A model generated the notes under the pieces. That model saw only the letters and a program-made list of their open reading frames with translations, was not told where the DNA came from and made no database searches. This document shows, piece after piece, positions 1 through 64,000 of a stretch of 64,000 nucleotides of DNA. This DNA comes from Actinomycetota bacterium (GTDB taxonomy: Bacteria > Actinomycetota > Actinomycetes > Streptosporangiales > Streptosporangiaceae), in assembly GCA_027313705.1 (NCBI GenBank), contig DAHVDE010000027.1:1-64000 (forward strand), written 5' to 3'. The first letter of the stretch is position 1; each line of letters starts with the position of its first letter. The position numbers and the translations under genes were made by a program.

Positions 1-174
1 CTCCTGTACTCGCTCCTGCGTAGCGATCCGCACCGGTACTTTCACGACATTTTTAACAACGCACCGAATCAGCCGGTAATATCCAGTAATGGCCTCTTTC
101 CGGTAACACCTGGCTACGACGAGGCGACCGGCATAGGGACACCAAACATGGCCGCGCTCATCACCGGCAGGTAG
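1..174 (+). CDS. Sedolisin-like (S53) serine protease, C-terminal end only
   Basis: The window opens inside this gene. Only the last 57 codons are present and the reading frame ends at TAG 172-174. The residues GYDEATGIGTPNMAALITGR at the extreme C-terminus match the conserved end of sedolisin (kumamolisin-type, S53) peptidases, where an Asp just before the TGxGTP turn helps bind calcium. The catalytic residues lie upstream, outside the window. In this family the product is a secreted, often acid-active serine-carboxyl protease. The gene is convergent with the SpoIIE-type phosphatase. A subtilisin-family member with a similar end is the main alternative. Confidence 0.6.
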   Translation, partial: LLYSLLRSDPHRYFHDIFNNAPNQPVISSNGLFPVTPGYDEATGIGTPNMAALITGR

Positions 175-176
175 CG

Positions 177-203
177 ACCAGGCCGGCCTCGCTCAGGCCT
201 GGT
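177..203. terminator. Hairpin between convergent genes
   Basis: Inverted repeat ACCAGGCC (177-184) and GGCCTGGT (196-203) with an 11-base loop, lying just after the protease stop and touching the stop codon of the phosphatase on the other strand. There is no T-tract. It may act as a bidirectional terminator. Confidence 0.4.
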
Positions 204-1891
204 TAGGGTTCCTGGCCGGTGACTCTGGCGAGCACCAGTGTCATGTCGTCTTCGCCGCGCTGCCTTAGCGCCTGGCTCACTTGCAGGCAACTCAGGTCGA
301 GCGAGTGGCCCGACTTGGCCTGAGCTGACTGCGCGAGCGCGGTGCCGAGGGCCACCTGCAAGGCGATAAGGCCTTCGTCAAGCGGCCTGATGCGGCTTTC
401 CACTAGTCCGTCGGTATACAAGGCGAGGGTCGCGCCAGGAGGCAGCGAGATCTTTGCTGCCTCGAAGGATCCGCTGCCGAGCCCGATCGGCAGGCCGAGC
501 GGGAGGTCGAGGATCGCGGTGCTGCCGTCCGCACGGGTGAGCATGGGCGGCAGGTGGCCGGCCTTCGCGATCTCGCAGGAACCAGCCACCGGATCGATGA
601 CAGCGGCAATGCAGGTAGCGAACGGTGCCGACGTCATGCTGGTCGCCATCCGGTCAAGTCGGCTCAAGATCTCTTCCGGCGGCAGTTCAAGGTCGGCGAG
701 GATGTGCGCTGCCGTACGAAGCTGCACCATCACCGCGGCCGCCTCTGGGCCGTGCCCCATCGCATCGCCTACGATGAGAACCGCCCGGCCAGACGTTAAT
801 GGCACGATATCGTGCCAGTCGCCGCCGACGATGCTGGCACCGACCGGCAGGTAGCGGTGCGCGACGGCGAGTCCGGCAGGAACGCTCGGCTCGGCGGGAA
901 GCAGCCCCTGCTGCAAGGCGGACGCGGTGCGCCTTTCCCTGTCGTACAGGCGGGCGTTGTCGATCGATATGGCGGTGCGCGAGGCGAACTGGTCGGCAAG
1001 CGAGATGTCGGCCGGAGTGAACTCGTCCCTGGCCGTCGTGCGAGCGAAGGTCACGCTGCCAAGCACCGTGCCGCGCGCTACGAGCGGCACGGCCAGGAAC
1101 GACGTGTACTGCGTGGTGAATTCCTGGCCGCCTGGCCGGCGCTCGATCCGCTCGGCCGACTCGCGATCGAGATGGTCGAACAGGACAGGGCAACGGGCGG
1201 TCATCGCCCGGTAGCTCGGCGAGTCGGCACCGAAGATCAGCACCTCACCAGGGCGGAACAAGTTGTCAGTGACGGCGGCAGGCTCGCCGGCCAGCCTGGA
1301 CACAAGCCGCCGCACGACGGCCGGTCCTGGCGGCTGCGGGCCGAACTCGTCGGCGGCGAGCAGCCGCTCGGAGACGAAGATCGCCACTCCGTCGGCGAAG
1401 GCGGGTACCGCGACCTCTGCCGCCTCCCTGGCGGTCTTGTTGAGGTCGAGCGTGGTCCCGATCAGCGTCGCCACTTCGGGCAGAGTTCGGCTGCGGCCAG
1501 GTTCTGGCAGTGCCCGGCGCGCGATCACCAGGGCAGCACCGTCCGGGGTGCCGTGCGGCTCGCAGTTCATCGTGACCCGGTAGCTGCCGCTGGCGGCGGA
1601 CACTGGCACGATTCCGGTCCAGACTCCTCCGGCGGCCACTTCTGCCAGTGCCTGCTTGACCACCTCGCGCTGATCCGGCCTGGTGAGCAGGACGTCGCAG
1701 ACGTCGCGGCCGATGACCTTGGCGGCCGGGTAGCCGAAGAACCGCGCGGCCGTCACCGACCATGACGCTATGTGACCGGAGGGCGTCAACGTGAACACTG
1801 CCAAGCCAGCCAGGCTAGATCCGCCCGACCTCACCGGTAGCGCTCCGCCACCCTCGGCAGTCTGCGATGCCATGACAATTACCTGCACCAT
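203..1891 (-). CDS. PAS-GAF-SpoIIE (PP2C-type) serine phosphatase
   Basis: A 562-residue soluble protein with a PAS-like sensor (about 28-125), a GAF domain (about 137-315) and a C-terminal SpoIIE/RsbU-type PP2C phosphatase (about 340-558). The metal-binding motifs are visible as GGDWHD (356-361) and GDAMGHG (375-381). Proteins with this plan usually dephosphorylate anti-sigma-factor antagonists in partner-switching stress pathways. No STAS or anti-sigma kinase gene lies beside it, so its partner must be elsewhere. ATG at 1891 has a weak GTCAGGA ribosome site; a second ATG at 1873 is also possible. Family assignment is secure, but the target and input signal are unknown. Confidence 0.9.
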   Translation of the reverse strand: MVQVIVMASQTAEGGGALPVRSGGSSLAGLAVFTLTPSGHIASWSVTAARFFGYPAAKVIGRDVCDVLLTRPDQREVVKQALAEVAAGGVWTGIVPVSAASGSYRVTMNCEPHGTPDGAALVIARRALPEPGRSRTLPEVATLIGTTLDLNKTAREAAEVAVPAFADGVAIFVSERLLAADEFGPQPPGPAVVRRLVSRLAGEPAAVTDNLFRPGEVLIFGADSPSYRAMTARCPVLFDHLDRESAERIERRPGGQEFTTQYTSFLAVPLVARGTVLGSVTFARTTARDEFTPADISLADQFASRTAISIDNARLYDRERRTASALQQGLLPAEPSVPAGLAVAHRYLPVGASIVGGDWHDIVPLTSGRAVLIVGDAMGHGPEAAAVMVQLRTAAHILADLELPPEEILSRLDRMATSMTSAPFATCIAAVIDPVAGSCEIAKAGHLPPMLTRADGSTAILDLPLGLPIGLGSGSFEAAKISLPPGATLALYTDGLVESRIRPLDEGLIALQVALGTALAQSAQAKSGHSLDLSCLQVSQALRQRGEDDMTLVLARVTGQEP

Positions 1892-2052
1892 TCCTGACGA
1901 TCAGTTACCGCCATAACCTGGCACTCGCGGCGGCTGCTAGCACACCTAAGATATCGTGCAATTGTCAAAATAATAGCGCATCGTAACCGACATGCTGGCG
2001 TGATGTGAAGCTGACTGACGGTAGTTCACGAACGTGACGTACCGGCTGAAAT

Positions 2053-2889
2053 ATGACAGAAGGTGCAATGTCTACCGAATCCGAAGGTGACTGGGTTCCG
2101 CCGGGAGTTGACACCAAGCGGGCCAACGTCGCCAGGGTCTACGACTACTGGCTGGGCGGCACGCACAACTTCCTCGCTGATCAGGACGTCGGGCGCGCGA
2201 TCGTGGCGATCGAGCCGCTCATGCGGGAACTCGCGAAGGCCAACCGAGCCTTCCTCGGCCGTGCGGTGCGCTTCCTGGCCGGCCAGGGCATCGAGCAGTT
2301 TCTCGACCTTGGCTCGGGGATCCCGACCTCGGGAAACGTCCACGAGATCGCCCAGTTGGCCAATCCGGCCGCCCGCGTGGTCTACGCCGACATCGACCCG
2401 GTGGCCATCGCGCACAGCAAGGCGATCCTGGCGACCAGCGACCTCGCGGCAATCATCGACGCCGACGTGCGCGATCCGGGGAAGATCCTGGCCAACGACG
2501 TGGTCGGCAAGCTCATCGATTTCACCAGGCCGGTCGGCCTGATCCTCATGGTCGTGCTGCACTTCGTCAGCGACGCCGAAGATCCCTGGCACCTGGTGGG
2601 AACCCTGCGGGACGCGCTGCCCTCAGGCAGCTACCTGGTGATCGGTCACGCCGTCAGCGAAGGCGCCAAGCCGGCCGTCGCCCAGGCCGCGGAGACCGCT
2701 TATAACCGCAGCGTCGCGACCCAGCTCCACCTGCGTTCCAGCGCGGATGTCAAGCGGCTGTTCGACGGCTTCGACCTCGTCGAGCCTGGCCTGGTCTACG
2801 CCTCGCGGTGGCGGCCTGATCCGGACGAGGAGCTGGTAGCTGAACTGGCGGATTACGGCACCCTTGTGGGCGTGGGCAGGAAGCCCTGA
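2053..2889 (+). CDS. SAM-dependent methyltransferase, DUF574 family
   Basis: A 278-residue protein with the hallmarks of the actinobacterial DUF574 (Methyltransf_19) family. Near residues 17-40 it has the N-terminal RANVARVYDYWLGG segment with a following HNF, and near 90 the SAM-binding stretch LDLGSGIPTSGNVHE. VVYADIDPVA follows, holding the acidic residue expected to bind the SAM ribose. Substrates of this expanded family are not known. ATG 2068, five codons downstream, is an alternative start. It appears to be transcribed alone, between the divergent phosphatase and the MarR promoter. Confidence 0.88.
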   Translation: MTEGAMSTESEGDWVPPGVDTKRANVARVYDYWLGGTHNFLADQDVGRAIVAIEPLMRELAKANRAFLGRAVRFLAGQGIEQFLDLGSGIPTSGNVHEIAQLANPAARVVYADIDPVAIAHSKAILATSDLAAIIDADVRDPGKILANDVVGKLIDFTRPVGLILMVVLHFVSDAEDPWHLVGTLRDALPSGSYLVIGHAVSEGAKPAVAQAAETAYNRSVATQLHLRSSADVKRLFDGFDLVEPGLVYASRWRPDPDEELVAELADYGTLVGVGRKP

Positions 2890-2931
2890 CCGGTCTCAGG
2901 CGAAGCCAGGCAACCTTGAGGCTAGTAACAT

Positions 2932-2982
2932 TTGACAGTGTCAAGGAAATGGGAATATGGTTGAGGTACTCAACTGTTGAGT
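2932..2982 (+). promoter_or_regulatory. Promoter and MarR-type operator palindromes
   Basis: A perfect -35 TTGACA (2932-2937) sits inside the palindrome TTGAC-AGT-GTCAA (2932-2944). An AT-rich -10 like ATATGG (2955-2960) follows after 17 bases. The predicted transcription start falls on a second, perfect palindrome ACTCAAC-T-GTTGAGT (2968-2982). This lies just upstream of the marR ATG at 3010, the usual arrangement for autorepression. Binding by the adjacent MarR protein is inferred. Confidence 0.55.
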
Positions 2983-3009
2983 GCCCGCGAGAGCGGGAAG
3001 GAGGTGTCC

Positions 3010-3510
3010 ATGGGCTGGTGTCCAGGTGGTGACCAGCTAGACCAGGACATCTTCGATGCGATGGCCGAGTTCGTTATGTCGCTGGTGCAGCGCGGTGAGC
3101 ACCTGGCCGAGCGCATCGGCGTTCCCGTCTCGTGCATGAAGGCGCTCCGCCTGGTCGCGACGGCCGTGTCGATGAAGGAACTAGGGCAGCGACTGCACTG
3201 CGATCCCTCTTTCGTCACGGTAATCGCCGACGCGCTCGAGCAGCGCGGGCTGGCGAAGCGCGAGCCGAGCGCTACCGACCGCAGGATCAAGAACCTGGTG
3301 CTCACGCCTCGCGGGCTTGAGCTCAAGGCGACCATTGAGGACGAGTCGAGCAAGATGATGCCCTGGGCGCAGGCACTTGACCCGGCCGAGCGGGAGGAGT
3401 TGCTCAGGCTTGTCCGCAAGATGAACGAAGCGCTGAAGGTGCCTGAGGTTTGCGTGCGGGCATCTGCGGCGGCTCACGAGGAGGTGCCGAGCAGCATAAG
3501 CACTGCCTGA
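3010..3510 (+). CDS. MarR-family transcriptional regulator
   Basis: A 166-residue protein. ATG 3010 is chosen because AAGGAGG lies five bases upstream; an upstream TTG at 2977 falls inside the operator palindrome. The winged-helix region (about 52-110) contains SMKELGQRLHCDPSFVTVIA as recognition helices, followed by RREPSATDRRIKNLVLTPRG-like wing residues typical of MarR. Such proteins are dimeric repressors that release DNA on binding phenolic or drug-like ligands. The next gene is a DHA2 drug-efflux pump on the same strand, so control of that pump is the natural inference. Confidence 0.9.
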   Translation: MGWCPGGDQLDQDIFDAMAEFVMSLVQRGEHLAERIGVPVSCMKALRLVATAVSMKELGQRLHCDPSFVTVIADALEQRGLAKREPSATDRRIKNLVLTPRGLELKATIEDESSKMMPWAQALDPAEREELLRLVRKMNEALKVPEVCVRASAAAHEEVPSSISTA

Positions 3511-3644
3511 TCGGACTGACCTGACGGGGCATTCCAGGAGAGCCGATCAGCGGCCGTGGCTTAGCCAAGCGCGGGGGATCATGACGTCGCCGTGTTCGCG
3601 ACGCCTCGACAATCAACTTTTTCACCGGCAGACAGCCCTTGCCC

Positions 3645-3670
3645 GGCTTGGCTCAGTCAGAAGCCAAGCC
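3645..3670 (+). other. Hairpin in the marR-efflux intergenic region
   Basis: Inverted repeat GGCTTGGC (3645-3652) and GCCAAGCC (3663-3670), loop of 10 bases, about 36 bases upstream of the efflux gene start. It could be an attenuator or processing site between the two genes. Nothing else recognisable was seen in 3511-3705. Confidence 0.35.
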
Positions 3671-3705
3671 GGCGGAAAAGCACGCCCTCAGATAGGAGAC
3701 CATCT

Positions 3706-5319
3706 GTGTCTTCCACCAGAATCGAATCACCGCAGGCGGCGCCGGCGGCCACTACCGGCCGCAACCGTCACCTCGGCCTAGCACTGGTGGTGATCGCCAC
3801 CGCTCAGCTCATGGTCGTCCTTGACGCGGCCATCGTGAACGTGGCACTGCCGCATATTCAGCGAGCGCTCGGCTTCACAGGAAGCGGACTCGAGTGGGTC
3901 GTGACCGCCTATGCTGTCACCTTCGGCGGCCTGCTCTTGCTCGGCGGCAGGTCAGGAGACTTGTTCGGCCGGAAGCGCATTTTCATCGCCGGGCTGATCC
4001 TGTTCTCGGCGGCCTCGCTTTTCGGCGGCTTCGCGACCTCGCAGGCGTGGCTGCTTGCGGCCCGCGCGATTCAGGGCGTCGGTGGCGCCATGATCGCGCC
4101 GACCGCGCTTGCGCTGATCACGACCACGTTCCCGCAGGGTCCGCAGCGCAACCGCGCCTTCGGCGTCTACGCCGCCATGAGCGGCGGCGGGGCGGCCGTC
4201 GGCCTTGTCGCAGGTGGCCTGCTCACCACCTACCTGTCCTGGCGCTGGGTACTTTTCGTCAACGTGCCGATCGGCGTCATTGCCGCACTGCTCGCGCGTT
4301 TCGTCATCGACGAGTCGGCGACCCGCACCGGACGGCTTGACCTGCCAGGGGCAGTCGCCGTTACCGGCGGCGTGGCACTGCTTGTCTACGGACTGTCAAG
4401 CGCGAGCGCCGACCAGACGGGCACCGCGCACTGGGGTGACCCCAAGGTAGTCATTTCCCTGGTGGCCTCGACGCTATTGCTGGCCAGTTTCGTGTTCATC
4501 GAGGCTCGCAGCAGGCACGCACTGCTTCCGGTGCGGCTTCTGGCGAACCTGAGCAGGACCGGCGGCTATGTCGTCATGCTGTGCCTGGCAACGGCGATGT
4601 TCGGGATCTTCTTCTTCCTGACCATCTACGTGCAGGAGGTGCTCGGCTACAGCGCGCTCCGCTCGGGCCTGGCCTTCCTGCCATTTGCCGCCGCCATCGT
4701 GGTGATGTCCGGCGTCGTGTCCAGGCTGGTGGCCCGTACCGGGCCGCGCCCGCTGATGATCGCTGGCGCCGCGCTGACCGCTGGCGGCATGTACTGGCTG
4801 TCAGACCTCAGCGTTCACACCAGTTACGTCTCCGGCCTGCTCGTGCCGATGATGGTGACCGCTGCGGGCCTTGGCATGCTGTTCGTGCCGCTCTCCCTCG
4901 TCGCGCTGACGAAGGTGCAGCCGAGCGATGCCGGCATCGCGTCCAGCCTGCTCAACACTGGTCAGCAGGTCGGCGGTGCGATCGGGCTTGCCGCGCTCGG
5001 CTCGGTGACGTGGACGGCGGTCGCTGGCAGCGTCAAGAGCCAGGTTAGCGGTGCGCTCGCCGCCGCCGCCAAGGCGGGGCATCCGCTGCCGCCGCCTGGG
5101 CCAGGCGCCAAGATCCCGCCAGCCATCCTGCATGAGGCACTGGTCACCGGCATCTCGCGCGGGTTCGTGGTCGCCGCGGCAATCGCGGCTCTGGCCCTGG
5201 TGATCGTGATCTTCACGATCAGGCTGAGCCGCGACGACATCGCCGCGACCCCGGTCATGCCAGGGCCGGCACCGGAATCTGGCGAGTCCCAGCCGGAACT
5301 CCAGGACGCACTCAGCTAG
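3706..5319 (+). CDS. MFS drug:H+ antiporter, DHA2 (EmrB/QacA) family
   Basis: A 537-residue membrane protein. GTG 3706 is taken as the start because AGGAG precedes it by seven bases; the frame is open upstream, but residues there look non-coding. About 14 hydrophobic helices are visible. The first helix carries the DHA2 motif VVLDAAIVNVALP, followed by the motif-A loop GGRSGDLFGRKR and motif C-like glycines. Family members export cationic drugs, dyes or antibiotics in exchange for protons. The marR gene 195 bases upstream suggests inducible efflux. The C-terminal tail after residue 515 is polar and cytosolic. Confidence 0.92.
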   Translation: MSSTRIESPQAAPAATTGRNRHLGLALVVIATAQLMVVLDAAIVNVALPHIQRALGFTGSGLEWVVTAYAVTFGGLLLLGGRSGDLFGRKRIFIAGLILFSAASLFGGFATSQAWLLAARAIQGVGGAMIAPTALALITTTFPQGPQRNRAFGVYAAMSGGGAAVGLVAGGLLTTYLSWRWVLFVNVPIGVIAALLARFVIDESATRTGRLDLPGAVAVTGGVALLVYGLSSASADQTGTAHWGDPKVVISLVASTLLLASFVFIEARSRHALLPVRLLANLSRTGGYVVMLCLATAMFGIFFFLTIYVQEVLGYSALRSGLAFLPFAAAIVVMSGVVSRLVARTGPRPLMIAGAALTAGGMYWLSDLSVHTSYVSGLLVPMMVTAAGLGMLFVPLSLVALTKVQPSDAGIASSLLNTGQQVGGAIGLAALGSVTWTAVAGSVKSQVSGALAAAAKAGHPLPPPGPGAKIPPAILHEALVTGISRGFVVAAAIAALALVIVIFTIRLSRDDIAATPVMPGPAPESGESQPELQDALS

Positions 5320-5388
5320 CGAGGACCAGGGATCTCGCCAGTCCAGTGAACATTCGTTCTGAAGAGGACTAAGCCGGGGAGCGGAGGA

Positions 5389-5562
5389 CTAGCCCACTGG
5401 TGCGGGCTCGGCGTGTTCTGCGCTCCAGAACTTTTCCAGTTCGTCGGCGTCATCGCCGAACGGCTTGACCGGGGCGTGGCCCGCCCGTTTCCAGACCGTC
5501 ACGGCAAGGGCCGCCGCGGCGGCGACGGTTACCGAGGCAATTGCCAGCTTGGTGAGTTTCAT
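5389..5562 (-). CDS. Small single-pass membrane protein
   Basis: A 57-residue hypothetical protein starting MKLTKLAIASVTVAAAAALA, a basic N-terminus followed by one hydrophobic helix, then an acidic tail (DDADELEKFW). It could be a membrane anchor or an uncleaved signal sequence. An in-frame ATG at 5604 would add 14 polar residues, but 5562 gives a normal topology. No good ribosome site is visible for either start. I do not recognise the family. It is convergent with the efflux gene. Confidence 0.5.
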   Translation of the reverse strand: MKLTKLAIASVTVAAAAALAVTVWKRAGHAPVKPFGDDADELEKFWSAEHAEPAPVG

Positions 5563-5662
5563 CTGGTGAGGGCCACCCCCGTCATCATCAGGACACCGGC
5601 GCATCGCGATTCGAGCGCAGCACCTAATCTAGCGCTCAAGATCGTCCTTTGGCCGTAAGCCG

Positions 5663-6079
5663 CTAATTCATGGACTGGCCCTCGCCGAAGACGGCCCGCA
5701 GATGATCCTGCTCAGGTACTGACAGGTCAGAGCGCATCAGTTCCATCGCCTGGCCGCGGAACGCCCGGCCAACCGTGTCGATGATCGCGGCCGTGCTCAG
5801 CACGACCACGGCAGAAGTGCCAGGAATCATGTCCTGCTTGATGGACTCGAGCATCGAGCCGTCGATCCGGCCGTGCTTCATCCTGGAGACCAGCGATGAC
5901 ATCGCGCTGCCTTCATCGGTGACATGCTCGTGCGCGATCGGCGCCTTGGCGTACTCAGGCCACCTGATCACGCTCACATCCTGCACGTTGATCAGGTCCT
6001 GGGAGTCAAGCTGCCTGAGCCGCAGAACCGCCTGATCCGCACCTTCCGTGCTCCGAAATCGCCATGCCGTCGTTGACAT
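5663..6079 (-). CDS. DUF1269-like protein lacking the usual glycine-rich membrane segment
   Basis: A 138-residue protein starting at ATG 6079 behind an AAGGTGGAG ribosome site. The N-terminal part (TTAWRF...GADQAVLRL...LINVQDVSVIRWPE) and the C-terminal part (PGTSAVVVLSTAAIIDTVGRA ... DLSVPEQDHLRAVFGEG, here abbreviated) follow the DUF1269 pattern. The glycine-rich hydrophobic hairpin that normally lies between them is replaced by a short polar stretch rich in Met, Ser and His (about residues 58-80). It is therefore probably soluble. DUF1269 proteins are of unknown function and often stress linked. Confidence 0.65.
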   Translation of the reverse strand: MSTTAWRFRSTEGADQAVLRLRQLDSQDLINVQDVSVIRWPEYAKAPIAHEHVTDEGSAMSSLVSRMKHGRIDGSMLESIKQDMIPGTSAVVVLSTAAIIDTVGRAFRGQAMELMRSDLSVPEQDHLRAVFGEGQSMN

Positions 6080-6250
6080 CGGCTCCACCTTCCCCCACCC
6101 CGTTTCCCAGCTTCCCTTCCCAGCTAGGTCACCAGGCATGCCATGACCAGGCTGGTTTGCCTTGAGCGCGCGCGGGTTTGCCGTACTGTGCGCCGATGGC
6201 ATACAGTCTGGGCGCGATGACGCCTGGACCGACCTGATCGGAGACTTACT

Positions 6251-6712
6251 ATGCGGGGCGTTGCTGGCGTGGCCGCCGTATTCGCGCTCCCGCTGATGTG
6301 GCTCTGGACGCCGGCGGCGCACAGCCACCCGGTTGCCCAGCCCCCGGTTGCCCAGCCCCCGGTGCCGCGCACCATCGCCGGCTCATGGTCGATACTGTTC
6401 GGCCAGTTCGACTTCGTGCGAACTGCATCGCCGGGAACGTTCACTGATCGCGTGGTCGCTCAGCGCCTCGGCGTCTTCTGCCCGAAGGCCAACGACCAGG
6501 ATGGCCAGCTCGTCCTGCACAGAGACAGGCGGAACTGGCGCGTTTACACCGGCACGTGGGAGTGGTTTCACCCATCGACCTGCGAGCCTGCGGGCTACGG
6601 CCGGGTATCAGTCCTTCTCTGGCGGTACAAGCCGTATGCGTTTTTCACTGCGTATCCGCCGCCAGGCGCCATGGGGTCGGCCGACGAATTCCGCATCGAG
6701 CGGACCTCCTAG
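6251..6712 (+). CDS. Secreted protein of unknown function
   Basis: A 153-residue protein with a clear signal peptide (RGVAGVAAVFALPLMWLW, cleavage probably near the AHS at 22-25). A short proline-rich repeat follows, PVAQPPVAQPPV, encoded by a near-perfect 15-base tandem duplication. The mature part has two cysteines (FCPK and STCEP) that could pair. GGAG precedes ATG 6251 at suitable spacing. I do not recognise the domain. The gene is divergent from the DUF1269-like gene and convergent with the frameshifted remnant that follows. Confidence 0.65.
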   Translation: MRGVAGVAAVFALPLMWLWTPAAHSHPVAQPPVAQPPVPRTIAGSWSILFGQFDFVRTASPGTFTDRVVAQRLGVFCPKANDQDGQLVLHRDRRNWRVYTGTWEWFHPSTCEPAGYGRVSVLLWRYKPYAFFTAYPPPGAMGSADEFRIERTS

Positions 6713-7348
6713 CTACCTGCCTCGGGGGCAGGGCAAGAACAGCGTGCCGTCCAGGTTGACGTCAAGCTTCATGGCCGAGAACCCGTCGGCGGGAGCGTAA
6801 ACCGTGCGGCAGTACGCCGCGAAGCTCCTCCTGCCAGCGCATCGGCTTACCCGCCGAGTTCAGGTGCGGCGGCAGCCAGCAGTCGTGCCCCAGCCGTCGC
6901 ACGCCCGCGACAGGTGCGGGCAGCGGCACCACCTTCCACCTGAAGGTCAGCGTCGTGGTTCCGGCACGGTCACCGGTCCGCACAGTCCGACCCGGTTCTG
7001 GCCTCTGGCGTCCCGTTCACGAACCTCGGTACGCGGCGCTTCGCTGGCCGGGTAGCGCGCTACCGTGCCGCCGGCAAGCACCGTGGCCGACACGCTGATC
7101 ACCGGGAAGGAGAAGTTCGCGGGATCGGCCTTGACGACCTCGGTCGCTGCTTCGCTGAGCCTCAGCCGCCGCCCGGTGTCCGCGTGCCCGACGATGTAAC
7201 TCGCCGCGGCCAGAGGCGTCACCGTGCTGTCGGCCGCGTTCTGGCACTGTCCGGCTGCCGTACAGGACTTCCATTGCGGCCGCGATCGCCGCAGGTACGA
7301 AACGTCTCGCGATCGTCGATCGCGCTGCGGCCTTCGGAGAGCAGGCAC
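6713..7348 (-). pseudogene. Frameshifted remnant of a secreted repeat-type protein
   Basis: No single frame is open across this stretch, but protein-like minus-strand sequence moves through three frames. 7348-6947 carries CTAAGQCQNA and then ADTGRRLRLSEAAT. 6983-6762 carries TTTLTFRWKVVPLP and HDCWLPPHLNS. 6859-6713 carries YCRTVYAPADGFSAMKLDV and ends FLPCPRGR at a stop immediately after the neighbouring gene's stop. The first piece resembles the Cys-plus-ADxGxxLRL repeat found in actinobacterial secreted proteins. At least two frameshifts and a missing N-terminus suggest a decayed gene; assembly errors are an alternative. Confidence 0.4.
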
Positions 7349-7414
7349 AGCCGCCGCTGATGGTGAAGCTGCCTGCCCGGTTGCTGATTACCTGCGCAGG
7401 GTAGCGTTGGCCCG

Positions 7415-8179
7415 GTGAGCTTTGAGGTCTCTGCTGCTACTTATAACCTGTTTATGGCGCGTTATTCCGAGCAATTGGCCGGGCCGCTCGCCGACCTTGC
7501 CGAGGTCGGTCCTGGTCAGCGGGCGCTCGACGTCGGCTGCGGTCCAGGCGCGCTGACCGCTGTGCTGGTCAGGCGCCTCGGCGCCGCCTCGGTCAGCGCG
7601 GTCGAGCCGTCCGCCTCGTTCGCGGCTGCGGTGCGTGACCGGCTTCCCGGCGTCGAGGTGCAGCACGCGGTAGCGCAGGAGCTGCCGTTCGCCGATGACT
7701 CGTTCGACGTGAGCCTCGCGCAGCTCGTCGTGCAGTTCATGACCGACCCGGCGGCCGGCTTGCGCGAGATGAGCAGGGTGACCAGGCCGGGCGGGATAGT
7801 CGCGGCCTGCGTCTGGGACCGCGGCGGCGGCCGGAGTCCGACGTCGCTGTTCTGGCGGGCGGCTCGCGACCTCGATGATTCGGTCGACGACCTTGGCGGC
7901 GCCGGGGCGGGTTCGAACCAGGGCGAGCTGGCGGCGTTGTTCACGCAGGCCGGCCTTGGCGAGGTCAGGTCGTCCGAGCTTGCGGCGAGCGTGACGATGA
8001 CCGGCTTCGAGGAGTGGTGGGAGCCGTTGATGCAGGGCGTCGGCCCGGTCGGTGACTACCTGCTTTCCCTCGGCGAAGATCATCGTGACCGGCTGCGCGC
8101 CCGTTGCGAGGAACTATGGACGGCGCAGCCGGCCACCGTGATGGCCGCCGCCTGGGCTGCGACCGGCCGCGTGCCTTAG
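7415..8179 (+). CDS. Class I SAM-dependent methyltransferase
   Basis: A 254-residue protein with a UbiE/Methyltransf_11-type fold. Motif I is LDVGCGPGALT (about 40-50), followed by VSAVEPSASF with the acidic SAM-binding Glu and then ELPFADDSFDVSLAQLVVQF as motifs II-III. The substrate is unknown. GTG 7415 is the start; an upstream ribosome site is not obvious. The stop (TAG 8177-8179) overlaps the stop of the opposite DUF302 gene (TAA 8176-8178), so the two convergent genes share three bases. Confidence 0.85.
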   Translation: MSFEVSAATYNLFMARYSEQLAGPLADLAEVGPGQRALDVGCGPGALTAVLVRRLGAASVSAVEPSASFAAAVRDRLPGVEVQHAVAQELPFADDSFDVSLAQLVVQFMTDPAAGLREMSRVTRPGGIVAACVWDRGGGRSPTSLFWRAARDLDDSVDDLGGAGAGSNQGELAALFTQAGLGEVRSSELAASVTMTGFEEWWEPLMQGVGPVGDYLLSLGEDHRDRLRARCEELWTAQPATVMAAAWAATGRVP

Positions 8180-8582
8180 GCGGAGACCAGTGCCGTCGTG
8201 AGGGCGTCCACGGCCGCGAGGTTGGCAGCCAGGTCGGCGGGAAGCTCATATCGGCGGGCGAGTTCGGCGGTTGAGGTGTAAGTGACCTTGGTTTGCCCGT
8301 TGTGGTCCCAGATCAGGACCTTGAGCGGGAGGTCGAGCGCGGACAGCGGAGCCGCGGCCATCACCGGGGTACCTGCCTTCGGGTTGCCGAAGATCACCAG
8401 GACGGTCTGGCGCAGGTCAAGTCCCGCGTGCTCGGCTTCGGCGCGCTGGTCGATGACGGCGAACGTCTTCACCCCCTGGCGTCTGGCAGGCCGGTAAATC
8501 GAGTCACGGTGTCGGGTACCGAGCGGCCGCTGACCTTTGTGGTAACCGGATTTTGTGCATTTTGCGATGTTACGTCGGTCAT
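8176..8582 (-). pseudogene. DUF302 protein gene broken by a one-base frameshift
   Basis: The C-terminal part, beginning VKTFAVIDQRAEAEHAGLDL and continuing with VIFGNPKAGTPVM and LPLKVLIWD, is a clear DUF302 domain (typically 130-150 residues). Its natural start is ATG 8582 behind AAGGAG, reading MTDVTSQNAQ...SVPDTVTRFTGLPDARG before a stop at 8469-8471. Adding one base to the C5 run at 8472-8476 restores a continuous frame (DARG-VKTFAVID) of about 135 residues. The interruption is therefore either a real mutation in a homopolymer or a sequencing error. DUF302 proteins are small and of uncertain function. Confidence 0.75.
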
Positions 8583-8619
8583 TGGCGGGCTCCTTGGACT
8601 CGTAGGCTAGCTTCTCGTT

Positions 8620-9543
8620 ATGGCACCGGAGGCGGAACTTGAAGTCGGGACGCGCGTGGTCAGGATCTCGAACCCGGACCGTGTCTATTTTCCTGCCCGC
8701 GGCGAGACGAAGCTTGACCTTGCTCGTTACTACATCTCGGTCGGTGACGGCATAGTGCGGGCGCTGCGGGACAGGCCGTGCATGATGCACCGCTTCCCCG
8801 GAGGCGTGGCAGCGCAGAAGGTGCACCAAAAGAGGGTGCCCGCTGGCGCCCCGCCCTGGCTGGAGACGGTGCGGGTCGACTTTCCCAGGTACGGCAGGCA
8901 CGCGGACGAGCTCTGCGTCACCGAACTGGCCAGTGTCATCTGGGCGGTGCAGATGTCGACGGTCGAGTTTCACCCGTGGAACTCGCGCCGGGCGGACACC
9001 GAGCGGCCAGACGAATGGCGCATCGACCTCGACCCGATGCCAGACTGCGACTTCGGCACGGTCAGGCGGGTGGCGCAGGTGGCGCGGGAACTGCTCGGCG
9101 AGCTAGGCGCCACCGGCTGGCCGAAGACTTCCGGCGGGAATGGCCTTCATATCTATGTCAGGATCGAGCCGCGCTGGGGATTTCATGACCTGCGGCGGGC
9201 AGCGCACGCATTCGCGGCCGAGGTCGAGCGCCGCGCGCCAGGTGCGGCTACGACTACCTGGTGGCGGAAGGACCGTGACCCAAAGTCGCTGTTCGTCGAC
9301 TACAACCAGAACACCCGCGACCATACGATCGCCTGCGCCTACTCGGTGCGCGGCGTGCCGGCGGCGACCGTTTCCACCCCGATCACCTGGGAAGAGGTCG
9401 CCGACGTGGAACCGCGCGAACTCACGATCGCTACCGTGCCTGCCAGGTACGCCAAGCTCGGCGACCTGCATGCGGGGATCGATGACTCGCCCTATTCGCT
9501 CGAGCAGTTGCTCGACTGGGCCGACAGGGACGGCCTGACGTGA
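8620..9543 (+). CDS. LigD-type primase-polymerase domain protein (stand-alone)
   Basis: A 307-residue archaeo-eukaryotic primase-like polymerase of the bacterial NHEJ LigD-Pol family. The catalytic acidic motif is RIDLDP (D136 and D138). The nucleotide-binding motif is SGGNGLHIYV (171-180) and the third motif is FVDYNQN (224-230) followed by YSVR. These enzymes add ribonucleotides or fill gaps at double-strand breaks. No ligase or nuclease domain is fused and no ku gene is beside it, so it is a stand-alone Pol paralogue, as is common in actinobacteria. The start ATG 8620 is divergent from the DUF302 gene. Confidence 0.93.
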   Translation: MAPEAELEVGTRVVRISNPDRVYFPARGETKLDLARYYISVGDGIVRALRDRPCMMHRFPGGVAAQKVHQKRVPAGAPPWLETVRVDFPRYGRHADELCVTELASVIWAVQMSTVEFHPWNSRRADTERPDEWRIDLDPMPDCDFGTVRRVAQVARELLGELGATGWPKTSGGNGLHIYVRIEPRWGFHDLRRAAHAFAAEVERRAPGAATTTWWRKDRDPKSLFVDYNQNTRDHTIACAYSVRGVPAATVSTPITWEEVADVEPRELTIATVPARYAKLGDLHAGIDDSPYSLEQLLDWADRDGLT

Positions 9544-9684
9544 GGCGGTCGCCTGCCCGTCAGGCATTCAGCTGCGCAGTAAAGACCGAGGCGGTGATCA
9601 GTGTCCTTTCAGGAGCCTTCCAGGTAAGTGAAGAACTATAGGGGAGTAGCGATAAGGTCGCAGAGCACGAGGGAGCCGAATGCG

Positions 9685-11040
9685 ATGAGCAGCAGCCAAG
9701 ATTCGCCGGCCTGGCAGAATCCCGAGCAGCGTACCCCGCCTGTACAGCCGCCTCCGCCGCCGCCGCCTCCGCCGGCCGGGTTCCCTGACAGTGCGGGCTG
9801 GACCGTGCCGGCTCCCGGGTACCAGCCAGATGGCCCTGACTGGATCGGCGACCAGCACCGGCCGGGCGGGCCAGGCTGGCCCGGGTACCCGTACCCGCCC
9901 GCGCCGCCTGGCGCCACAGGAGGCCAGCGGGGACGGCGGACCAGGCGCAGCCTGGCCGTCGCCGTGGTGGCTGCCGCGGTCGGCGCGGCCACGGCCTTCT
10001 ACGGGTTGCATCACGCGGGGAGCAGCCCCGGCGGCGCGGTCCTCACGACCGCGCAGGTGGCGAGCAAGGTCGATCCGGCGCTCGTTGACATCAACACCAC
10101 CCTCGGCTACCAGCAAGAGAAGGCGGCTGGCACCGGCCTGGTGCTGACATCCTCAGGCGAGATCCTCACCAACAATCACGTCATAGAAGGCGCTACCTCG
10201 ATCACCGCCACCGACATCGGTAACGGCCGGACTTACCAGGCCAGGGTGGTCGGCTATGACCGCAGTCACGACATCGCCGTGATCAAGCTGCAGAATGCGT
10301 CCGGGCTCGCCACTGTCACGCTCGGGTCATCAGCGACGGCGCAGCCTGGCCAGCGGGTCGTCGCGATCGGCAACGCGGGCGGCAAGGGCGGCACGCCGTC
10401 GGTCGTGACCGGTCACATCCTGGCGACCAATGCCTCTATTACCGCCTCAGACGCCTCGGCGGGCACCTCGGAGCACCTGAGCAGCCTGATCAAGCACAGC
10501 GCGCCGATCCAGCCAGGTGATTCCGGCGGACCGCTCGTCAACACTTCAGGCGCGGTCATCGGCATCGACACGGCCGCCTCGACCAGCGATTTCCTGATCG
10601 AGGGGCAGGCCGCGCAGACCCAGGCCTACGCGATCCCGATCGATGAGGCCATCTCGATCTCGAAGCAGATCGACGCGGGCAAGAACTCGGCGCAAGTGCA
10701 CATCGGCACTACCGGTTTCGTCGGGGTCTCGGTCGAGTCCGCGCAGCAGGCCGCCCAGATGGGCGTGCCGGCAAACGCGGGCGCACTGATCGTCGGCATC
10801 GTGTCAGGTTCGCCCGCGCAGGCGGCCGGGTTCAGCCCCGGTGACCTGATCACCTCGGTTGACGGCCACGCCGTCACCTCGTCGCTCAGCCTCCAGCAGG
10901 TGCTCGAGCAGCGCCACCCAGGCGACCGGGTGACGATCGGCTGGACCAGCGGCCAGTTGCGGTACGGCGGCCAGTACTGGACCAGCCTTGGCAGCCATCA
11001 CACGACGACGGCCACGTTGACCTCCGGCCCAGCGGGGTGA
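9685..11040 (+). CDS. HtrA/DegP-like S1C serine protease with PDZ domain
   Basis: A 451-residue membrane-anchored protease. ATG 9685 is preferred, with AGGGAG nine bases upstream, over an in-frame GTG at 9628. The layout is a cytosolic proline-rich tail with a run of nine prolines, one transmembrane helix (about 89-109), a trypsin-like domain and a C-terminal PDZ domain (about 335-430). The catalytic triad is H165 (NNHVIEG), D196 (SHDIAVIK) and S280 (PGDSGGPLV). The active site is predicted to face outward, for quality control or signalling cleavage of envelope proteins. It is convergent with gltX and separated from it by a strong hairpin. Confidence 0.92.
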   Translation: MSSSQDSPAWQNPEQRTPPVQPPPPPPPPPAGFPDSAGWTVPAPGYQPDGPDWIGDQHRPGGPGWPGYPYPPAPPGATGGQRGRRTRRSLAVAVVAAAVGAATAFYGLHHAGSSPGGAVLTTAQVASKVDPALVDINTTLGYQQEKAAGTGLVLTSSGEILTNNHVIEGATSITATDIGNGRTYQARVVGYDRSHDIAVIKLQNASGLATVTLGSSATAQPGQRVVAIGNAGGKGGTPSVVTGHILATNASITASDASAGTSEHLSSLIKHSAPIQPGDSGGPLVNTSGAVIGIDTAASTSDFLIEGQAAQTQAYAIPIDEAISISKQIDAGKNSAQVHIGTTGFVGVSVESAQQAAQMGVPANAGALIVGIVSGSPAQAAGFSPGDLITSVDGHAVTSSLSLQQVLEQRHPGDRVTIGWTSGQLRYGGQYWTSLGSHHTTTATLTSGPAG

Positions 11041-11053
11041 GCGACCCGAATGC

Positions 11054-11086
11054 GGCCAGGGCCAGGATCAGATCCTGGCCCTGGCC
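11054..11086. terminator. Perfect 16-bp inverted repeat at convergent gene ends
   Basis: GGCCAGGGCCAGGATC (11054-11069) and its exact complement (11071-11086) are separated by one base. The right arm encodes the last five residues (ARARI) of gltX and the left arm abuts the protease stop. There is no T-tract. It probably ends transcription from both sides. Confidence 0.7.
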
Positions 11087-12489
11087 GCCGTTATCCGTTC
11101 CATCGTCCGCTTCCGCCCGAGAACCTCAAGCGACTCGAACAGCGGCAGTCCGGTCGTCCGGCCGGTTACCGCCACCCTGACCGGCGCCTGCGCCTTGCCG
11201 AGCTTCAGGTCGAACCTGGCGCCCGCGTCCTCGACCGCTGTCCTGATCGAATCTGCCTGCCAGGGAATGCCAGCGAAGCTGCCGGCAACCGAGTCAAGCA
11301 TCCCTGCCGCCGTGACGGCTGCCTGACCCGTCATGGTTTTGGTCCACGAGGCCTCGTCTTCGGCAGGCTCGTCGAGGAACAGGAAGTCCACGCTGGGTAC
11401 AATCTCGGACATGACGCCGACCCTGGTCTGCGCCAGCGGTGCCACCGCGGCGTAGACCTCGGCGCTGAACGCCTCTGGCCGCCAGGGCGCGCCAGGCGAG
11501 CTGAGCCAGGGAGTGCTTCTCGCGATGAACTCCTCCGCTGGCAGCGCCCTGATGTAGTCGCCGTTGATAGCCCGCATTTTCTTCACGTCAAAAAAGGCGG
11601 GTGAAAGGTTGACCTGGTCAAGGCGGAACTCCTCGACCAGCACCGGCCAGGGCAGGATCTCGCGGTCGCCAGCGGGCGCCCAGCCGAGCAACATGAGGTA
11701 GTTGCGCATGGCCTCGGCGAGATAGCCCTCGTCGCGGTAGGCCTCAAGGGCCACCTTGTCCCTGCGCTTGGACAGTTTCTGGCGCTTGTCGTTCACCAGG
11801 ACAGGCAGGTGCGCCCACACCGGAGTCTCGTAGCCGAGCGCTTCCCAGATCATCTGCTGTTTCGGCACGTTGGACAGGTGCTCTTCGCCCCTGATGACGT
11901 GGGTGATCCGCTGGTCGATGTCGTCGACCACGTTCGCGAGCAGGAAGAGCACCGAGCCGTTTGCCCTGGTCAGGGTGAAGTCGTCGATTGCGGCGTTGTC
12001 GAAGGGGATCGTGCCCCTGATCAGGTCAGTGACCACCGTGCTGCCTTCGTCAGCGGTGCGGAACCGCAGTGCGCGTCCTGCCCCCTGCCCGAGCCCCAGG
12101 TCGCGGCAGAAGCCGTCGTAGCCCTTGTGCTCGTCGCCGGTCCTGGCCACGACCTGCTCGCGGGTGCAAGCGCAGTAATAGGCGAGTCCCTTGGCGATCA
12201 GCTGCCCGGCGGCGGCTTCGTGCTTGTCCGTGTTCGCCGACTGGAACACGGGGCCTTCGTAGCCGCTTCGGTCCATGCCGAGCCAGGCCATCGCGCTGAT
12301 AATTCCCTCTGTCCATTCTGGACGGTTGCGCGAGGCATCGGTATCTTCGATCCGCAGTACGAAGGCACCGCCACGCTGCTTGGCGAAGGCCCAGTTGAAC
12401 AGGCTCGTCCTGGCTGAACCGACGTGGAACATGCCGGTCGGCGAAGGGGCGAACCTGACCCTCACATCTGGCTCAGGTGAGATCGTCAC
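11068..12489 (-). CDS. gltX: Glutamyl-tRNA synthetase
   Basis: A 473-residue class I aminoacyl-tRNA synthetase that charges tRNA-Glu. The HIGH-like signature is FHVGSAR (H22-S25), the KMSKS-like loop is KLSKR (238-242), and the family element [11 protein letters not shown] is at 44-54. The length matches the usual 470-490. [10 protein letters not shown] (106-115) followed by later Cys and His residues recalls the zinc-binding insertion. Start ATG 12489. Its last codons form one arm of the terminator hairpin shared with the opposite protease gene. Confidence 0.96.
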
Positions 12490-12733
12490 GTGCAGAGGCT
12501 ACCGTGCGCTGCAGATAGTAAGCGAAGGCAATGATCGACTAACGGTGTGCCTCGGTCGCGTAACCCGCCACCAGCCTGACCTGCGACCTGACCTTGCTCA
12601 TCGAGGCCGCTCTCACGACCCGGTACTCATCGACCTGGCGGACAGCACACTTAGGCTCGGTGACGGCGCGCTCAGCGTGGAAGTCAAGGCTTGACGCCGG
12701 CGATCGGCTAGCCTGCACCAAGGGGTGCATGAC
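12490..12733. other. Intergenic region, no convincing gene
   Basis: Region between divergent gltX and the DUF3048 gene. Short fragments such as DPVLIDLADSTLRLGDGAL on the plus strand look protein-like but have no start and are interrupted, so they may be a faint remnant. TTGACG at about 12690 could belong to the DUF3048 promoter. No tRNA-like structure was seen. Confidence 0.3.
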
Positions 12734-13756
12734 ATGCGGGTTAGCCATCCCGCGCTCATCGCGGGAATCAGTCTTGCCGTTTGCCTGGCGGCCGGTGTTG
12801 CCGTCTACCTAGCGCTGAGCGGCGGCAAACAGGCTCCTGCCAGGCGGACCACCGCCTCTGCGGCGCCGACCGCGACCGTGCCGAAGCTCTACTCTCCCTT
12901 CACCGGTGAGCCAATCTCTGGACTCGGCCCTGAGCTGATCTTCAAGATCGACAATGTGCCGCAGGCGAGACCGCCGACCGGACTTACCGAGGCCGACATC
13001 GTCTACTTGCTGCCGGTCGATGGCGGGCTCTCGCGCATTTTCGCGGTCTTCTCCTCGCACATCCCGCCGGTCGTCGGTCCGGTACGCAGCGCACGCGCCG
13101 AGGATCTGCAGCTGCTCAGGCAGTTCGGCAAGCCGGCCTTCGCCTACTCTGGGGCGCAGCCCAGGCTTCTGCCAGTAGTCGAGCACGCGCACATCGTCGA
13201 CTTGTACGCCGGGATCGCTGGCGGCTACTACCGTGATCCGCGCCGGATGGCGCCGTACAACCTCTACGCCAGGACCAAGGTGCTGCTTTCCGAGGCCAAG
13301 GGCGAGAGCAGAGCAAGTGACATCGGATTCGTGTTCGGCCAGGCTCCGGCTGGCGGCCAGCCGGTCAAGTCCTACAGCGTCTCCTACCCAGCTGCCAGGT
13401 TTACTTTCCGCTGGTCAGCCAGCCAGCACCGGTGGCTGTCCTGGATGGACGGCAGCCGGGCACGTGCGGCGCAGGGCGGTCAGCTTGGCGGGGCGACCGT
13501 GGTAATACAAGACGTGGTGGTGGGCGCTTCGCATTTCCGTGAGCTGGGCATCAAGCCGCCTTATGCCAGTACCGTCGGCAGCGGCACGGCGGTAGTACTC
13601 AGGAACGGACGGATCTATCACGTCCGCTGGGCCAGGCCAATGGCCTCGGCGGGAACCAGTTTCACGCGCGCGAACGGCAAGCCGATGCCATTCGCGCGCG
13701 GTCAGGTCTGGGTGATACTCGCCTACGGACCGGGCTCGGTCGTCAATGGAGGCTGA
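12734..13756 (+). CDS. DUF3048 (YerB-like) cell-surface protein
   Basis: A 340-residue protein with an N-terminal signal anchor (HPALIAGISLAVCLAAGVAVY) and two DUF3048 modules. The first has PLTG-like YSPFTGEPISGLG, FKIDNVPQARPPTGL, ADIVYLLPVDGGLSRIFAVF and VGPVRSARAEDL. The second has GGATVVIQDVVV and the C-terminal WARPMASAGT with GQVWVILAYGPG. YerB-like proteins are exported and of uncertain role. The second cysteine-free signal suggests a membrane anchor, not a lipoprotein. ATG 12734 is preferred with AAGGGG eight bases upstream; GTG 12725 overlaps that site. Confidence 0.85.
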   Translation: MRVSHPALIAGISLAVCLAAGVAVYLALSGGKQAPARRTTASAAPTATVPKLYSPFTGEPISGLGPELIFKIDNVPQARPPTGLTEADIVYLLPVDGGLSRIFAVFSSHIPPVVGPVRSARAEDLQLLRQFGKPAFAYSGAQPRLLPVVEHAHIVDLYAGIAGGYYRDPRRMAPYNLYARTKVLLSEAKGESRASDIGFVFGQAPAGGQPVKSYSVSYPAARFTFRWSASQHRWLSWMDGSRARAAQGGQLGGATVVIQDVVVGASHFRELGIKPPYASTVGSGTAVVLRNGRIYHVRWARPMASAGTSFTRANGKPMPFARGQVWVILAYGPGSVVNGG

Positions 13757-13842
13757 CCAGGTTCGGCCGCCGCCGGGCTAGACGATTAGGGGTTCCTGTC
13801 GTCTAATACGGCTGGCCGCCTGCGGGCGCATCGTGCGGGGGT

Positions 13843-13860
13843 CCGGGGGTCGCCCCCCGG
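13843..13860. repeat. GC-rich hairpin, CCGGGGG stem
   Basis: CCGGGGG (13843-13849), loop TCGC, CCCCCGG (13854-13860). It forms the first of two consecutive hairpins downstream of the DUF3048 gene. Such GGGGTCCGGGGG elements are common in actinobacterial intergenic DNA. Confidence 0.5.
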
Positions 13861-13871
13861 GCTGGCGCGGG

Positions 13872-13903
13872 CAAGATGATGTGCCTGCGGGCACATCATC
13901 TTG
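13872..13903. terminator. Perfect 14-bp hairpin with TGCG tetraloop
   Basis: CAAGATGATGTGCC (13872-13885), loop TGCG, GGCACATCATCTTG (13890-13903). With the preceding GC hairpin it could terminate the DUF3048 transcript. It is less GC-rich than most local hairpins, so it may be a mobile repeat. Confidence 0.55.
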
Positions 13904-13910
13904 TCGGTTT

Positions 13911-14003
13911 CCGTATCACATGCGACACTCTCAGTGTTCATCGATACGGACCGCAATTGACCGGACGAAGTGTTGACTACAAGACGGTCTCGATCGATAC
14001 GAT
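13911..14003 (+). promoter_or_regulatory. Dyad and putative promoter before the redox/FHA/antiporter/kinase operon
   Basis: TCCGTATC and GATACGGA form an 8-bp dyad around 13911-13950, with ACACT-CTC-AGTGT nested inside it. Downstream, TTGACT (13973-13978) and TACGAT (13998-14003) resemble -35 and -10 boxes with a long 19-base spacer. The first gene starts at 14040. Regulator unknown. Confidence 0.35.
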
Positions 14004-14039
14004 CTGCACACCTATCCACGCGTGAACCCAGGGGCGGGA

Positions 14040-15671
14040 ATGACAAACACGCCAGACCTACCTGGCTCGATCGATCCTTCGATGCCAGCAACGATCATGC
14101 GCTCGCGGCCAGCAAAGCCGGCCGCGAGCGCGGAGCAAGGTGCGGCCCCTGGCTCCGGTGATCTCACTGACGAACTGCTGAATACAGACCAGTGGACCGA
14201 TGCGATGATCCAGCGTGCTGGCATCCCGGTCGCCGACATACCATTCGTGTCGATTGGCGGGGGAATCGGCTCCTTCGTTACGGTGGACTACCTGCGGATC
14301 GCCGGGGTGCCGGCTAACCGGATGCACGTGCTGTCTAACCTCGACTTTCCCTGGCAAACCTACGAGTACCTGACCAGGGTCTCGCAGATCCCCAGGCCAG
14401 AGCGGATCAGGTCAGACTCGGCGTCGCGCCCGGACAATATCTGGGGTTTCCCTTCTTATGCGCTTACCGAGGCGTTTAAGGAGGGGAACTGGGCCGAGCT
14501 TTGGCATGTTTTCGCCGAGCCGATGTGGGCCGACTTCTATACGCCCAAGGCCGGCCGCGTCTTCGAAGGCCTCGAGCGCGAGGCCAAGCGCATCGGCTGG
14601 CATCAGATGCTGGTCAAGGGCCAGGTCAGGATGGTACGCAAGCGCCAGGGGGGCGGATACTTCATCATCTTGACGCCGAAGGCGGGCGCGACACCGACTA
14701 AGCGAGTTGCCTATCGTGCCGAGTACGTGCATCTCGCGGTGGGATATCCGGGGTTGCGGTACCTGAAAGAACTTCAGGATTTCCGCACCAAGCACCAGGA
14801 CTACCACCACGTCGTCAGTGCCTACGAGGAGCACGAGCACATCTACGAGGCGGCGCGGACCAAGCCGGTCACGGTGATGCTGCGCGGCGGCGGGATCGTG
14901 GCTTCCCGAGTACTGCAGCGGATCATGGATGACCGGGAGAAGTACGGTACCCAGACCCAGATCGTGCACCTGTTCCGCACGTTCATCGACGGTCCGCATA
15001 GCCCTAACGAGAAGACGTTGCGCGCCTGGAACAAGCGGTCGGGCAGCAATGGCTTCGCCTACCAGGGCTTCAACTATCCTAAGTCAGTCTGGGGTGGCCA
15101 GCTTAAGGCCGAGATGCGCAAGCTCGAAGGCGAAGCCAGGCTGACCAGGTACAAGGAGATGGGCGGCACCAACACGCCCTGGCGCAGGCGCTGGCAGGCG
15201 CAGATGGGCAATGGCCGCCGCGAAGGCTGGTACCACATCATGCAGGCCACCGTGGATGACATGCGGATCGAGGGCGACAAGATAGTCAGCATCGCCAATA
15301 CCAGGAACGGCAAACTGGAGATCCCCGCCGACTACATCATCGACTGCACCGGGCTAGAGGCCGACATTGCCGAGCACCGCGTGCTCAAGGATCTGCTCGA
15401 CCATTCAGGAGTGGGCCGCAACCCGTATGGCCGGCTTGATGTCGAACGTACCTTTGAGTTGCGCGGGACCGCCAGCGGACCAGGCGTGATCTATGCCTCA
15501 GGCGCGACCACGCTTGGCGGTTACTTCCCCGGCGTCGACACCTTCCTCGGACTCCAGGTTGCCGCCCAGGAGATCTGCGACGACCTGGCCAGGCGCAGGT
15601 TCTGCAAGAAGATCGGCACGTTCCGCTCGATCTCCCAGTGGATCAAGTGGGCGCGTAACAAGCAGCCGTAG
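14040..15671 (+). CDS. FAD/NAD(P)-binding Rossmann-fold oxidoreductase, unknown substrate
   Basis: A 543-residue protein, first gene of a compact five-gene unit. Two dinucleotide-binding signatures are visible: FVSIGGGIGSFVTVDYL (about 69-85) and VMLRGGGIVASRVLQRI (about 279-295). Near the C-terminus are DYIIDCTGLEADI and VIYASGATTLGGYFPGVDTF, which look like the closing part of an FAD or NAD(P) fold. No redox-active CxxC is seen. The sequence is charged and probably cytosolic or peripheral. ATG 14040 has AGGGG upstream; GTG 14022 is the alternative. I cannot name a pathway. Confidence 0.7.
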   Translation: MTNTPDLPGSIDPSMPATIMRSRPAKPAASAEQGAAPGSGDLTDELLNTDQWTDAMIQRAGIPVADIPFVSIGGGIGSFVTVDYLRIAGVPANRMHVLSNLDFPWQTYEYLTRVSQIPRPERIRSDSASRPDNIWGFPSYALTEAFKEGNWAELWHVFAEPMWADFYTPKAGRVFEGLEREAKRIGWHQMLVKGQVRMVRKRQGGGYFIILTPKAGATPTKRVAYRAEYVHLAVGYPGLRYLKELQDFRTKHQDYHHVVSAYEEHEHIYEAARTKPVTVMLRGGGIVASRVLQRIMDDREKYGTQTQIVHLFRTFIDGPHSPNEKTLRAWNKRSGSNGFAYQGFNYPKSVWGGQLKAEMRKLEGEARLTRYKEMGGTNTPWRRRWQAQMGNGRREGWYHIMQATVDDMRIEGDKIVSIANTRNGKLEIPADYIIDCTGLEADIAEHRVLKDLLDHSGVGRNPYGRLDVERTFELRGTASGPGVIYASGATTLGGYFPGVDTFLGLQVAAQEICDDLARRRFCKKIGTFRSISQWIKWARNKQP

Positions 15672-15752
15672 GCGTTTGCCTGCCGTGACATCGCCTGAGG
15701 CAGCAGGTCGCCGTGCGGCCGGATTGACGTCTTTTCCGATAGGAGGAATCAA

Positions 15753-16196
15753 GTGCTACCCACACTGGGCGGCCGGATCCAGAGCCGGATCGTTTTTCTC
15801 GCCATCATTGGCGGGATCATCACGCTGATCCTCACGCCCATCCTTCCGCTGGGCAGCGGGGCGCTGAGCGCTAAGTACAAGACGACGTTCCTGATCCTTC
15901 TTACCGTCATCGTGCTGGGCGTGATCTGGGAGTTCATTTACCATCTCATCATGCAGTGGCGCTGGGAGAAGGACTGGCCAACGTTCTTCGGGCTCGTCAC
16001 GCTTATTAATGAGGGAGTCGTTGTCTATCTTCTAGCGGACTACGGCATCGTGCCTGGTATTAAGGCGCATTCGGTTCCGCTCAGCGCGTTCCTCATCGAC
16101 TTCCTGGTGATCTGGATCTGCGTCTGGCTTTGGGTCAACGGGCCGATGCGGGTGGTAAACGTCAGGTGGCGGTTCCACGGCGGGAGGCTAGTGTGA
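15753..16196 (+). CDS. Small polytopic membrane protein
   Basis: A 147-residue protein with four predicted membrane helices (about 14-36, 44-66, 78-97 and 110-130), separated by short polar loops. GTG 15753 follows a strong AGGAGG site. It shows no motif I recognise. Its position between the nucleotide-binding oxidoreductase and the FHA protein, with its stop overlapping the next start by four bases (GTGA), suggests it anchors or partners those products at the membrane. Confidence 0.75.
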   Translation: MLPTLGGRIQSRIVFLAIIGGIITLILTPILPLGSGALSAKYKTTFLILLTVIVLGVIWEFIYHLIMQWRWEKDWPTFFGLVTLINEGVVVYLLADYGIVPGIKAHSVPLSAFLIDFLVIWICVWLWVNGPMRVVNVRWRFHGGRLV

Positions 16197-17626
16197 GCGA
16201 TCCAGGTTCAGCGGGCAGTGGTCATTCGCCTGGGCTCTGGCCAGTGCCCGGCGAGGGGGTACTTGCCAGGCACGGCAACCTGATCCTGCTCAGCAGCCTG
16301 GAGCAAGGTCAGATCGTGGACATGCTGCTTGACTTGCTTGAGCAGACCGCGGCGGCTGGCGGAGACGGGCGGCAATTCGCTGATCAGATCGCCGCGGTGC
16401 TCGAAAACGTCGAGACAGGTGAGGGCGGGCCTGGTCTTTCCGTGCTCGCGTTCGGCGCGGCCGGATCTGGCATGGCTGTGACCGTGGGCGGTGGCGCCTG
16501 GGCGGACGTGACCACCGCGCACGGGACCGCGCGGATCGCGGCCGGGCAGCCGGGCATGTTGCTGCGCTGCCTGCTGCGGTCACCGGTGAGCATGGTCAAC
16601 GGCGGCCTGAACGCGGCAGTTGCCGGTCCGGCGAGCACCGACAGGTTCTCCAGGCTGGACGCGGGCACGGTCAGGGCGAACGGGCTCAGCTTCTACACCG
16701 GCGTTGCGATGACCGGCGGCTATGCCTACCAGCCCGCCGTGCAGGTGCAGCCGCCTCAGGTTCAGCCGGTGCCACAGCCCCAGCCGGTCGTTCCGCCCCA
16801 GGTCGTGCCCCAGCCCCAGGTCGTGCCCCAGCCGCAGGTCGTGCCCCAGCCGCTGGTCGCGCCGCCGTCGCCTGCCGTTCTGGCCGGCACAGAGCGCTGG
16901 CAGGAACCGCCGCCGCGGCCTGCCCCTGAGCCTGTGCCCCAGCCAGGGCCCGCTCCCGTGCCCCAGCCAGGACCGCGCGGTGGCCTGCACCAGGCAGCCG
17001 TGCAGCCCTTCGCCCAGGACGCCGAGTCTTTCGAGTCGATTCTCCTGGTTAACCCGAACGACGGCGGGCCCGCCGATCTGGGCGTCGAGCAGCGAGTGCC
17101 GCTGGCCAAGGCCAGGGACGTTCCGGCGGGCACGAGCAGTTATTCATCAGAAGCGCCGATCATCCAGGGTGTCTACTGTAAGAACGGGCATTTCGATGAT
17201 CCAGAGGCGCTGTTCTGCGCCGTGTGCGGGATTTCGATGAACCAGCAGACGCTGATCAACCGCCCGGGCACCAGGCCGCCGCTTGGCGTGCTCTTGCTCG
17301 ACGACGGCTCGGTGTTCCAGCTGGACCGTGACTACGTTGTCGGCCGCGAGCCGGGCCTGGACACCTCTGTCGCCTCGGGCCGGTCACGGGCGCTGCGCAT
17401 CGCCGACGACTCGGGCATCGTGTCCCGTGTGCACGCGAAGGTGGCGCTAGACGGCTGGCGCGTGCTTGTCACCGACCTCGGCTCGGCCAACGGCACCAGG
17501 GTCAGGCTGCCGAAGAACGGCGGGGAGCAGGTGCTTGCACCGCATCAGCCATTCGTGCTCACCACTGGAAGCCAGGTGGACCTGGGCGGACGCGGCTTCA
17601 GGTACGAATCGCACCGCGGTCGCTGA
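16193..17626 (+). CDS. Zinc-ribbon and FHA-domain protein with proline/glutamine linker
   Basis: A 477-residue protein with GTG 16193 overlapping the previous stop. An N-terminal globular domain (about 15-170) of unknown family recalls PP2C-like folds, with GLSVLAFGAA and MAVTVGGGAW strands. A Pro/Gln/Val linker follows (about 180-262), built from repeats of PQPQVV. A ribbon-like motif has C329-x3-H333 and C342-x2-C345. The C-terminal FHA domain (about 379-465) carries VVGRE, the phosphothreonine-binding S411-x2-H414, and SANGT. FHA domains read phosphothreonine, and a kinase is encoded in the same operon. Confidence 0.85.
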   Translation: MSDPGSAGSGHSPGLWPVPGEGVLARHGNLILLSSLEQGQIVDMLLDLLEQTAAAGGDGRQFADQIAAVLENVETGEGGPGLSVLAFGAAGSGMAVTVGGGAWADVTTAHGTARIAAGQPGMLLRCLLRSPVSMVNGGLNAAVAGPASTDRFSRLDAGTVRANGLSFYTGVAMTGGYAYQPAVQVQPPQVQPVPQPQPVVPPQVVPQPQVVPQPQVVPQPLVAPPSPAVLAGTERWQEPPPRPAPEPVPQPGPAPVPQPGPRGGLHQAAVQPFAQDAESFESILLVNPNDGGPADLGVEQRVPLAKARDVPAGTSSYSSEAPIIQGVYCKNGHFDDPEALFCAVCGISMNQQTLINRPGTRPPLGVLLLDDGSVFQLDRDYVVGREPGLDTSVASGRSRALRIADDSGIVSRVHAKVALDGWRVLVTDLGSANGTRVRLPKNGGEQVLAPHQPFVLTTGSQVDLGGRGFRYESHRGR

Positions 17627-17665
17627 CGAGCAGTTGAACACCCACTTGACTGTCAGGATGCCGGG

Positions 17666-19753
17666 ATGACCGATCAACAAATTCAGCTCCTCCTCGCTGA
17701 CATCGCGCTGATCATGGTCCTGGCTCGCCTGCTCGGCATGGCCGCGAAGCGGATCGGCCAGCCGCCGGTCATCGGCGAGATCGTCGCCGGCATCCTGCTC
17801 GGGCCGACGCTGTTCAACGGCTGGATCACCACGCACCTGTTCCCTGCGCCGATCGTCCCGCCGCTGACCGCGCTTGCTGACATCGGCCTTGCGCTGTTCA
17901 TGTTCGTGGTCGGCTACGAGGTTGACCTGGCCCTGGTCAGGGGGAGAGAAAAGGTTGCCGCCGGGGTTGCGCTCGGCTCGATCTTCTTGCCCCTCATTCT
18001 CGGCATCGGCCTCGGCATCTGGCTTGCGGCCCGGGTACACGCCAAGGATCACTTCACGTTCGTCTTGTTCTTTGGCGTCGCGATGTCGATCACGGCATTT
18101 CCTGTGCTCGCGCGCATCTTGACCGACCGCGGCCTGCACCGCACCAGGATCGGCGGTCTCGCGCTTGCCGCTGCCTCGGTGGATGACCAGCTCGCCTGGA
18201 TCTTGCTGGCCGTCGTGGTGGCGATCGCCAGCTCGAGCAGCGGCCACGCGATCAGGCTGGCCTACTCGCCCCTCTATGCCGCGCTGCTGATCTTCGTGGT
18301 GCGCCCGGTGCTGCGCCGGCTAGCCGATGCGTATCAGAAGCAGGGCAAGCTCACCGCGAACGTGCTCGCCTCGATCCTGATCCTCCTGCTGCTATCCGGC
18401 TGGGCCACCGACTACATGGGCGTGAAGTTCATCTTCGGCGCGTTCATTTTCGGCATCCTCATGCCGAGGAACGTGCCGGCGTTGCGCCTGGCCATTTTGG
18501 ACCGGCTCGAGCAGGTGACGGTCCTGCTGTTCCTGCCGGTCTTCTTCGTGATTGCCGGCTTGGGCGTGAACCTGTCCACGGTTGGCCTGTCCGGGCTCGG
18601 TTACCTTATTCTGATCATGGTCGTCGCCGTGGCGGGCAAGTTCGGCGGCGCGTACTACGGCGCCAGGTTCACTGGAGTCAGGCGCAGGCAGGCGGGTGCG
18701 CTTGCCGCGCTCATGAACACCCGCGGCCTTACCGAACTGGTCATCTTGACCATCGGTCTTTCGCTCGGCATCCTCAACACGGAGCTGTATTCGCTGATGG
18801 TCGTCATGGCGATCGTCACCACCGCGATGGCGGGACCGCTGCTGCGGTACATCTACCCGAACCAGATCATGGAGCGGGATATCACTGAGGCCGACCGTGC
18901 CGCGATGGGACGAGCGGGCGCGCACCGCGTCGTGGTGCTTGTCGACGACCCGGCGGCGGCCGGTCCGCTGGTCGACCTGGCCGTCCAGCTTGCGGCGAGC
19001 CGCGCGAACAGCGAGGTCGTCCTCTGCCACCTGGTCGCGCACGAGCCAGGATCACGGCTTGAGATGGGCGGCGGCCTAGGCGGTGAGCTCGTCCAGATCA
19101 CCGAGACGATGGACAGCCTGCACACGCTGGCGGCACGCGGCGCGCCTCGGGGCGTGCCGGTACTTGTCCAGGCCAGGTTCAGCGACGATGTCGCCGCCGA
19201 GTTGCCCGGTTACATTTCCGCGGCCGACCCTGACACCATCGTGCTGTGCCGGGGCGCCGCGTCACCAGGCGAGCTAAGCCCGAACGCGAAGGCGCAGGTG
19301 GTCATGCTCAGCAAGCCGCTGCCCGAGCGCCCGTCCGCTGCCGTGGCCTACTGCACCAGGGGGCCGGATTCCGACGCCGCCCTGCAAGTCGCGGCCAAGC
19401 TGGCGGTCACCGACCGGATCGGCCTCATGCTTACCCCCTCGGGCAGGCCGGCGAATGGCCGGGTTGCCGATCTGGCCAAGCGCGGCCTGACGGCCACGAC
19501 GGGAACTCCGCCCGCAGGCAGCGTCGTTGTAGGACCAGCCGATCTGCTTGCCCTGCCAGCCGGGGCGAACGCGATGGTGCCTGAGCCCCGCGCCGCGGCG
19601 CCAGCAGCGGCCGGAACTAGGTCGGTGCGCCATGATAGTGGCGATGTTGATCTCCACGTTGCTGTCATAGCCGGCAGCAACGAGGCAAGTGACGATATGG
19701 ACCAGTGGGTAGAAGCGCTCGACGGGCCTAAGCAGCTGGAGGGCAAGCAGTGA
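17666..19753 (+). CDS. CPA2-family cation:proton antiporter with USP-like C-terminus
   Basis: A 695-residue protein. Residues 1-385 form about 12-13 membrane helices of the KefB/NhaP-like CPA2 fold, with GQPPVIGEIVAGILLGPTLF near the start and the conserved helix-5/6 element SVDDQLAWILLAVV. Residues about 410-520 (HRVVVLVDDPAAAGPLVDLA and DTIVLCRG) look like a universal-stress-protein-type nucleotide-binding tail, followed by a second, less clear unit to the end. It should exchange K+ or Na+ for protons. The stop overlaps the kinase start by four bases, so the two are translationally coupled. Confidence 0.9.
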   Translation: MTDQQIQLLLADIALIMVLARLLGMAAKRIGQPPVIGEIVAGILLGPTLFNGWITTHLFPAPIVPPLTALADIGLALFMFVVGYEVDLALVRGREKVAAGVALGSIFLPLILGIGLGIWLAARVHAKDHFTFVLFFGVAMSITAFPVLARILTDRGLHRTRIGGLALAAASVDDQLAWILLAVVVAIASSSSGHAIRLAYSPLYAALLIFVVRPVLRRLADAYQKQGKLTANVLASILILLLLSGWATDYMGVKFIFGAFIFGILMPRNVPALRLAILDRLEQVTVLLFLPVFFVIAGLGVNLSTVGLSGLGYLILIMVVAVAGKFGGAYYGARFTGVRRRQAGALAALMNTRGLTELVILTIGLSLGILNTELYSLMVVMAIVTTAMAGPLLRYIYPNQIMERDITEADRAAMGRAGAHRVVVLVDDPAAAGPLVDLAVQLAASRANSEVVLCHLVAHEPGSRLEMGGGLGGELVQITETMDSLHTLAARGAPRGVPVLVQARFSDDVAAELPGYISAADPDTIVLCRGAASPGELSPNAKAQVVMLSKPLPERPSAAVAYCTRGPDSDAALQVAAKLAVTDRIGLMLTPSGRPANGRVADLAKRGLTATTGTPPAGSVVVGPADLLALPAGANAMVPEPRAAAPAAAGTRSVRHDSGDVDLHVAVIAGSNEASDDMDQWVEALDGPKQLEGKQ

Positions 19754-20589
19754 ACAGCACGGACGCGCAACTCGCGGTCGAACGGCCGGGCATTGCCGAT
19801 TACCAGTTCATCAGGGTGCTCGGCAAGGGCAACCACGGCGTGTTCTACCTGGCGGGTCGTCCTGAGCGGTTGCGGATCGACGCCGAGTACGTCGCCGTGA
19901 AAGTGCTGAGCGGGTCCAACAGCCAGGACACGTTCCGCCGTGCTACCCGCGAGCTTGCCGCGTTCGCGGCGGTCAGGTCCCGGTACCTGGTGACGCTGTA
20001 CGACGCAGGCCAGCAAGGCGATGATCTTTATTATTCGATGGAATACCTGCCAGCAGGCTCGCTGGCGGATGCCGCAGGTTCCTTGCGGCCGCGTGATGCG
20101 CTGGCCGCTGTCGCCGACGCCGCTCGTGCCGCCCATGCGCTGCACGAGGCGGGGATCGCGCACAACGACATCAAGCCAGGCAACGTCATGCTGCACGACG
20201 ACGGTGCCAAGCTCAGTGATCTTGGCCTTAGCCAGTTGCTCACCCCTGGCCTCACGATCACCGGGCTCGGCTCGGCCGGATCGGTCGAGTACCTGGACCC
20301 GGCGATCATCAGGGGCGAGATGCCGTCCCGTGCCACCGACATCTTCGCGCTCGGTGCCACTTTGCACCGCGCGATGAGCGGCACCGGCCTGTACGGGGAA
20401 CTGCCTGCCGATAACACGATGGTCGCGATGCGCCGGGTGCTCGGTCATCCCCCGGCGATCTCAGAGAGGCTGGCAGCGAAGGTGCGGGACGTGATCGCGG
20501 CGGCGATCGATCCTAACCCCGCGGCCAGGCCCAACACGGCGGCGGAGTTCGCCGATCGGGTGGACGCCCTCGCGGCGTCAGCCGGCTAG
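19750..20589 (+). CDS. Soluble Ser/Thr protein kinase with atypical catalytic motifs
   Basis: A 279-residue kinase domain with no membrane helix. The glycine loop is GKGNHG (25-30), the ATP-anchoring lysine is K51 (VAVKV) and the helix-C Glu is probably E68. The catalytic loop reads HNDIKPGN (138-145) in place of HRDLKPxN, and the metal-binding motif is DLG (157-159) in place of DFG. The catalytic Asp140, Lys142 and Asn145 are kept, so activity is likely. It is a non-RD-type kinase and probably not activated by activation-loop phosphorylation. Translational coupling to the antiporter and the nearby FHA protein suggest a local phospho-signalling unit. Start GTG 19750. Confidence 0.88.
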   Translation: MNSTDAQLAVERPGIADYQFIRVLGKGNHGVFYLAGRPERLRIDAEYVAVKVLSGSNSQDTFRRATRELAAFAAVRSRYLVTLYDAGQQGDDLYYSMEYLPAGSLADAAGSLRPRDALAAVADAARAAHALHEAGIAHNDIKPGNVMLHDDGAKLSDLGLSQLLTPGLTITGLGSAGSVEYLDPAIIRGEMPSRATDIFALGATLHRAMSGTGLYGELPADNTMVAMRRVLGHPPAISERLAAKVRDVIAAAIDPNPAARPNTAAEFADRVDALAASAG

Positions 20590-21455
20590 CTGTAGGGCGG
20601 GGGAGAACCGGACAGCGAAGCCGGCCTGGCCGGATTGCCGGTCAGCGCGAAGACGATCAGGTAGGTCAGCGTGGCCGCGCCGATGATGCAGAAACTCGGC
20701 GGCAGCGTCGGTGCCGCGTAGGCGATGAGCAGCCCGGCCCACAGCGATCCAACCGCGATGCCCGCTGACAGCCACAGAGCAGCGAACGGCCTGGCCGTCA
20801 GCCGCTGGGCGGCTCCGGCCGGGGCCGCGATCAGCCCGAGCAGCAGTAGCGCGCCGACGGCCTGAGTAGCGGCCGCTGCGGTGACTCCGACCATGCCGAG
20901 GAAGATGAACCCGAGCGCACGCACCGGAACCCGGCTGGCGCTCGCAACCGCGGCGTCGATGCTGGCGAACAGCAACGGCCTGCCGATCGCGATGATTACT
21001 ACGCAGACCCCGAGACAGACCGCCGCGTCGGTGATCGCCTGGCTAGCCGACAGCCCGAAGATGGTGCCGAACAGCACGTTGACGCCGCTGGTGCCGTTGC
21101 TGCCCGACTTAGATGTCGTATACACGCTCAGGAACAAGGCGCCGAGGCCGAGGATCCAGGCGAACACGCTGCCGATCACGGTGTCGTCGGATTGACCCCT
21201 GTTGCCAAGCGCGGCCATCGCGAGCGCGACCACGATGCAGGCACCGTACAGGCCGACGAGGAGGTCAGCCCCGGTCGCGAGAGCGGCAACCGCACCTGTG
21301 AAGGCCACGTGGCTGAGTGCATCCCCGGTGAACACTTGTGAGCGCAGGACGATGAAGTAACCGACTAGCCCGGCCGCGAGGGCGATGGCGGTACCCGCGA
21401 AGAACGCGTACCGCAGGAATGGCTGCGAGTAAATATGGGTGATCCAGACAATCAT
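20586..21455 (-). CDS. Metal ABC transporter permease (second of pair)
   Basis: A 289-residue integral membrane protein of the ZnuB/MntB ABC-3 family. ATG 21455 is chosen because it overlaps the upstream permease stop as ATGA; the longer frame is polar and unlikely. About eight to nine helices are visible, starting PFLRYAFFAGTAIALAAGLV. The family loop DALSHVAFTGAVAA is near residue 46, and GVTAAAATQAVGALLLLGLI lies in the second half. It pairs with the other permease to form the pore of the importer. Its stop shares the CTAG with the stop of the opposite kinase gene. Confidence 0.9.
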   Translation of the reverse strand: MIVWITHIYSQPFLRYAFFAGTAIALAAGLVGYFIVLRSQVFTGDALSHVAFTGAVAALATGADLLVGLYGACIVVALAMAALGNRGQSDDTVIGSVFAWILGLGALFLSVYTTSKSGSNGTSGVNVLFGTIFGLSASQAITDAAVCLGVCVVIIAIGRPLLFASIDAAVASASRVPVRALGFIFLGMVGVTAAAATQAVGALLLLGLIAAPAGAAQRLTARPFAALWLSAGIAVGSLWAGLLIAYAAPTLPPSFCIIGAATLTYLIVFALTGNPARPASLSGSPPPYS

Positions 21456-22345
21456 GCCGTCACCGCCTGGAGCCCGACCTTCCTGACCCGGCTCGCCGCG
21501 GCCCGGCCGCCAGCGGCGGCCACGTAGCTGACGAAACCCAGCGTGGTGAGGTAGAACCCGAATGGGTACTCGGGGTAGAAGTAGGCGATCGCCAGTCCCA
21601 GCCACGCGATGAGCAGCCCGCAGGCGATGGTCAGCGCGAAGCTGAGCGCCGGCCTGGGCGTGATTTGCTGCGCGGTGGCGGCGGGCATGACCAGGAGGGC
21701 GAATACGAGCAGGGCACCAGTGATCTGACTGACCTCTCCGGCCGCGCAGCCGAGCAGGACCAGGAAGGCGGTCCCGACAAACCGGACAGGCACCCCGCGT
21801 GCCTCCGCGACATCCGGGTCCACGGTGGCGAAGAACAGCGGCCGCGCGATCGCCGCGAGCGCGGCGAGTGCCACCGCCGCCACTACGAGCAGCGTGAGTA
21901 CCTGTGCGGGCGAGATGCCGAGGAAGGTTCCGAACAGCAAGTTGGTGAGGCTGTTGAGGAAGCCGCCGTACAAGCTCACGAACAGCGCACCGCAGGCAAG
22001 CGCGAAGGCCTGCACGGTGCCGATGACCGCAGACTCGCTGCTGCGGGCCTTGCCGCCAAGCGAGCGGGGCACCGCCGCGATCACGATCGCGGCGGCGATC
22101 GCCGCCACGAAATAACCCGCGCTCGCGCTGGCGCCGAGCAGGATCGCCCCGGCGGCGCCGGGAAACGATACGACCGCCAGCGTGTGCCCGGCGAACGACT
22201 GCCTGCGCAGCACCATGTACCAGCCGAGCGCCCCGGCTAGCACGGCGATGATCGTGCCAGCGCGGTAGGCGTTCACCATGAAGGAGTAGAGGAACAACTG
22301 CCTGAAGTCCTCGGCCAGGTTCCAGCTAAGGCCCGTGTTCACCAC
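21452..22345 (-). CDS. Metal ABC transporter permease (first of pair)
   Basis: A 297-residue ZnuB-type permease starting at GTG 22345, which overlaps the ATPase gene end by seven bases. It has eight or more helices, the loop GHTLAVVSFPGAAGAILLG and the second-half segment VSQITGALLVFALLVMPAAT typical of ABC-3 permeases. Having two different permease genes suggests a heterodimeric pore. The tail after residue 275 is basic and cytosolic. Confidence 0.9.
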   Translation of the reverse strand: MVNTGLSWNLAEDFRQLFLYSFMVNAYRAGTIIAVLAGALGWYMVLRRQSFAGHTLAVVSFPGAAGAILLGASASAGYFVAAIAAAIVIAAVPRSLGGKARSSESAVIGTVQAFALACGALFVSLYGGFLNSLTNLLFGTFLGISPAQVLTLLVVAAVALAALAAIARPLFFATVDPDVAEARGVPVRFVGTAFLVLLGCAAGEVSQITGALLVFALLVMPAATAQQITPRPALSFALTIACGLLIAWLGLAIAYFYPEYPFGFYLTTLGFVSYVAAAGGRAAASRVRKVGLQAVTA

Positions 22346-23211
22346 TGCTGCGCCGGAACGCTTGACGGTTCGCCGTGCCGGTCGGTGTGCCTGGCCGGCG
22401 CCTCGGGCTCGCCGACTACCACAAGCCGGCCGTCAGATGCCCTGAGCACCTCGACTGGCGTGCGGTAAAGCTCGCTCAGGATCTCTGACCTGATCACCTC
22501 GTCAGGAGTGCCGCAGACCGCGCCGCCCCGCGCGACGTAGGCGACCCGGTCCAGGTAGGGCAGGATCGGGTTGACGTCGTGCGCGACCAGCATGACGGTC
22601 ACCTTATGCTCGCGGCAGATCCGCGAGATGAGCGCGGCTACCGCTGCCTGGCTCGGCAGGTCGAGACTGTCGAGCGGCTCATCGAGCACGAGCAGTCGCG
22701 GACGCCTGACCAGGGCCTGTGCGATCAGGAGGCGCTGCTGCTCGCCACCGGAGACTTGGCCGATCGGCCGGTTAGCGAACGTGGTGGCACCGACCAGCTC
22801 GATGACTTCCCTGATCCGTTCGGCCGCCGCGCGCCTGGAAGAAAGGAACCTGGCGCCGAACGGCAGGGGCAGGCCCCACCGCTCGCCATGACTGCCGAGG
22901 GCGACGATATCGACACCGCGCACCCGCAGGCCGGCATCGAAGTTCCTGCGCTGCGGCAGGTAGCCGATCTGCCTCCCGGCCTGGCCGGCGGGCAGGCCGA
23001 GCACGGTTACCGAGCCCGCGGACAGCGCGACTAGCCCGAGTGCGGCCTTGACCAGCGTGGACTTGCCTACGCCGTTTGGGCCGAGCACGGCAAGGAACTC
23101 ACCCTGCGCGACCGCGAGGTTCACCTCTGACCAGATCACGCGGCCGCCAGCGGTGGCGGCCGCGTGGCTGAACCGCACCGCGCTCTGCGCGGTCTCACCC
23201 GTTTCGCACAT
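22339..23211 (-). CDS. Metal ABC transporter ATPase
   Basis: A 290-residue ABC ATPase of the ZnuC/MntB type. Walker A is GPNGVGKST (about 44-52), the signature is VSGGEQQR, Walker B is LLVLDEPLDSLD, and the switch His is in MLVAHDVN. It powers the two adjacent permeases. Start near 23211, three bases after the binding-protein gene, fits co-transcription. The C-terminal tail after residue 255 is polar and contains two His-Asp/His-Gly pairs. Confidence 0.93.
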   Translation of the reverse strand: MCETGETAQSAVRFSHAAATAGGRVIWSEVNLAVAQGEFLAVLGPNGVGKSTLVKAALGLVALSAGSVTVLGLPAGQAGRQIGYLPQRRNFDAGLRVRGVDIVALGSHGERWGLPLPFGARFLSSRRAAAERIREVIELVGATTFANRPIGQVSGGEQQRLLIAQALVRRPRLLVLDEPLDSLDLPSQAAVAALISRICREHKVTVMLVAHDVNPILPYLDRVAYVARGGAVCGTPDEVIRSEILSELYRTPVEVLRASDGRLVVVGEPEAPARHTDRHGEPSSVPAQQW

Positions 23212-23214
23212 CGG

Positions 23215-24141
23215 CTATCTTCCCGTCGCAATCGCGAGCGCCGCAGCGATCCCCCTGAGCTGTCTTACCTGCCAGGCCTGGTAGGTGTCGCCAGGCGGCG
23301 CGAGCGTTTCCGTGATCGTGGTCACCGGGATGCGCGCCGTCCTGGCCAGGTCCAGCTGGGTACGAACGTCCGGGGTAACGTTCTGGCTGTTGTAAACGTA
23401 GATCTTGATCAGGTGATGCGTGATCTGGTAGTCAATAGCCTGCTTGTCAGCGGCGGAGACCTCGGTGCCCTCGCTGATTGCCTTGAGGAACGAGGACGGC
23501 GTGATCAGCCGCAACCCAAGCGCTGGCGCCAGCATGGCGAAGATCGACTCCGAGGCCCCCACAGGCACTCCGAGGTATTTTTGCCGGATCGTAGCGATAA
23601 GCAGGTGATACTGGCGCAGGGCTACGGTGTTGAACCACGTCCGCCGCCGGGCGAAATAGGCACTGTCCGCCGGGTCGAGCTTGCTGTAATCGGTGACTAG
23701 CTGCGTGATCACCTTCTGCACATCCGCCGGGTTGTACCAGCGATGCGGGTTAGCGCCGACGCCGACGCCGACGACGTTGCCGACATTGAGCACGGTCTGC
23801 GTCGCACCGTCCGCCGCGAGCAGGTCGGCCGCCCACGGGTCATAGCCGATGCCGTTCTCGATCACCAGCTGGGCTGCGGCAATGACCTTGGCGTCGTCGA
23901 CGGTCGGCTCGTAGCTGTGCGGGTCGGTATTCGGATTAGTGATGATGCTGGTCACGCTGACGTGCCGGCCGCCGATCTGGCTCGCTATGCTGCCCCAGAA
24001 GTTCTCCGCCGCGACCACGGTGATCAGCCGGCTGGTGGCGGGGGCGAAGGTCCCGCCGGCGGTACTGCACGCGGTCGCCGTCACCGCAGCCATCGCCGTC
24101 GTGACGACACGCGCGATCAGGCGGACGCTCAAGCGCGGCAC
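23215..24141 (-). CDS. Metal-binding lipoprotein of the ZnuA/TroA family
   Basis: A 308-residue solute-binding lipoprotein with a signal peptide and lipobox (TATAC, C25). Probable metal ligands are H75 (TDPHSYEP), H133 (ANPHRWYNP), E198 (GASESIF) and E278 (ITETLAPPG). A His-His-Glu-acid set is the pattern of Mn/Fe-type TroA/PsaA proteins, whereas ZnuA normally has a third His. No His-rich loop is present. GTG 24141 has AAGGAG upstream. It is the first gene of the importer operon and lies 44 bases downstream of a Zur-like box, so the metal is left open between Zn and Mn. Confidence 0.88.
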   Translation of the reverse strand: MPRLSVRLIARVVTTAMAAVTATACSTAGGTFAPATSRLITVVAAENFWGSIASQIGGRHVSVTSIITNPNTDPHSYEPTVDDAKVIAAAQLVIENGIGYDPWAADLLAADGATQTVLNVGNVVGVGVGANPHRWYNPADVQKVITQLVTDYSKLDPADSAYFARRRTWFNTVALRQYHLLIATIRQKYLGVPVGASESIFAMLAPALGLRLITPSSFLKAISEGTEVSAADKQAIDYQITHHLIKIYVYNSQNVTPDVRTQLDLARTARIPVTTITETLAPPGDTYQAWQVRQLRGIAAALAIATGR

Positions 24142-24184
24142 CGGCCCTCACTCCTTACACCTCGCAGCCTGTGTCAAACCTACA

Positions 24185-24201
24185 ATGAAAACGATTTTCA
24201 T
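24185..24201 (-). promoter_or_regulatory. Zur/Fur-type operator before the metal importer operon
   Basis: ATGAAAACGATTTTCAT is a palindrome with 7-base arms and a CGA centre. It closely matches the TGAAAATGATTTTCA-type box of actinobacterial Zur. It lies about 44 bases before the GTG of the binding-protein gene. A Fur/Mur-type repressor cannot be excluded. Confidence 0.75.
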
Positions 24202-24342
24202 TTCAAATTAGCGACACGCCCGCCGGGGAAAATTGCCCTATCACAATGTGCATCTTTGCGATTACACTAGGTGATCAGAGCGGTCGGGGTCCGCTTCGGT
24301 CGAGTGATAGCTACCCGAGCTAGCTACATCTGGGGGGAAACA

Positions 24343-25275
24343 ATGACGATGCACGCTGACCAACTCGTGGGTGCGCCGGTAATCGACTCGGACGGTAACG
24401 CCGTCGGAACAGTAGAGCAGGTGTTCCGCGATGACGTAGACGGAACGCCTAGCTGGGCGCGGGTCAGGTCGGCGGAGGGGTTGCATTTCGTGCCCCTGGC
24501 CGGCGGTCGCGTGATGAGCAGCGGCGGGCTGAGCGTCCCGTTCGATATGCAGAAGATCATGAAAGAACCCGAGCTAAGCATCGACCGGCACATGTCGGTC
24601 GAGCAGGAAGACGAACTGCGCAAGTACTTCGAGCTCACCGTGCCCGCGCAGCCAGGATCAGGCATGGAGACCAGCGCGGAACAGCGTGGCGGCATCGGAC
24701 CTGACTCCGGGACGGCGGCCGGACCCGGTACGGCGGGCGTGCCCTGGGCGGCCGGGCCAGGGGCGGTCGGGCCAGTGGCGGCAGGGAAGCCGCGCGAGCC
24801 CGGCATGGGCATGGGCGAGCCGGACATGCGCCCTGAGGCTGGGCGCCCTGAGGCTGGGAGCGCTGAGGCTGGGCAACGGCCAGCGCAGGCGGGCGGCCAA
24901 GCCCAGTCCGCAGGCGACGGCCAGGAGTGGCTGGTCAGGTCGGAAGAGCGGTTCGCGATCAACATGGAAACTCGCGAGTCCGGCCGGGTGCGGCTGCGCA
25001 AGCGCGTGGACACCGAGCCGGTGCAGCAGAAGGTACGGGTCTTCCACGAGGAGTACGAAGTCGAGCGGGTGCCGGTCGGCAAGGACGACAAGATGCCCGG
25101 CGAGATAAGCGAGGGTGACCAGGAGATCATCCTGCACGAGGCGCGGGCGGTGGTCAGCAAGGAGACCGTCCCCGTGGAGCGGATCAGGCTCTCCGCGAAG
25201 CGGGTCGAGGAAGAGCAGACGATCAGCGACCAGCTGCGCAAGGAGCGCATCGAGATCGACAGCGGTACCGGATAG
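24343..25275 (+). CDS. PRC-barrel and DUF2382 (YsnF/AvaK) stress-type protein
   Basis: A 310-residue soluble protein. The N-terminal PRC-barrel spans about 1-75 (ADQLVGAPVIDSDGNAVGTV). A low-complexity Gly/Ala/Pro linker with three REAG-like tandem units (RPEAG, RPEAG, SAEAG) sits near 160-180. The C-terminal DUF2382 domain covers about 190-305 (EERFAINMETRESGRVRLRK and EIILHEARAVVSKETVPVER). Such proteins are linked to stress tolerance and have no known enzyme activity. ATG 24343 follows GGGGGGAAAC; the frame is open further upstream, but the residues there are not domain-like. Confidence 0.9.
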   Translation: MTMHADQLVGAPVIDSDGNAVGTVEQVFRDDVDGTPSWARVRSAEGLHFVPLAGGRVMSSGGLSVPFDMQKIMKEPELSIDRHMSVEQEDELRKYFELTVPAQPGSGMETSAEQRGGIGPDSGTAAGPGTAGVPWAAGPGAVGPVAAGKPREPGMGMGEPDMRPEAGRPEAGSAEAGQRPAQAGGQAQSAGDGQEWLVRSEERFAINMETRESGRVRLRKRVDTEPVQQKVRVFHEEYEVERVPVGKDDKMPGEISEGDQEIILHEARAVVSKETVPVERIRLSAKRVEEEQTISDQLRKERIEIDSGTG

Positions 25276-25390
25276 CCGACTGGCTGCCCGGTTTGCCGAG
25301 CGACGCCCCGGCCCAGCCCCCACGCCGCCACAACCTGGGGCGCCGGCCACCCACCGTGTGACATCGAGGGCACGGCGCCCCTGCTCCGGG

Positions 25391-25479
25391 CGGTGCTCTT
25401 GAGTGTGATCGGTGCTCTTGACAATCAGGAGAGGATAGGTGAATACTGATCGCTATGGAGAGCACCGCTCTTGAAAGAG
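25391..25479 (+). promoter_or_regulatory. Promoter with repeated 10-12 base operator-like elements
   Basis: CGGTGCTCTTGA occurs twice in direct orientation (25391-25402 and 25410-25421, 19 bases apart). An inverted near-copy GAGAGCACCG follows (25458-25467), then a CTCTT-GA-AAGAG palindrome (25468-25479). TTGACA (25418-25423) overlaps the second copy and GAATAC (25441-25446) lies 17 bases later, a good promoter for the DUF385 gene. Confidence 0.5.
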
Positions 25480-25502
25480 AGCAGAGGTAGAAGGAGGCTC
25501 TG

Positions 25503-25979
25503 ATGTCAGGGACCGAAGCGTCCAGATACGTTATGCCCACGTCGCCGATGGGTCGTCGGGTCAACGGAATGTTCAATTCGGCGGTTGCGACGCTTACCAA
25601 GCGAGGAGTCAGCGTCTGGGGAAGCCGGGTGCTTTACGTGCGCGGCAGGAAGACCGGGGAGTGGCGGTCCAATCCGGTGAACGTCCTGACTTACCAGGGA
25701 CACAGGTACCTGGTCGCCCCGCGTGGCCAGACTCAGTGGGTGCGGAACCTGCGGGTCGCCGACGGCGGTGAGCTCAGGGTCGGCGGCAAGGTCGAGCGCT
25801 TCACGGCGACCGAGCTGACTGACGAGCGGAAGCCCGCTATCCTGCGCGCGTACTTGAAGCGGTGGAAGATGGAAGTCGGCGTCTTCTTCGATGGTGTCGG
25901 CGCGGATGCTCCTGATGCCAAATTGCTCGAGATCGCACCCGGCTACCCGGTATTCCTGATCACCGAGGCGGCGGCCTGA
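25503..25979 (+). CDS. Deazaflavin (F420)-dependent nitroreductase-family protein, DUF385
   Basis: A 158-residue protein of the DDN/F420H2-dependent reductase family (DUF385). Matching features are the amphipathic N-terminus, LYVRGRKTGEWRSNPVNVLT (about 48-67), the YLVAPRGQTQWVRNLR element and the C-terminal HPVF-like GYPVFLI. These proteins use reduced F420 to reduce quinones, nitroaromatics or other substrates. AAGGAGG lies seven bases before ATG 25503. It seems to be a single-gene transcript behind the repeated promoter element upstream. Confidence 0.88.
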   Translation: MSGTEASRYVMPTSPMGRRVNGMFNSAVATLTKRGVSVWGSRVLYVRGRKTGEWRSNPVNVLTYQGHRYLVAPRGQTQWVRNLRVADGGELRVGGKVERFTATELTDERKPAILRAYLKRWKMEVGVFFDGVGADAPDAKLLEIAPGYPVFLITEAAA

Positions 25980-26033
25980 GGTAGGTCGGGCCTGAGGTAG
26001 GTCGGGCCGGCGGTCGCGGGCCGGCGGTCGCGG
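25974..26033. repeat. Two short back-to-back tandem duplications
   Basis: GCCTGAGGTAGGTCGG occurs twice (25974-26005), followed directly by GCCGGCGGTCGCGG twice (26006-26033). They span the DUF385 stop codon and the gap before imuA'. They look like replication-slippage products; no function is seen. Confidence 0.6.
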
Positions 26034-26100
26034 GCTGTCAGCGCCGGGCAATATTGTTATCGAAGACAGGGTCAAGTTCGCCGCGTCGAACTTGCCGTTA

Positions 26101-26116
26101 TCGAAAATTTGTTCGA
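26101..26116 (+). promoter_or_regulatory. LexA (SOS) box before imuA'
   Basis: TCGAAAATTTGTTCGA differs at one position from the actinobacterial SOS consensus TCGAAC-N4-GTTCGA. It ends 11 bases before ATG 26128, so repressor would block the promoter or start region directly. Confidence 0.75.
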
Positions 26117-26127
26117 TAGTAGTTCCC

Positions 26128-26925
26128 ATGGGAATCGCGTCCGCGCCGGTCATGTCCGCGCCGGTCGCCACCTTGCCTGAGCACGGCGGGGATGATCGCC
26201 GGCAAGGGCTAGCCGCTTTGCTGACGGCCGGGACGGTTCGCTCCGGGCGGGAGATCGGTCCAGGTAAAGGGGTGGTTTCTGACGCAGGGCTGCTGCCCGT
26301 GCTGCCTGCCTTGCAAGACCTGCTCCCGATGGGCGCGCTCCAGCGAGGGTCGGTCGCGGCGGTGGGTGACTGGAGCATGCTCTGCCTGGCGCTTGCCGCG
26401 GGTCCGGTAGCGTCGGGTGCCTGGTGCGCGATTGCAGGGGTCGCTGATTTCGGGGCTAACGCGGCTGCCGATGCCGGGCTTGACCCCGCGAGGTTGCTGC
26501 TGATACCTGACCTTGGCCAGAACTGGCCACAGATTGTCGCTTCCCTGCTCGATGGTTGTGACCTCGTGCTGCTGCGGCCGCCTGACCGGCCTTCGGCTCA
26601 GACCCGCCGCAAGGTGGAAGCGGCGGTACGGCGGTACGGCGGCGTATTGCTAGTCGCCGACGAGTGGGACGGCGCGCAAGTCAGGCTGCACATCACCGAT
26701 CATGCCTGGACCGGGATCGGCCGCGGGCACGGCCGCCTGTACGGGCGCCAGGTGCGGGTGGTGGCTGACGGTCGTGGTGAATGGTCAAGGTCACGGACGC
26801 GCTGGCTGTGGCTGCCTGGTCCGGACGGCGCGATCACCGCGGTGGCTGATGACCAGGTGCACGCGGATAGCGCTGACTGGGATGAGGAATTTGGTGCGGA
26901 ACTTGCCCTGCCAGGCGGCCGGTGA
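26128..26925 (+). CDS. imuA': ImuA'-type mutasome accessory protein
   Basis: A 265-residue RecA-like accessory protein of the ImuA'-ImuB-DnaE2 mutasome. It contains the segment LPMGALQRGSVAAVGDW (loop position of a degenerate P-loop), then LLIPDLGQNWPQIVASLLDG and LVLLRPP strands like a RecA fold without a clear Walker motif. In mycobacteria this protein, with ImuB, is needed for DnaE2-dependent induced mutagenesis. ATG 26128 is chosen because it follows the SOS box; no ribosome site is visible, so the message may be leaderless. The next gene overlaps by four bases (GTGA). Confidence 0.85.
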   Translation: MGIASAPVMSAPVATLPEHGGDDRRQGLAALLTAGTVRSGREIGPGKGVVSDAGLLPVLPALQDLLPMGALQRGSVAAVGDWSMLCLALAAGPVASGAWCAIAGVADFGANAAADAGLDPARLLLIPDLGQNWPQIVASLLDGCDLVLLRPPDRPSAQTRRKVEAAVRRYGGVLLVADEWDGAQVRLHITDHAWTGIGRGHGRLYGRQVRVVADGRGEWSRSRTRWLWLPGPDGAITAVADDQVHADSADWDEEFGAELALPGGR

Positions 26926-28433
26926 CTGCCGGTGGGGGGCGTCGGCCCCGCGTCCTCGTCGTGCGCTGCCCGGCGTGGCCACCACCTGCTCCGCAGGCCG
27001 ATCGGGCAGGCAAACCGGATTTCCTGCCTGACGCGACCGCATTTGAGGTCGTCGTGAGCGTGGTGCAGGAGTTCTGCCCGCAGATAGAGGTGCTGCGACC
27101 GGGCATTTGCGCGTTCGGCGTCCGGGGGCCGGCAAGGTATTTCGGCGGCGAAGCCGAACTTGCCAGGAAGATCACCGAATCTGTCACGGGGCGGGGATTC
27201 GGCTGCGGGGTAGGAGTAGCCGATGGCATGTTCGCGGCCTTGCTCGCATCACGAGATGCGCTGGTCAGCGGCGCTGCCGACCCGGCGGGGGCTCAGATAG
27301 CGGGGGCTCAGATAACTGTGCCGCCGGTGATCGTGCCGGCCGGCGAGACGCCCGCTTACCTCGCCTCCCGTCCGGTCACGGTTCTCGGTGCACCGGAACT
27401 CGCCGAGCTGCTGGTCAGGCTCGGGATCAGGACCCTCGGTGATTTCGCGGCGCTGACGTCGGCCGATGCAGAGAACAGGTTTGGCCCGCAGGGCCTGCTC
27501 GCGCATCGGCTCGCACGCGGACTTGATCCTCGTCCGCTGGTGATTCGTCAGCCTACCGCCAACGTATCGGTTGAGCAGGAATTTGATCCCCCGGCCGAAC
27601 GGTCAGAGCCTGTTGTGTTCGCTGCCAAGGCGCTGGCCAGGCAGATGCACGCCAGGCTTGCCGGGGCAGGGCTGGCGTGCGTGCGACTGAAAGTCCAGGT
27701 GACCTGTGACAACGGCCAGGAGATTACCCGGCTATGGCGGCACGACGGGCTGCTTTCCGATCTCGCGGTAGCCGAGCGTGTGCGCTGGCAACTCGATGGC
27801 TGGCTGGCCAGCCGCGGTGAACCAGCCGGCGGCGATGGGGGCCGAGGTCATGACGGAGTTGAGGCGGGCGGGGTCCGCTCGTTGCGACTGCTTCCTGACC
27901 AGCTAGTCAGGGATCACGGACGCCAGCTTGGACTCTGGGGTGACGCGCTGGTCAGTGACCGGGTGTCCAGGGCAGCGATCCGGGTCCAGGCCATGCTCGG
28001 GCATGAGGCCGTGCGGCAACCCGTGCTTACCGGCGGGCGCGGCCCGGCAGATCAGGCGATTTTCGTGCCCTTCGGTGATACACGACCGGCAGGCAGGCCA
28101 GCAGGCCAGCCCTGGCCTGGGCAGATTCCTGCACCGGCGCCCGCGACCGTCTATCAGACACCCAGGCAAGCGCGAGTGACCGACCGGGCGGGGGCGCTGG
28201 TGACCGTGACCGGACGCGGCGAGATGTCCGCCGACCCGGCGCAGTTGTCGGTGGCGGGAGGGCGAGCGCTTGTGATCATCGCCTGGACTGGGCCCTGGCC
28301 GGTCACCGAACGCTGGTGGGATCCAGTACAGGCATGCAGGAAAGCGAGATTCCAGTTGGTGACCGTGGACGGAAGCGCCTGGCTGGCTGTGATCAAGGAC
28401 GGTGACTGGTTCATCGAAGCCTGCTATGACTGA
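26922..28433 (+). CDS. imuB: ImuB, Y-family polymerase-like mutasome hub
   Basis: A 503-residue Y-family polymerase homologue. The N-terminal palm region (VLVVRCPAWPP...VVSVVQEFCPQIEVLRPGIC, abbreviated) lacks the acidic residues of active DinB enzymes, as is usual for ImuB. A helix-hairpin-helix area follows near 170-200 (LVRLGIRTLGDFAAL). The beta-clamp-binding motif is QLGLWG (335-340). In mycobacteria ImuB connects DnaE2 and ImuA' to the sliding clamp. It is translationally coupled to imuA' at GTGA. Confidence 0.92.
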   Translation: MTAGGGRRPRVLVVRCPAWPPPAPQADRAGKPDFLPDATAFEVVVSVVQEFCPQIEVLRPGICAFGVRGPARYFGGEAELARKITESVTGRGFGCGVGVADGMFAALLASRDALVSGAADPAGAQIAGAQITVPPVIVPAGETPAYLASRPVTVLGAPELAELLVRLGIRTLGDFAALTSADAENRFGPQGLLAHRLARGLDPRPLVIRQPTANVSVEQEFDPPAERSEPVVFAAKALARQMHARLAGAGLACVRLKVQVTCDNGQEITRLWRHDGLLSDLAVAERVRWQLDGWLASRGEPAGGDGGRGHDGVEAGGVRSLRLLPDQLVRDHGRQLGLWGDALVSDRVSRAAIRVQAMLGHEAVRQPVLTGGRGPADQAIFVPFGDTRPAGRPAGQPWPGQIPAPAPATVYQTPRQARVTDRAGALVTVTGRGEMSADPAQLSVAGGRALVIIAWTGPWPVTERWWDPVQACRKARFQLVTVDGSAWLAVIKDGDWFIEACYD

Positions 28434-28464
28434 CACCCGAGTGGGCTGGCGCCCGGGCGGATGG

Positions 28465-29310
28465 TCAGGCGGCTGCCTGGCTGACTGTCGCACCCGCCGG
28501 ATACGGTTGCCGGGAATTGCCGGCCAGGACCCAGACTTGCTGGCGGCCGTGTACCTGCCAGGTAAGTCCGGTGCCGGTCAGGTCCACAATCGCGGTGTCT
28601 TCGTCGATTCCGAGCACGGTGGTACCCGATGGCGCGTCCGCTGTGACGCGGGGAAGGAGGTCAGGGACCCAGCCGAGCATCTTGTCGAAGTGCGGGAGCA
28701 CTCGCAGCGCTGGCAGGAGGCCAAGCCCTGGATCGGGTTCGCGGTGCGGCGCGCGCATCGCGGGAACCCAGCCGGTCAAGGCGATCGCCCCGGCTGAACA
28801 ACCCGCCAGAGCCGACCCCGACCGCCAGGCAGCGACTATCGCTTCCCACACCCTGGTGCCGCGCAGGGTCTGAGCCAGATAGGTGGGATTGCCGCCGGAC
28901 AGGTAGATCAGCCCTGCCCCTGCTACCTTGGCGGCCAGTTCCGCCGAGTCGGCTTCTGAGCGATCGCGGACAAGGAGCGGCACTTGCTTGACGCCCAGGC
29001 GATCCGCTTGTGCGGCGCCGAGATCTAGCCAGTGCCTGAGGCTCCGCTCACCTTCAGGTGCGGCGGCCGTCGGGAGCTGGACGTACCTCGGGGCGCGCCC
29101 CTTCATGAGCATCGCCTCTACGTCCTTCATCACCGGCAGGTACTCACCGCTCCCCACGAGTGCCAGCGGACCGGGAGTCACGCGCGGGCGCCCATCGCCA
29201 GGCAAGGTGCCACCGCGCCAGGCGGTGGTGTCAGGAGCGGTGGTGTCAGGAGCGGTGGTGTCAGGAGCGGCGGTGTCAGGAGCGGTGACGGGCGGTACAG
29301 CACAACACAA
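28465..29310 (-). CDS. S51-like peptidase / class I glutamine-amidotransferase-like protein
   Basis: A 281-residue protein with the peptidase E/cyanophycinase fold. Landmarks are LALVGSGEY near residue 50, GLIYLSGGNPTYLAQTL (133-149) and the nucleophile elbow ALAGCSAGAIAL with Ser172. A DTT-containing stretch near 12-30 comes from a 15-base tandem repeat. TTG 29310 is the annotated start; GTG 29181, after the repeat and just before the domain, is equally plausible. It sits between imuB and dnaE2 in the opposite direction. Its substrate is unknown. Confidence 0.7.
   Translation of the reverse strand: MCCAVPPVTAPDTAAPDTTAPDTTAPDTTAWRGGTLPGDGRPRVTPGPLALVGSGEYLPVMKDVEAMLMKGRAPRYVQLPTAAAPEGERSLRHWLDLGAAQADRLGVKQVPLLVRDRSEADSAELAAKVAGAGLIYLSGGNPTYLAQTLRGTRVWEAIVAAWRSGSALAGCSAGAIALTGWVPAMRAPHREPDPGLGLLPALRVLPHFDKMLGWVPDLLPRVTADAPSGTTVLGIDEDTAIVDLTGTGLTWQVHGRQQVWVLAGNSRQPYPAGATVSQAAA
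29227..29287. repeat. 15-base tandem repeat, about four copies
   Basis: GGTGTCAGGAGCGGT is repeated four times with one substitution. In the S51-like gene it encodes APDTT-type units before the catalytic domain. Copy number is likely to vary between strains. Confidence 0.75.
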
Positions 29311-29350
29311 TCATGGCCTGCCGCTGCCCGGGGCGTTACGTGCGGGTGGC

Positions 29351-29396
29351 AGGTAAAGTATTCGGATTTATGTTCGAGGCAAACCTTACTTTACCT
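29351..29396 (+). promoter_or_regulatory. LexA-like box inside a 10-bp inverted repeat before dnaE2
   Basis: TCGGATTTATGTTCGA (29362-29377) has a perfect right SOS half-site and two mismatches in the left one. It is enclosed by AGGTAAAGTA (29351-29360) and its exact complement TACTTTACCT (29387-29396). dnaE2 starts at 29441. Confidence 0.55.
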
Positions 29397-29440
29397 GAGA
29401 GTATCGCTAGGGTAGTCGATAGAGGACGGGGAGGTGCTCG

Positions 29441-32400
29441 ATGGGCTGGGACAATCCACCGGTGCCCTGGCGAGAGTTCGAGCGGCACCTGTCCTGGAAG
29501 CAGGAAAGCACGCCAGGACGGGAGGTTGTTCCTGAGCAGGCGTCGGTTACCTCGCTGAGCAAGCCGCAGGCGAAGCGGTACCAGGGACCCGATCCGGCGG
29601 ATGATGACTCTGCGATCCCCTGGGCCGAACTGCATTGTCACTCAGCCTTCAGTTTTCTTGACGGCGCGTCCGCACCGGAGAAACTGATCGGCCAGGCGGC
29701 GCGGCTCGGCCTGGCCGCGATCGGCATTACCGATCATGACGGCATGTACGGGGTGCCGCAGTTCGCGCAGGAGGCTGCCCGCCTTCGCGGCGTCGATGCC
29801 TGGGAAAGCGTGCGCGGAACGGCAAGCACGGCAGACCTAGGTGCTGCCGGACGAGGCAGGGGAGTAGCTACCGTATTCGGAGCCGAACTCAATCTGACCG
29901 GCAGGGCTGGCCGGGCCAGCCGGGCCAGCCGGACTGGGGTGCCCGATCCGGCAGGCTGTCACCTGCTGGTTCTGGCTCGGGGTCCGGAGGGTTACCGGCG
30001 GCTGTGCCAGGAGATCAGCGCCGCTCACCTGGCCGGCGGCGAGAAGGGCAGGCCTGATTATGACCTGGAGAAACTGGCGCGGGCGCACGACGGGCACTGG
30101 GTCATCCTCACAGGCTGCCGCAAGGGCCAGGTTCCTGCCGCGCTCAGTCGCGGCGGGGCGGCCGCTGCGGAAAGGCAACTGCGCGCGCTTGCGGATGCCT
30201 TCGGGCCGGACAATGTCTTCGCTGAACTGATCTGCCACGATCAGCCCGCCGACGACGAGCGGAACGACGTGCTATTTGACCTGGCTAACCGGGTAGGCGT
30301 GGGCGTGGTTGCCTCGAACAACGTGCATTACGCAACTCCGGCCGACGCCAGGCTCGCTCAGGTTCTGGCCGCGATCAGGGCCAGGAGCAGCCTTGACGAG
30401 ATGGACGGGTGGCTGGCCGCGGCCGGAACGGCTTACCTGCGCTCAGGCAAGGAGATGGCCGGCAAGCTCAGGCGGTACCCGGGAGTTATCGAGCGGACCG
30501 TGGAACTGGCGCTGCACTGCGCCTTTGACTTCAGCCTGATCGCACCCAGGCTGCCCGATTTCCCGGTACCTGACGCGCATACAGAAATAACTTGGCTGCG
30601 CCACCTGGTCGAGCGGCTGGCACCCGGACGATACGGCCCCCCCGACGCCGAGCGCATTCCTGGTGCCTACCGGCAGATCCGCCGCGAGCTTGACGTCATC
30701 GAGAAGCTAGGGTTCGCTGGTTACTTCCTAATAGTGCACGACATCGTGCATTTCTGCAAAGAACGTGAAATCCTCTGTCAAGGCCGGGGGTCGGCGGCTA
30801 ACTCGGCAGTGTGCTACGCGCTAGGAATAACTAGCGTCGACCCTGTGAGTCATCAGCTATTGTTCGAGCGGTTCCTTTCCGCAGGCCGGGATGGTCCGCC
30901 TGACATAGACCTCGACATCGAGCACAAGCGGCGAGAAGAGGTCATACAGTACGTCTACCGTAAATACGGCAGGCAACGGGCGGCTCAGGTCGCCAACGTC
31001 ATTGCCTACCGGCCGAGAATGGCCATCCGTGATGCCGGGCGCGCGCTTGGCTACTCGCCTGAACAGCAAAATCAGTGGTCCAGGCAGGTCGGCCCCAGGC
31101 AGTACGCGGCCGGTCAGCCAGTGCCGCCAGACGCCGGGGTGCCTGCAGAGGTGATCACGCTAGCGGCGCGGATGCAGCGACTGCCCCGCCACCTTGGCAT
31201 TCATTCTGGCGGAATGGTGATCTGCGACCGCCCGGTAGCTGAAGTCTGCCCGGTGGAGTGGGCGAGAATGGCTGACCGGAGCGTGCTCCAATGGGACAAG
31301 GACGACTGTGCGTACGCCGGGCTGGTCAAGTTCGACCTGCTCGGACTCGGCATGCTGACGGCGTTGCGTGACTGCTTCGCGCTGGTGGCCGCGCATCACG
31401 GAGTCCGCTGGGATCTGCATTCGATTCCGCAAGAGGACCCCGGGGTTTACGACATGCTGTGCGCGGCCGACACCGTCGGGGTATTTCAGGTCGAGTCCCG
31501 CGCCCAGATGGCGACGCTGCCCAGGCTGCGGCCAAGGGAGTTCTATGACCTGGTGGTGGAGGTCGCGCTGATCAGGCCGGGGCCGATCCAGGGCGGCTCG
31601 GTGCACCCTTACATGCGGCGCAGGCACGGCGCCGAGACCGACTGCTTGCCGCACGAGTCGATGCGCCAGGCGCTAGGCAAGACCCTCGGCGTGCCGCTGT
31701 TTCAAGAACAAATGATGCAGATCGCGATCGACTGCGCCGGTTTCAGCGCAACAGAAGCTGACCGGCTGCGTCAGGCGATGAGCTCGAAGCGCGCACCTGA
31801 AAGAATAGAAGAACTGCATTCCCGGCTGCTCGAAGGGATGTCGGAACGCGGGATCTCGCTGGAAGTAGCAGAGGATATCTACGAGAAAATCCTGGCCTTC
31901 TCAAGCTATGGTTTTCCTGAGTCGCACGCGATCAGCTTCGCTTACCTGGTCTACGCCAGCGCCTGGCTGAAATGCTATTACCCGGCCGCGTTTACCGCCG
32001 CGTTGCTCAGAGCCCAGCCGATGGGGTTCTATTCGCCGGCCAGCCTGATCAGCGATGTGCGCAGGCACGGCGTGGAAGTGCGAGGTGTGGATGTCAACGC
32101 GAGCGGCGAACTAGCCACGCTCGAAAACAGCGAAAAGGAGCCCGCGGTCTCGCCTGACGTACTGACCACGGCGCCGGCCGGCGGCAAGCCGGTACCTGAC
32201 CAGCCCGCGATCCGGGTTGGCTTGGCCGCGGTGCGGAACCTGGGCAGCGGTGCGGCCGCCGCGATCGTGGCGGGCCAGCCTTACGACTCGCTCGAGGACT
32301 TCGCCAGGCGCACCGCTCTCGCCAGGCCGGCCCTCGAGGCGCTGGCGACCGCGGGCGCGTTCCGCTGCTTCGGCTTGACCAGGCGCGAAGCCCTGTGGGC

Positions 32401-32890
32401 GGCCGGCGCCGCGGCCACGATCCGGCCAGGTCAACTGCCGGGGACGATATCGCTCACCGCGCCTGCCCTGGCCGACATGGCCCCGGCCGAGGTCACCTTC
32501 GCTGACATGTGGGCCACGGGTACTTATGGCGCCGCTCATCCGATCGAGCACATCAGAGGTTTCCTCGACGAGCGCGGGGTGCTTAGGGCGGCGGGTGTCC
32601 GTGACGCCGCCGATGGCAGTTCCGTCACTGTCGGCGGGCTGGTCACTCATCGGCAGCAGCCGGGAACGGCCAACGGAGTCGTCTTCCTCAGCCTGGAAGA
32701 CGAGACCGGCATGGCCAACGTGATCTGCCCGCCCTGGGTGTGGGAGCGACACAGGAAAGCCGGCGTAACTGCCAGCGCGTTGCTGATATCAGGCCGGGTC
32801 GAACGGCTCGAAGGCGCGGTCAGCCTGCTGGCCACGAGCCTGCGGAAACTCCGCGTGGTCGCGGCCGCGCGCAGCCGCGACTTCAGGTGA
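29441..32890 (+). CDS. dnaE2: Error-prone DNA polymerase III alpha subunit, DnaE2
   Basis: A 1149-residue C-family polymerase. It has an N-terminal PHP domain with H65 and H67 in ELHCHSAFSFLDGAS, and palm aspartates D488 and D490 in PPDIDLDIEH. The finger and beta-binding regions follow, with a C-terminal OB fold (TVGGLVTHRQQPGT and VFLSLEDETGMANVI). DnaE2 is slightly shorter than DnaE1 and lacks its long tail. In mycobacteria it performs SOS-induced mutagenic synthesis with ImuA' and ImuB. GGGGAGG lies seven bases before ATG 29441. A short RAGRASRAS repeat near residue 155 comes from local sequence duplication. Confidence 0.94.
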   Translation: MGWDNPPVPWREFERHLSWKQESTPGREVVPEQASVTSLSKPQAKRYQGPDPADDDSAIPWAELHCHSAFSFLDGASAPEKLIGQAARLGLAAIGITDHDGMYGVPQFAQEAARLRGVDAWESVRGTASTADLGAAGRGRGVATVFGAELNLTGRAGRASRASRTGVPDPAGCHLLVLARGPEGYRRLCQEISAAHLAGGEKGRPDYDLEKLARAHDGHWVILTGCRKGQVPAALSRGGAAAAERQLRALADAFGPDNVFAELICHDQPADDERNDVLFDLANRVGVGVVASNNVHYATPADARLAQVLAAIRARSSLDEMDGWLAAAGTAYLRSGKEMAGKLRRYPGVIERTVELALHCAFDFSLIAPRLPDFPVPDAHTEITWLRHLVERLAPGRYGPPDAERIPGAYRQIRRELDVIEKLGFAGYFLIVHDIVHFCKEREILCQGRGSAANSAVCYALGITSVDPVSHQLLFERFLSAGRDGPPDIDLDIEHKRREEVIQYVYRKYGRQRAAQVANVIAYRPRMAIRDAGRALGYSPEQQNQWSRQVGPRQYAAGQPVPPDAGVPAEVITLAARMQRLPRHLGIHSGGMVICDRPVAEVCPVEWARMADRSVLQWDKDDCAYAGLVKFDLLGLGMLTALRDCFALVAAHHGVRWDLHSIPQEDPGVYDMLCAADTVGVFQVESRAQMATLPRLRPREFYDLVVEVALIRPGPIQGGSVHPYMRRRHGAETDCLPHESMRQALGKTLGVPLFQEQMMQIAIDCAGFSATEADRLRQAMSSKRAPERIEELHSRLLEGMSERGISLEVAEDIYEKILAFSSYGFPESHAISFAYLVYASAWLKCYYPAAFTAALLRAQPMGFYSPASLISDVRRHGVEVRGVDVNASGELATLENSEKEPAVSPDVLTTAPAGGKPVPDQPAIRVGLAAVRNLGSGAAAAIVAGQPYDSLEDFARRTALARPALEALATAGAFRCFGLTRREALWAAGAAATIRPGQLPGTISLTAPALADMAPAEVTFADMWATGTYGAAHPIEHIRGFLDERGVLRAAGVRDAADGSSVTVGGLVTHRQQPGTANGVVFLSLEDETGMANVICPPWVWERHRKAGVTASALLISGRVERLEGAVSLLATSLRKLRVVAAARSRDFR

Positions 32891-32965
32891 GCAGGCGGCC
32901 TGGCTCGAGCGGAGCCGAGGGGCACCCACGTGGCACTGCGCTGACGATGACAGGTCCGCAATGAC

Positions 32966-33754
32966 ATGATGCCATCCATGGAGTCCGCTGAATTCGGTGA
33001 TGTCAGTGTGATCATCGGTACCGGCTACGTGGCAGAGGTCGAGATTCACCGCCCGCCTGACAACTTCTTCGACGTCGCGCTGATCGCCGCGCTGGCCGCT
33101 GGCTACCAGTGGGCCGACCGGTCGGGCGCACGCGCGATCGTGCTTTGCTCGGAAGGCAAGCACTTCTGCGCGGGCGCTGATTTTACCGGCCGGTCAACGG
33201 CAGGGCAGGTGGCCGGCGGTGGTGCGAGTGAGCTTTACCAGCAGGCACTTGCGCTGTTCGAGGCGCCGCTGCCGGTCGTGGCCGCGGTACAGGGTGCGGC
33301 CGTCGGCGGCGGACTCGGCCTCGCCTGTTCCGCCGACTTCCGGGTAGCCGGTCCGCTGGCCAGATTCTCGGCCAACTTCGCCAGGATCGGCCTGCATCAG
33401 GGCTTTGCCCTCAGCGTGACGCTGCCGGCGATCGTCGGCCAGCAGCAGGCCTGCGACCTGCTTTATACAGGGCGGAGAGTCGATGGCACCGAGGCGGCAG
33501 GGATGGGCCTCGCCGACCGCCTCGCCGCGGCGCCAAGGCAAGCGGCCCGCGAGCTTGCCGCCCAGCTCGCCGAGGCCGGCCCGCTGGCGCTCAGGGCGAT
33601 CAGGACGACGATGCGGGACGGGCTGGCCGCCAGGGCGAAGGCGGCCATGGAGCGTGAAGCGGCCGAGCAGGGGAAGCTCTGGCCGACCGCCGACTTCGCC
33701 GAGGGCGTCCGTGCCTTCGCCGAGCGCCGCACCCCGAGGTTCGAAGGCAGGTGA
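32966..33754 (+). CDS. Crotonase-superfamily protein (enoyl-CoA hydratase-like)
   Basis: A 262-residue crotonase fold. The oxyanion-hole elements are GKHFCAGADF (about 69-78) and GAAVGGGLGLACSADF (about 110-125). The two catalytic glutamates of classical enoyl-CoA hydratase are not found: the first position reads GLGLA in place of the usual CELA, and the second region reads RIGLHQGFALS. Another crotonase reaction is therefore possible. ATG 32966 is used; ATG 32978 is an alternative. It overlaps the acyl-CoA dehydrogenase start by four bases, forming an operon. Confidence 0.8.
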   Translation: MMPSMESAEFGDVSVIIGTGYVAEVEIHRPPDNFFDVALIAALAAGYQWADRSGARAIVLCSEGKHFCAGADFTGRSTAGQVAGGGASELYQQALALFEAPLPVVAAVQGAAVGGGLGLACSADFRVAGPLARFSANFARIGLHQGFALSVTLPAIVGQQQACDLLYTGRRVDGTEAAGMGLADRLAAAPRQAARELAAQLAEAGPLALRAIRTTMRDGLAARAKAAMEREAAEQGKLWPTADFAEGVRAFAERRTPRFEGR

Positions 33755-35013
33755 CGGCGGTGGGGACGACGGAAGCCGGGATCAGGGCGCAGGTAAGGCA
33801 GTGGATAGAAGAAAACTTCGATGCCGGGATCAGCCTGCGGGGCTGGCGGGAAAAACTGGCCGACAGCGGCTGGGCGTGCCCTGCCTGGCCGCCAGCGCTC
33901 TGCGGCCAGGGCCTGGCGGCAGAACTTGCCGCCGCTGCGATGGCCGAGCTGACCGCGGCCGGGGTTCCAGGACTCCCTGAAGGCATCGGCATGGGACTCG
34001 CCGCCCCTGTCCTGCTTGAGCACGGCAGCGAGGAGCTCAGGCAGAAGTACATCAGGCCCACGGTGACCGGCGAGATCACCTGGGTCCAGCTATTCAGTGA
34101 GCCAGGCGCCGGTTCGGACCTGGCCGGGCTCACCACGAAGGCCGACGGCGACGGCGACGGCTGGCTGATAACCGGCCAGAAGGTGTGGTCGACCGGCGCC
34201 GCGACCGCCGACTACGGGCTGCTGCTCGCCAGGACGAACTGGGACGCGCCCAAGCATCGCGGCATCACCGCGTTCGTGCTCCCGATGCGCCAGGATGGAA
34301 TCAGCGTGCGGCCGCTCCGCCAGATGAACGGCCACAGTTCCTTCAACGAAGTCTTCATCGATGCCGCCAGGACTACGGAAGTGATCGGCGAGATCGGCGG
34401 CGGATGGACGGTTGCCCTCACGATCCTCGCGCACGAACGCAGGCTGGCCACCTTCAGCCAGATCCCCGCTGGCGCGGCCGGCCTGGCCTGGACCGAGGCG
34501 ATCGCGGAGCGGACCGCTGCCGCCGAGCCGCACAAGTGGTATCCGCAGCGGGCCGGCCGGCCAGAACTCGTGGTGCCGCAGGCAAGGAAGTCAGGCAAGG
34601 CCGGCGACCCGGTGCTGCGCCAGGAGATCGCCAGGCTCACCGAGGCGGCGATGTCAGCCAGGTTCACCGCCGAGCGGGCGGCAGCCGCCAGAAGCGCGGG
34701 CCAGCGGCCTGGCCCGCAAGGATCGATAGGAAAGCTCGCCAGCAGCGACATCGCCAGGCAGGCCGCACGTGTGCACGGGTCCATCGCGGGCGCGCACGGC
34801 ATGCTCGCGGGCCAGGAAGCTCCGCAAGCCGGCACGATCGCGGAGATCCTGGTCTCGGTGCCAGGCATTTCGATCGCCGGGGGAACGGACGAGATACAGC
34901 ACACGATCATCGGCGAGCGCATGCTCGGCCTGCCCCGCGAGCCCGACCTCAGTCGCGAACTGCCGTTCCGTGACGTACCAAAGGGAGACAGGAATGCCCT
35001 GCCTGAAGCGTGA
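33751..35013 (+). CDS. Acyl-CoA dehydrogenase
   Basis: A 420-residue flavoprotein with the standard three-domain layout. FAD-binding motifs include WVQLFSEPGAGSDLAGL (about 110-126) and WSTGAATADYGLLLA. The C-terminal helical domain ends GGTDEIQHTIIGERMLGLPR, the conserved adenine-contacting tail. It should introduce a double bond into an acyl-CoA and pass electrons to ETF. The acyl specificity is not evident. Coupling to the crotonase gene by GTGA and overlap with the next hydrolase gene suggest a short acyl-CoA degradation operon. Confidence 0.92.
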   Translation: MTAVGTTEAGIRAQVRQWIEENFDAGISLRGWREKLADSGWACPAWPPALCGQGLAAELAAAAMAELTAAGVPGLPEGIGMGLAAPVLLEHGSEELRQKYIRPTVTGEITWVQLFSEPGAGSDLAGLTTKADGDGDGWLITGQKVWSTGAATADYGLLLARTNWDAPKHRGITAFVLPMRQDGISVRPLRQMNGHSSFNEVFIDAARTTEVIGEIGGGWTVALTILAHERRLATFSQIPAGAAGLAWTEAIAERTAAAEPHKWYPQRAGRPELVVPQARKSGKAGDPVLRQEIARLTEAAMSARFTAERAAAARSAGQRPGPQGSIGKLASSDIARQAARVHGSIAGAHGMLAGQEAPQAGTIAEILVSVPGISIAGGTDEIQHTIIGERMLGLPREPDLSRELPFRDVPKGDRNALPEA

Positions 35014-35746
35014 TGACGGTGTTCGCCTCTACTACGAGGTCGCCGGATCCGGCGCGGCGGCGCCGCTGTTGCTCACGCACGGCTTCGGCGGTTCGTCGCG
35101 GATGTGGGAAGGTAACGTCGCCGCCTTCGCGGCCGACCGCCGGGTAATAACCTGGGACCTGCGCGGGCACGGGAGGTCAGACTCGCCTGAGGACCAGGCT
35201 CGGTACACCGGGGAAGCGAGCGTAGCCGACATGGCGGCGCTGCTCGACGAGACCGGTTCGCAGCGGGCGGTCCTGGCCGGCCTTTCCCTCGGCGGTTATC
35301 TTTCGCTGCGGTTCTACCTGGCCCATCCCGACCGGGTAGCCGCGTTGATTCTGTGTGACACCGGGCCCGGCTACCGCAAGGACCAGGCGAGGGAGGAGTG
35401 GAACGCCCGCGCGCTGGCGCAAGCCGACAGGATCGACCGCGGCGGCATGGCCGCGCTCGGCGACGACGGCTGGCAGCACGCCAGCGCGGCGGGCGTGGCC
35501 AGGGCCGCTCGCGGCATCCTGACCCAGCATGACGGCACGGTGATCGACTCGCTGACGGCGATTGCCGTCCCCGCTCTTGTCGTCGTCGGCTCGCTTGACA
35601 CCCCGTTCCTCGGCGCGGCCAGCTATATGGCAGCGAAGATCCCCGGCGCGAAGCAGGTCATCATCGAAGATGCCGGGCACATCGCCAATGTAGACGCCCC
35701 GGCCAGCTTCAACGCGGCCGTGTCCGGTTTCCTGGCGGCCCTTTAG
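34994..35746 (+). CDS. Alpha/beta-fold hydrolase
   Basis: A 250-residue hydrolase starting at ATG 34994 behind AGGGAG and overlapping the dehydrogenase end by 20 bases. The features are the oxyanion [10 protein letters not shown] (about 29-38), the nucleophile elbow [10 protein letters not shown] with Ser near 97, the acidic residue in [10 protein letters not shown] and the His in [10 protein letters not shown] near the C-terminus. Substrate unknown; a CoA thioester or lactone is plausible from context. Three bases of its stop region overlap the vestigial CoA-transferase gene on the other strand. Confidence 0.88.
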
Positions 35747-35868
35747 CCGCGCCCGGCCAGGGTGACCACTTCAGCGCCGAGGTCACCAAGTATCTGGGTC
35801 GCCAGCGGCCCCATGACGACCGCGGTGAGGTCGAGCACGCGCACGCCGGCCAGCGGACCAGCTTCCAA
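35743..35868 (-). pseudogene. Vestigial CaiB/BaiF-type (family III) CoA transferase, N-terminus only
   Basis: Starting at TTG 35868, 41 codons read [20 protein letters not shown] and then [12 protein letters not shown], followed by a short unrelated end and TAA. This is the canonical N-terminus of family III CoA transferases, which are normally 380-450 residues long. An AAGGAGG ribosome site is still present upstream. Everything after about residue 35 is missing, so a deletion has probably removed the body of the gene. Confidence 0.65.
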
Positions 35869-35890
35869 GGTCAGGAGCCTCCTTTGAGTC

Positions 35891-35904
35891 AGGTAAGCCT
35901 TACC
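35891..35904 (+). promoter_or_regulatory. Iron-box-like palindrome before the aminotransferase gene
   Basis: GGTAAG-C-CTTACC (35892-35904) within AGGTAAGCCTTACC resembles the DmdR/IdeR iron box (AGGTTAGGCTCACC type) at about 12 of 19 positions. It lies 31 bases before ATG 35935. The match is suggestive only. Confidence 0.3.
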
Positions 35905-35934
35905 AGTAGGTTAGTAGGGACGGAGGGGACATCT

Positions 35935-37239
35935 ATGACCACTGGGGATCAGCCCGCGGGGGACCAGACCGCTGGCCAGGGACAGCCAAGCCTGTGGAAC
36001 CCGTTCGCCAACATGGCGACCCTTGCGGGGCATGCGATCAACATCGTCGGCGGAACCGGGTCGACCGTGGTCGACGCCGAGGGCCGGGAGTACCTGGACG
36101 CGCTCGCGAGCCTCTGGTACTGCAACGTCGGCTATGGCCGTACCGAGCTAGCCGAGGCGGCGGCCGCCCAGATGCGCGAACTGGCGGCGTTCCATACCTT
36201 CGAGTTCTATACCAACCCGGCAGCCGAGGCGCTCTGCCGCCGCATCAGCGACCTGGCGCCGCTTGACGAGCCCAAGGTATTCCTGACCCCTGGCGGCGGC
36301 TCGGATGCGGTCGACACGTCGGGCAAGCTGGCACGGGCGTACTGGAGGGCGGTCGGCGAGCCCGGCAGGCAGATCATCATTTCCCGCTCGCATTCCTACC
36401 ACGGCATGAATGCCTACGGCACCTCGCTCGGCGGTATTCCGATGCTCACCGAGGCGTTCGCGCCGCTGGTCGGGCAAGTGGAGCAGGTGCCGTGGGATGA
36501 CCCGGCGGCGCTTGAGAAGACCATCGAACTGCTCGGCGACAGCAAGGTCGCGGCGTTCTTCTGCGAGCCGGTCATCGGCGCTGGCGGCGTCTTCCCGCCA
36601 CCGCCTGGCTACCTGGAGCAGGTCAGGGAGATCTGCCGCAGGCACGGAGTGCTCTTCGTGGCCGACGAGGTGATCACCGGGTTCGGCCGGGTCGGAAAGT
36701 GGTTCGCCAGCGAGCGGTTTGATCTTGACCCCGACCTGATCATCACCGCCAAGGGCCTCAGCTCCGGCTACCTGCCGATCGGGGCGGTCATCGCCGCGCA
36801 GCGGGTGGCCGAGCCATTCTGGCAGGACGGCTCGGCGCAGGTGTTCAGGCACGGTTACACGTACTCTGGTCACCCGACCGCTGCAGCGGTGGCGCTGGCC
36901 AACCTGGACCTCATCGAACAGGAGGGTCTCATCGACCGGGTCGCCGCCCTCGAACCCGTGCTCAGCGCGGTGGTGGCACCACTCGCCGAGCACCCGTTGG
37001 TCGGCGCGGTGCGTTCTGGCACTGGCCTGCTGGCGGCGGTCGAGATCGCCGAGGACGCACGGGTCGCCGATCCTGCGCTTGGCGCCCGCCTGGTGCTCGC
37101 GGTCCGCGAGCAGGGCGTGATCACCAGGCTGCTGCGCGGGGTGGCGCTCCAGATCTCGCCGCCGTTCGTGATCACCGAAGACGAGCTTGGCCGGATCGCG
37201 ACCGCTTTCCGCGCCGCGTTCGACTCGGTCCTCACCTAG
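35935..37239 (+). CDS. Class III (omega) aminotransferase
   Basis: A 434-residue PLP enzyme of fold type I. The Schiff-base lysine is K273 (LIITAKGLSSGYLP), the pyridine-binding Asp is D244 (FVADEVITGFGRVGKWF), and the cofactor phosphate motif is TPGGGSDAVD near 119. ATG 35935 follows CGGAGGGG. It transfers an amino group from an omega-amino donor, probably to pyruvate or 2-oxoglutarate; the donor is not evident. It may work with the nearby acyl-CoA genes, but it has its own promoter region. Confidence 0.88.
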   Translation: MTTGDQPAGDQTAGQGQPSLWNPFANMATLAGHAINIVGGTGSTVVDAEGREYLDALASLWYCNVGYGRTELAEAAAAQMRELAAFHTFEFYTNPAAEALCRRISDLAPLDEPKVFLTPGGGSDAVDTSGKLARAYWRAVGEPGRQIIISRSHSYHGMNAYGTSLGGIPMLTEAFAPLVGQVEQVPWDDPAALEKTIELLGDSKVAAFFCEPVIGAGGVFPPPPGYLEQVREICRRHGVLFVADEVITGFGRVGKWFASERFDLDPDLIITAKGLSSGYLPIGAVIAAQRVAEPFWQDGSAQVFRHGYTYSGHPTAAAVALANLDLIEQEGLIDRVAALEPVLSAVVAPLAEHPLVGAVRSGTGLLAAVEIAEDARVADPALGARLVLAVREQGVITRLLRGVALQISPPFVITEDELGRIATAFRAAFDSVLT

Positions 37240-37260
37240 CGGACTGCCGGGTCGGCTGCG

Positions 37261-37305
37261 CGGGCGTGCCCGGGGCGTGCCCCGCCTGGTCACGAGGCAC
37301 GCCCG
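37261..37305. terminator. Nested hairpin between convergent genes
   Basis: CGGGCGTGCC (37261-37270) pairs with GGCACGCCCG (37296-37305), and a second CGGGGC/GCCCCG pair (37271-37284) lies inside. It sits between the aminotransferase stop and the lipoprotein stop and is likely a bidirectional terminator. Confidence 0.55.
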
Positions 37306-37318
37306 GCCGGCGAGGGGA

Positions 37319-38050
37319 TTAACCGGTCTTGCTGACCTTTGCCCCTGCGGGCAGGTTGAATAGCGACGGCGCCGGCGAGGATTGGTAACTCTTGAGCTGG
37401 AAGCTGGTCGACTCGCCGGCGACCTGGACATAGCCGAGTATGTTCCGCGGTGTGGTGCAGATCGTGCTCTGCCCCGTCGTCCCTTTGGCGCGGAAGTCAA
37501 GGCATTTCATCGCGAAGCCGTTTACGGTCATGCTAGACGTGGCGACCTTGTCACCGGCGAGGCCGGCCGCAATCGAGAAGGCCTGAAGGAACGTCGTCCA
37601 GTGCGACGGGGTATAGAAGTCGACGAGCTGGTTTTGGGCAATTGCCTCGGCGTTGCTCAGTTTCTGGCATACCCAGCCCGTGCCCGCGACCTGGCTGCAG
37701 GCGTACTCGCCCTTGGCGTTGCTGATCAGGTCGAGGCCGCTGCCGCCGCCTGCTGCCGCCTGCGTGAACGCCACGTCCTTGGGTGGCTGCACGGCGTAGG
37801 TGACGGTGGTAGGGGACCCGCCGCCCTTGGTCGTGTAAGTCGCCTCGAAGGCTGCGGCCTGACCCGTTTTCAGTCCTTGGGTGAAGGTCGAGATGACGGC
37901 CCGGTTGCTGTCCACGGCCTGCCTGACCGCGTTTATCTTGCTCACCACCGAGCAGCCGCTCACCGCCGCGGCACCGGCCGAGGCGGCGAGCGCGGCGGCC
38001 AGGAATACGACGGCCCGCCCCCGGCTAGAAACCCCTGCTGTCCCGAACAT
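37319..38050 (-). CDS. Putative lipoprotein of unknown function
   Basis: A 243-residue exported protein. ATG 38050 is preceded by AAGGAGG at five bases; the frame upstream is not signal-like. The signal peptide ends in the lipobox AAVSGC (C33). Two later cysteine pairs (YACSQVAGTGWVCQ, and KCLDF with TICTT) may form disulfides. The mature domain has alternating strands like LppX/LprG-type folds, but I cannot assign it. It overlaps the end of the DUF3054 gene by 26 bases, so the two are probably co-transcribed. Confidence 0.75.
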   Translation of the reverse strand: MFGTAGVSSRGRAVVFLAAALAASAGAAAVSGCSVVSKINAVRQAVDSNRAVISTFTQGLKTGQAAAFEATYTTKGGGSPTTVTYAVQPPKDVAFTQAAAGGGSGLDLISNAKGEYACSQVAGTGWVCQKLSNAEAIAQNQLVDFYTPSHWTTFLQAFSIAAGLAGDKVATSSMTVNGFAMKCLDFRAKGTTGQSTICTTPRNILGYVQVAGESTSFQLKSYQSSPAPSLFNLPAGAKVSKTG

Positions 38051-38423
38051 GACCTGCCTCCTTCGATGCTGCCCTTGTGAGAATAAGGGCGCAGGCCCGC
38101 CAGCCGAGCAAGAACAGGCCAAGGAACGCAAACGCGACCGCGATGAAGGCGAGCGCCGTGCCCTGAGCGGCCACGACGCGCAACGTCATGCCGAGGGCCA
38201 CTGTGCTCAGCCAGACCGCCACGCCGGTCGGGACCAGGGCAGCGGGCCGGCGCCAGGCACGGACGGCCAGTTCGCCGGCGGCAAGTCCGGCCAGGAACGG
38301 CCAGGCCGTGCTCACCAGGCCGGGGAGACCGCCGGCCGCGTGATGGCTGGCCCGTCCGATGACGACGAACGCCAGCACCAGGACGGCATCGCCGAGCATG
38401 GCCAATGATCCGCGCATGGGCAC
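38025..38423 (-). CDS. DUF3054 integral membrane protein
   Basis: A 132-residue protein with four hydrophobic helices. Family landmarks are DAVLVLAFVVIGRASHHA (about 12-29), STAWPFLAGLAAGELAV (about 38-54), TGVAVWLSTVALGMTLR and FAFLGLFLLGWR. The function of DUF3054 is unknown. Start GTG 38423 or ATG 38417, without a clear ribosome site. It is followed by, and overlaps, the lipoprotein gene. Confidence 0.88.
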   Translation of the reverse strand: MPMRGSLAMLGDAVLVLAFVVIGRASHHAAGGLPGLVSTAWPFLAGLAAGELAVRAWRRPAALVPTGVAVWLSTVALGMTLRVVAAQGTALAFIAVAFAFLGLFLLGWRACALILTRAASKEAGHVRDSRGF

Positions 38424-38526
38424 AGGCTAGCCGGTTAGCCCAATGGCCTTGCCTTAAGTGAAAGGCCAAGAGCACCGACTTCACCGTGGTCGGCCTGGTC
38501 AGCACGGGCTGAGAGCGGCGCGGTTT

Positions 38527-38562
38527 GCGGGCGGGGCGGTATCTGCTACCCGCCCCGCCCGC
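38527..38562. terminator. 13-bp GC-rich hairpin downstream of the secreted HExxE protein
   Basis: GCGGGCGGGGCGG (38527-38539) pairs with CCGCCCCGCCCGC (38550-38562) around a 10-base loop. It lies 22 bases past the stop of the minus-strand secreted-protein gene and is a plausible terminator for it. Confidence 0.6.
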
Positions 38563-38583
38563 GCTAGGCGGCAGGGAAACTAA

Positions 38584-40053
38584 CTACGTGTGGATCGTCC
38601 AGGAGAAGCTGGTAGATCCCTGTGCTCCCGTGGTATCGGTCGCGGTGACCGTCACGGTGTAGGTACCGGTGCGGGACGTCGTCTTGCCGCTGATCAGGCC
38701 GGACGAGGAGTTGATCGACAGGCCAGGCGGCAGGCTGGTCGCCGACCAGGTGAAGGTCTGGCCGGACTGGCTGTCTGTGGCGGTCATCTGGAGGCTGACG
38801 TTGGTCCGCCGCTTCGTGCTCTGGTTGCCAGGGTTGTTCACGGTGACCGTGTTGCCCTGGCTGCTGCCGTTGGTGACGATGGCGTGACTGAACTCGCAGT
38901 CGCCGCCGCCGGCCCCGTCGTTGGCCCAGGTGGACTGCATCGCGAAGGTGCCGGTGGTCAGGCTGAGGTTAGCGGCAGGCGCGCCCGGACCCGCGTTCCA
39001 GGCACACAGGTCGCCGGTCTCTTCGCCGCTTGCGGTGTTGGTCCAGCCGCCGGCCGGGTTCTGGTCGGTGATGGTCTCTGCGTACTCGTGACCGTTCACG
39101 ATCGACACGCCGTCGAGGAGGCCGGCGCTGCCCGAGTTGACGAAGTTCTCGCCGCACGAGGCACCGGCATCGGTGACATAAGGCATGTTGGTGAACGCGA
39201 TGTCGCCGTAAGGCGAGGTGACGCCGACATAGGAGTCGCCGTTCCAGTCATGCCAGGCGCAGAAGCCCTGCTGCAGGTAGGTGTCCGGGTCGGTGCCGGT
39301 CGGAGAGATGATGTCGTACTGAGCGTCGCGGTTGGACGCGGCGGTGGTGTTGCCGAAGTGGGCGGCCGCGTTGACCGCCTCGGTGCCGAGCTGGAACGGG
39401 GTGGCGGCCGAAGGCGACGGCGCGCTCTCGTCCACCCAGACACCGGCTAGCGCACCGCCGGTCGGGTAGCCGACGTGGTACTGGTTGCTTGACGGGCAAG
39501 TCTCCGTGCCGGTGGCGACGCCCTGGCAGTACTGCGTCATGACGCCAGACCAGAGTTCGTTGCCTGTGCCAAGACCCTTGAACATTTGCTGCAAGTAAGG
39601 CGCCATGCCACTCGGGTCACCTGACAAGGTGATGTCGCCTTGGGAGTTGGTGCTCTGCGTGCCCCACTGGGAGCCGTAGAACACCAGGTAGACCTTCTCT
39701 GGACCGTCGGTGACGCCGATGCCGTCGATACCGCCGCCGTAGGAAAGATCGCTTGCGGACAATGCATGCACATTCGGGTGGTTGATCGCCCAGGTGCGCA
39801 TCTGCCTGAGGCGGCTGAGGGTCGGGACGAAGCCGTACCTGTAGGGGTGCTTGTAGGCAGGGGAGTACGGGTCAGCGGTCGAGTACATCCTGGCGGTGAT
39901 CGCACTCGGCGACTCTGCTGACGTGCTGGCCGGATGGCTGGCCGCATTTGCGACCGCGCCGCCGTAGGCCAGGCCTGCCGCGAGGGAGGCTGCGGCGAAA
40001 GCGGTTGTCCCGCCGCGAAGCACCCATCGGGAAGTGCGGCTTAACGTTCTCAT
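38584..40053 (-). CDS. Secreted protein with HExxE motif and C-terminal Ig-like domain
   Basis: A 489-residue exported protein. An N-terminal basic stretch and hydrophobic core (about 8-37, ending ANAASH) form a signal peptide. The central region resembles Phi-1/EXORDIUM-like proteins and contains NGHEYAETITD (H322, E323, E326) followed by SGEETGDLCAW (343-352), a possible metal site. Six cysteines could pair. The C-terminal 95 residues form a putative Ig (He_PIG-type) domain with SLPPGLSINSSSGLISG. It may be a secreted metalloprotease or a cell-wall-binding protein; catalytic function is not proved. Confidence 0.75.
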   Translation of the reverse strand: MRTLSRTSRWVLRGGTTAFAAASLAAGLAYGGAVANAASHPASTSAESPSAITARMYSTADPYSPAYKHPYRYGFVPTLSRLRQMRTWAINHPNVHALSASDLSYGGGIDGIGVTDGPEKVYLVFYGSQWGTQSTNSQGDITLSGDPSGMAPYLQQMFKGLGTGNELWSGVMTQYCQGVATGTETCPSSNQYHVGYPTGGALAGVWVDESAPSPSAATPFQLGTEAVNAAAHFGNTTAASNRDAQYDIISPTGTDPDTYLQQGFCAWHDWNGDSYVGVTSPYGDIAFTNMPYVTDAGASCGENFVNSGSAGLLDGVSIVNGHEYAETITDQNPAGGWTNTASGEETGDLCAWNAGPGAPAANLSLTTGTFAMQSTWANDGAGGGDCEFSHAIVTNGSSQGNTVTVNNPGNQSTKRRTNVSLQMTATDSQSGQTFTWSATSLPPGLSINSSSGLISGKTTSRTGTYTVTVTATDTTGAQGSTSFSWTIHT

Positions 40054-40142
40054 GCTCGGTGTCCCTTTCTACCTGGCTGTCGGAGGGGAGTCGGTCGTGG
40101 AAGCAGCTGCTGGCATGAACGTAACTTCGATAGGAAAAAGGG

Positions 40143-40194
40143 TCAACAAACCCAAAGAACTCGCAAAGAATCTTAAGAACTAGTAAAGGAACCG
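40143..40194. promoter_or_regulatory. AT-rich phased repeats between divergent secreted-protein genes
   Basis: On the minus strand, TTC(T/C)TT units recur at roughly 9-12 base spacing (AAAGAA-type on the plus strand), in an otherwise GC-rich region between 40054 and 40251. The pattern recalls response-regulator direct repeats such as PHO boxes, with a weak match to that consensus. Confidence 0.3.
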
Positions 40195-40251
40195 TTGGCC
40201 CTTCCTGGCCGTCCAAGGACCGTGCATCAGGTCAGGCGAAAGGAAGACGCT

Positions 40252-40710
40252 ATGCGCCGTTCATTGACCGCATTAATGCTGAGTGCCCTGCTCGTCAGCG
40301 CATGCGGAGTTAACCACGCGACGGCCCGCCACCCGGCGGCCGGTCATGCGGCCCGCGACCATGCCGCGCGCGAACTGGCCGCCGGCAGGCCCGCCTGCGT
40401 GCGGCTGCATCCCGACCGCGGTTCTGTCACCCTCACCCAAGCCAGTCCGCCCCGCGTCTGCGTGCCTGCCTATACGGGCGTGTACGTGTTCCTGCACGGC
40501 TCGTCCAGTCTGCAATGGAGCGCAATCAGGTCAAGCTCGCCAATACTGCGGCCGGCGCCAAGCGGCATCTTCACCTTGATGCGCTGGGAGACAGGCGCGC
40601 ACTACATAGCGGCCAGGCCAGGCAGGACCAGGCTGACGTCGGTCGGCCGCACCGCGGGCAAGCCTGCCAGGAAGTTCAGTGTCCTGATCTTCGTCACGCC
40701 GGTGACGTGA
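40252..40710 (+). CDS. Small putative lipoprotein
   Basis: A 152-residue exported protein starting at ATG 40252 behind GAAAGGAAG. The signal peptide is followed by the lipobox LLVSAC (C18). A short His/Ala-rich linker (about 22-45) precedes a compact domain with two cysteines (ACVRL and RVCVPA) and beta-rich segments such as GVYVFLHGSS. No family recognised. Its 3' end overlaps the opposite amidohydrolase gene by 17 bases. Confidence 0.65.
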   Translation: MRRSLTALMLSALLVSACGVNHATARHPAAGHAARDHAARELAAGRPACVRLHPDRGSVTLTQASPPRVCVPAYTGVYVFLHGSSSLQWSAIRSSSPILRPAPSGIFTLMRWETGAHYIAARPGRTRLTSVGRTAGKPARKFSVLIFVTPVT

Positions 40711-41569
40711 CATCGAGCCCGAGCAATCTCGCGGCGTTGCCGCCAAGTGCGGCACTGACCTGGACGGCCGTGCAGCCTGCGGTCTTCAGGGTGGCCGCGA
40801 GCGCTCGGGCGTTGGCCGCCACGCTCGGAACCCCTGGCCAGTCGGTCCCGAAGATCATCTTGTCGGCCAGCCGCCGCAGCGAAGACCCGTAGTAGTCGGG
40901 CAACCGCTGCGGCGGCAGCCCGGACACCTCTAGCCAGACGTTCGGTTTCATCAGCGCAAGGAACGCTGCCTGCTGGTACCACCAGCCGCGCCCGCCGTGC
41001 GCGAGCACTACGGCGAGGCCGGGGAAGTCGCGGAATACCGGGTCGAGCAGCACAGGGTCGGCGAAGGCGTTGACCGAGCCGGAAAAAGTGGAAGTGCCGC
41101 AGTGCACGATCACTGGCAACTGGTGCTGCTCGGCCCAGGCATAAGCGGGGTACAGCATCCGGTCGCTCGCCTCGAAGCCGCCATGCACCGGGTGGATCTT
41201 GACGGCGACCGCGCCGAGGCCGACCTGCCTGGCCAGTTCCCTGGCGGGCGGATAATGCAGGTGCGGGTTGAGGTTCGCGACCGGGTGAAACCTTGCCTGG
41301 TTCTGCGAGACGAGCGGCAGCACGTCCTCGATCGGCTGAATGCCCGTCACCTTCGGGCTGTACTCGGTAAACAGCAGCACGTGGTCGATGCCCTGGTCAG
41401 CGAAATGCCGGTCAAGTTCGGCAGGCAACGGCGTGCCGTCAACGGCGAAGAGTTCACCGAGCGGTGTGTCAGCTCCGAACTTGCGCGCCCAGGACTGCCA
41501 GTCCTGCGACAAGGTGGGCAGCTTAGCGACGTGAACATGCGCGTCGACGACGAGCCGGCCGTCAATCAA
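40694..41569 (-). CDS. Amidohydrolase-2-family (TIM-barrel) metal-dependent hydrolase
   Basis: A 291-residue protein of the amidohydrolase-2/ACMSD-like family. The metal site is suggested by DAHVHV (HxH at 11-13), VKIHPVHGG, VIVHCGTST, LAHGGRGWW and the Asp in FGTDWPGV near the C-terminus. Family members decarboxylate or hydrolyse small ring or carboxylate compounds; the substrate is unknown. TTG 41569 is the only available start and lies close to GAGGGTG. It is divergent from proS. Confidence 0.85.
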   Translation of the reverse strand: MIDGRLVVDAHVHVAKLPTLSQDWQSWARKFGADTPLGELFAVDGTPLPAELDRHFADQGIDHVLLFTEYSPKVTGIQPIEDVLPLVSQNQARFHPVANLNPHLHYPPARELARQVGLGAVAVKIHPVHGGFEASDRMLYPAYAWAEQHQLPVIVHCGTSTFSGSVNAFADPVLLDPVFRDFPGLAVVLAHGGRGWWYQQAAFLALMKPNVWLEVSGLPPQRLPDYYGSSLRRLADKMIFGTDWPGVPSVAANARALAATLKTAGCTAVQVSAALGGNAARLLGLDVTSPA

Positions 41570-41718
41570 GGCGCAGCACCCTCAGGCACGGTCATGGCGA
41601 GCACTCCTGGTCCGCGGTCGGGCCGCCGCTTGCGGCCGGCGGGCGATCAACCACCGTACCTTCAGTCCTAGAATCGGGTTCTACCGCACGGCTCAACCCA
41701 CCCACACGAGGCATCAAC

Positions 41719-43425
41719 ATGCGCTGGTCGCAGCTGCACATACCCACCCTCCGCGAGGATCCGGCCGACGCCGAGGCAGCGAGCCACCGGCTCCTGCTGC
41801 GCGCGGGCTTCATCCGCCAGCTGACTGCCGGGCATTACAGCTTGCTGCCGCTGGCGATCAAGGTCAGGTCGAAGGTCATCGCGATCATCCGCGAGGAGAT
41901 GAACAGGATCGGCGCCCAGGAGTTCCTGCTGCCGTGCATGCAGCCTGGCCAGATCTGGGAGAAGACCGGTCGCCTCGACGTCATGGGCGAGGAGATGTTC
42001 AAGTTCAATGACCGGCGCGGCCAGCTCACCGTACTCGGCATGACGCACGAGGAGATCTTCGCCACGCTCGCGGTCGAGTTCGCCTCCTACCGCGAGCTCC
42101 CGCAGTACTGGTACCAGTTCCAGACCAAGTTCAGGGACGAGCCGAGGCCTAAGAGCGGGCTGATCCGGGTCCGCGAGTTCACCATGAAGGACAGTTACAG
42201 CTTCGACATCGACGAGGCCGGTCTTGACAAGTCCTTCGAGGCGCACCGGCAGGCTTACGAGCGCATCTACGCCAGGCTCGGCCTTCCCGCCTTCGGTGTC
42301 GACGCCTCGAACGGCACCATGGGCGGCTCGGGCTCGGTCGAGTTCATGTGCCCGTCTACGGCCGGCGAGGACTGGGTGGCCAAGTGCCCCGGTTGCGGTT
42401 ATGCCGCCAACCTGGAGAAGGCGACCTCGCGGCTGGCGCCTGTCGATGACCCGGAGGCTCAGGCGCTGCCCGCGGCGCCCGCGCGGCTTGACACGCCTGG
42501 CGTGCGTACCATCGAGGACCTGGCGATGGGTTACGCCCTGGCTGCCGACCGCCAGATCAAGACGCTGGTGCAGGTCGTCGACGGCGAACTGGCTCTGGTC
42601 CTGCTGCGCGGCGATCATCCGCTCTCCGAGCAGAAGCTCATCGATGCCACCGGCGCGGCCCAGGTGCGGCCCGCTGCGCCCGAGGAAATCTCAGGCGCGC
42701 TCGGCGCCCTTCCTGGCAGCCTCGGCGCGGTCGGCGTGACCGGGTTGCCGGTCTTCGCTGACGAAGCGCTGCGTGGCAGGCGCGGGATGGCGACCGGGGC
42801 CAACATCGACGACGTGCACCTGACCGGCGTGGACGTCGAGCGCGATATTCCCGGCATCCGATGGGCCGACCTGCGCGAGGTTACCGAGGGCGAGCCCTGC
42901 CCAGGGTGCGGCACCCCGCTGCAGTTCGTGCAGGCGATCGAGGTCGGGCACATCTTCAAGCTTGGCCGCAAGTTCACGACCGCGCTCGGAGTGACGGTGA
43001 GCGGACCTGGCGGCGACGCGATCGTGCCGATCATGGGCAGTTACGGTATCGGCGTCGAGCGTGCCATCGCCGCCATTGCCGAGGTGCACCACGACGACGC
43101 GGGGCTGGTCTGGCCGGTGCAGGTCGCTCCGGCCGAGGTCACCGTGATTCTGCTGAGCATGAAGGATGCCGGGGCCAGGGCGGCCGCCGAGACGCTGTAC
43201 GGCAGCCTTCTCGACGCCGGGGTCGACGCCATTCTTGACGACCGCGACGTCCGGCCAGGAGTCAAGTACGCGGATACCGAGCTCGTGGGCATCCCGTTCC
43301 GCGTCAGCGTCGGTGCCCGTGACCTCGCCGACGGCGCCGTCGAAGTGACCAGCCGCTCGAACGGCGAGAAGGAACGCGTACCGATCGCCGAGGCGGTCTC
43401 CCGCCTGCGCGCCCTCCTGGCCTAA
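41719..43425 (+). CDS. proS: Prolyl-tRNA synthetase
   Basis: A 568-residue class II synthetase of the bacterial type, with the inserted editing domain (about 225-385) between motifs 2 and 3. It has GMTHEEIF (about 109-116), RDEPRPKSGLIRVREFTMKD (motif 2) and GSYGIGVERA (motif 3), followed by the anticodon-binding C-terminal domain (DDRDVRPGVKYADTELVGIP). Length fits the usual 560-570. ATG 41719 is used. No T-box-like leader is visible upstream. Confidence 0.96.
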   Translation: MRWSQLHIPTLREDPADAEAASHRLLLRAGFIRQLTAGHYSLLPLAIKVRSKVIAIIREEMNRIGAQEFLLPCMQPGQIWEKTGRLDVMGEEMFKFNDRRGQLTVLGMTHEEIFATLAVEFASYRELPQYWYQFQTKFRDEPRPKSGLIRVREFTMKDSYSFDIDEAGLDKSFEAHRQAYERIYARLGLPAFGVDASNGTMGGSGSVEFMCPSTAGEDWVAKCPGCGYAANLEKATSRLAPVDDPEAQALPAAPARLDTPGVRTIEDLAMGYALAADRQIKTLVQVVDGELALVLLRGDHPLSEQKLIDATGAAQVRPAAPEEISGALGALPGSLGAVGVTGLPVFADEALRGRRGMATGANIDDVHLTGVDVERDIPGIRWADLREVTEGEPCPGCGTPLQFVQAIEVGHIFKLGRKFTTALGVTVSGPGGDAIVPIMGSYGIGVERAIAAIAEVHHDDAGLVWPVQVAPAEVTVILLSMKDAGARAAAETLYGSLLDAGVDAILDDRDVRPGVKYADTELVGIPFRVSVGARDLADGAVEVTSRSNGEKERVPIAEAVSRLRALLA

Positions 43426-43462
43426 AGCTAGCGCGGCTCGCCGGCGGTAAGGGCGCGGGCCG

Positions 43463-43651
43463 TTAGCTCGCCACCTTCAGGTCGCGAGCCCTGTCGCCGT
43501 CCTTAGCGTCTGCGACTGGCTGGTCCGATGCGTTCACCAGCCGCTCAAGTCGGCTGTCAAGCGCCGCCCAGCGCTTGCCGCTGTCCTGATTGCCCGGCTT
43601 GACCGTGTTCTTGGCGCTGTTCTTGGCACTGCTGACCGTCGTGGCTGACAT
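43463..43651 (-). CDS. Small hydrophilic protein of unknown function
   Basis: A 62-residue protein beginning MSATTVSSAKNSAKNTVKPG, behind a good GGGAGGGG ribosome site. It is polar, rich in Ala, Ser, Asp and Lys, with no cysteine and no membrane helix, and is possibly disordered or helical. I do not recognise it. It is convergent with proS. Confidence 0.55.
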   Translation of the reverse strand: MSATTVSSAKNSAKNTVKPGNQDSGKRWAALDSRLERLVNASDQPVADAKDGDRARDLKVAS

Positions 43652-43809
43652 GGCCCCTCCCGCATGACCCCGACCTCGCCCTCACAGATAAGAGACGCTC
43701 TTGAGGTGACCCAGGACGTATCTGCATGGTAACGAGATGGCAACTCTTCGCGGCCACTCGATGACGGCCGGCGAATTATGCGCCGGTCAGCCGCGGTCCC
43801 GCTGGTCAG

Positions 43810-45195
43810 CTAGAGCCGGCTCCAGGCTTCGGTGAGCACGGCGTGCAGGATCTGCTCGATCTCGTCGAAATGCTCCTGGGTGCAAGTCAGCGGGGGTGAC
43901 AACTGGATGACCGGGTCGCCGCGATCGTCGGCGCGGCAGATCAGCCCGGCGTCGAAAAGCGCGGGGGACAAGAACCCGCGTAGCAGCCGCTCCGACTCGT
44001 CGTCATCGAAGGTCTCGCGGGTGGCCTTGTCCTTGACCAGCTCGATGCCGTAGAAGTAGCCGTCGCCCCTGACGTCACCCACGATCGGCAGGTCGTTCAG
44101 CTTCTCCAGCGTGGCGCGGAACGCCGCCTCGTTGGTGCGGACGTTGCCGAGCAAGTCTTCCTTTTCGAACACGTCCAGGTTGGCGAGCGCGACCGCGCAG
44201 GACACCGGGTGCCCGGCGAAGGTCACTCCGTGCAAGAAGGAGGTCGAGTCGTGCAGGTAGGGCTCCATCAGCCGGTCGCTGACGATCATGCCGCCCAGCG
44301 GGGCGTAGCCTGAGGTGACACCCTTGGCGAAGGTGATGACGTCGGGCTGGTAGCCGTAGCGCTCGCAGCCGAACATGTAGCCAAGGCGCCCGAAGGCGCA
44401 GATCACCTCGTCGGAAACGAGCAGTACGCCGTATTTATCGCAGATCTGGCGTACCCGCTGGAAATAACCTGGCGGTGGCGGGAAGCAGCCGCCTGAGTTC
44501 TGCACCGGCTCAAGGTAGACGGCGGCCACGCTCTCCGGGCCCTCGCGCAAGATGGCGCGCTCGATCTCGTCGGCGGCCCACACGCCGAACTCGGTGATGT
44601 CGTCGGCGACGAACGACGGCGCGCGGTAGAAGTTCGTGTTAGGCACCCGGACGCCGCCGGGCGGCAGCGGCTCGAACGGCGGCTTGATGTCGGGAAGGCC
44701 GGTGATCGCCAGCGCGCCGTGCGTGGTGCCGTGATACGCGATGTACCGGCTGAGCACCTTGTACCTGGCCGGCTCGCCGGTCAGCTTGAAGTACTGCTTG
44801 GCCATCTTCCATGCCGATTCGACGGCCTCGGAACCGCTGGTGGTGAAGAATACCCGGTTCAGGTCGCCAGGGGCGCTCGCGGTGAGCCGCTCGGCGAGTT
44901 CGATAGCGCGCGGATGCGCGTAAGACCAGAGCGGGAAGTAGGCGAGTTCGGCGGCCTGCCTGGCGCCAGCCTCCGCGACGTCGGCCCTGCCGTGCCCGAT
45001 CTGGCTCACGAACAGGCCGGAAAGGCCGTCGAGATAGCGCTTTCCCCGCGTGTCGAAGACGTACTGGCCGACCCCGCGCACGATCATCGGCACGTCACCT
45101 TCCTGGTAGGCAGAGTGCCTGGTGAAGTGCAGCCACAGGTGCCGCTTCGCCGCCGCCTGGAGGGCCGCGTAATCAGGTTCGGATTTGCTGGTCAT
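43810..45195 (-). CDS. Class III aminotransferase, probable polyamine transaminase
   Basis: A 461-residue PLP enzyme with K291 (ITFAKGVTSGYAPL), D262 (LLVSDEVICAFGRLG) and the cofactor-binding TTSGSEAVESAWK near 118. The N-terminal HLWLHFTRHSAY and overall pattern resemble putrescine-pyruvate transaminases (SpuC type). Its ATG overlaps the stop of the Lrp-family gene by four bases, so the two are coupled. The cluster also holds an aminobutyraldehyde dehydrogenase and a polyamine importer. It should convert putrescine, or a related diamine, to an aminoaldehyde. Confidence 0.88.
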   Translation of the reverse strand: MTSKSEPDYAALQAAAKRHLWLHFTRHSAYQEGDVPMIVRGVGQYVFDTRGKRYLDGLSGLFVSQIGHGRADVAEAGARQAAELAYFPLWSYAHPRAIELAERLTASAPGDLNRVFFTTSGSEAVESAWKMAKQYFKLTGEPARYKVLSRYIAYHGTTHGALAITGLPDIKPPFEPLPPGGVRVPNTNFYRAPSFVADDITEFGVWAADEIERAILREGPESVAAVYLEPVQNSGGCFPPPPGYFQRVRQICDKYGVLLVSDEVICAFGRLGYMFGCERYGYQPDVITFAKGVTSGYAPLGGMIVSDRLMEPYLHDSTSFLHGVTFAGHPVSCAVALANLDVFEKEDLLGNVRTNEAAFRATLEKLNDLPIVGDVRGDGYFYGIELVKDKATRETFDDDESERLLRGFLSPALFDAGLICRADDRGDPVIQLSPPLTCTQEHFDEIEQILHAVLTEAWSRL

Positions 45196-45701
45196 CTAGT
45201 CCCCCAGTGATAGGTCTGCTTCCGCAGCTTCAGGTACACGAAAGTCTCCGTCGTGGTCACGCTCGGCAGCGAGCGGATCTGGCTGAGCACGCCAAGCAGC
45301 TGATCGTCGTCCTCGCAGACGACCTCGGCGAGCAGGTCAAAGGAACCTGCCGTTATCACCACATAGTCGATGGCTTCCATACCCGCGAGCAGGTCGGCTA
45401 CCCGTTTCAGGTCACCGCTGCACCTGATGCCGATCATGGCCTGCCGCCTGAACCCGAGCGACATAGGGTCTGTTACGGCCACGATCTCCATCACGCCCTG
45501 CTCGAGCAGCCGCTGCACCCGCTGGCGTACCGCCGCTTCGCTCAGGCCCACGGCCTTTCCGATAGCGGCGTAGGAACGCCGGCCATCGGACTGCAACTGC
45601 TCGATGATGTGCCTGGCGATCGAGTCGAGCACGACCTGTCCGCCGCGGCCGCCTCGCTCCGCTGCCGGATCGGCAGGCCCGCCGGTCCGCGCTGATGCCA
45701 T
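45192..45701 (-). CDS. Lrp/AsnC-family transcriptional regulator
   Basis: A 169-residue regulator. ATG 45701 is preferred behind GAGGAGGAG; the frame is open further upstream but has no domain. The HTH is at about 28-75 (LDSIARHIIEQLQSDGRRSY and AAIGKAVGLSEAAVRQRVQR). The C-terminal RAM ligand-binding domain (about 90-160) includes IDYVVITAGSFDLLAEVVCE. It is coupled to the transaminase gene and divergent from the dehydrogenase, so it probably senses an amine or amino acid and controls the polyamine cluster. Confidence 0.92.
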   Translation of the reverse strand: MASARTGGPADPAAERGGRGGQVVLDSIARHIIEQLQSDGRRSYAAIGKAVGLSEAAVRQRVQRLLEQGVMEIVAVTDPMSLGFRRQAMIGIRCSGDLKRVADLLAGMEAIDYVVITAGSFDLLAEVVCEDDDQLLGVLSQIRSLPSVTTTETFVYLKLRKQTYHWGTR

Positions 45702-45766
45702 CAGGCTCTCCTCCTCATACTTCATGCTGTCACAGAACCGTAGCCTGTCAACTGATTTCGTTGTTC

Positions 45767-45789
45767 TTGATTCTTTTAGATGTTGATTC
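45767..45789. promoter_or_regulatory. Direct repeat in the lrp-dehydrogenase divergent region
   Basis: TTGATTC occurs at 45767-45773 and 45783-45789, 16 bases apart, within the AT-richer part of the 179-base divergent promoter region. It is a candidate binding site for the adjacent Lrp-type regulator, with no consensus to confirm it. Confidence 0.25.
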
Positions 45790-45880
45790 GCTTGTGCAGA
45801 GTGCGAAAACATGTCAAAGTCATGACCTGAACCCGCAGCGCGCTGAGGCTGCCCCGCGCTTGACATCATGAGGATTTCTA

Positions 45881-47308
45881 GTGGAAAAGCTCAAGAACTT
45901 TGTCGACGGCCGGTTTGTCGAGCCGGCGTCAGGCGCGGTCAGCGAGGTGGTGGATCCGAGCACAGGCGAGGCTTACGCGCAGGCGCCTGTCTCCGGCGGG
46001 GCGGACGTGGACAAGGCGCTTCGCGCGGCGGAGAAAGCGTTCACGGCCTGGCGAGACACTACGCCGTCGCAGCGCAGCCTGGCCCTGCTGAGGTTCGCTG
46101 ACGCGATCGAGGCCCGCGCCGAGGACCTGGTCGCGGCCGAGGTGCGTAACACCGGCAAGCCGGTCGCGATGACCAGGAACGACGAGGTGCCGCCGCTTGC
46201 CGACGAGCTCAGGTTCTTCGCCGGTGCGGCCAGGATGCTCGAAGGCCGTGCCGCAGGGGAGTACCTGCGCGACCACACCTCGATGATCAGGCGCGAGCCG
46301 ATCGGGGTCTGCGCCCAGGTGACGCCATGGAACTACCCGATGATGATGGCGGTATGGAAGTTCGCGCCCGCGATTGCGGCGGGGAACACGGTCGTGCTCA
46401 AGCCGTCGGACACGACTCCGGTGTCGACGCTGCTGCTCGCCGAGATCGCCGCAGACATCCTGCCGCCCGGCGTGCTCAACGTAGTCTGCGGCGACCGCGG
46501 CACCGGGCAGGCCCTTGTATCGCATGAGGTGCCGCAGCTTGTCTCCATTACCGGATCGGTGCGGGCAGGGATGGACGTCGCCCGGGCGGCCGCGGCCGGG
46601 CTGAAGCGGGTGCACCTCGAGCTTGGCGGCAAGGCACCTGTCGTCGTCTTCGACGACGCCGACGTCGAGAAGGTCGCGCAGACCATCGCCGAGGCCGGCT
46701 ACTACAACGCCGGCCAGGACTGCACGGCCGCGACACGGGTGCTCGCTGGCAGAAAGGTCGTGGCCGACGTGACCGACGCGCTCACCGAGGCCGTCAGCGC
46801 GCTGAAGACCGCTGGGCCAGACGACGAGGACGCGTCCTACGGGCCGCTCAACAATCCTGGCCAGCTCGCGCGGGTGGCCGGGTTCGTCGACAGGACGCCT
46901 GACCACGCACAGGTCAGGACCGGCGGGCACCGGGTGGGCTCCCGCGGCTACTTCTACGCGCCTACCGTGGTCTCAGGGTTGCGCCAAGACGACGAGATGG
47001 TGCAGAACGAGATCTTCGGCCCGGTCGTCACCGTCCAGTCGTTCACCGACGAGGACGAGGCGATCGGCTGGGCGAACGGGGTCAAGTATGGCCTGGCCGC
47101 CAGCGTGTGGACTCGAGATCACGGTCGCGCGATGCGGGCCGCCCGCCGGCTTGACTTCGGTGCGGTCTGGATCAACACGCACATCCCGTTCGTCTCCGAG
47201 ATGCCGCATGGCGGCTTCAAGCACTCAGGCTACGGCAAGGACCTGTCGATCTACGGTTTCGACGACTACACCAGGATCAAGCATGTCATGAGTTATATCG
47301 CCAGCTAG
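45881..47308 (+). CDS. Gamma-aminobutyraldehyde dehydrogenase
   Basis: A 475-residue NAD-dependent aldehyde dehydrogenase of the PatD/aminobutyraldehyde type. The key residues are N151 (TPWNYP), K174 (VVLKPSD), E247 (LELGGK) and catalytic C281 ([11 protein letters not shown]). It would oxidise 4-aminobutanal from putrescine breakdown to GABA. GTG 45881 follows AGGA at a suitable distance. It is divergent from the Lrp-family gene and upstream of the importer genes. Confidence 0.9.
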
Positions 47309-47361
47309 ATGCGGATTCAGCGTTTTTTCGGTTGTTCGGACACAGAATTAGTTGATCTAGG

Positions 47362-47367
47362 TATACT
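47362..47367 (+). promoter_or_regulatory. Possible -10 box before the polyamine importer operon
   Basis: TATACT at 47362-47367 in an AT-rich stretch is a good -10 hexamer, about 45 bases before GTG 47413. The matching -35 (GACACA, 17 bases upstream) is weak. It suggests the importer operon can be transcribed separately from the dehydrogenase gene. Confidence 0.35.
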
Positions 47368-47412
47368 CCGTGCAAACATCGCGAGACTGGATGATTGACG
47401 ACAGGGGGCCAT

Positions 47413-48531
47413 GTGGAAGCGGCACTGCCCGCGATCGAGCTGACCGGCGTGATCAAGGAGTTCCGCACCGGCCACGACGTGGTGACGGCGGTAAGGGAGC
47501 TTGACCTGACCATCGCCGAGGGGGAGTTCTTCTCGCTGCTCGGTCCCTCGGGCTGCGGCAAGACGACCACCATGCGCATCATCGCCGGCTTCGAGGAACC
47601 GACCGCAGGGACGGTGAGCTTGCATGGCAGGGACGTGACAGGCGTGCCGCCGAACAAGCGCGACGTGAACATGGTGTTCCAGTCCTATGCGCTTTTCCCG
47701 CACATGAACGTGTTCGAGAACGTGGCGTTCGGCCTTCGGCGCCGTAATGTCGCCAAGGATGAGATTTCCCGCCGGGTGAACGAAATGCTCACCATCGTCA
47801 ACCTCGACGGGCGCAGTCATCGCAGGCCGAGGGAACTTTCCGGCGGCCAGCAGCAGCGAGTCGCCCTGGCCAGGGCACTGGTGAACAAGCCGCGTGCGCT
47901 CCTGCTCGACGAACCGCTTGGCGCTCTGGACCTCAAGCTCCGCCAGGCGATGCAGGTCGAGCTGAAGCGGATTCAGCGCGAGGTCGGCATCACGTTCGTC
48001 TACGTGACGCATGACCAGGGCGAGGCGCTGACCATGTCAGACCGCATCGCGGTCATGAACGAGGGCGCGATCGAGCAGCTGGCCTCGCCGCGCGAGATCT
48101 ACGAGCACCCGTCGAGCAGGTTCGTGGCCGGGTTCATCGGCACCTCCAACCTGCTTGCTGGCAAGGCAAGCAGCGTGAGCGGCGGTGACGCGGTGATCGA
48201 GGTGGGCGCCGGCGAGCGGATCGTCGTCGGCACCAGGGACCTTGCCATCGCGCCGGGAACCGAACTTGAGCTGACCGTGCGCCCGGAAAAGATCGAGCTC
48301 AGCGCGGAGCGCCCAGCAGGACCTGGCTGCGCGCTGCGCGGCACGGTCACCGAGGTGGTCTACCTCGGCACTTCGACATCCTTCACCGTGACCACGACGA
48401 CCGGCGCCGACGTGGTGGTGTTCCAGCAGAACTCCGCGCTGGCAGGCGACCTCGCGAGCCGCGGTGACCAGATCTGGCTGTCCTGGCAGCCGGCCCACTC
48501 GTACCTGATCGGCCAGTCGGCGCCTGGTTAG
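47413..48531 (+). CDS. potA: Polyamine ABC importer ATPase
   Basis: A 372-residue ABC ATPase of the PotA type. GTG 47413 follows AGGGGG; TTG 47395 is in frame but has no ribosome site. Walker A is GPSGCGKTT, the signature is [15 protein letters not shown], and Walker B is [13 protein letters not shown]-terminal TOBE domain (about 285-360) includes [10 protein letters not shown] and [11 protein letters not shown]. It energises the two permeases encoded downstream. Confidence 0.92.
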
Positions 48532-48568
48532 CCGGCGTCACTTATCACCACCCCCAAGGAGTACGCAG

Positions 48569-49888
48569 ATGACCGAGCAAAACGACCCGTCGATGTGGCG
48601 TGGCCTGACGCAGCGCAGGCACACCAGCGCCGGGCTCTCCCGGCGCCAGTTGCTCAGTTCGGCAGGCACCGGGGCGGGCTTGCTCGGCCTGTCCGGCTTG
48701 CTTGCCGCCTGCGGGGTTAAGGGCGTCACCGCGAGCGGCGGAAAGTCGCCCGCGCCTGGCGGTGTCGGATCGGCGTCCTGGTGGGCGAAGCAGCCGAACA
48801 CCAAGACGGTCAACTTCGCGAACTGGCCGTACTACATTGACGTGCTGAACGGCAAGCACCTGTCGCTCGAGCACCTGGCCGCGACGACCGGCATCACGGT
48901 CAACTACACCGAGCCGATCAGTGACAACCTGCCCTTCTACGCCAAGATCAGGCCGTCGCTCGAGGCCAGGCAGTACACCGGTTACGACATCATCGTGATG
49001 ACCAACAACAGCCCGCCGCTCGGCTACCTGATCGAGTTCGGCTGGCTGACCCCGCTCGATCACAGCCTGATGCCCAACTTCGACAAGTACGCCGGCCCGC
49101 TGATCAAGAACCCGTCATGGGACCCTGGCAACAAGTACACGATGGCCTGGCAGTCAGGATGGACCGCGATCGGCTACAACTCCTCGGTCATCAAAGACCC
49201 TGGCACCAGCGTCGAGATCTTGTTCGACAAGAAGTACGCGGGCCGGATCGGCATGATGAACGACCCGCAGGAGCTGGGCAGCGTCGGGCTGCTGGCCATC
49301 GGCGTCGACCCGGCCACCTCGACCGAGTCTGACTGGGCCAAGGCGGCCAAGAAACTGACTCAGCAGAAGAACGAGGGCCTGGTCCGCGCCTACTACGACC
49401 AGAGCTACATCGACCACCTGAAGAACGGCGACATCGTCGTGACGCAGGCATGGTCGGGCGACATCTTCCAGGCCGACCTGAACAGCAAGTACCGCGACCT
49501 GAGGCTGCTCATGCCAGACGAGGGCGGCATGTTCTGGACCGACAACATGTGCATCCCGATGTACGCGCAGAACCCCAAGGCCGCGATGATCACGATGGAC
49601 TACTTCTACCAGCCCGGGGTCGAGGCCGTGGTCGAGTACTACAACGACTATGTCTGCCCGGTGCCGGCGGCCAAGGACGTACTGCTTGACGCGACCGGCT
49701 GGGCGAAGACAGCCCTGGCGCAGATGAAGCCGGAGATCGGCCTGCCGACGTCGGTGACCGCCGACGCGGCTACCGTCTTCCCGACGCCGGCCTACATCAA
49801 GAACTCGCGCAACTACTACCAGTACAAGAGCCAGGAAGAGCTGAATGCGTGGAACAACCTGTTCGTGCCGATAACCCAGGGCTCGTAG
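48569..49888 (+). CDS. potD: Polyamine-binding lipoprotein (PotD-type)
   Basis: A 439-residue solute-binding protein. The N-terminus carries a twin-arginine motif (SRRQLLSSAG, about 24-33) followed by a lipobox LLAAC near 48, so it is probably Tat-exported and lipidated. The mature protein has the PotD/PotF layout: VNFANWPYYIDV, GYDIIVMTNN, AWQSGWTAIGYNSS and IVVTQAWSGDIFQA, including aromatic and acidic residues suited to polyamines. The last base of its stop is the first base of the next start. Confidence 0.92.
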   Translation: MTEQNDPSMWRGLTQRRHTSAGLSRRQLLSSAGTGAGLLGLSGLLAACGVKGVTASGGKSPAPGGVGSASWWAKQPNTKTVNFANWPYYIDVLNGKHLSLEHLAATTGITVNYTEPISDNLPFYAKIRPSLEARQYTGYDIIVMTNNSPPLGYLIEFGWLTPLDHSLMPNFDKYAGPLIKNPSWDPGNKYTMAWQSGWTAIGYNSSVIKDPGTSVEILFDKKYAGRIGMMNDPQELGSVGLLAIGVDPATSTESDWAKAAKKLTQQKNEGLVRAYYDQSYIDHLKNGDIVVTQAWSGDIFQADLNSKYRDLRLLMPDEGGMFWTDNMCIPMYAQNPKAAMITMDYFYQPGVEAVVEYYNDYVCPVPAAKDVLLDATGWAKTALAQMKPEIGLPTSVTADAATVFPTPAYIKNSRNYYQYKSQEELNAWNNLFVPITQGS

Positions 49889-50781
49889 TGCCAGGGGCTC
49901 GTCCCCGCAGGTCAGTGCCGCGCGCCAGGCTCGGCAAGGTATTCGCGCCCTACCTGCTTAGCCTGCCCGCCGGGCTCTGGCTGCTGATCTTGTTCCTGAT
50001 TCCGCTCGTGGTGATGCTGTCGCTTTCCCTGCAAAGCTGCAACAACGCGACGGGTGCCTGCGTCATGACGTGGCACTGGGCGGAGTTCGGCCAGCAACTC
50101 AGTCTTTACCACAGCCAGCTGCTGACCAGCTTTTACTTCGCTGGCGCGGCGACGGTGATCGACGTCGTGGTGTCGTTCCCCATCGCGTACTGGATCGCGT
50201 TCTACGGCGGCAACAAGAAGAACTTCTTCTTGCTGATGCTGCTCGTGCCGTTCTTCGTCTCGTTCGTGATCCGCACGGTGGTCTGGAGCTTCATCTTGTC
50301 CGACCAGGGTGTCGTGCTCGGCACGCTGAAGCACGCGCACCTGCTTCCGCAAAGCTTCCACGTGCTCGCGACCGGTTACGCGGTCGTGGCCGGCCTGGCC
50401 TACAACTACCTGCCTTTCACCGCGCTGCCGCTCTACGTGGCGATCGAGCGGATCGACAAGCGGGTACTCGACGCCGCCTACGACCTGTACGCCTCCAAGC
50501 GGCAGGCGTTCATGAACGTCATCCTTCCGCTGACGATGCCCGGCCTGTTCGCTGCCTTCCTGCTGACCTTCATCCCCGCGCTCGGGGACTACGTGAACCA
50601 GCAGGTGCTCGGCGGCACGAGCGACACGATGATCGGCACCGTGATCCAGAACGCGTTCCTGACCAACCTGGACTACGCGGGCGGATCGGCCCTGTCTGCC
50701 GTGCTGATGGCGGTCGCGCTGATCGGCATCTTCGCCTATGCCAGGCTGCTCGGCAGCACAGCGATCGAGGAGTACCTGTGA
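49888..50781 (+). CDS. potB: Polyamine ABC importer permease (PotB-type)
   Basis: A 297-residue permease with six membrane helices, starting at GTG 49888, one base into the potD stop. The first helix is PYLLSLPAGLWLLILFLIPL. The coupling EAA-like loop DAAYDLYASKRQAFMNVILP lies near 203-222. With the following permease it forms the heterodimeric channel. Its stop overlaps the next start as GTGA. Confidence 0.92.
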   Translation: MPGARPRRSVPRARLGKVFAPYLLSLPAGLWLLILFLIPLVVMLSLSLQSCNNATGACVMTWHWAEFGQQLSLYHSQLLTSFYFAGAATVIDVVVSFPIAYWIAFYGGNKKNFFLLMLLVPFFVSFVIRTVVWSFILSDQGVVLGTLKHAHLLPQSFHVLATGYAVVAGLAYNYLPFTALPLYVAIERIDKRVLDAAYDLYASKRQAFMNVILPLTMPGLFAAFLLTFIPALGDYVNQQVLGGTSDTMIGTVIQNAFLTNLDYAGGSALSAVLMAVALIGIFAYARLLGSTAIEEYL

Positions 50782-51635
50782 CCGCAAGCGCGCTCGGACG
50801 GGCGAGCGAGGGCACCCGCGTGGTGCGTACCCGCCGAGCCAGGCGGTTCACCAGGCTCTTGCTGCCCGCCTACTCCTGGCTGGTGATCGCGTACCTGGTC
50901 TTCCCTATCGCGGTGATGATCGCCTACAGCTTCAACAAGGTCACCACCGGGCTGCCGCAGGTCAGCTTCGCCTGGAACGGCTTCACCCTCGAGTGGTACC
51001 GCCAGTGGAGCAGCGTGCCTCAGCTCACGTCCTCGTTCTGGCTGTCGATCAGGCTCGCGGTCTCGGCCACCGTGCTCGCGACGATAGTCGGCACTTTGCT
51101 GGCCCTCGCGCTGGTCAGGTACCGGCCGCCGAGGTTTCGCGGCAAGGCAGCCTACGAGCAGGTGCTGTTCCTCAATATCGCCGCGCCGGAGATCGTGCTC
51201 GGTGCCTCGCTGCTCGGCTTGTTCGTTACGATCAACCTGGCCAGGGGGTTCCTCACGTTGCTGCTCGCCCACGTGGCCTTCTGCATCGCCTACGTGGCGA
51301 TAACGGTGCGGGCCAGGATGGCGGGATTTGATCGCTCGCTTGAGGAGGCGGCAACCGACCTCGGGGCCAACTCGCTCGTGACGTTCACGAAGATCACCCT
51401 GCCCCTGATCATGCCCGGCGTCATGGCGGGCGGCCTGATGGCCTTCGCCATCTCGATCGACGACTTCGTCACGTCCAACTTCGTCAGCGGCTCCGCCGTG
51501 CCCTTCCCTGTCTGGGTCTATGGCGTGACCAGGATCGGGATCCCGCCGCAGGTGTTCGTGTTCGGCAGCGCGATCTTCGCTTTCGGCATCGCCTGCGCGA
51601 TCGCCAGCATCGTGATCTCGAGAAGGCGAACCTGA
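50778..51635 (+). CDS. potC: Polyamine ABC importer permease (PotC-type)
   Basis: A 285-residue permease with six helices, GTG 50778 coupled to potB. The EAA loop is EEAATDLGANSLVTFTKITL near 195-214. The start is followed by a basic tail (VVRTRRARRFTR) before helix 1, giving a cytosolic N-terminus. The next gene begins two bases after its stop, so all five genes form one operon. Confidence 0.92.
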   Translation: MTASALGRASEGTRVVRTRRARRFTRLLLPAYSWLVIAYLVFPIAVMIAYSFNKVTTGLPQVSFAWNGFTLEWYRQWSSVPQLTSSFWLSIRLAVSATVLATIVGTLLALALVRYRPPRFRGKAAYEQVLFLNIAAPEIVLGASLLGLFVTINLARGFLTLLLAHVAFCIAYVAITVRARMAGFDRSLEEAATDLGANSLVTFTKITLPLIMPGVMAGGLMAFAISIDDFVTSNFVSGSAVPFPVWVYGVTRIGIPPQVFVFGSAIFAFGIACAIASIVISRRRT

Positions 51636-51637
51636 GC

Positions 51638-53035
51638 GTGACCCGGCCAGCGCTGCCCGGCGCAAGCAGGGTGCCATTCTGGCTGGACAACCAGCAGGCG
51701 CCCGCGCCCGCGCCGCCGCTGAACGGCAGAAAAGCCGCCGACCTCGCGGTGATCGGCGGAGGCTTCACCGGCCTTTGGACGGCACTGCTGGCCAAGGAAC
51801 GAGATCCTGGCCGCGAGGTGACGCTGGTCGAAGGGCGCAGGATCGCCTGGGCAGGCAGCGGGCGCAACGGCGGCTTCTGCTCGGCAAGCATCACCCACGG
51901 GTTCGCCAACGGCATGGAGAGATTTCCCGCCGAACTGCCGGTGCTCGACCGGCTCGGAAGGGAGAACCTCGACCAGATCGAGCAGTCGGTCGAGCGTTAC
52001 GAGATCGACTGCGATTTCGCCCGCACGGGAGAGCTCACCGTCGCGACGCAGGAATGGCAGCTCGCGGGACTGGCCGAGAACGCCGCCATCGCGCGCGAGC
52101 TGGGCGCGGAGGTCAGGCTGCTCGACGGGCCGCAGGTCAGGGCAGAGCTCCGCTCGCCGACTTACCTCGGCGGCCTGTGGGACGTGCGGGGCTGTGCCAC
52201 GGTGGATCCGGCGAGGCTGGCCTGGGGCCTGCGGAGAGCCGCTCTCACCGCCGGGGTGCGGATTTACGAGCGCACGCCCGTGCTCTCCATTGGGCACCAG
52301 CGGGCCGGCGGCGGGCTGGTGCTGCGTACCCCGGACGGGGAGGTGCTCGCCGGCCGGGTCGCTCTTGCACCTGGCGCGTTCGCGCCGCTGCTGCGCCGGC
52401 TGCGGTATTACCTGGTGCCCGTCTATGACTACGTGCTGATGACCAAGCCGCTGTCGGCGGCCCAGCTGGCTAGCATCGGCTGGCATAACCGCCAGGGTGC
52501 GGGCGACGGCGGCAATCAGTTTCACTACTACCGGCTGACCGCGGATAACAGGATCCTGTGGGGCGGATACGACGCGGTGTACTACTACGGCAGCAAGATA
52601 GCGGCCAGGCTCGACCAGCGCCCGGTCACGTTCGCCGCCCTGGCAGCGCACTTCTACGAGACGTTCCCGCAGCTTGACGGTCTTGAGTTCACCCATCACT
52701 GGGGCGGGGTTATCGACACCTGCTCCAGGTTCTGCGCCTTCTTCGGCACCGCGTATTCAGGCCGGCTGGCCTACGCGGCCGGGTACACCGGCCTTGGCGT
52801 GGGAGCCTCAAGGTTCGGTGCCAACGTGGTACTGGACCTGCTGTCTGGCGAACCGACCGAGCTCACCGAGCTCGAGCTGGTGAAGACCATGCCGCTGCCG
52901 TTTCCCCCTGAGCCGGTGCGGGCGGCGGGCATCGGGCTGACCAGATGGTCGCTGGCGCAGGCGGACCGGCACGAGGGCAGGCGCAACCCGTGGCTGCGGG
53001 CACTTGACCAGATCGGCCTCGGCTTCGATTCCTAG
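51638..53035 (+). CDS. FAD-dependent amine oxidoreductase (DAO family, PuuB-like)
   Basis: A 465-residue DAO-type flavoprotein. The dinucleotide motif is LAVIGGGFTGLWTALLA (about 37-53), followed by VTLVEGRR and the family element WAGSGRNGGFCSASITHG (about 71-88). The C-terminal TGLGVGASRFGANVV region closes the FAD site. In this operon it is likely an oxidase of putrescine, a gamma-glutamyl amine or a related polyamine product, but no glutamylation gene is nearby. GTG 51638 is the start. Confidence 0.88.
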   Translation: MTRPALPGASRVPFWLDNQQAPAPAPPLNGRKAADLAVIGGGFTGLWTALLAKERDPGREVTLVEGRRIAWAGSGRNGGFCSASITHGFANGMERFPAELPVLDRLGRENLDQIEQSVERYEIDCDFARTGELTVATQEWQLAGLAENAAIARELGAEVRLLDGPQVRAELRSPTYLGGLWDVRGCATVDPARLAWGLRRAALTAGVRIYERTPVLSIGHQRAGGGLVLRTPDGEVLAGRVALAPGAFAPLLRRLRYYLVPVYDYVLMTKPLSAAQLASIGWHNRQGAGDGGNQFHYYRLTADNRILWGGYDAVYYYGSKIAARLDQRPVTFAALAAHFYETFPQLDGLEFTHHWGGVIDTCSRFCAFFGTAYSGRLAYAAGYTGLGVGASRFGANVVLDLLSGEPTELTELELVKTMPLPFPPEPVRAAGIGLTRWSLAQADRHEGRRNPWLRALDQIGLGFDS

Positions 53036-53230
53036 CTCCAGGAAACTTGACTATTTTGCTAGGAATCTAACAGTTCAGCGCGGGTTTGGCCAATAGCCAC
53101 CAATTCGTTGGGTAATGGGCGAGAAGCTGGCTTTACGGTTTTGTCGTAGTCACAGACTGCCGCCCGGCACCACCACGGGCCGAGCACGGCCACCCCGATC
53201 AGGCACCTGGTAGTCATCTTCGACGAGAAC

Positions 53231-54862
53231 GTGTCCTTCGATCACTACTTCGGTACCTATCCGTTCGCGGCGAACCTGCCCGGCGAGACACCGTTCCACG
53301 CGGCAAGGAACACGCCAACGGTCAACGGCCTTTACGACAACGTGGTAGCCGGCAAGCCGACGGGGCCGTTGCTCACCGCCAACCCTAACGGCGCGGTGAC
53401 CAGGCTCGGGCCGGCTGACCCGATGACGTGTGACCAGAACCACGGCTACACCGCCGAGCAGAATGCCGCCGATCACGGTGCCGAGGACGCCTACCCGGCT
53501 AACACAGGCAACGGGCTCAGCCTTTCCCAGTGCCTGTCCGGCCTGAGCGACCGCGGCCAGCCGGAGACGGCGCCCGCGGGAACCGGCTCGAACCCGGCGG
53601 CACTCGCCTTCTATGACGGCAACACGGTGACCGCGCTGTGGAACTACGCCCAGCACTTCTCGATGAGCGACAACGCCTACGGCACCACCTACGGCCCGTC
53701 GACACCCGGCGCGCTCAACGTCACTTCCGCCCAGACTTACGGCGTGATCTGCGGACCTTCGTACTCGACAATCAACGACTCGCCGTGTTCTGCCCCGCCA
53801 GGACTGAACACCTCGAACCCGGCCGCGTCCGACATCACCACCAGCGCAAGCGGCCCGACCTCGGTCGCCGACCAGCCGGCCGCCGGGCCAGGCACCGACT
53901 ACAGCGACACCGACCCGACCTACGACCTCTGCTCGTACCTGCCGGGCGCTGACGGCGGCGACGGGCGCTCTCCGTCGGGCACGATCACCATGGGCGGCAA
54001 CAACATCGGCGAGGAACTCACTACCGCCGACGTCACCTGGGGCTGGTTCGAAGGCGGCTTCGACAACGGTTACGTGCCGGGCCGCGGCACCCAGCCGACG
54101 ACCGCGCAGATCTGCTCAGGGCAGCACAAGAACGTCGGCGGCAGCGAGATCACCGACTACATACCGCACCACGAGCCCTTCCAGTACTACGCCTCGACCG
54201 CCAACCCGATGCACCTGCCGCCGACCTCGGTGCCCATGATCGGGCGTACCGACCAGGCGAATCACCAGTACGACCTCGCCGACTTCTGGGCTGCCGCCGA
54301 CAGCGGCCACCTGCCTGCCGTCTCCTACCTGAAGGCGGCCGGCTACCAGGACGGTCACGCGGGCTACTCGAACCCGGCAGACGAGCAGACCTGGCTGGTC
54401 GACACCATTAACCACCTTGAGTCACTGAGCACCTGGAAGTCCACCGCCGTCGTCATCACCTGGGATGACTCGGACGGCTGGTACGACCACGTGCTCGCGC
54501 CGCTCCTCACCGAGTCGCAGACCTCGCTCGACACGCTTACCTCGACCGGTCAGTGCGGCAGTTCAGCCGCAGCCGTGCCCGTGAACACCAGCGGCCAGCC
54601 TGAGCAGGGCAAGTGCGGGCTTGGGCCGAGGTTGCCCTTCATGGTCATTTCGCCCTTCGCGAAGGCCAACTTCGTCAGCAACTCGCTGCTCGACCAGAGT
54701 TCCGTGGTCAAGTTCATCGAGTACAACTGGCACTTGCCTGCCCTCGGTGACGGTGCCGCAGACACCGCGGCGGGCTCGATCGGCCTGATGTTCGACTTCC
54801 ACCACCGTAACCCGAAGCTGTTCCTCGACCCTGCGACTGGCCAGGTAGCCAGAAGGCACTGA
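53231..54862 (+). CDS. Phospholipase C/acid phosphatase-type phosphoesterase with missing N-terminus
   Basis: A 543-residue product from GTG 53231 belongs to the PLC/AcpA phosphoesterase family (VSFDHYFGTYPF, NHGYTAEQNA, HEPFQYY and VITWDDSDGWYDHV). The conserved beginning TPIRHLVVIFDEN lies upstream in the same frame, back to about 53148, but has no ATG, GTG or TTG; a TAG closes the frame there and no signal peptide is encoded. With GTG 53231 the metal-binding Glu and Asn of DEN would be lost. The gene may be damaged or may start unconventionally. Confidence 0.65.
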   Translation: MSFDHYFGTYPFAANLPGETPFHAARNTPTVNGLYDNVVAGKPTGPLLTANPNGAVTRLGPADPMTCDQNHGYTAEQNAADHGAEDAYPANTGNGLSLSQCLSGLSDRGQPETAPAGTGSNPAALAFYDGNTVTALWNYAQHFSMSDNAYGTTYGPSTPGALNVTSAQTYGVICGPSYSTINDSPCSAPPGLNTSNPAASDITTSASGPTSVADQPAAGPGTDYSDTDPTYDLCSYLPGADGGDGRSPSGTITMGGNNIGEELTTADVTWGWFEGGFDNGYVPGRGTQPTTAQICSGQHKNVGGSEITDYIPHHEPFQYYASTANPMHLPPTSVPMIGRTDQANHQYDLADFWAAADSGHLPAVSYLKAAGYQDGHAGYSNPADEQTWLVDTINHLESLSTWKSTAVVITWDDSDGWYDHVLAPLLTESQTSLDTLTSTGQCGSSAAAVPVNTSGQPEQGKCGLGPRLPFMVISPFAKANFVSNSLLDQSSVVKFIEYNWHLPALGDGAADTAAGSIGLMFDFHHRNPKLFLDPATGQVARRH

Positions 54863-54867
54863 AGCCA

Positions 54868-54910
54868 GCGAGCCGGCCGGCCAGGTTTCCCGCCTGGCCG
54901 GCCGGCTCGC
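54868..54910. terminator. Perfect 18-bp hairpin between convergent genes
   Basis: GCGAGCCGGCCGGCCAGG (54868-54885), a seven-base loop TTTCCCG, and the exact complement (54893-54910). It fills the gap between the phosphoesterase and PucR-type stops and is a strong bidirectional terminator candidate, without a T-tract. Confidence 0.75.
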
Positions 54911-54912
54911 GG

Positions 54913-56559
54913 CTAGCCCCCTCGCGAGGTGCGGCCAGCGGCCGGGTAGCCGCCCGCACCCGTCCGGGTCAGGCGGGCTAGCAGCGCGACCATGAACTCG
55001 GTCCTGGCCAGGGGAGAGTCGAGCCGCAGCCCGGCAGCCTGCTCGATCTGGCGCAGCCGCTCGTACATGGTCGGCCTGGCCAGGCCGGCCCGGTTCGCGG
55101 CGATGGCCTTGCTGCCGCCCGCCTCCAGGTAGATCGCCAGCACCCTGACCAGGTCAGTGCCCCTCGCCTCGTCGTGCTCAAGCAGCCTGGCGAGCCGCTG
55201 CTCGGCGAAACGCAGCACCCGTGCGTCGTCCCGCAACTGGTAGAGCAGGCCGGCCAGCCCAAGGTCAGCGAGCTTGGCGCAGGGCAGCGCAGGAAGGTCG
55301 TCGCCGGCCAGGCCGCCGGCCGCTCGCACCGTGAGTACCGCGCCCGCGGCGAGCGAGGCTTCCCTGATCGCATCCCTCGCCTGCGCTAGCGCCGTCACCG
55401 GATCGGCGGTCCCCGCAGGCGTGCCCCGCAGCGCGGGTGCGGCCAGCAACCCGGCCAGGACCCCGTCGTGGTCGGCGCCGGGCGCCAGTGCCAGCAAGGC
55501 ACCGCATTGTCCTTCGCCAAGTGCCCCGCTGATCGCGTGCACGCCGGCTTCCTCGCACGCCTCCGCGAGCACAGCGGGCTCAGTTCCCTGCAGCGCAAGC
55601 GGCACTAGCCGATGCCCGGTCAATGGCACTCCGATGGCAGTGATCCTGGCGTGCAGGTCGGCCCAGTCGGCGAAACCAGGCCCGGCGACCTGCGCGAATA
55701 GCGCGGATCGAGCCGTCTTGGCCAGGTAGCCCGCGTCGTCCGCCTGCTGCCGCCGCCAGTCACCTACCATCCTGGTCAGGGTCAGCGTGGTCGCGGCGCG
55801 CTCGCACATCACCTCGTCTGCTGGCCTTGGCTGGCCGCTGAGCACGAAGATCAGCCGCCCGGAGTCCCCGCCGTCTTCGCCTGGCCCGACCCTGGTCACC
55901 AGCCAGCCGGTGGCCTGGTCGTAGGCTGTGCGCCCGCTCAGGCGGAGGGCGCGCGACTTGCCTTCGAATCCGGCCAGCAGGGTCTGCGCCCGCTGCCCCG
56001 CGGTGGCGCACGCGAGCACCAGGTGCCCGGCGTCCGCGAGGATCACAGGGACGCAGGCAAGCTCGCTTGCCTGCGTCACCACCTCTTGCGCGCTTGCCCC
56101 GGCGACGGCGAGATCGGTGAAGACCTGATACAGCCGGTCTGCCGCGGTGAGTTCGGCCACCTGGCCGGCCAGGATCAGCGAGTGCACGGCCTCGGTGATC
56201 GCGATGAACTGGGTCTCGCGCTCGAACACGATCAGCGGAAGCCGGTGCCTGCCCGCCGCCTCGACCAGCGGCAGGGGCAGCGAGCGGACATAGCGGGAGC
56301 CAAGCTCGACCGCCAGCGCGCTGACGCCGGCGGACGCCAGTTCCGCCACGTACCTGCGCAGGCCGGCCGGATCGGGTGGCAGCGCGATGCCGGTGGACAG
56401 CACCAGTTCACCGCCGCGCAGCAGACGGCCAGCTTCCGCCAGTTCGATCACGTGCACCCAGCGGACCTGAACGTCAAGCCGGTCGGCGCCGGCGAGCACC
56501 CGAGGCGCACCACGGCTCGCCGGCTCAAGCTCAAGTACATCGGCAACGGTCGGCAGCAT
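54913..56559 (-). CDS. PucR-family transcriptional regulator
   Basis: A 548-residue regulator. The N-terminal PucR domain (about 5-120) includes VRWVHVIELAEAGRLLRGGE and LSTGIALPPD. A GGDEF-like/GAF middle follows, and the C-terminal HTH_30 (about 480-535) reads AIYLEAGGSKAIAANRAGLA and then RPTMYERLRQIEQ. PucR proteins activate catabolic genes for purines, amines or related nitrogen compounds. It is divergent from the MmsA-type dehydrogenase and transaminase genes, with two operator-like palindromes in between. Confidence 0.92.
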   Translation of the reverse strand: MLPTVADVLELEPASRGAPRVLAGADRLDVQVRWVHVIELAEAGRLLRGGELVLSTGIALPPDPAGLRRYVAELASAGVSALAVELGSRYVRSLPLPLVEAAGRHRLPLIVFERETQFIAITEAVHSLILAGQVAELTAADRLYQVFTDLAVAGASAQEVVTQASELACVPVILADAGHLVLACATAGQRAQTLLAGFEGKSRALRLSGRTAYDQATGWLVTRVGPGEDGGDSGRLIFVLSGQPRPADEVMCERAATTLTLTRMVGDWRRQQADDAGYLAKTARSALFAQVAGPGFADWADLHARITAIGVPLTGHRLVPLALQGTEPAVLAEACEEAGVHAISGALGEGQCGALLALAPGADHDGVLAGLLAAPALRGTPAGTADPVTALAQARDAIREASLAAGAVLTVRAAGGLAGDDLPALPCAKLADLGLAGLLYQLRDDARVLRFAEQRLARLLEHDEARGTDLVRVLAIYLEAGGSKAIAANRAGLARPTMYERLRQIEQAAGLRLDSPLARTEFMVALLARLTRTGAGGYPAAGRTSRGG

Positions 56560-56567
56560 GAGGCATC

Positions 56568-56616
56568 CTGTCTTACAAAGTGTTCGTTAACTTACAAGAC
56601 AGTTTACAGACTGTAA
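56568..56616. promoter_or_regulatory. Operator-like palindromes in the PucR-MmsA divergent region
   Basis: CTGTCTT (56568-56574) and AAGACAG (56596-56602) form a 7-bp dyad with CTTACAA repeated inside it 19 bases apart. TTACAG-A-CTGTAA (56604-56616) is a second, perfect palindrome. Both lie between the divergent starts at 56559 and 56664. Confidence 0.5.
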
Positions 56617-56663
56617 CTTGCCAGATCCCTGTCACCGGGGAAACTGGTGACGGAGGGTGATTG

Positions 56664-58163
56664 ATGACCAAGCACATCACGCACTGGATCAACGGCAAGC
56701 CGTGGACAGGCCCCGCGCCCGCGGCCCAGGGCAGGATCTACAACCCGGCGTCCGGCCAGGTGGCAGGGACCGTTGACTTCGCGACCTCGGCAGAAGTGGA
56801 CGCTGCGGTCAAGTCGGCCGCCGCCGCCTTCCCTGCCTGGCGCGAGACCTCACTGGTCAGGCGCGCCGCCGTGATGTTCGCCTTCCGCGAGCTCGTCAGG
56901 GAGCACACCGCCGAGCTTGCGGGCCTGATCTGCGCGGAACACGGCAAGGTGACCAGCGACGCCGCGGGTGAGGTGGCGCGCGGCCTCGAGGTCGTGGAGT
57001 TCGCCTGCGGCATGCCGCACCTGCTCAAGGGCGGGTTCTCAGAGAACGTCTCCACCGGTGTCGACGCGTACTCGATCAGGCAGCCGCTCGGCGTGGTTGC
57101 CGGCATCACGCCGTTCAACTTCCCCGCGATGGTGCCGATGTGGATGTTCCCCATCGCGATCACCGCAGGGAACACGTTCGTGCTCAAGCCTTCAGAGAAA
57201 GACCCCTCCGCGTCGGTCAGGCTGGCCGAGCTGCTCGCTGCGGCCGGCCTGCCCGACGGTGTCTTCAATGTCGTGCACGGCGCCAGGGAAGCGGTGGACG
57301 CACTGCTGACCCACCAGGAGATCCGCGCGGTCAGCTTCGTGGGTTCCACCCCGGTGGCGCGTCACATCTATCAGGCAGGTACCGCCCAGGGAAAGCGCGT
57401 CCAGGCGCTCGGCGGTGCCAAGAACCACATGCTCGTGCTTCCTGACGCGGACCTTGACCTGGCCGCGGACGCCGCCGTGTCGGCCTGCTTCGGCTCTGCG
57501 GGCGAGCGCTGCATGGCGATTTCGGTCCTCGTCGCCGTTGACCCCGCGGGCGACGAACTGGTAGCCAAGGTCAAAGAACGCATCGCCAGGCTCAAGGTCG
57601 GCTCGGGTGACCAGCCAGACTCTGACATGGGCCCGCTGGTGACCAGCGAGCACAGGGACAAGGTGGCCTCCTACCTCGATTCAGGGGTAGCCGAAGGCGC
57701 GGTTCTCGCCGCGGACGGCCGAACCCACCAGGTGCACGGCCCAGAAGGCGGTTTCTGGCTTGGCCCGAGCGTTCTCGACCATGTCACACCGCAGATGAGC
57801 TGCTACCAGGACGAGATCTTCGGCCCGGTGCTCAGCGTGGTGCGAGCGGCCAGCTACGAGCAGGCGCTCGCGGTCATCAACGCCAGCCGTTACGGGAACG
57901 GAACCGCGATCTTCACCAACGACGGGGGAGCGGCGCGCAGGTTCACCCATGAGGTGGAAGTCGGCATGGTAGGCGTCAACGTGCCGATCCCCGTGCCGAT
58001 GGCCTTCTACAGCTTCGGCGGGTGGAAGTCGTCGCTGTTCGGCGACACTCACGTGCACGGCACTGAGGGCGTCCACTTCTACACCAGGGGCAAGGCGGTC
58101 ACCTCACGCTGGCTTGACCCCAGCCATGGCGGCATCAACCTCGGCTTCCCAGTCAACAGCTAG
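56664..58163 (+). CDS. mmsA: CoA-acylating methylmalonate-semialdehyde dehydrogenase
   Basis: A 499-residue enzyme of the MmsA/IolA type. Features are TPFNFPAMVPMWMFP (149-163), catalytic C283 (SAGERCMAIS) and GALGGAKNH-like residues in place of the usual ELGGK, so the general-base Glu is absent as in acylating members. It converts methylmalonate or malonate semialdehyde to propionyl- or acetyl-CoA with release of CO2. GGAGGG lies before ATG 56664. It is paired with the omega-transaminase downstream, which could supply malonate semialdehyde from beta-alanine. Confidence 0.92.
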   Translation: MTKHITHWINGKPWTGPAPAAQGRIYNPASGQVAGTVDFATSAEVDAAVKSAAAAFPAWRETSLVRRAAVMFAFRELVREHTAELAGLICAEHGKVTSDAAGEVARGLEVVEFACGMPHLLKGGFSENVSTGVDAYSIRQPLGVVAGITPFNFPAMVPMWMFPIAITAGNTFVLKPSEKDPSASVRLAELLAAAGLPDGVFNVVHGAREAVDALLTHQEIRAVSFVGSTPVARHIYQAGTAQGKRVQALGGAKNHMLVLPDADLDLAADAAVSACFGSAGERCMAISVLVAVDPAGDELVAKVKERIARLKVGSGDQPDSDMGPLVTSEHRDKVASYLDSGVAEGAVLAADGRTHQVHGPEGGFWLGPSVLDHVTPQMSCYQDEIFGPVLSVVRAASYEQALAVINASRYGNGTAIFTNDGGAARRFTHEVEVGMVGVNVPIPVPMAFYSFGGWKSSLFGDTHVHGTEGVHFYTRGKAVTSRWLDPSHGGINLGFPVNS

Positions 58164-58170
58164 GAGTCCC

Positions 58171-59520
58171 ATGCCCGATCATGCCCCCGATCAGGCTCGC
58201 GGTGCGCAGGTCTACGCGGCCGACCGAGCCCACGTCTTCCACTCCTGGTCAGCGCAGCAGGCGCTCAAGCCGCTCGTAATCGAAGGTGCCGAAGGCTGCT
58301 ATGTCTGGGATTTCGCCGGCAACAGGTACCTGGACTTCTCCAGTCAGCTCGTGAACACCAACATCGGCCATCAGCATCCCAAGGTCATCGCGGCCATCGC
58401 CGAGCAGGCGGGCAAGCTGACCACGATCGCGCCCCAGCATGCCAACGAGGCTCGCGGCCAGGCCGCCGAGCGACTGACGTCGCTGGCACCTGACCAGTTC
58501 ACCAAGGTCTTCTTCACCAACGGCGGCGCCGACGCGAATGAGAACGCGATCAGGATGGCACGCCTGCACACCGGCAGGGACAAGGTCCTCACGTTCTACC
58601 GGTCTTACCACGGCAACACCGGGGCGGCGATCAGCTCGACCGGCGACCCGCGCCGGTGGCCGAACGAGCATGCCACCGGTCACGTGCACTTCTTCGGGCC
58701 CTACCTGTACCGGAGCTCGTTCTGGGCGACCACCCCTGAAGAGGAAAGCCAGCGCGCTCTGGAGCACCTGGAGCAGGTGATCCAGTTCGAGGGTCCGGCC
58801 ACGATCGCGGCGATCTTGATCGAGACGATCGTCGGCACGGCAGGCGTGCTTGTGCCGCCGCCCGGCTACCTCGCGGGCGTCCGCGCCCTCGCCGACAAGT
58901 ACGGCATCGTGTGGATCGCCGACGAGGTGATGGCGGGGTTCGGCCGGGCAGGCAAGTGGTTCGCGTTCGAGCATTTCGGCGCCGTCCCCGACCTGATCAC
59001 TTTCGCCAAGGGAGCGAACTCGGGCTACGTGCCGATCGGCGGCGTGATCATCTCAGCCGAGATCGCTGCCACCTTCGACCAGCGGGTCTTTCCTGGCGGG
59101 CTGACGTATTCCGGCCACCCCCTGGCCGCCGCCTCGGTGATCGCCACCATCGACGCCATGCGCGAAGAGGGCATTGTCGAAAATGCGGCAGCCATTGGCC
59201 AGCAAATAATCGGTCCAGGCCTGAACGACCTGGCCGCAAGGCACCCCGTGGTCGGTGAAGTGCGCGGCCTCGGGGTGTTCTGGGCACTTGACCTGGTTTC
59301 CGACCGGGCCAGCCGGGCCATGCTCGCGCCCTACGGCGGTTCGTCAGAGGCGATGGCCACCTTGACGCGGGAGGCCATGGCCCGCGGCCTGCTCACGTTC
59401 ACCAACTACAACCGCCTGCACGTGGTACCGCCCTGCATCATTACCCCGGCGGAAGCCAGGGAGGGCCTGTCAGTACTCGACGAGGTCCTAACCCTGGTAG
59501 ACAAGTTCTACCAGGGTTAG
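58171..59520 (+). CDS. Omega-aminotransferase, probable beta-alanine:pyruvate type
   Basis: A 449-residue class III PLP enzyme. It has K280 (LITFAKGANSGYVPIGG), D251 (WIADEVMAGFGRAGKWF) and FFTNGGADANENAIR near 114. ATG 58171 follows AGGAG and lies seven bases after mmsA. The pairing with an acylating semialdehyde dehydrogenase and a PucR regulator fits beta-alanine or beta-amino-acid breakdown to malonate semialdehyde and acetyl-CoA. Its last 13 bases, with the stop, form half of a perfect hairpin. Confidence 0.88.
   Translation: MPDHAPDQARGAQVYAADRAHVFHSWSAQQALKPLVIEGAEGCYVWDFAGNRYLDFSSQLVNTNIGHQHPKVIAAIAEQAGKLTTIAPQHANEARGQAAERLTSLAPDQFTKVFFTNGGADANENAIRMARLHTGRDKVLTFYRSYHGNTGAAISSTGDPRRWPNEHATGHVHFFGPYLYRSSFWATTPEEESQRALEHLEQVIQFEGPATIAAILIETIVGTAGVLVPPPGYLAGVRALADKYGIVWIADEVMAGFGRAGKWFAFEHFGAVPDLITFAKGANSGYVPIGGVIISAEIAATFDQRVFPGGLTYSGHPLAAASVIATIDAMREEGIVENAAAIGQQIIGPGLNDLAARHPVVGEVRGLGVFWALDLVSDRASRAMLAPYGGSSEAMATLTREAMARGLLTFTNYNRLHVVPPCIITPAEAREGLSVLDEVLTLVDKFYQG
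59488..59520. terminator. Perfect 13-bp hairpin inside the end of the transaminase gene
   Basis: CTAACCCTGGTAG (59488-59500), loop ACAAGTT, CTACCAGGGTTAG (59508-59520). The right arm includes the stop codon. It lies between convergent genes and resembles the coding-end hairpin of gltX. Confidence 0.7.
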
Positions 59521-59533
59521 GCGTGCTCGTGCC

Positions 59534-60349
59534 TCAGCCGGCGGCGGAGGTGAAGGCCGGGAGGTAGGCGTAGGCTTGGCCAGAGGCGGTCGGGTGATAG
59601 GAGTCGCCGAGGTTGAACCAGTCAACCGAATTGAGCCAGCTATCGTCGTCGCAGATCTGATGGCCGGCGAAGTACGGGTTGACGTCGACGAAGGTGTCCC
59701 CGTACGTGTCGGCGGCGGTCTGGATGACGCCGTCGAGTATGGCGGCCCCCTGGTTCAGGCTGGTGCGGTCGGTAGTGCTCAGCCCGATGCAGCTCGAGGA
59801 CTTGGCCAGGTCGTAGAACTGCGGATAGTCGAGCACGACGATCTTGGCGTCTGGTGCATCCGCCCTGATGTCGGACAGCATGCTGTCCAGCTCGCCAGGC
59901 AGGGTGTTCTCCGCCTCCCATTCCGCGGTGTCAACCGCGCTCACGCATGTGCTGGTGGAAAACAGCACGCAGGTTTCCATCACGCTCGCGAAGCCGACGT
60001 CGTTGCCGCCGACGGTGATCGAGACCAGCGTGGTCGAACCGCTGAGCGCGCCGAGCTGACTGGAAATGACGCTGCTTGTCGTGGCGCCAGAGCAGGTCTC
60101 GTTGGCGAACGACGCGGGCCCGTTGGCATCTGCCCAAAGCACGGGGTAGGCGTTGCTGCTCTGGTCGCAAGAACCGTCCGAGTAATTTCCCGCTCCTAGT
60201 CCAGAGGAGTAAGAGTCGCCGAGAGCGACGTAGTGGACGCTGCTCTGGGCGTCCGCTGCCCCGCCGCCGGCTAAGGCGGCGAAGCTCGCGGCACCGAGCA
60301 GTGCCGAGAAGGTGAGTACGGATAGCCGGAGACGAGGACTGACACGCAT
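59534..60349 (-). CDS. Secreted SGNH-family lipase/esterase
   Basis: A 271-residue exported hydrolase with ATG 60349 behind AGGAG. A signal peptide (about 1-34, ending DAQS) precedes the SGNH blocks: GDSYSSG with Ser46, the Gly in block II, GGND (114-117), and DSYHPT with D249 and H252. Cysteines at 61, 86 and further on suggest disulfides. The layout matches Streptomyces-type secreted lipases such as SCO7513. It is convergent with the transaminase gene. Confidence 0.92.
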   Translation of the reverse strand: MRVSPRLRLSVLTFSALLGAASFAALAGGGAADAQSSVHYVALGDSYSSGLGAGNYSDGSCDQSSNAYPVLWADANGPASFANETCSGATTSSVISSQLGALSGSTTLVSITVGGNDVGFASVMETCVLFSTSTCVSAVDTAEWEAENTLPGELDSMLSDIRADAPDAKIVVLDYPQFYDLAKSSSCIGLSTTDRTSLNQGAAILDGVIQTAADTYGDTFVDVNPYFAGHQICDDDSWLNSVDWFNLGDSYHPTASGQAYAYLPAFTSAAG

Positions 60350-60430
60350 GGGCTGCTCCTGCCTTGGGTCGTTGACGTGCTTACTACCGATAAGTAACAT
60401 CGGTCTCCCTGCTCGTCAATGGCAGGCGGA

Positions 60431-61789
60431 TCAGAGGTTGGCAAAGGCCTCTTCGAGCACGTCGAGGCCTTCGTTGAGCAGTTCCGCGCTCATCACAAGC
60501 GGCGGCAGGAAACGCAGCACGTTGCCGTAAGTGCCGCAGGTGAGCACGATCACGCCCGCGGCATGGCAGGCCTTGGCGACCTTGCCGGCAGCGGCTGCGT
60601 CAGGCTCGGTCGTTCCCGGCTTGACCAGTTCGATCGCGATCATCGCGCCCCGGCCGCGCAGGTCACCGATCACCGGATTACGTTCGGCCAGCATGCGCAG
60701 CCTGGGCAGCATGATCTCGCCGATGCGGCGTGCGGCAGCGGGCAGGTCTTCCTTTGTCATGGTCTCGATCGAGCCGAGCGCGGCGGCGCAGGCGACGGGG
60801 TTACCGCCGAACGTGCCGCCAAGGCCGCCAGGGTGCACCGAGTCCATGATCTCCGCCCGGCCGGTCACGCCGGCCAGCGGCAGTCCTCCGGCGATGCCCT
60901 TGGCGGTGGTGATCAAGTCAGGAACCACGCCCTCGTGGTCGCATGCGAACCAGTCGCCGGTGCGGCAAAAACCCGACTGGATCTCGTCGGCGATGAACAC
61001 GATTCCGTTGTCACGGCAGTATTGCGCCAGCCCGGGCAGGAAGCCATCAGGCGGCACGATGAACCCGCCTTCGCCAAGGATCGGCTCGATCAGGACGGCC
61101 GCGACCCGGTTTTCCCCGACCTGGGCGTGGATCAAGCCGGTGATCACGTCGAGCGCCCGCTCGGCGGTGCACTCGGCCGCACCGCCGGGCCAGCGGAACG
61201 GATACGCCATCGGCACCCGGTATACCTCGCCGGCGAACGGCCCGAAGCCGTCCTTGTACGGCATGTTCTTGGCCGTGAGCGCCATCGTCAGGTTGGTGCG
61301 CCCATGGTAGGCATGGTCGAAGACGACGACAGCCTGCCGCCCGGTGGCGTGCCTGGCGATCTTGACCGCGTTCTCTACCGCCTCGGCACCCGAGTTGAAC
61401 AACGCCGAGCGCTTGTCATGACTGCCTGGCGTGAGCCGGTTAAGCTCCTCGCACACCTGCACGTAGCCCTCGTAGGGCGCCACCATGAAGCAGGTATGGG
61501 TGAAGCTGGCAACCTGCTCGGTCACCCTGGTCACCACCAGCTCTGCGCTGTTGCCTACCGAAGTCACCGCGATGCCTGAACCGAGGTCGATCAGCGAGTT
61601 CCCGTCGGCGTCGATGACTACTCCGCCGCCTGCCGCGGTGACGAACACGGGCAGCACATGGCTGAGGCCGCGCGCGACACTGCGCTGCCTGCGATCGAGC
61701 AGTTCGCGGGAAGCAGGGCCGGGAATCTCGGTTACCAGCTGGCGCCGCTGAGCCAGTGCGGGGCCGCCGACGGTAGAGTGCGCAGTCAT
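60431..61789 (-). CDS. gabT: 4-aminobutyrate aminotransferase
   Basis: A 452-residue class III PLP enzyme. K297 (LITTAKGIAGGLPLAG), D268 (FIADEIQSGFCRTGDWF) and FNSGAEAVENAVKIAR near 131 are the signature parts. The N-terminal PALAQRRQLVTEIPGPAS is typical of GabT. It converts GABA and 2-oxoglutarate to succinate semialdehyde and glutamate, closing the route from putrescine. ATG 61789 is preferred; GTG 61828 would add 13 residues. Confidence 0.92.
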   Translation of the reverse strand: MTAHSTVGGPALAQRRQLVTEIPGPASRELLDRRQRSVARGLSHVLPVFVTAAGGGVVIDADGNSLIDLGSGIAVTSVGNSAELVVTRVTEQVASFTHTCFMVAPYEGYVQVCEELNRLTPGSHDKRSALFNSGAEAVENAVKIARHATGRQAVVVFDHAYHGRTNLTMALTAKNMPYKDGFGPFAGEVYRVPMAYPFRWPGGAAECTAERALDVITGLIHAQVGENRVAAVLIEPILGEGGFIVPPDGFLPGLAQYCRDNGIVFIADEIQSGFCRTGDWFACDHEGVVPDLITTAKGIAGGLPLAGVTGRAEIMDSVHPGGLGGTFGGNPVACAAALGSIETMTKEDLPAAARRIGEIMLPRLRMLAERNPVIGDLRGRGAMIAIELVKPGTTEPDAAAAGKVAKACHAAGVIVLTCGTYGNVLRFLPPLVMSAELLNEGLDVLEEAFANL

Positions 61790-62192
61790 AAGCTGAGGAT
61801 AGACCGGACCGCAGATAGAGCCGGACACTGAGGGCGATGCAGGGCGGGCTCCGCAGCCGATTAGGTCGCTCGCCCGCCTGGCGGCTAATGTCTGCGATCA
61901 CCGGCGAGCGCTCGCACGCGGTAACCTGCCAGTCACTGAGCGCTGGCCACGGGTCGTCTCGCGGCGTTCCGCCGTCAGGTGCAGAAGAGGCCGCCGGCCG
62001 GAAGGAATTATTATGTTGGTACTAAACCGCCGCCGAGTCTGTAGTATAGGTGATCCCGCTTAGCCGGGCACATTCGGACTTTTCGTCGCAACCGAAGTGT
62101 CCGGGAAGCCAGGGGCAAGATAGTTGTTTGTATAGCGAAAAATTTGGTATGTGGTGCAGGAATGGCCCGCCCCGGATGTCGAGGAGGACCTC
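61790..62192. other. Long divergent intergenic region with hairpin and promoter-like sites
   Basis: 403 bases between gabT and gpgS, AT-richer than the flanks. An imperfect stem links CCGGGCACATTCGG (about 62064-62077) with CCGAAGTGTCCGG (about 62092-62104). TTGTTT (62124-62129) and GTATGT (62147-62152), 17 bases apart, could be the gpgS promoter. No gene was found. Confidence 0.4.
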
Positions 62193-63203
62193 ATGCGAAC
62201 ACATGATTGGTTTCGGTCGCACAGCTTTCATTATTCTGACTTCGGCGATGCCATCGAACTGGGTCAGATCAAGCGAGACAGGGGCGTGACCGTCTCACTG
62301 ATCCTGCCGACCCGTAATGTGGCCGAGACCATAACCTCGGTGCTGGACGAGGTTAATAATCTCCGACTTCCAGATATCGAGCTTATCGATCAGGTCGTGG
62401 TAGTCGACGCGGATTCACCTGACGGCACCGCTGAGATCGCCAGGGGCTATGACGCGGAGGTCTACTCAGAGAACGCGCTGATGCCTGAGTACGGTCCGGC
62501 GCACGGTAAGGGCGACGCCATGTGGCGCGGCCTGTCCGTGGCCACCGGCGACATCATTGCCTTCGCGGACACCGACACGGGCAACTTCTGCAAGCAACTC
62601 GTCACCTCGGTGGTGGGCTGCCTGGTAGCCAGGCCAGACATCAAGTTCGTCAAGGCTGCCTACCGGCGGCCGTACACCCAGGAGTCGCTTTCTGTGCCAG
62701 ATGGCGGCGGCCGGGTGACAGAACTGACCGCCAAGCCGGCCCTCAACCTGCTGTTTCCTGAGCTTGCCGGTTTTGTCCAGCCGCTGGCCGGCGAGTTCGG
62801 CGGCACCAGGGACGTGCTGTTCAAGATCCCGTTCTTCAGCGGCTATGCCGTCGAGGTCGGCATGCTGATCGACGTGCTCGATGCCTGCGGCCTGGCCGGC
62901 ATGGCCCAGGTCGACGCGGGCATGCGCAAGAACAGGCATCAAGACCTCGGCAACCTGTCCAGAATGGGTTACGCGGTGCTGCGAGCGGTGCTCACCAGGG
63001 CCACCCAGCGCCGGCTTGTCGGCGCCAGTGTTGCCGCTGACGCCTGGACCGCCGCAGAGGCAGGCTCTTACCTGCATGCGGTGGCCACCGCACAGGGCGT
63101 CACGCTCGAGGAGTTCTCCGAACTGATGATCGAGCGACCGCCGATGGAGCTGGCGCTGCTCGACCGGGCGCGGCTGGCCAGCGTCACGGCTGCCGGGGCA
63201 TAG
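62193..63203 (+). CDS. gpgS: Glucosyl-3-phosphoglycerate synthase
   Basis: A 336-residue GT81-type glycosyltransferase. ATG 62193 has GAGGAGG five bases upstream. Characteristic parts are VSLILPTRNVAETI (about 34-47), QVVVVDADSPDGT (67-79), the nucleotide-sugar DxD motif AFADTDTGN (D126 and D128), and GEFGGTRDVLFKIPFFSGYA in the acceptor region. It joins glucose to 3-phosphoglycerate, the first step toward glucosylglycerate and, in mycobacteria, methylglucose lipopolysaccharides. Confidence 0.93.
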   Translation: MRTHDWFRSHSFHYSDFGDAIELGQIKRDRGVTVSLILPTRNVAETITSVLDEVNNLRLPDIELIDQVVVVDADSPDGTAEIARGYDAEVYSENALMPEYGPAHGKGDAMWRGLSVATGDIIAFADTDTGNFCKQLVTSVVGCLVARPDIKFVKAAYRRPYTQESLSVPDGGGRVTELTAKPALNLLFPELAGFVQPLAGEFGGTRDVLFKIPFFSGYAVEVGMLIDVLDACGLAGMAQVDAGMRKNRHQDLGNLSRMGYAVLRAVLTRATQRRLVGASVAADAWTAAEAGSYLHAVATAQGVTLEEFSELMIERPPMELALLDRARLASVTAAGA

Positions 63204-63287
63204 CCGCCGGGGCATAGCCGCCGGCCGGGATCAGGCCGCTCAGGCCGTCGTAAGGCGCCAGCTCCTGGCTGGTCGCCTTGCGGCGGA

Positions 63288-63291
<4 letters not shown>
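63184..63291 (-). CDS. Possible very short protein downstream of the E1-beta-like gene
   Basis: GTG 63291 overlaps the stop of the E1-beta-like gene as GTGA and opens a 35-codon frame (MIRRKATSQELAPYDGLSGL onward) ending at 63184 inside the opposite gpgS end. The overlap style matches real operons here, but the protein is too short to classify and its 3' end contains a small duplication. Confidence 0.25.

Positions 63292-64000
<709 letters not shown>

Follow-up and report, generated by a model that had tools for sequence, protein, structure and literature searches.

Several described systems resemble in part the locus presented here. The Kef systems (KefC-KefF and KefB-KefG), which carry out glutathione-gated K+ efflux, place a CPA2-type antiporter beside a flavin oxidoreductase partner in overlapping genes, and it is in this arrangement that the likeness lies. 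Passages in two papers state that full KefC activity requires the oxidoreductase partner (PMC10224563, PMC11150392), and KefC is described in part of the second as having a QD motif and being electroneutral (PMC11150392); a passage in the first states that most Gram-positives make no glutathione (PMC10224563). In mycobacteria the gene of the Ser/Thr kinase PknF adjoins that of a transporter, Rv1747, which is regulated via FHA-phosphothreonine binding and for which a universal stress protein (Rv2623) is an FHA ligand; an excerpt from one study gives phospho-Thr237 of the mycobacterial universal stress protein as binding FHA I of Rv1747 (PMC5549992). KhtSTU and CpeABC are Gram-positive K+/H+-type antiporters with accessory genes, and in plants the cation/H+ exchanger CHX17 has been reported, in one paper, to carry a hydrophilic tail like a universal stress protein (PMC7573149).

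Here we describe five adjacent genes that probably form one unnamed signalling-and-transport system. They lie in the window, the whole 64,000-nucleotide stretch of actinobacterial DNA that was analysed. The unit is real, widely conserved and unnamed, and the statement of an earlier note on this DNA that no named system has such a composition agrees with a search of the literature outside subscription journals, in which none was found.

Five genes and their predicted products

The features of the locus are as follows.

DUF3048 boundary gene: 12725-13756, + strand; upstream neighbour, outside the unit
OXR: 14040-15671, + strand; 543 aa, predicted FAD/NAD(P)H flavoprotein with two Rossmann domains, unnamed family
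MEM: 15753-16196, + strand; 147 aa, four-helix membrane protein, unnamed family
GTGA overlap MEM/FHA: 16193-16196, + strand; MEM stop and FHA start
FHA: 16193-17626, + strand; 477 aa, ribbon motif and C-terminal FHA domain
CPA: 17666-19753, + strand; 695 aa, cation/proton antiporter with NapA-like membrane domain and USP-like cytosolic tail
GTGA overlap CPA/STK: 19750-19753, + strand; CPA stop and STK start
STK: 19750-20589, + strand; 279 aa, PknB-like Ser/Thr kinase, kinase domain only

All five frames are open at these positions on the same strand, and the arrangement noted earlier, one strand with GTGA overlaps at the MEM/FHA and CPA/STK junctions, is borne out by coordinates and sequence alike. 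The remaining gaps are of 81 nt (OXR-MEM) and 39 nt (FHA-CPA), and purine-rich stretches resembling ribosome sites were seen by eye before MEM, FHA and STK. Convergent ABC-3 permease genes lie downstream. A DUF3048 gene also directly precedes FHA in two genomes of the same genus, G001 and G002, both without an orthologue of OXR, MEM or CPA. Rfam gave no match over 10000-24000. A scan for promoters and terminators, poorly informative in a high-GC actinobacterium, returned no sigma-70-type promoters and six terminator-like sites, where shuffled sequence gave 2.7 on average. A mobile element was considered and rejected, tblastn of OXR against plasmids having returned one record, an 11.85-Mb Nonomuraea replicon that is a chromosome judging from its size. 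Anti-phage defence was likewise set aside; the PADLOC matches to STK (PD-T4-6, mad6 and others) reflect mere kinase similarity, and the weak Csx18 similarity of MEM is attributable to chance (18.6 bits with PADLOC; 15.5 bits with NCBIfam against a cut-off of 50).

OXR carries the motifs GGGIGS, RGGGIVAS and DCTG. With Pfam and NCBIfam no profile attained its curated cut-off on this protein, and among 37 relatives (window included) two matched Trp_halogenase, at a best E of 0.0017, and one an NCBIfam reductase, at E 0.0066. Searches of PDB sequences, with the single sequence or as a profile, gave no match. The AlphaFold2 model (pLDDT 79.8, pTM 0.80, with residues 1-36 and 330-352 below pLDDT 50) was closest in Foldseek to the ornithine/lysine N-hydroxylases SidA and PvdA (E about 1e-17, 11-15% identity). 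VIA-align placed the bacillithiol disulfide reductase YpdA in front (Z 25.1-25.6; best superposition Z 25.6, rmsd 2.9 over 318), with the N-hydroxylases behind it at Z of about 21-24 (3s61: Z 23.7, rmsd 3.7 over 379), and among the 50 matches listed the model aligned with two-Rossmann FAD/NAD(P)H proteins at Z 19.9-25.6. The prediction for OXR is thus the two-Rossmann FAD/NAD(P)H fold shared by the N-hydroxylases and YpdA. The fold with two dinucleotide-binding domains, a feature of flavin N-hydroxylating monooxygenases that other families share, is present in the predicted model. Across the 37 sequences no Cys is invariant, C436 being nearly so, and a dithiol mechanism is therefore disfavoured. 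Residues 338-356 (GFAYQGFNYPKSVWGGQLK) are invariant at 18 of 19 positions in the 37-sequence alignment and more variable among the divergent members of alignment A1; because this stretch is near-invariant yet overlaps one of low pLDDT, it suggests a loop whose order depends on a partner or substrate, and a contact with MEM is predicted for it. Thr43, in the motif GDLTxxL, sits right after the disordered tail and before the folded domain. With conservation in 82% of 80 sequences it is the best-conserved candidate for a phosphothreonine site.

MEM reached no Pfam or NCBIfam cut-off, its 41 relatives gave single matches only (E 0.0045 or worse), and PDB sequences gave no match to it singly or as a profile. 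Its predicted model (pLDDT 86.9) consists of four long helices, a helical bundle for which fold searches are poorly informative: Foldseek returned nothing at E<=0.001 and the best VIA-align match had Z 5.5 and rmsd 6.5 over 99. The invariant residues R8, R12, R70, K73, R133, R140 and R145 would all face the cytosol by the positive-inside rule. There is no obvious heme site, as H64 is the only His of MEM that is near-invariant and none of its Cys is invariant.

The FHA protein consists of an N-terminal domain without a Pfam match, a Pro/Gln-rich linker, a CxxxH...CxxC ribbon and a C-terminal FHA domain (Pfam, 34.6 bits against a cut-off of 20.7). The zinc ribbon proposed in the earlier note holds at the level of its ligands, C329, H333, C342 and C345 being present in all 74 of the 77 orthologues with letters there; no zinc-ribbon model matched. 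The phosphothreonine pocket of FHA domains is marked by the motifs GR, SRxH and NG. The corresponding residues R385, R412, H414 and N433 show no exception among the 73-74 of 77 orthologues with letters at these positions, and S411 is kept in 72 of 73. The protein thus has the pocket residues of phosphothreonine readers, and binding is putative. In three divergent loci (G065:C20, G221:C6 and G314) a MEM-like domain (54-64 bits) is inserted in the FHA protein, between the N-terminal domain and the ribbon/FHA end. OXR and a free-standing MEM accompany the fusion in these loci, and by eye the pocket motifs of the fused proteins are degenerate, SRxH and NG being lost. This fusion is the best evidence from sequence that MEM and FHA meet.

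The earlier note assigned CPA to the CPA2 antiporters. The Pfam Na_H_Exchanger domain (PF00999) matches at 180.8 bits against a cut-off of 26.2, and the transport Asp and transmembrane Lys are in place. The NCBIfam CPA2 model TIGR00932 scored 144.4 bits, below its cut-off of 238.3, so that the protein is CPA2-like by its nearest structures only, which are NapA and, in a profile search, KefC. The Asp pair and Lys of NapA line up with D173-D174 and K325. D174 and K325 are kept in 67 of 67 orthologues; position 173 is D in 48, I in 16 and V, N or G in one each, and Q is absent. The 16 proteins with I belong to 15 Streptosporangiaceae and one member of the Thermomonosporaceae. The tail matches Pfam Usp at 21.4 bits, under the cut-off of 24. 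Among 33 members of the family (Pfam, E<=0.01), Na_H_Exchanger was found in all 33, Usp in seven and CwsA and ATPase_gene1 in one each, and the KTN/TrkA domain was absent; RCK_C/TrkA_C likewise had no match in the five window proteins or in the 33 CPA relatives. Phosphorylation of the antiporter tail, as suggested earlier, finds no echo in conservation, with no tail column above 38% Thr across 61 tails.

STK matches Pfam Pkinase at 110.9 bits (cut-off 31.7), and PknB and PknA are its closest relatives of solved structure. In the window the VAVK Lys, the alphaC Glu and the HxD and DFG Asp are all there, with HND and DLG motifs intact. Across orthologues Lys, Glu and DFG Asp are kept in 70 of 70 and the HxD Asp in 61. 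The nine without this catalytic Asp are all eight from Gordonia, in which Asn replaces it and Ser or Ala replaces the loop Asn, and that of locus L105, which has Ala for Asp. It follows that catalysis by the unit's own kinase is not needed everywhere. The Gordonia FHA proteins retain their pocket residues. Thr43 of OXR is also kept in Gordonia alongside the Asp-less kinases, and covariation between kinase and Thr43 is thereby unsupported. Rescue by a second intact kinase was considered and dropped, since among ten loci a motif search turned up a further kinase gene with an intact HRD motif in L128 and L105 alone. A likely interpretation is that the FHA-STK pair serves to assemble the complex and is able to degenerate into a scaffold.

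Occurrence and rearrangement of the unit

Co-occurrence was assessed in three sets of genomes. In the first, comprising 120 related and non-independent genomes and scored with orthologue cut-offs chosen after the scores had been seen, OXR was found in 16 genomes at 19 places (17 genomes matched; G007 was excluded as a 31% fragment at E 7.6e-4), with MEM adjacent at all 19; a 20th MEM match was the domain fused in an FHA protein. Orthologues of CPA occurred in 14 of these non-independent genomes, all among the 16 with OXR (hypergeometric 1.8e-16), and those of STK in 16, with OXR present in 14 of them (2.1e-14). STK without OXR was seen in G001 and G004, and OXR without STK in G005, on a 10-kb contig, and G016. 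Matches to FHA, weak ones counted, were present in 47 of the 120 genomes as against 16 for OXR. The second set, a class-wide sample of 394 genomes partly overlapping the first, gave OXR in 24 genomes (25 counted; G152, at E 4e-4, was set aside) and MEM in 23 of them. The one genome without MEM is G428, an assembly of 63% completeness in which the OXR match ends at model position 475, probably at a contig end.

The third set was a scan of 84,980 species genomes, in which 288 stretches with OXR relatives were confirmed. The best 80 of the 288 were fetched, and distant members are under-sampled for that reason. All 80 are from Actinomycetota, in eight named orders, and hosts with OXR records include Pimelobacter simplex and strains of Nocardioides, Thermomonospora and Streptosporangium. 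MEM directly follows OXR in 80 of these best 80 loci. Adequate flanks (at least 1.5 kb before and at least 7.5 kb after OXR) were available for 67 of them, and of these all 67 have MEM and FHA, 63 have CPA, 64 have STK and 62 have all five genes. The exceptions are L074 (matching contig G065:C33 in length), where the antiporter-kinase pair is some 14 kb away, L081 (matching G023:C264 in length), where the antiporter is on another contig, and L066, L101 and L107. Clustering of called genes across the best 80 loci gave OXR in 79, CPA in 64, FHA in 49, STK in 48 and MEM in 33, the last count being low since the gene calls missed short genes; the next families reached at most 26 of the 80. The earlier note had named rarity of the five-gene neighbourhood elsewhere as grounds for coincidence. 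The neighbourhood count, with 62 of 67 flanked loci holding all five, points the other way and places the unit far beyond the genus.

The layout is not constant. It is collinear as in the window in 14 loci; the antiporter is inverted between FHA and the kinase in 29; the kinase is divergent before OXR with the antiporter convergent at the end in 14 (Nocardioidaceae and one Propionibacteriales MAG); the kinase precedes the antiporter in eight (Micromonosporaceae); and the antiporter is upstream in one. CPA is on the strand opposite OXR-MEM-FHA in 43 of the 67 loci where it was found, so that the single transcript implied earlier is not general. No fewer than six layout changes are required on a quick OXR tree of 67 rows (66 loci and the window), which leaves out the 14 of the 80 loci that lack one or more genes in the fetched DNA; being a gene tree, it does not separate transfer from descent. 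These changes argue that the set has been kept together by selection and is not merely an inherited operon. Distances from automatic start choice are unreliable for MEM-FHA and CPA-STK, where frames extend upstream, and an apparent OXR FHA MEM order in four loci was an artefact of the same start choice.

Twenty further regions, most picked for looking unusual, were searched in six frames. OXR-MEM stands with no FHA, CPA or STK match within 16-17 kb in the paralogous loci G048:C45 and G221:C1. In G016 and G275 FHA accompanies the pair, and CPA and STK are missing from 14-16 kb; the 10-kb contig of G005 has the same three genes. G216 combines OXR-MEM with a weakly matching FHA (83 bits) and lacks orthologues of CPA and STK, and only STK is missing from G032:C4. 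All five genes are present in G282 and G209. OXR-MEM is thus the most constant part of the unit, and paralogous copies of the pair can exist alone. FHA without OXR was found in stretches of G001, G002, G004, G009, G060 and G112. The gene content of the two same-genus genomes, DUF3048-FHA-STK in G001 (81% complete) and DUF3048-FHA in G002, neither with an OXR, MEM or CPA orthologue, indicates that FHA-STK and OXR-MEM-CPA behave there as two sub-modules. The divergent paralogue in L131 lies with genes matching methyltransferase, MFS and MbtH families, as in biosynthetic clusters.

Possible function and competing explanations

We favour, at a probability of about 0.4, a membrane-bound, phospho-assembled redox/ion module in which the state of OXR-MEM-FHA switches the antiporter. 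OXR would take electrons from NAD(P)H as a flavoprotein and dock on MEM. FHA would act as a linker, associating with MEM and binding a threonine that STK or some other Ser/Thr kinase has phosphorylated; its partner site may be OXR Thr43 or, alternatively, the USP-like tail of the antiporter. FHA would in this way couple the flavoprotein to the NapA-like antiporter, and the switching of cation/proton exchange by OXR-MEM-FHA would allow rapid adjustment of pH or cations under redox or electrophile stress. The docking of OXR, MEM and FHA, the phospho-site, the direction of control and the physiological signal are what we infer. The proposal of the earlier note that redox or nucleotide status governs the exchange is likewise a hypothesis. 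This module is favoured because clustering survives rearrangement, OXR and MEM are paired in each complete case, MEM and FHA can be fused, the FHA pocket and CPA ion site are conserved, and same-genus G001 lacks OXR, MEM and the CPA orthologue together. It is weakened by the loss of the kinase Asp, by the lack of a conserved tail Thr or of Thr43 covariation, by the occurrence of OXR-MEM without the rest, by the degenerate pockets of the fused FHA proteins, and by the small-molecule hydroxylases among the nearest folds of OXR. More tentatively, an unnamed flavoprotein on an unnamed four-helix anchor may sense redox state or electrophiles and, with FHA as scaffold and a pseudokinase in some lineages, gate the NapA-like antiporter as a glutathione-free counterpart of Kef.

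These nearest folds (SidA/PvdA in Foldseek, YpdA and N-hydroxylases in VIA-align) also speak for a rival explanation in which OXR-MEM is a membrane-attached N-hydroxylase- or reductase-like enzyme acting on a small molecule or lipid, regulated by FHA-STK and with the antiporter as an auxiliary for H+/cation load or product tolerance. The loci with OXR-MEM alone (G048:C45, G221:C1) or with only FHA added (G016, G275), and the biosynthetic-cluster-like neighbours of the L131 paralogue, fit such an enzyme. Even after repeated rearrangement 63 of 67 loci retain the antiporter, which is more than an auxiliary should show, and no further family is common to more than 26 of 80 loci; we consider this explanation possible but doubtful. 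The pairing, in all of the best 80 loci, of a flavoprotein with two dinucleotide-binding domains and a four-helix membrane protein could also denote a non-proton-pumping electron entry of NAD(P)H:quinone type, with the antiporter compensating pH or membrane potential. Since MEM offers no obvious heme site, with only H64 and no invariant Cys, such a role seems improbable. It is more improbable still that STK-FHA is a general phospho-regulator that adjoins OXR-MEM and CPA by chance, the cluster being inherited linkage. The wider spread of FHA (47 of 120 genomes against 16 for OXR) and G001 and G004, which have FHA-STK and none of the other three genes, would suit it; linkage should not outlast at least six changes of order or orientation in separate families, no CPA orthologue is found apart from OXR among the 120 genomes, and a MEM-like domain is fused to FHA.

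If the phospho-assembled module is correct, it explains how redox stress is linked to ion and pH control in actinobacteria, which lack the glutathione that gates Kef, and a concrete role follows for some of the numerous orphan kinases and FHA proteins of these bacteria. Two of the five proteins, OXR and MEM, which include the most constant ones, are without a named Pfam or NCBIfam family despite 288 confirmed stretches, and named hosts with records (Pimelobacter simplex and others) make the unit open to direct testing.

Relation to described systems

The predicted fold links OXR to SidA, PvdA and YpdA/Bdr, from which it differs in having about 10-16% identity and no sequence or profile match. 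Plant CHX antiporters are eukaryotic and to our knowledge have no known flavoprotein, FHA or kinase gene partners. In KhtSTU and CpeABC regulation is by an RCK_C c-di-AMP subunit, and the excerpted description mentions no kinase, FHA protein or flavoprotein (PMC10117811).

The closest analogues are Kef and PknF-Rv1747, and the unit belongs to neither, failing tested defining features of both. The Kef antiporter has a C-terminal KTN/RCK domain, whereas CPA has a USP-like tail in which none was found; KefF and KefG are of about 20 kDa, whereas OXR is a 543-aa two-Rossmann flavoprotein; the Kef ion site is QD, whereas that of the window is DD, with no Q at the position in 67 orthologues; and the unit adds MEM, FHA and a kinase. 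PknF-Rv1747 is a two-gene operon with an ABC exporter that has built-in FHA domains, and it has no flavoprotein and no separate FHA/ribbon protein. FHA and CPA are separate genes in the window, and no reading frame in the best 80 of 288 loci matched both. Our reasoned guess, by analogy, is that the unit would work most like Kef crossed with PknF-Rv1747.

Antiporter ion site and kinase motifs

Of 67 orthologues of CPA, the NapA-like antiporter, 16 have Ile at position 173, where the DD ion-site motif has its first Asp; 15 of these are from Streptosporangiaceae and one is from Thermomonosporaceae. This substitution may alter charge stoichiometry.

Orthologues of STK, the PknB-like kinase, in eight Gordonia loci (L099, L104, L109, L110, L111, L113, L123 and L128) carry Asn for the HxD Asp and Ser or Ala for the loop Asn, and by motif are pseudokinases. 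The phosphothreonine-binding pocket residues of FHA, the reader protein, are retained in these loci. An extra, larger Ser/Thr kinase-family gene follows the antiporter in eight Micromonosporaceae loci (L064, L078, L085, L088, L091, L092, L093 and L098), the Pfam scan covering that of L064.

Adjoining genes

In the window the tail of STK, stop codon included, and that of a convergent ABC-3 permease gene share 4 nt (20586-20589). In L145 (5674-14466) an M50/CBS peptidase gene adjoins the FHA orthologue, with a proteasomal-ATPase gene near; a 587-aa gene near OXR-MEM (flavoprotein and membrane protein) in L132 (2722-4485) matches that of L145 by equal size alone.

Partial and paralogous loci

Loci with part of the unit, or paralogues of it
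DUF3048-FHA(-STK) in a same-genus genome, without OXR, MEM or CPA orthologue:
L135, 2-3484
L143, 5961-8273
Paralogous OXR-MEM pair on its own:
L136, 8051-10198
L137, 7296-9404
Divergent OXR-MEM-FHA paralogue cluster, MEM-like domain fused into the FHA protein:
L129, 8246-12110
L130, 7939-11785
L131, 6203-10457

No FHA, antiporter or kinase match was found near the OXR-MEM pairs of L136 and L137. The L135/L143 arrangement may represent what stands at 12725-20589 in the window, DUF3048 boundary gene included, in an empty or ancestral form.

Pocket motifs are degenerate in the fused FHA proteins of L129, L130 and L131. The L131 cluster is flanked by matches to MbtH, two MFS transporters, two methyltransferases, DUF6875 and FG-GAP; the flanking genes of L129 and L130 resemble these in size alone, the family matches coming from L131. 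The paralogue region of these three loci is possibly a biosynthetic cluster.
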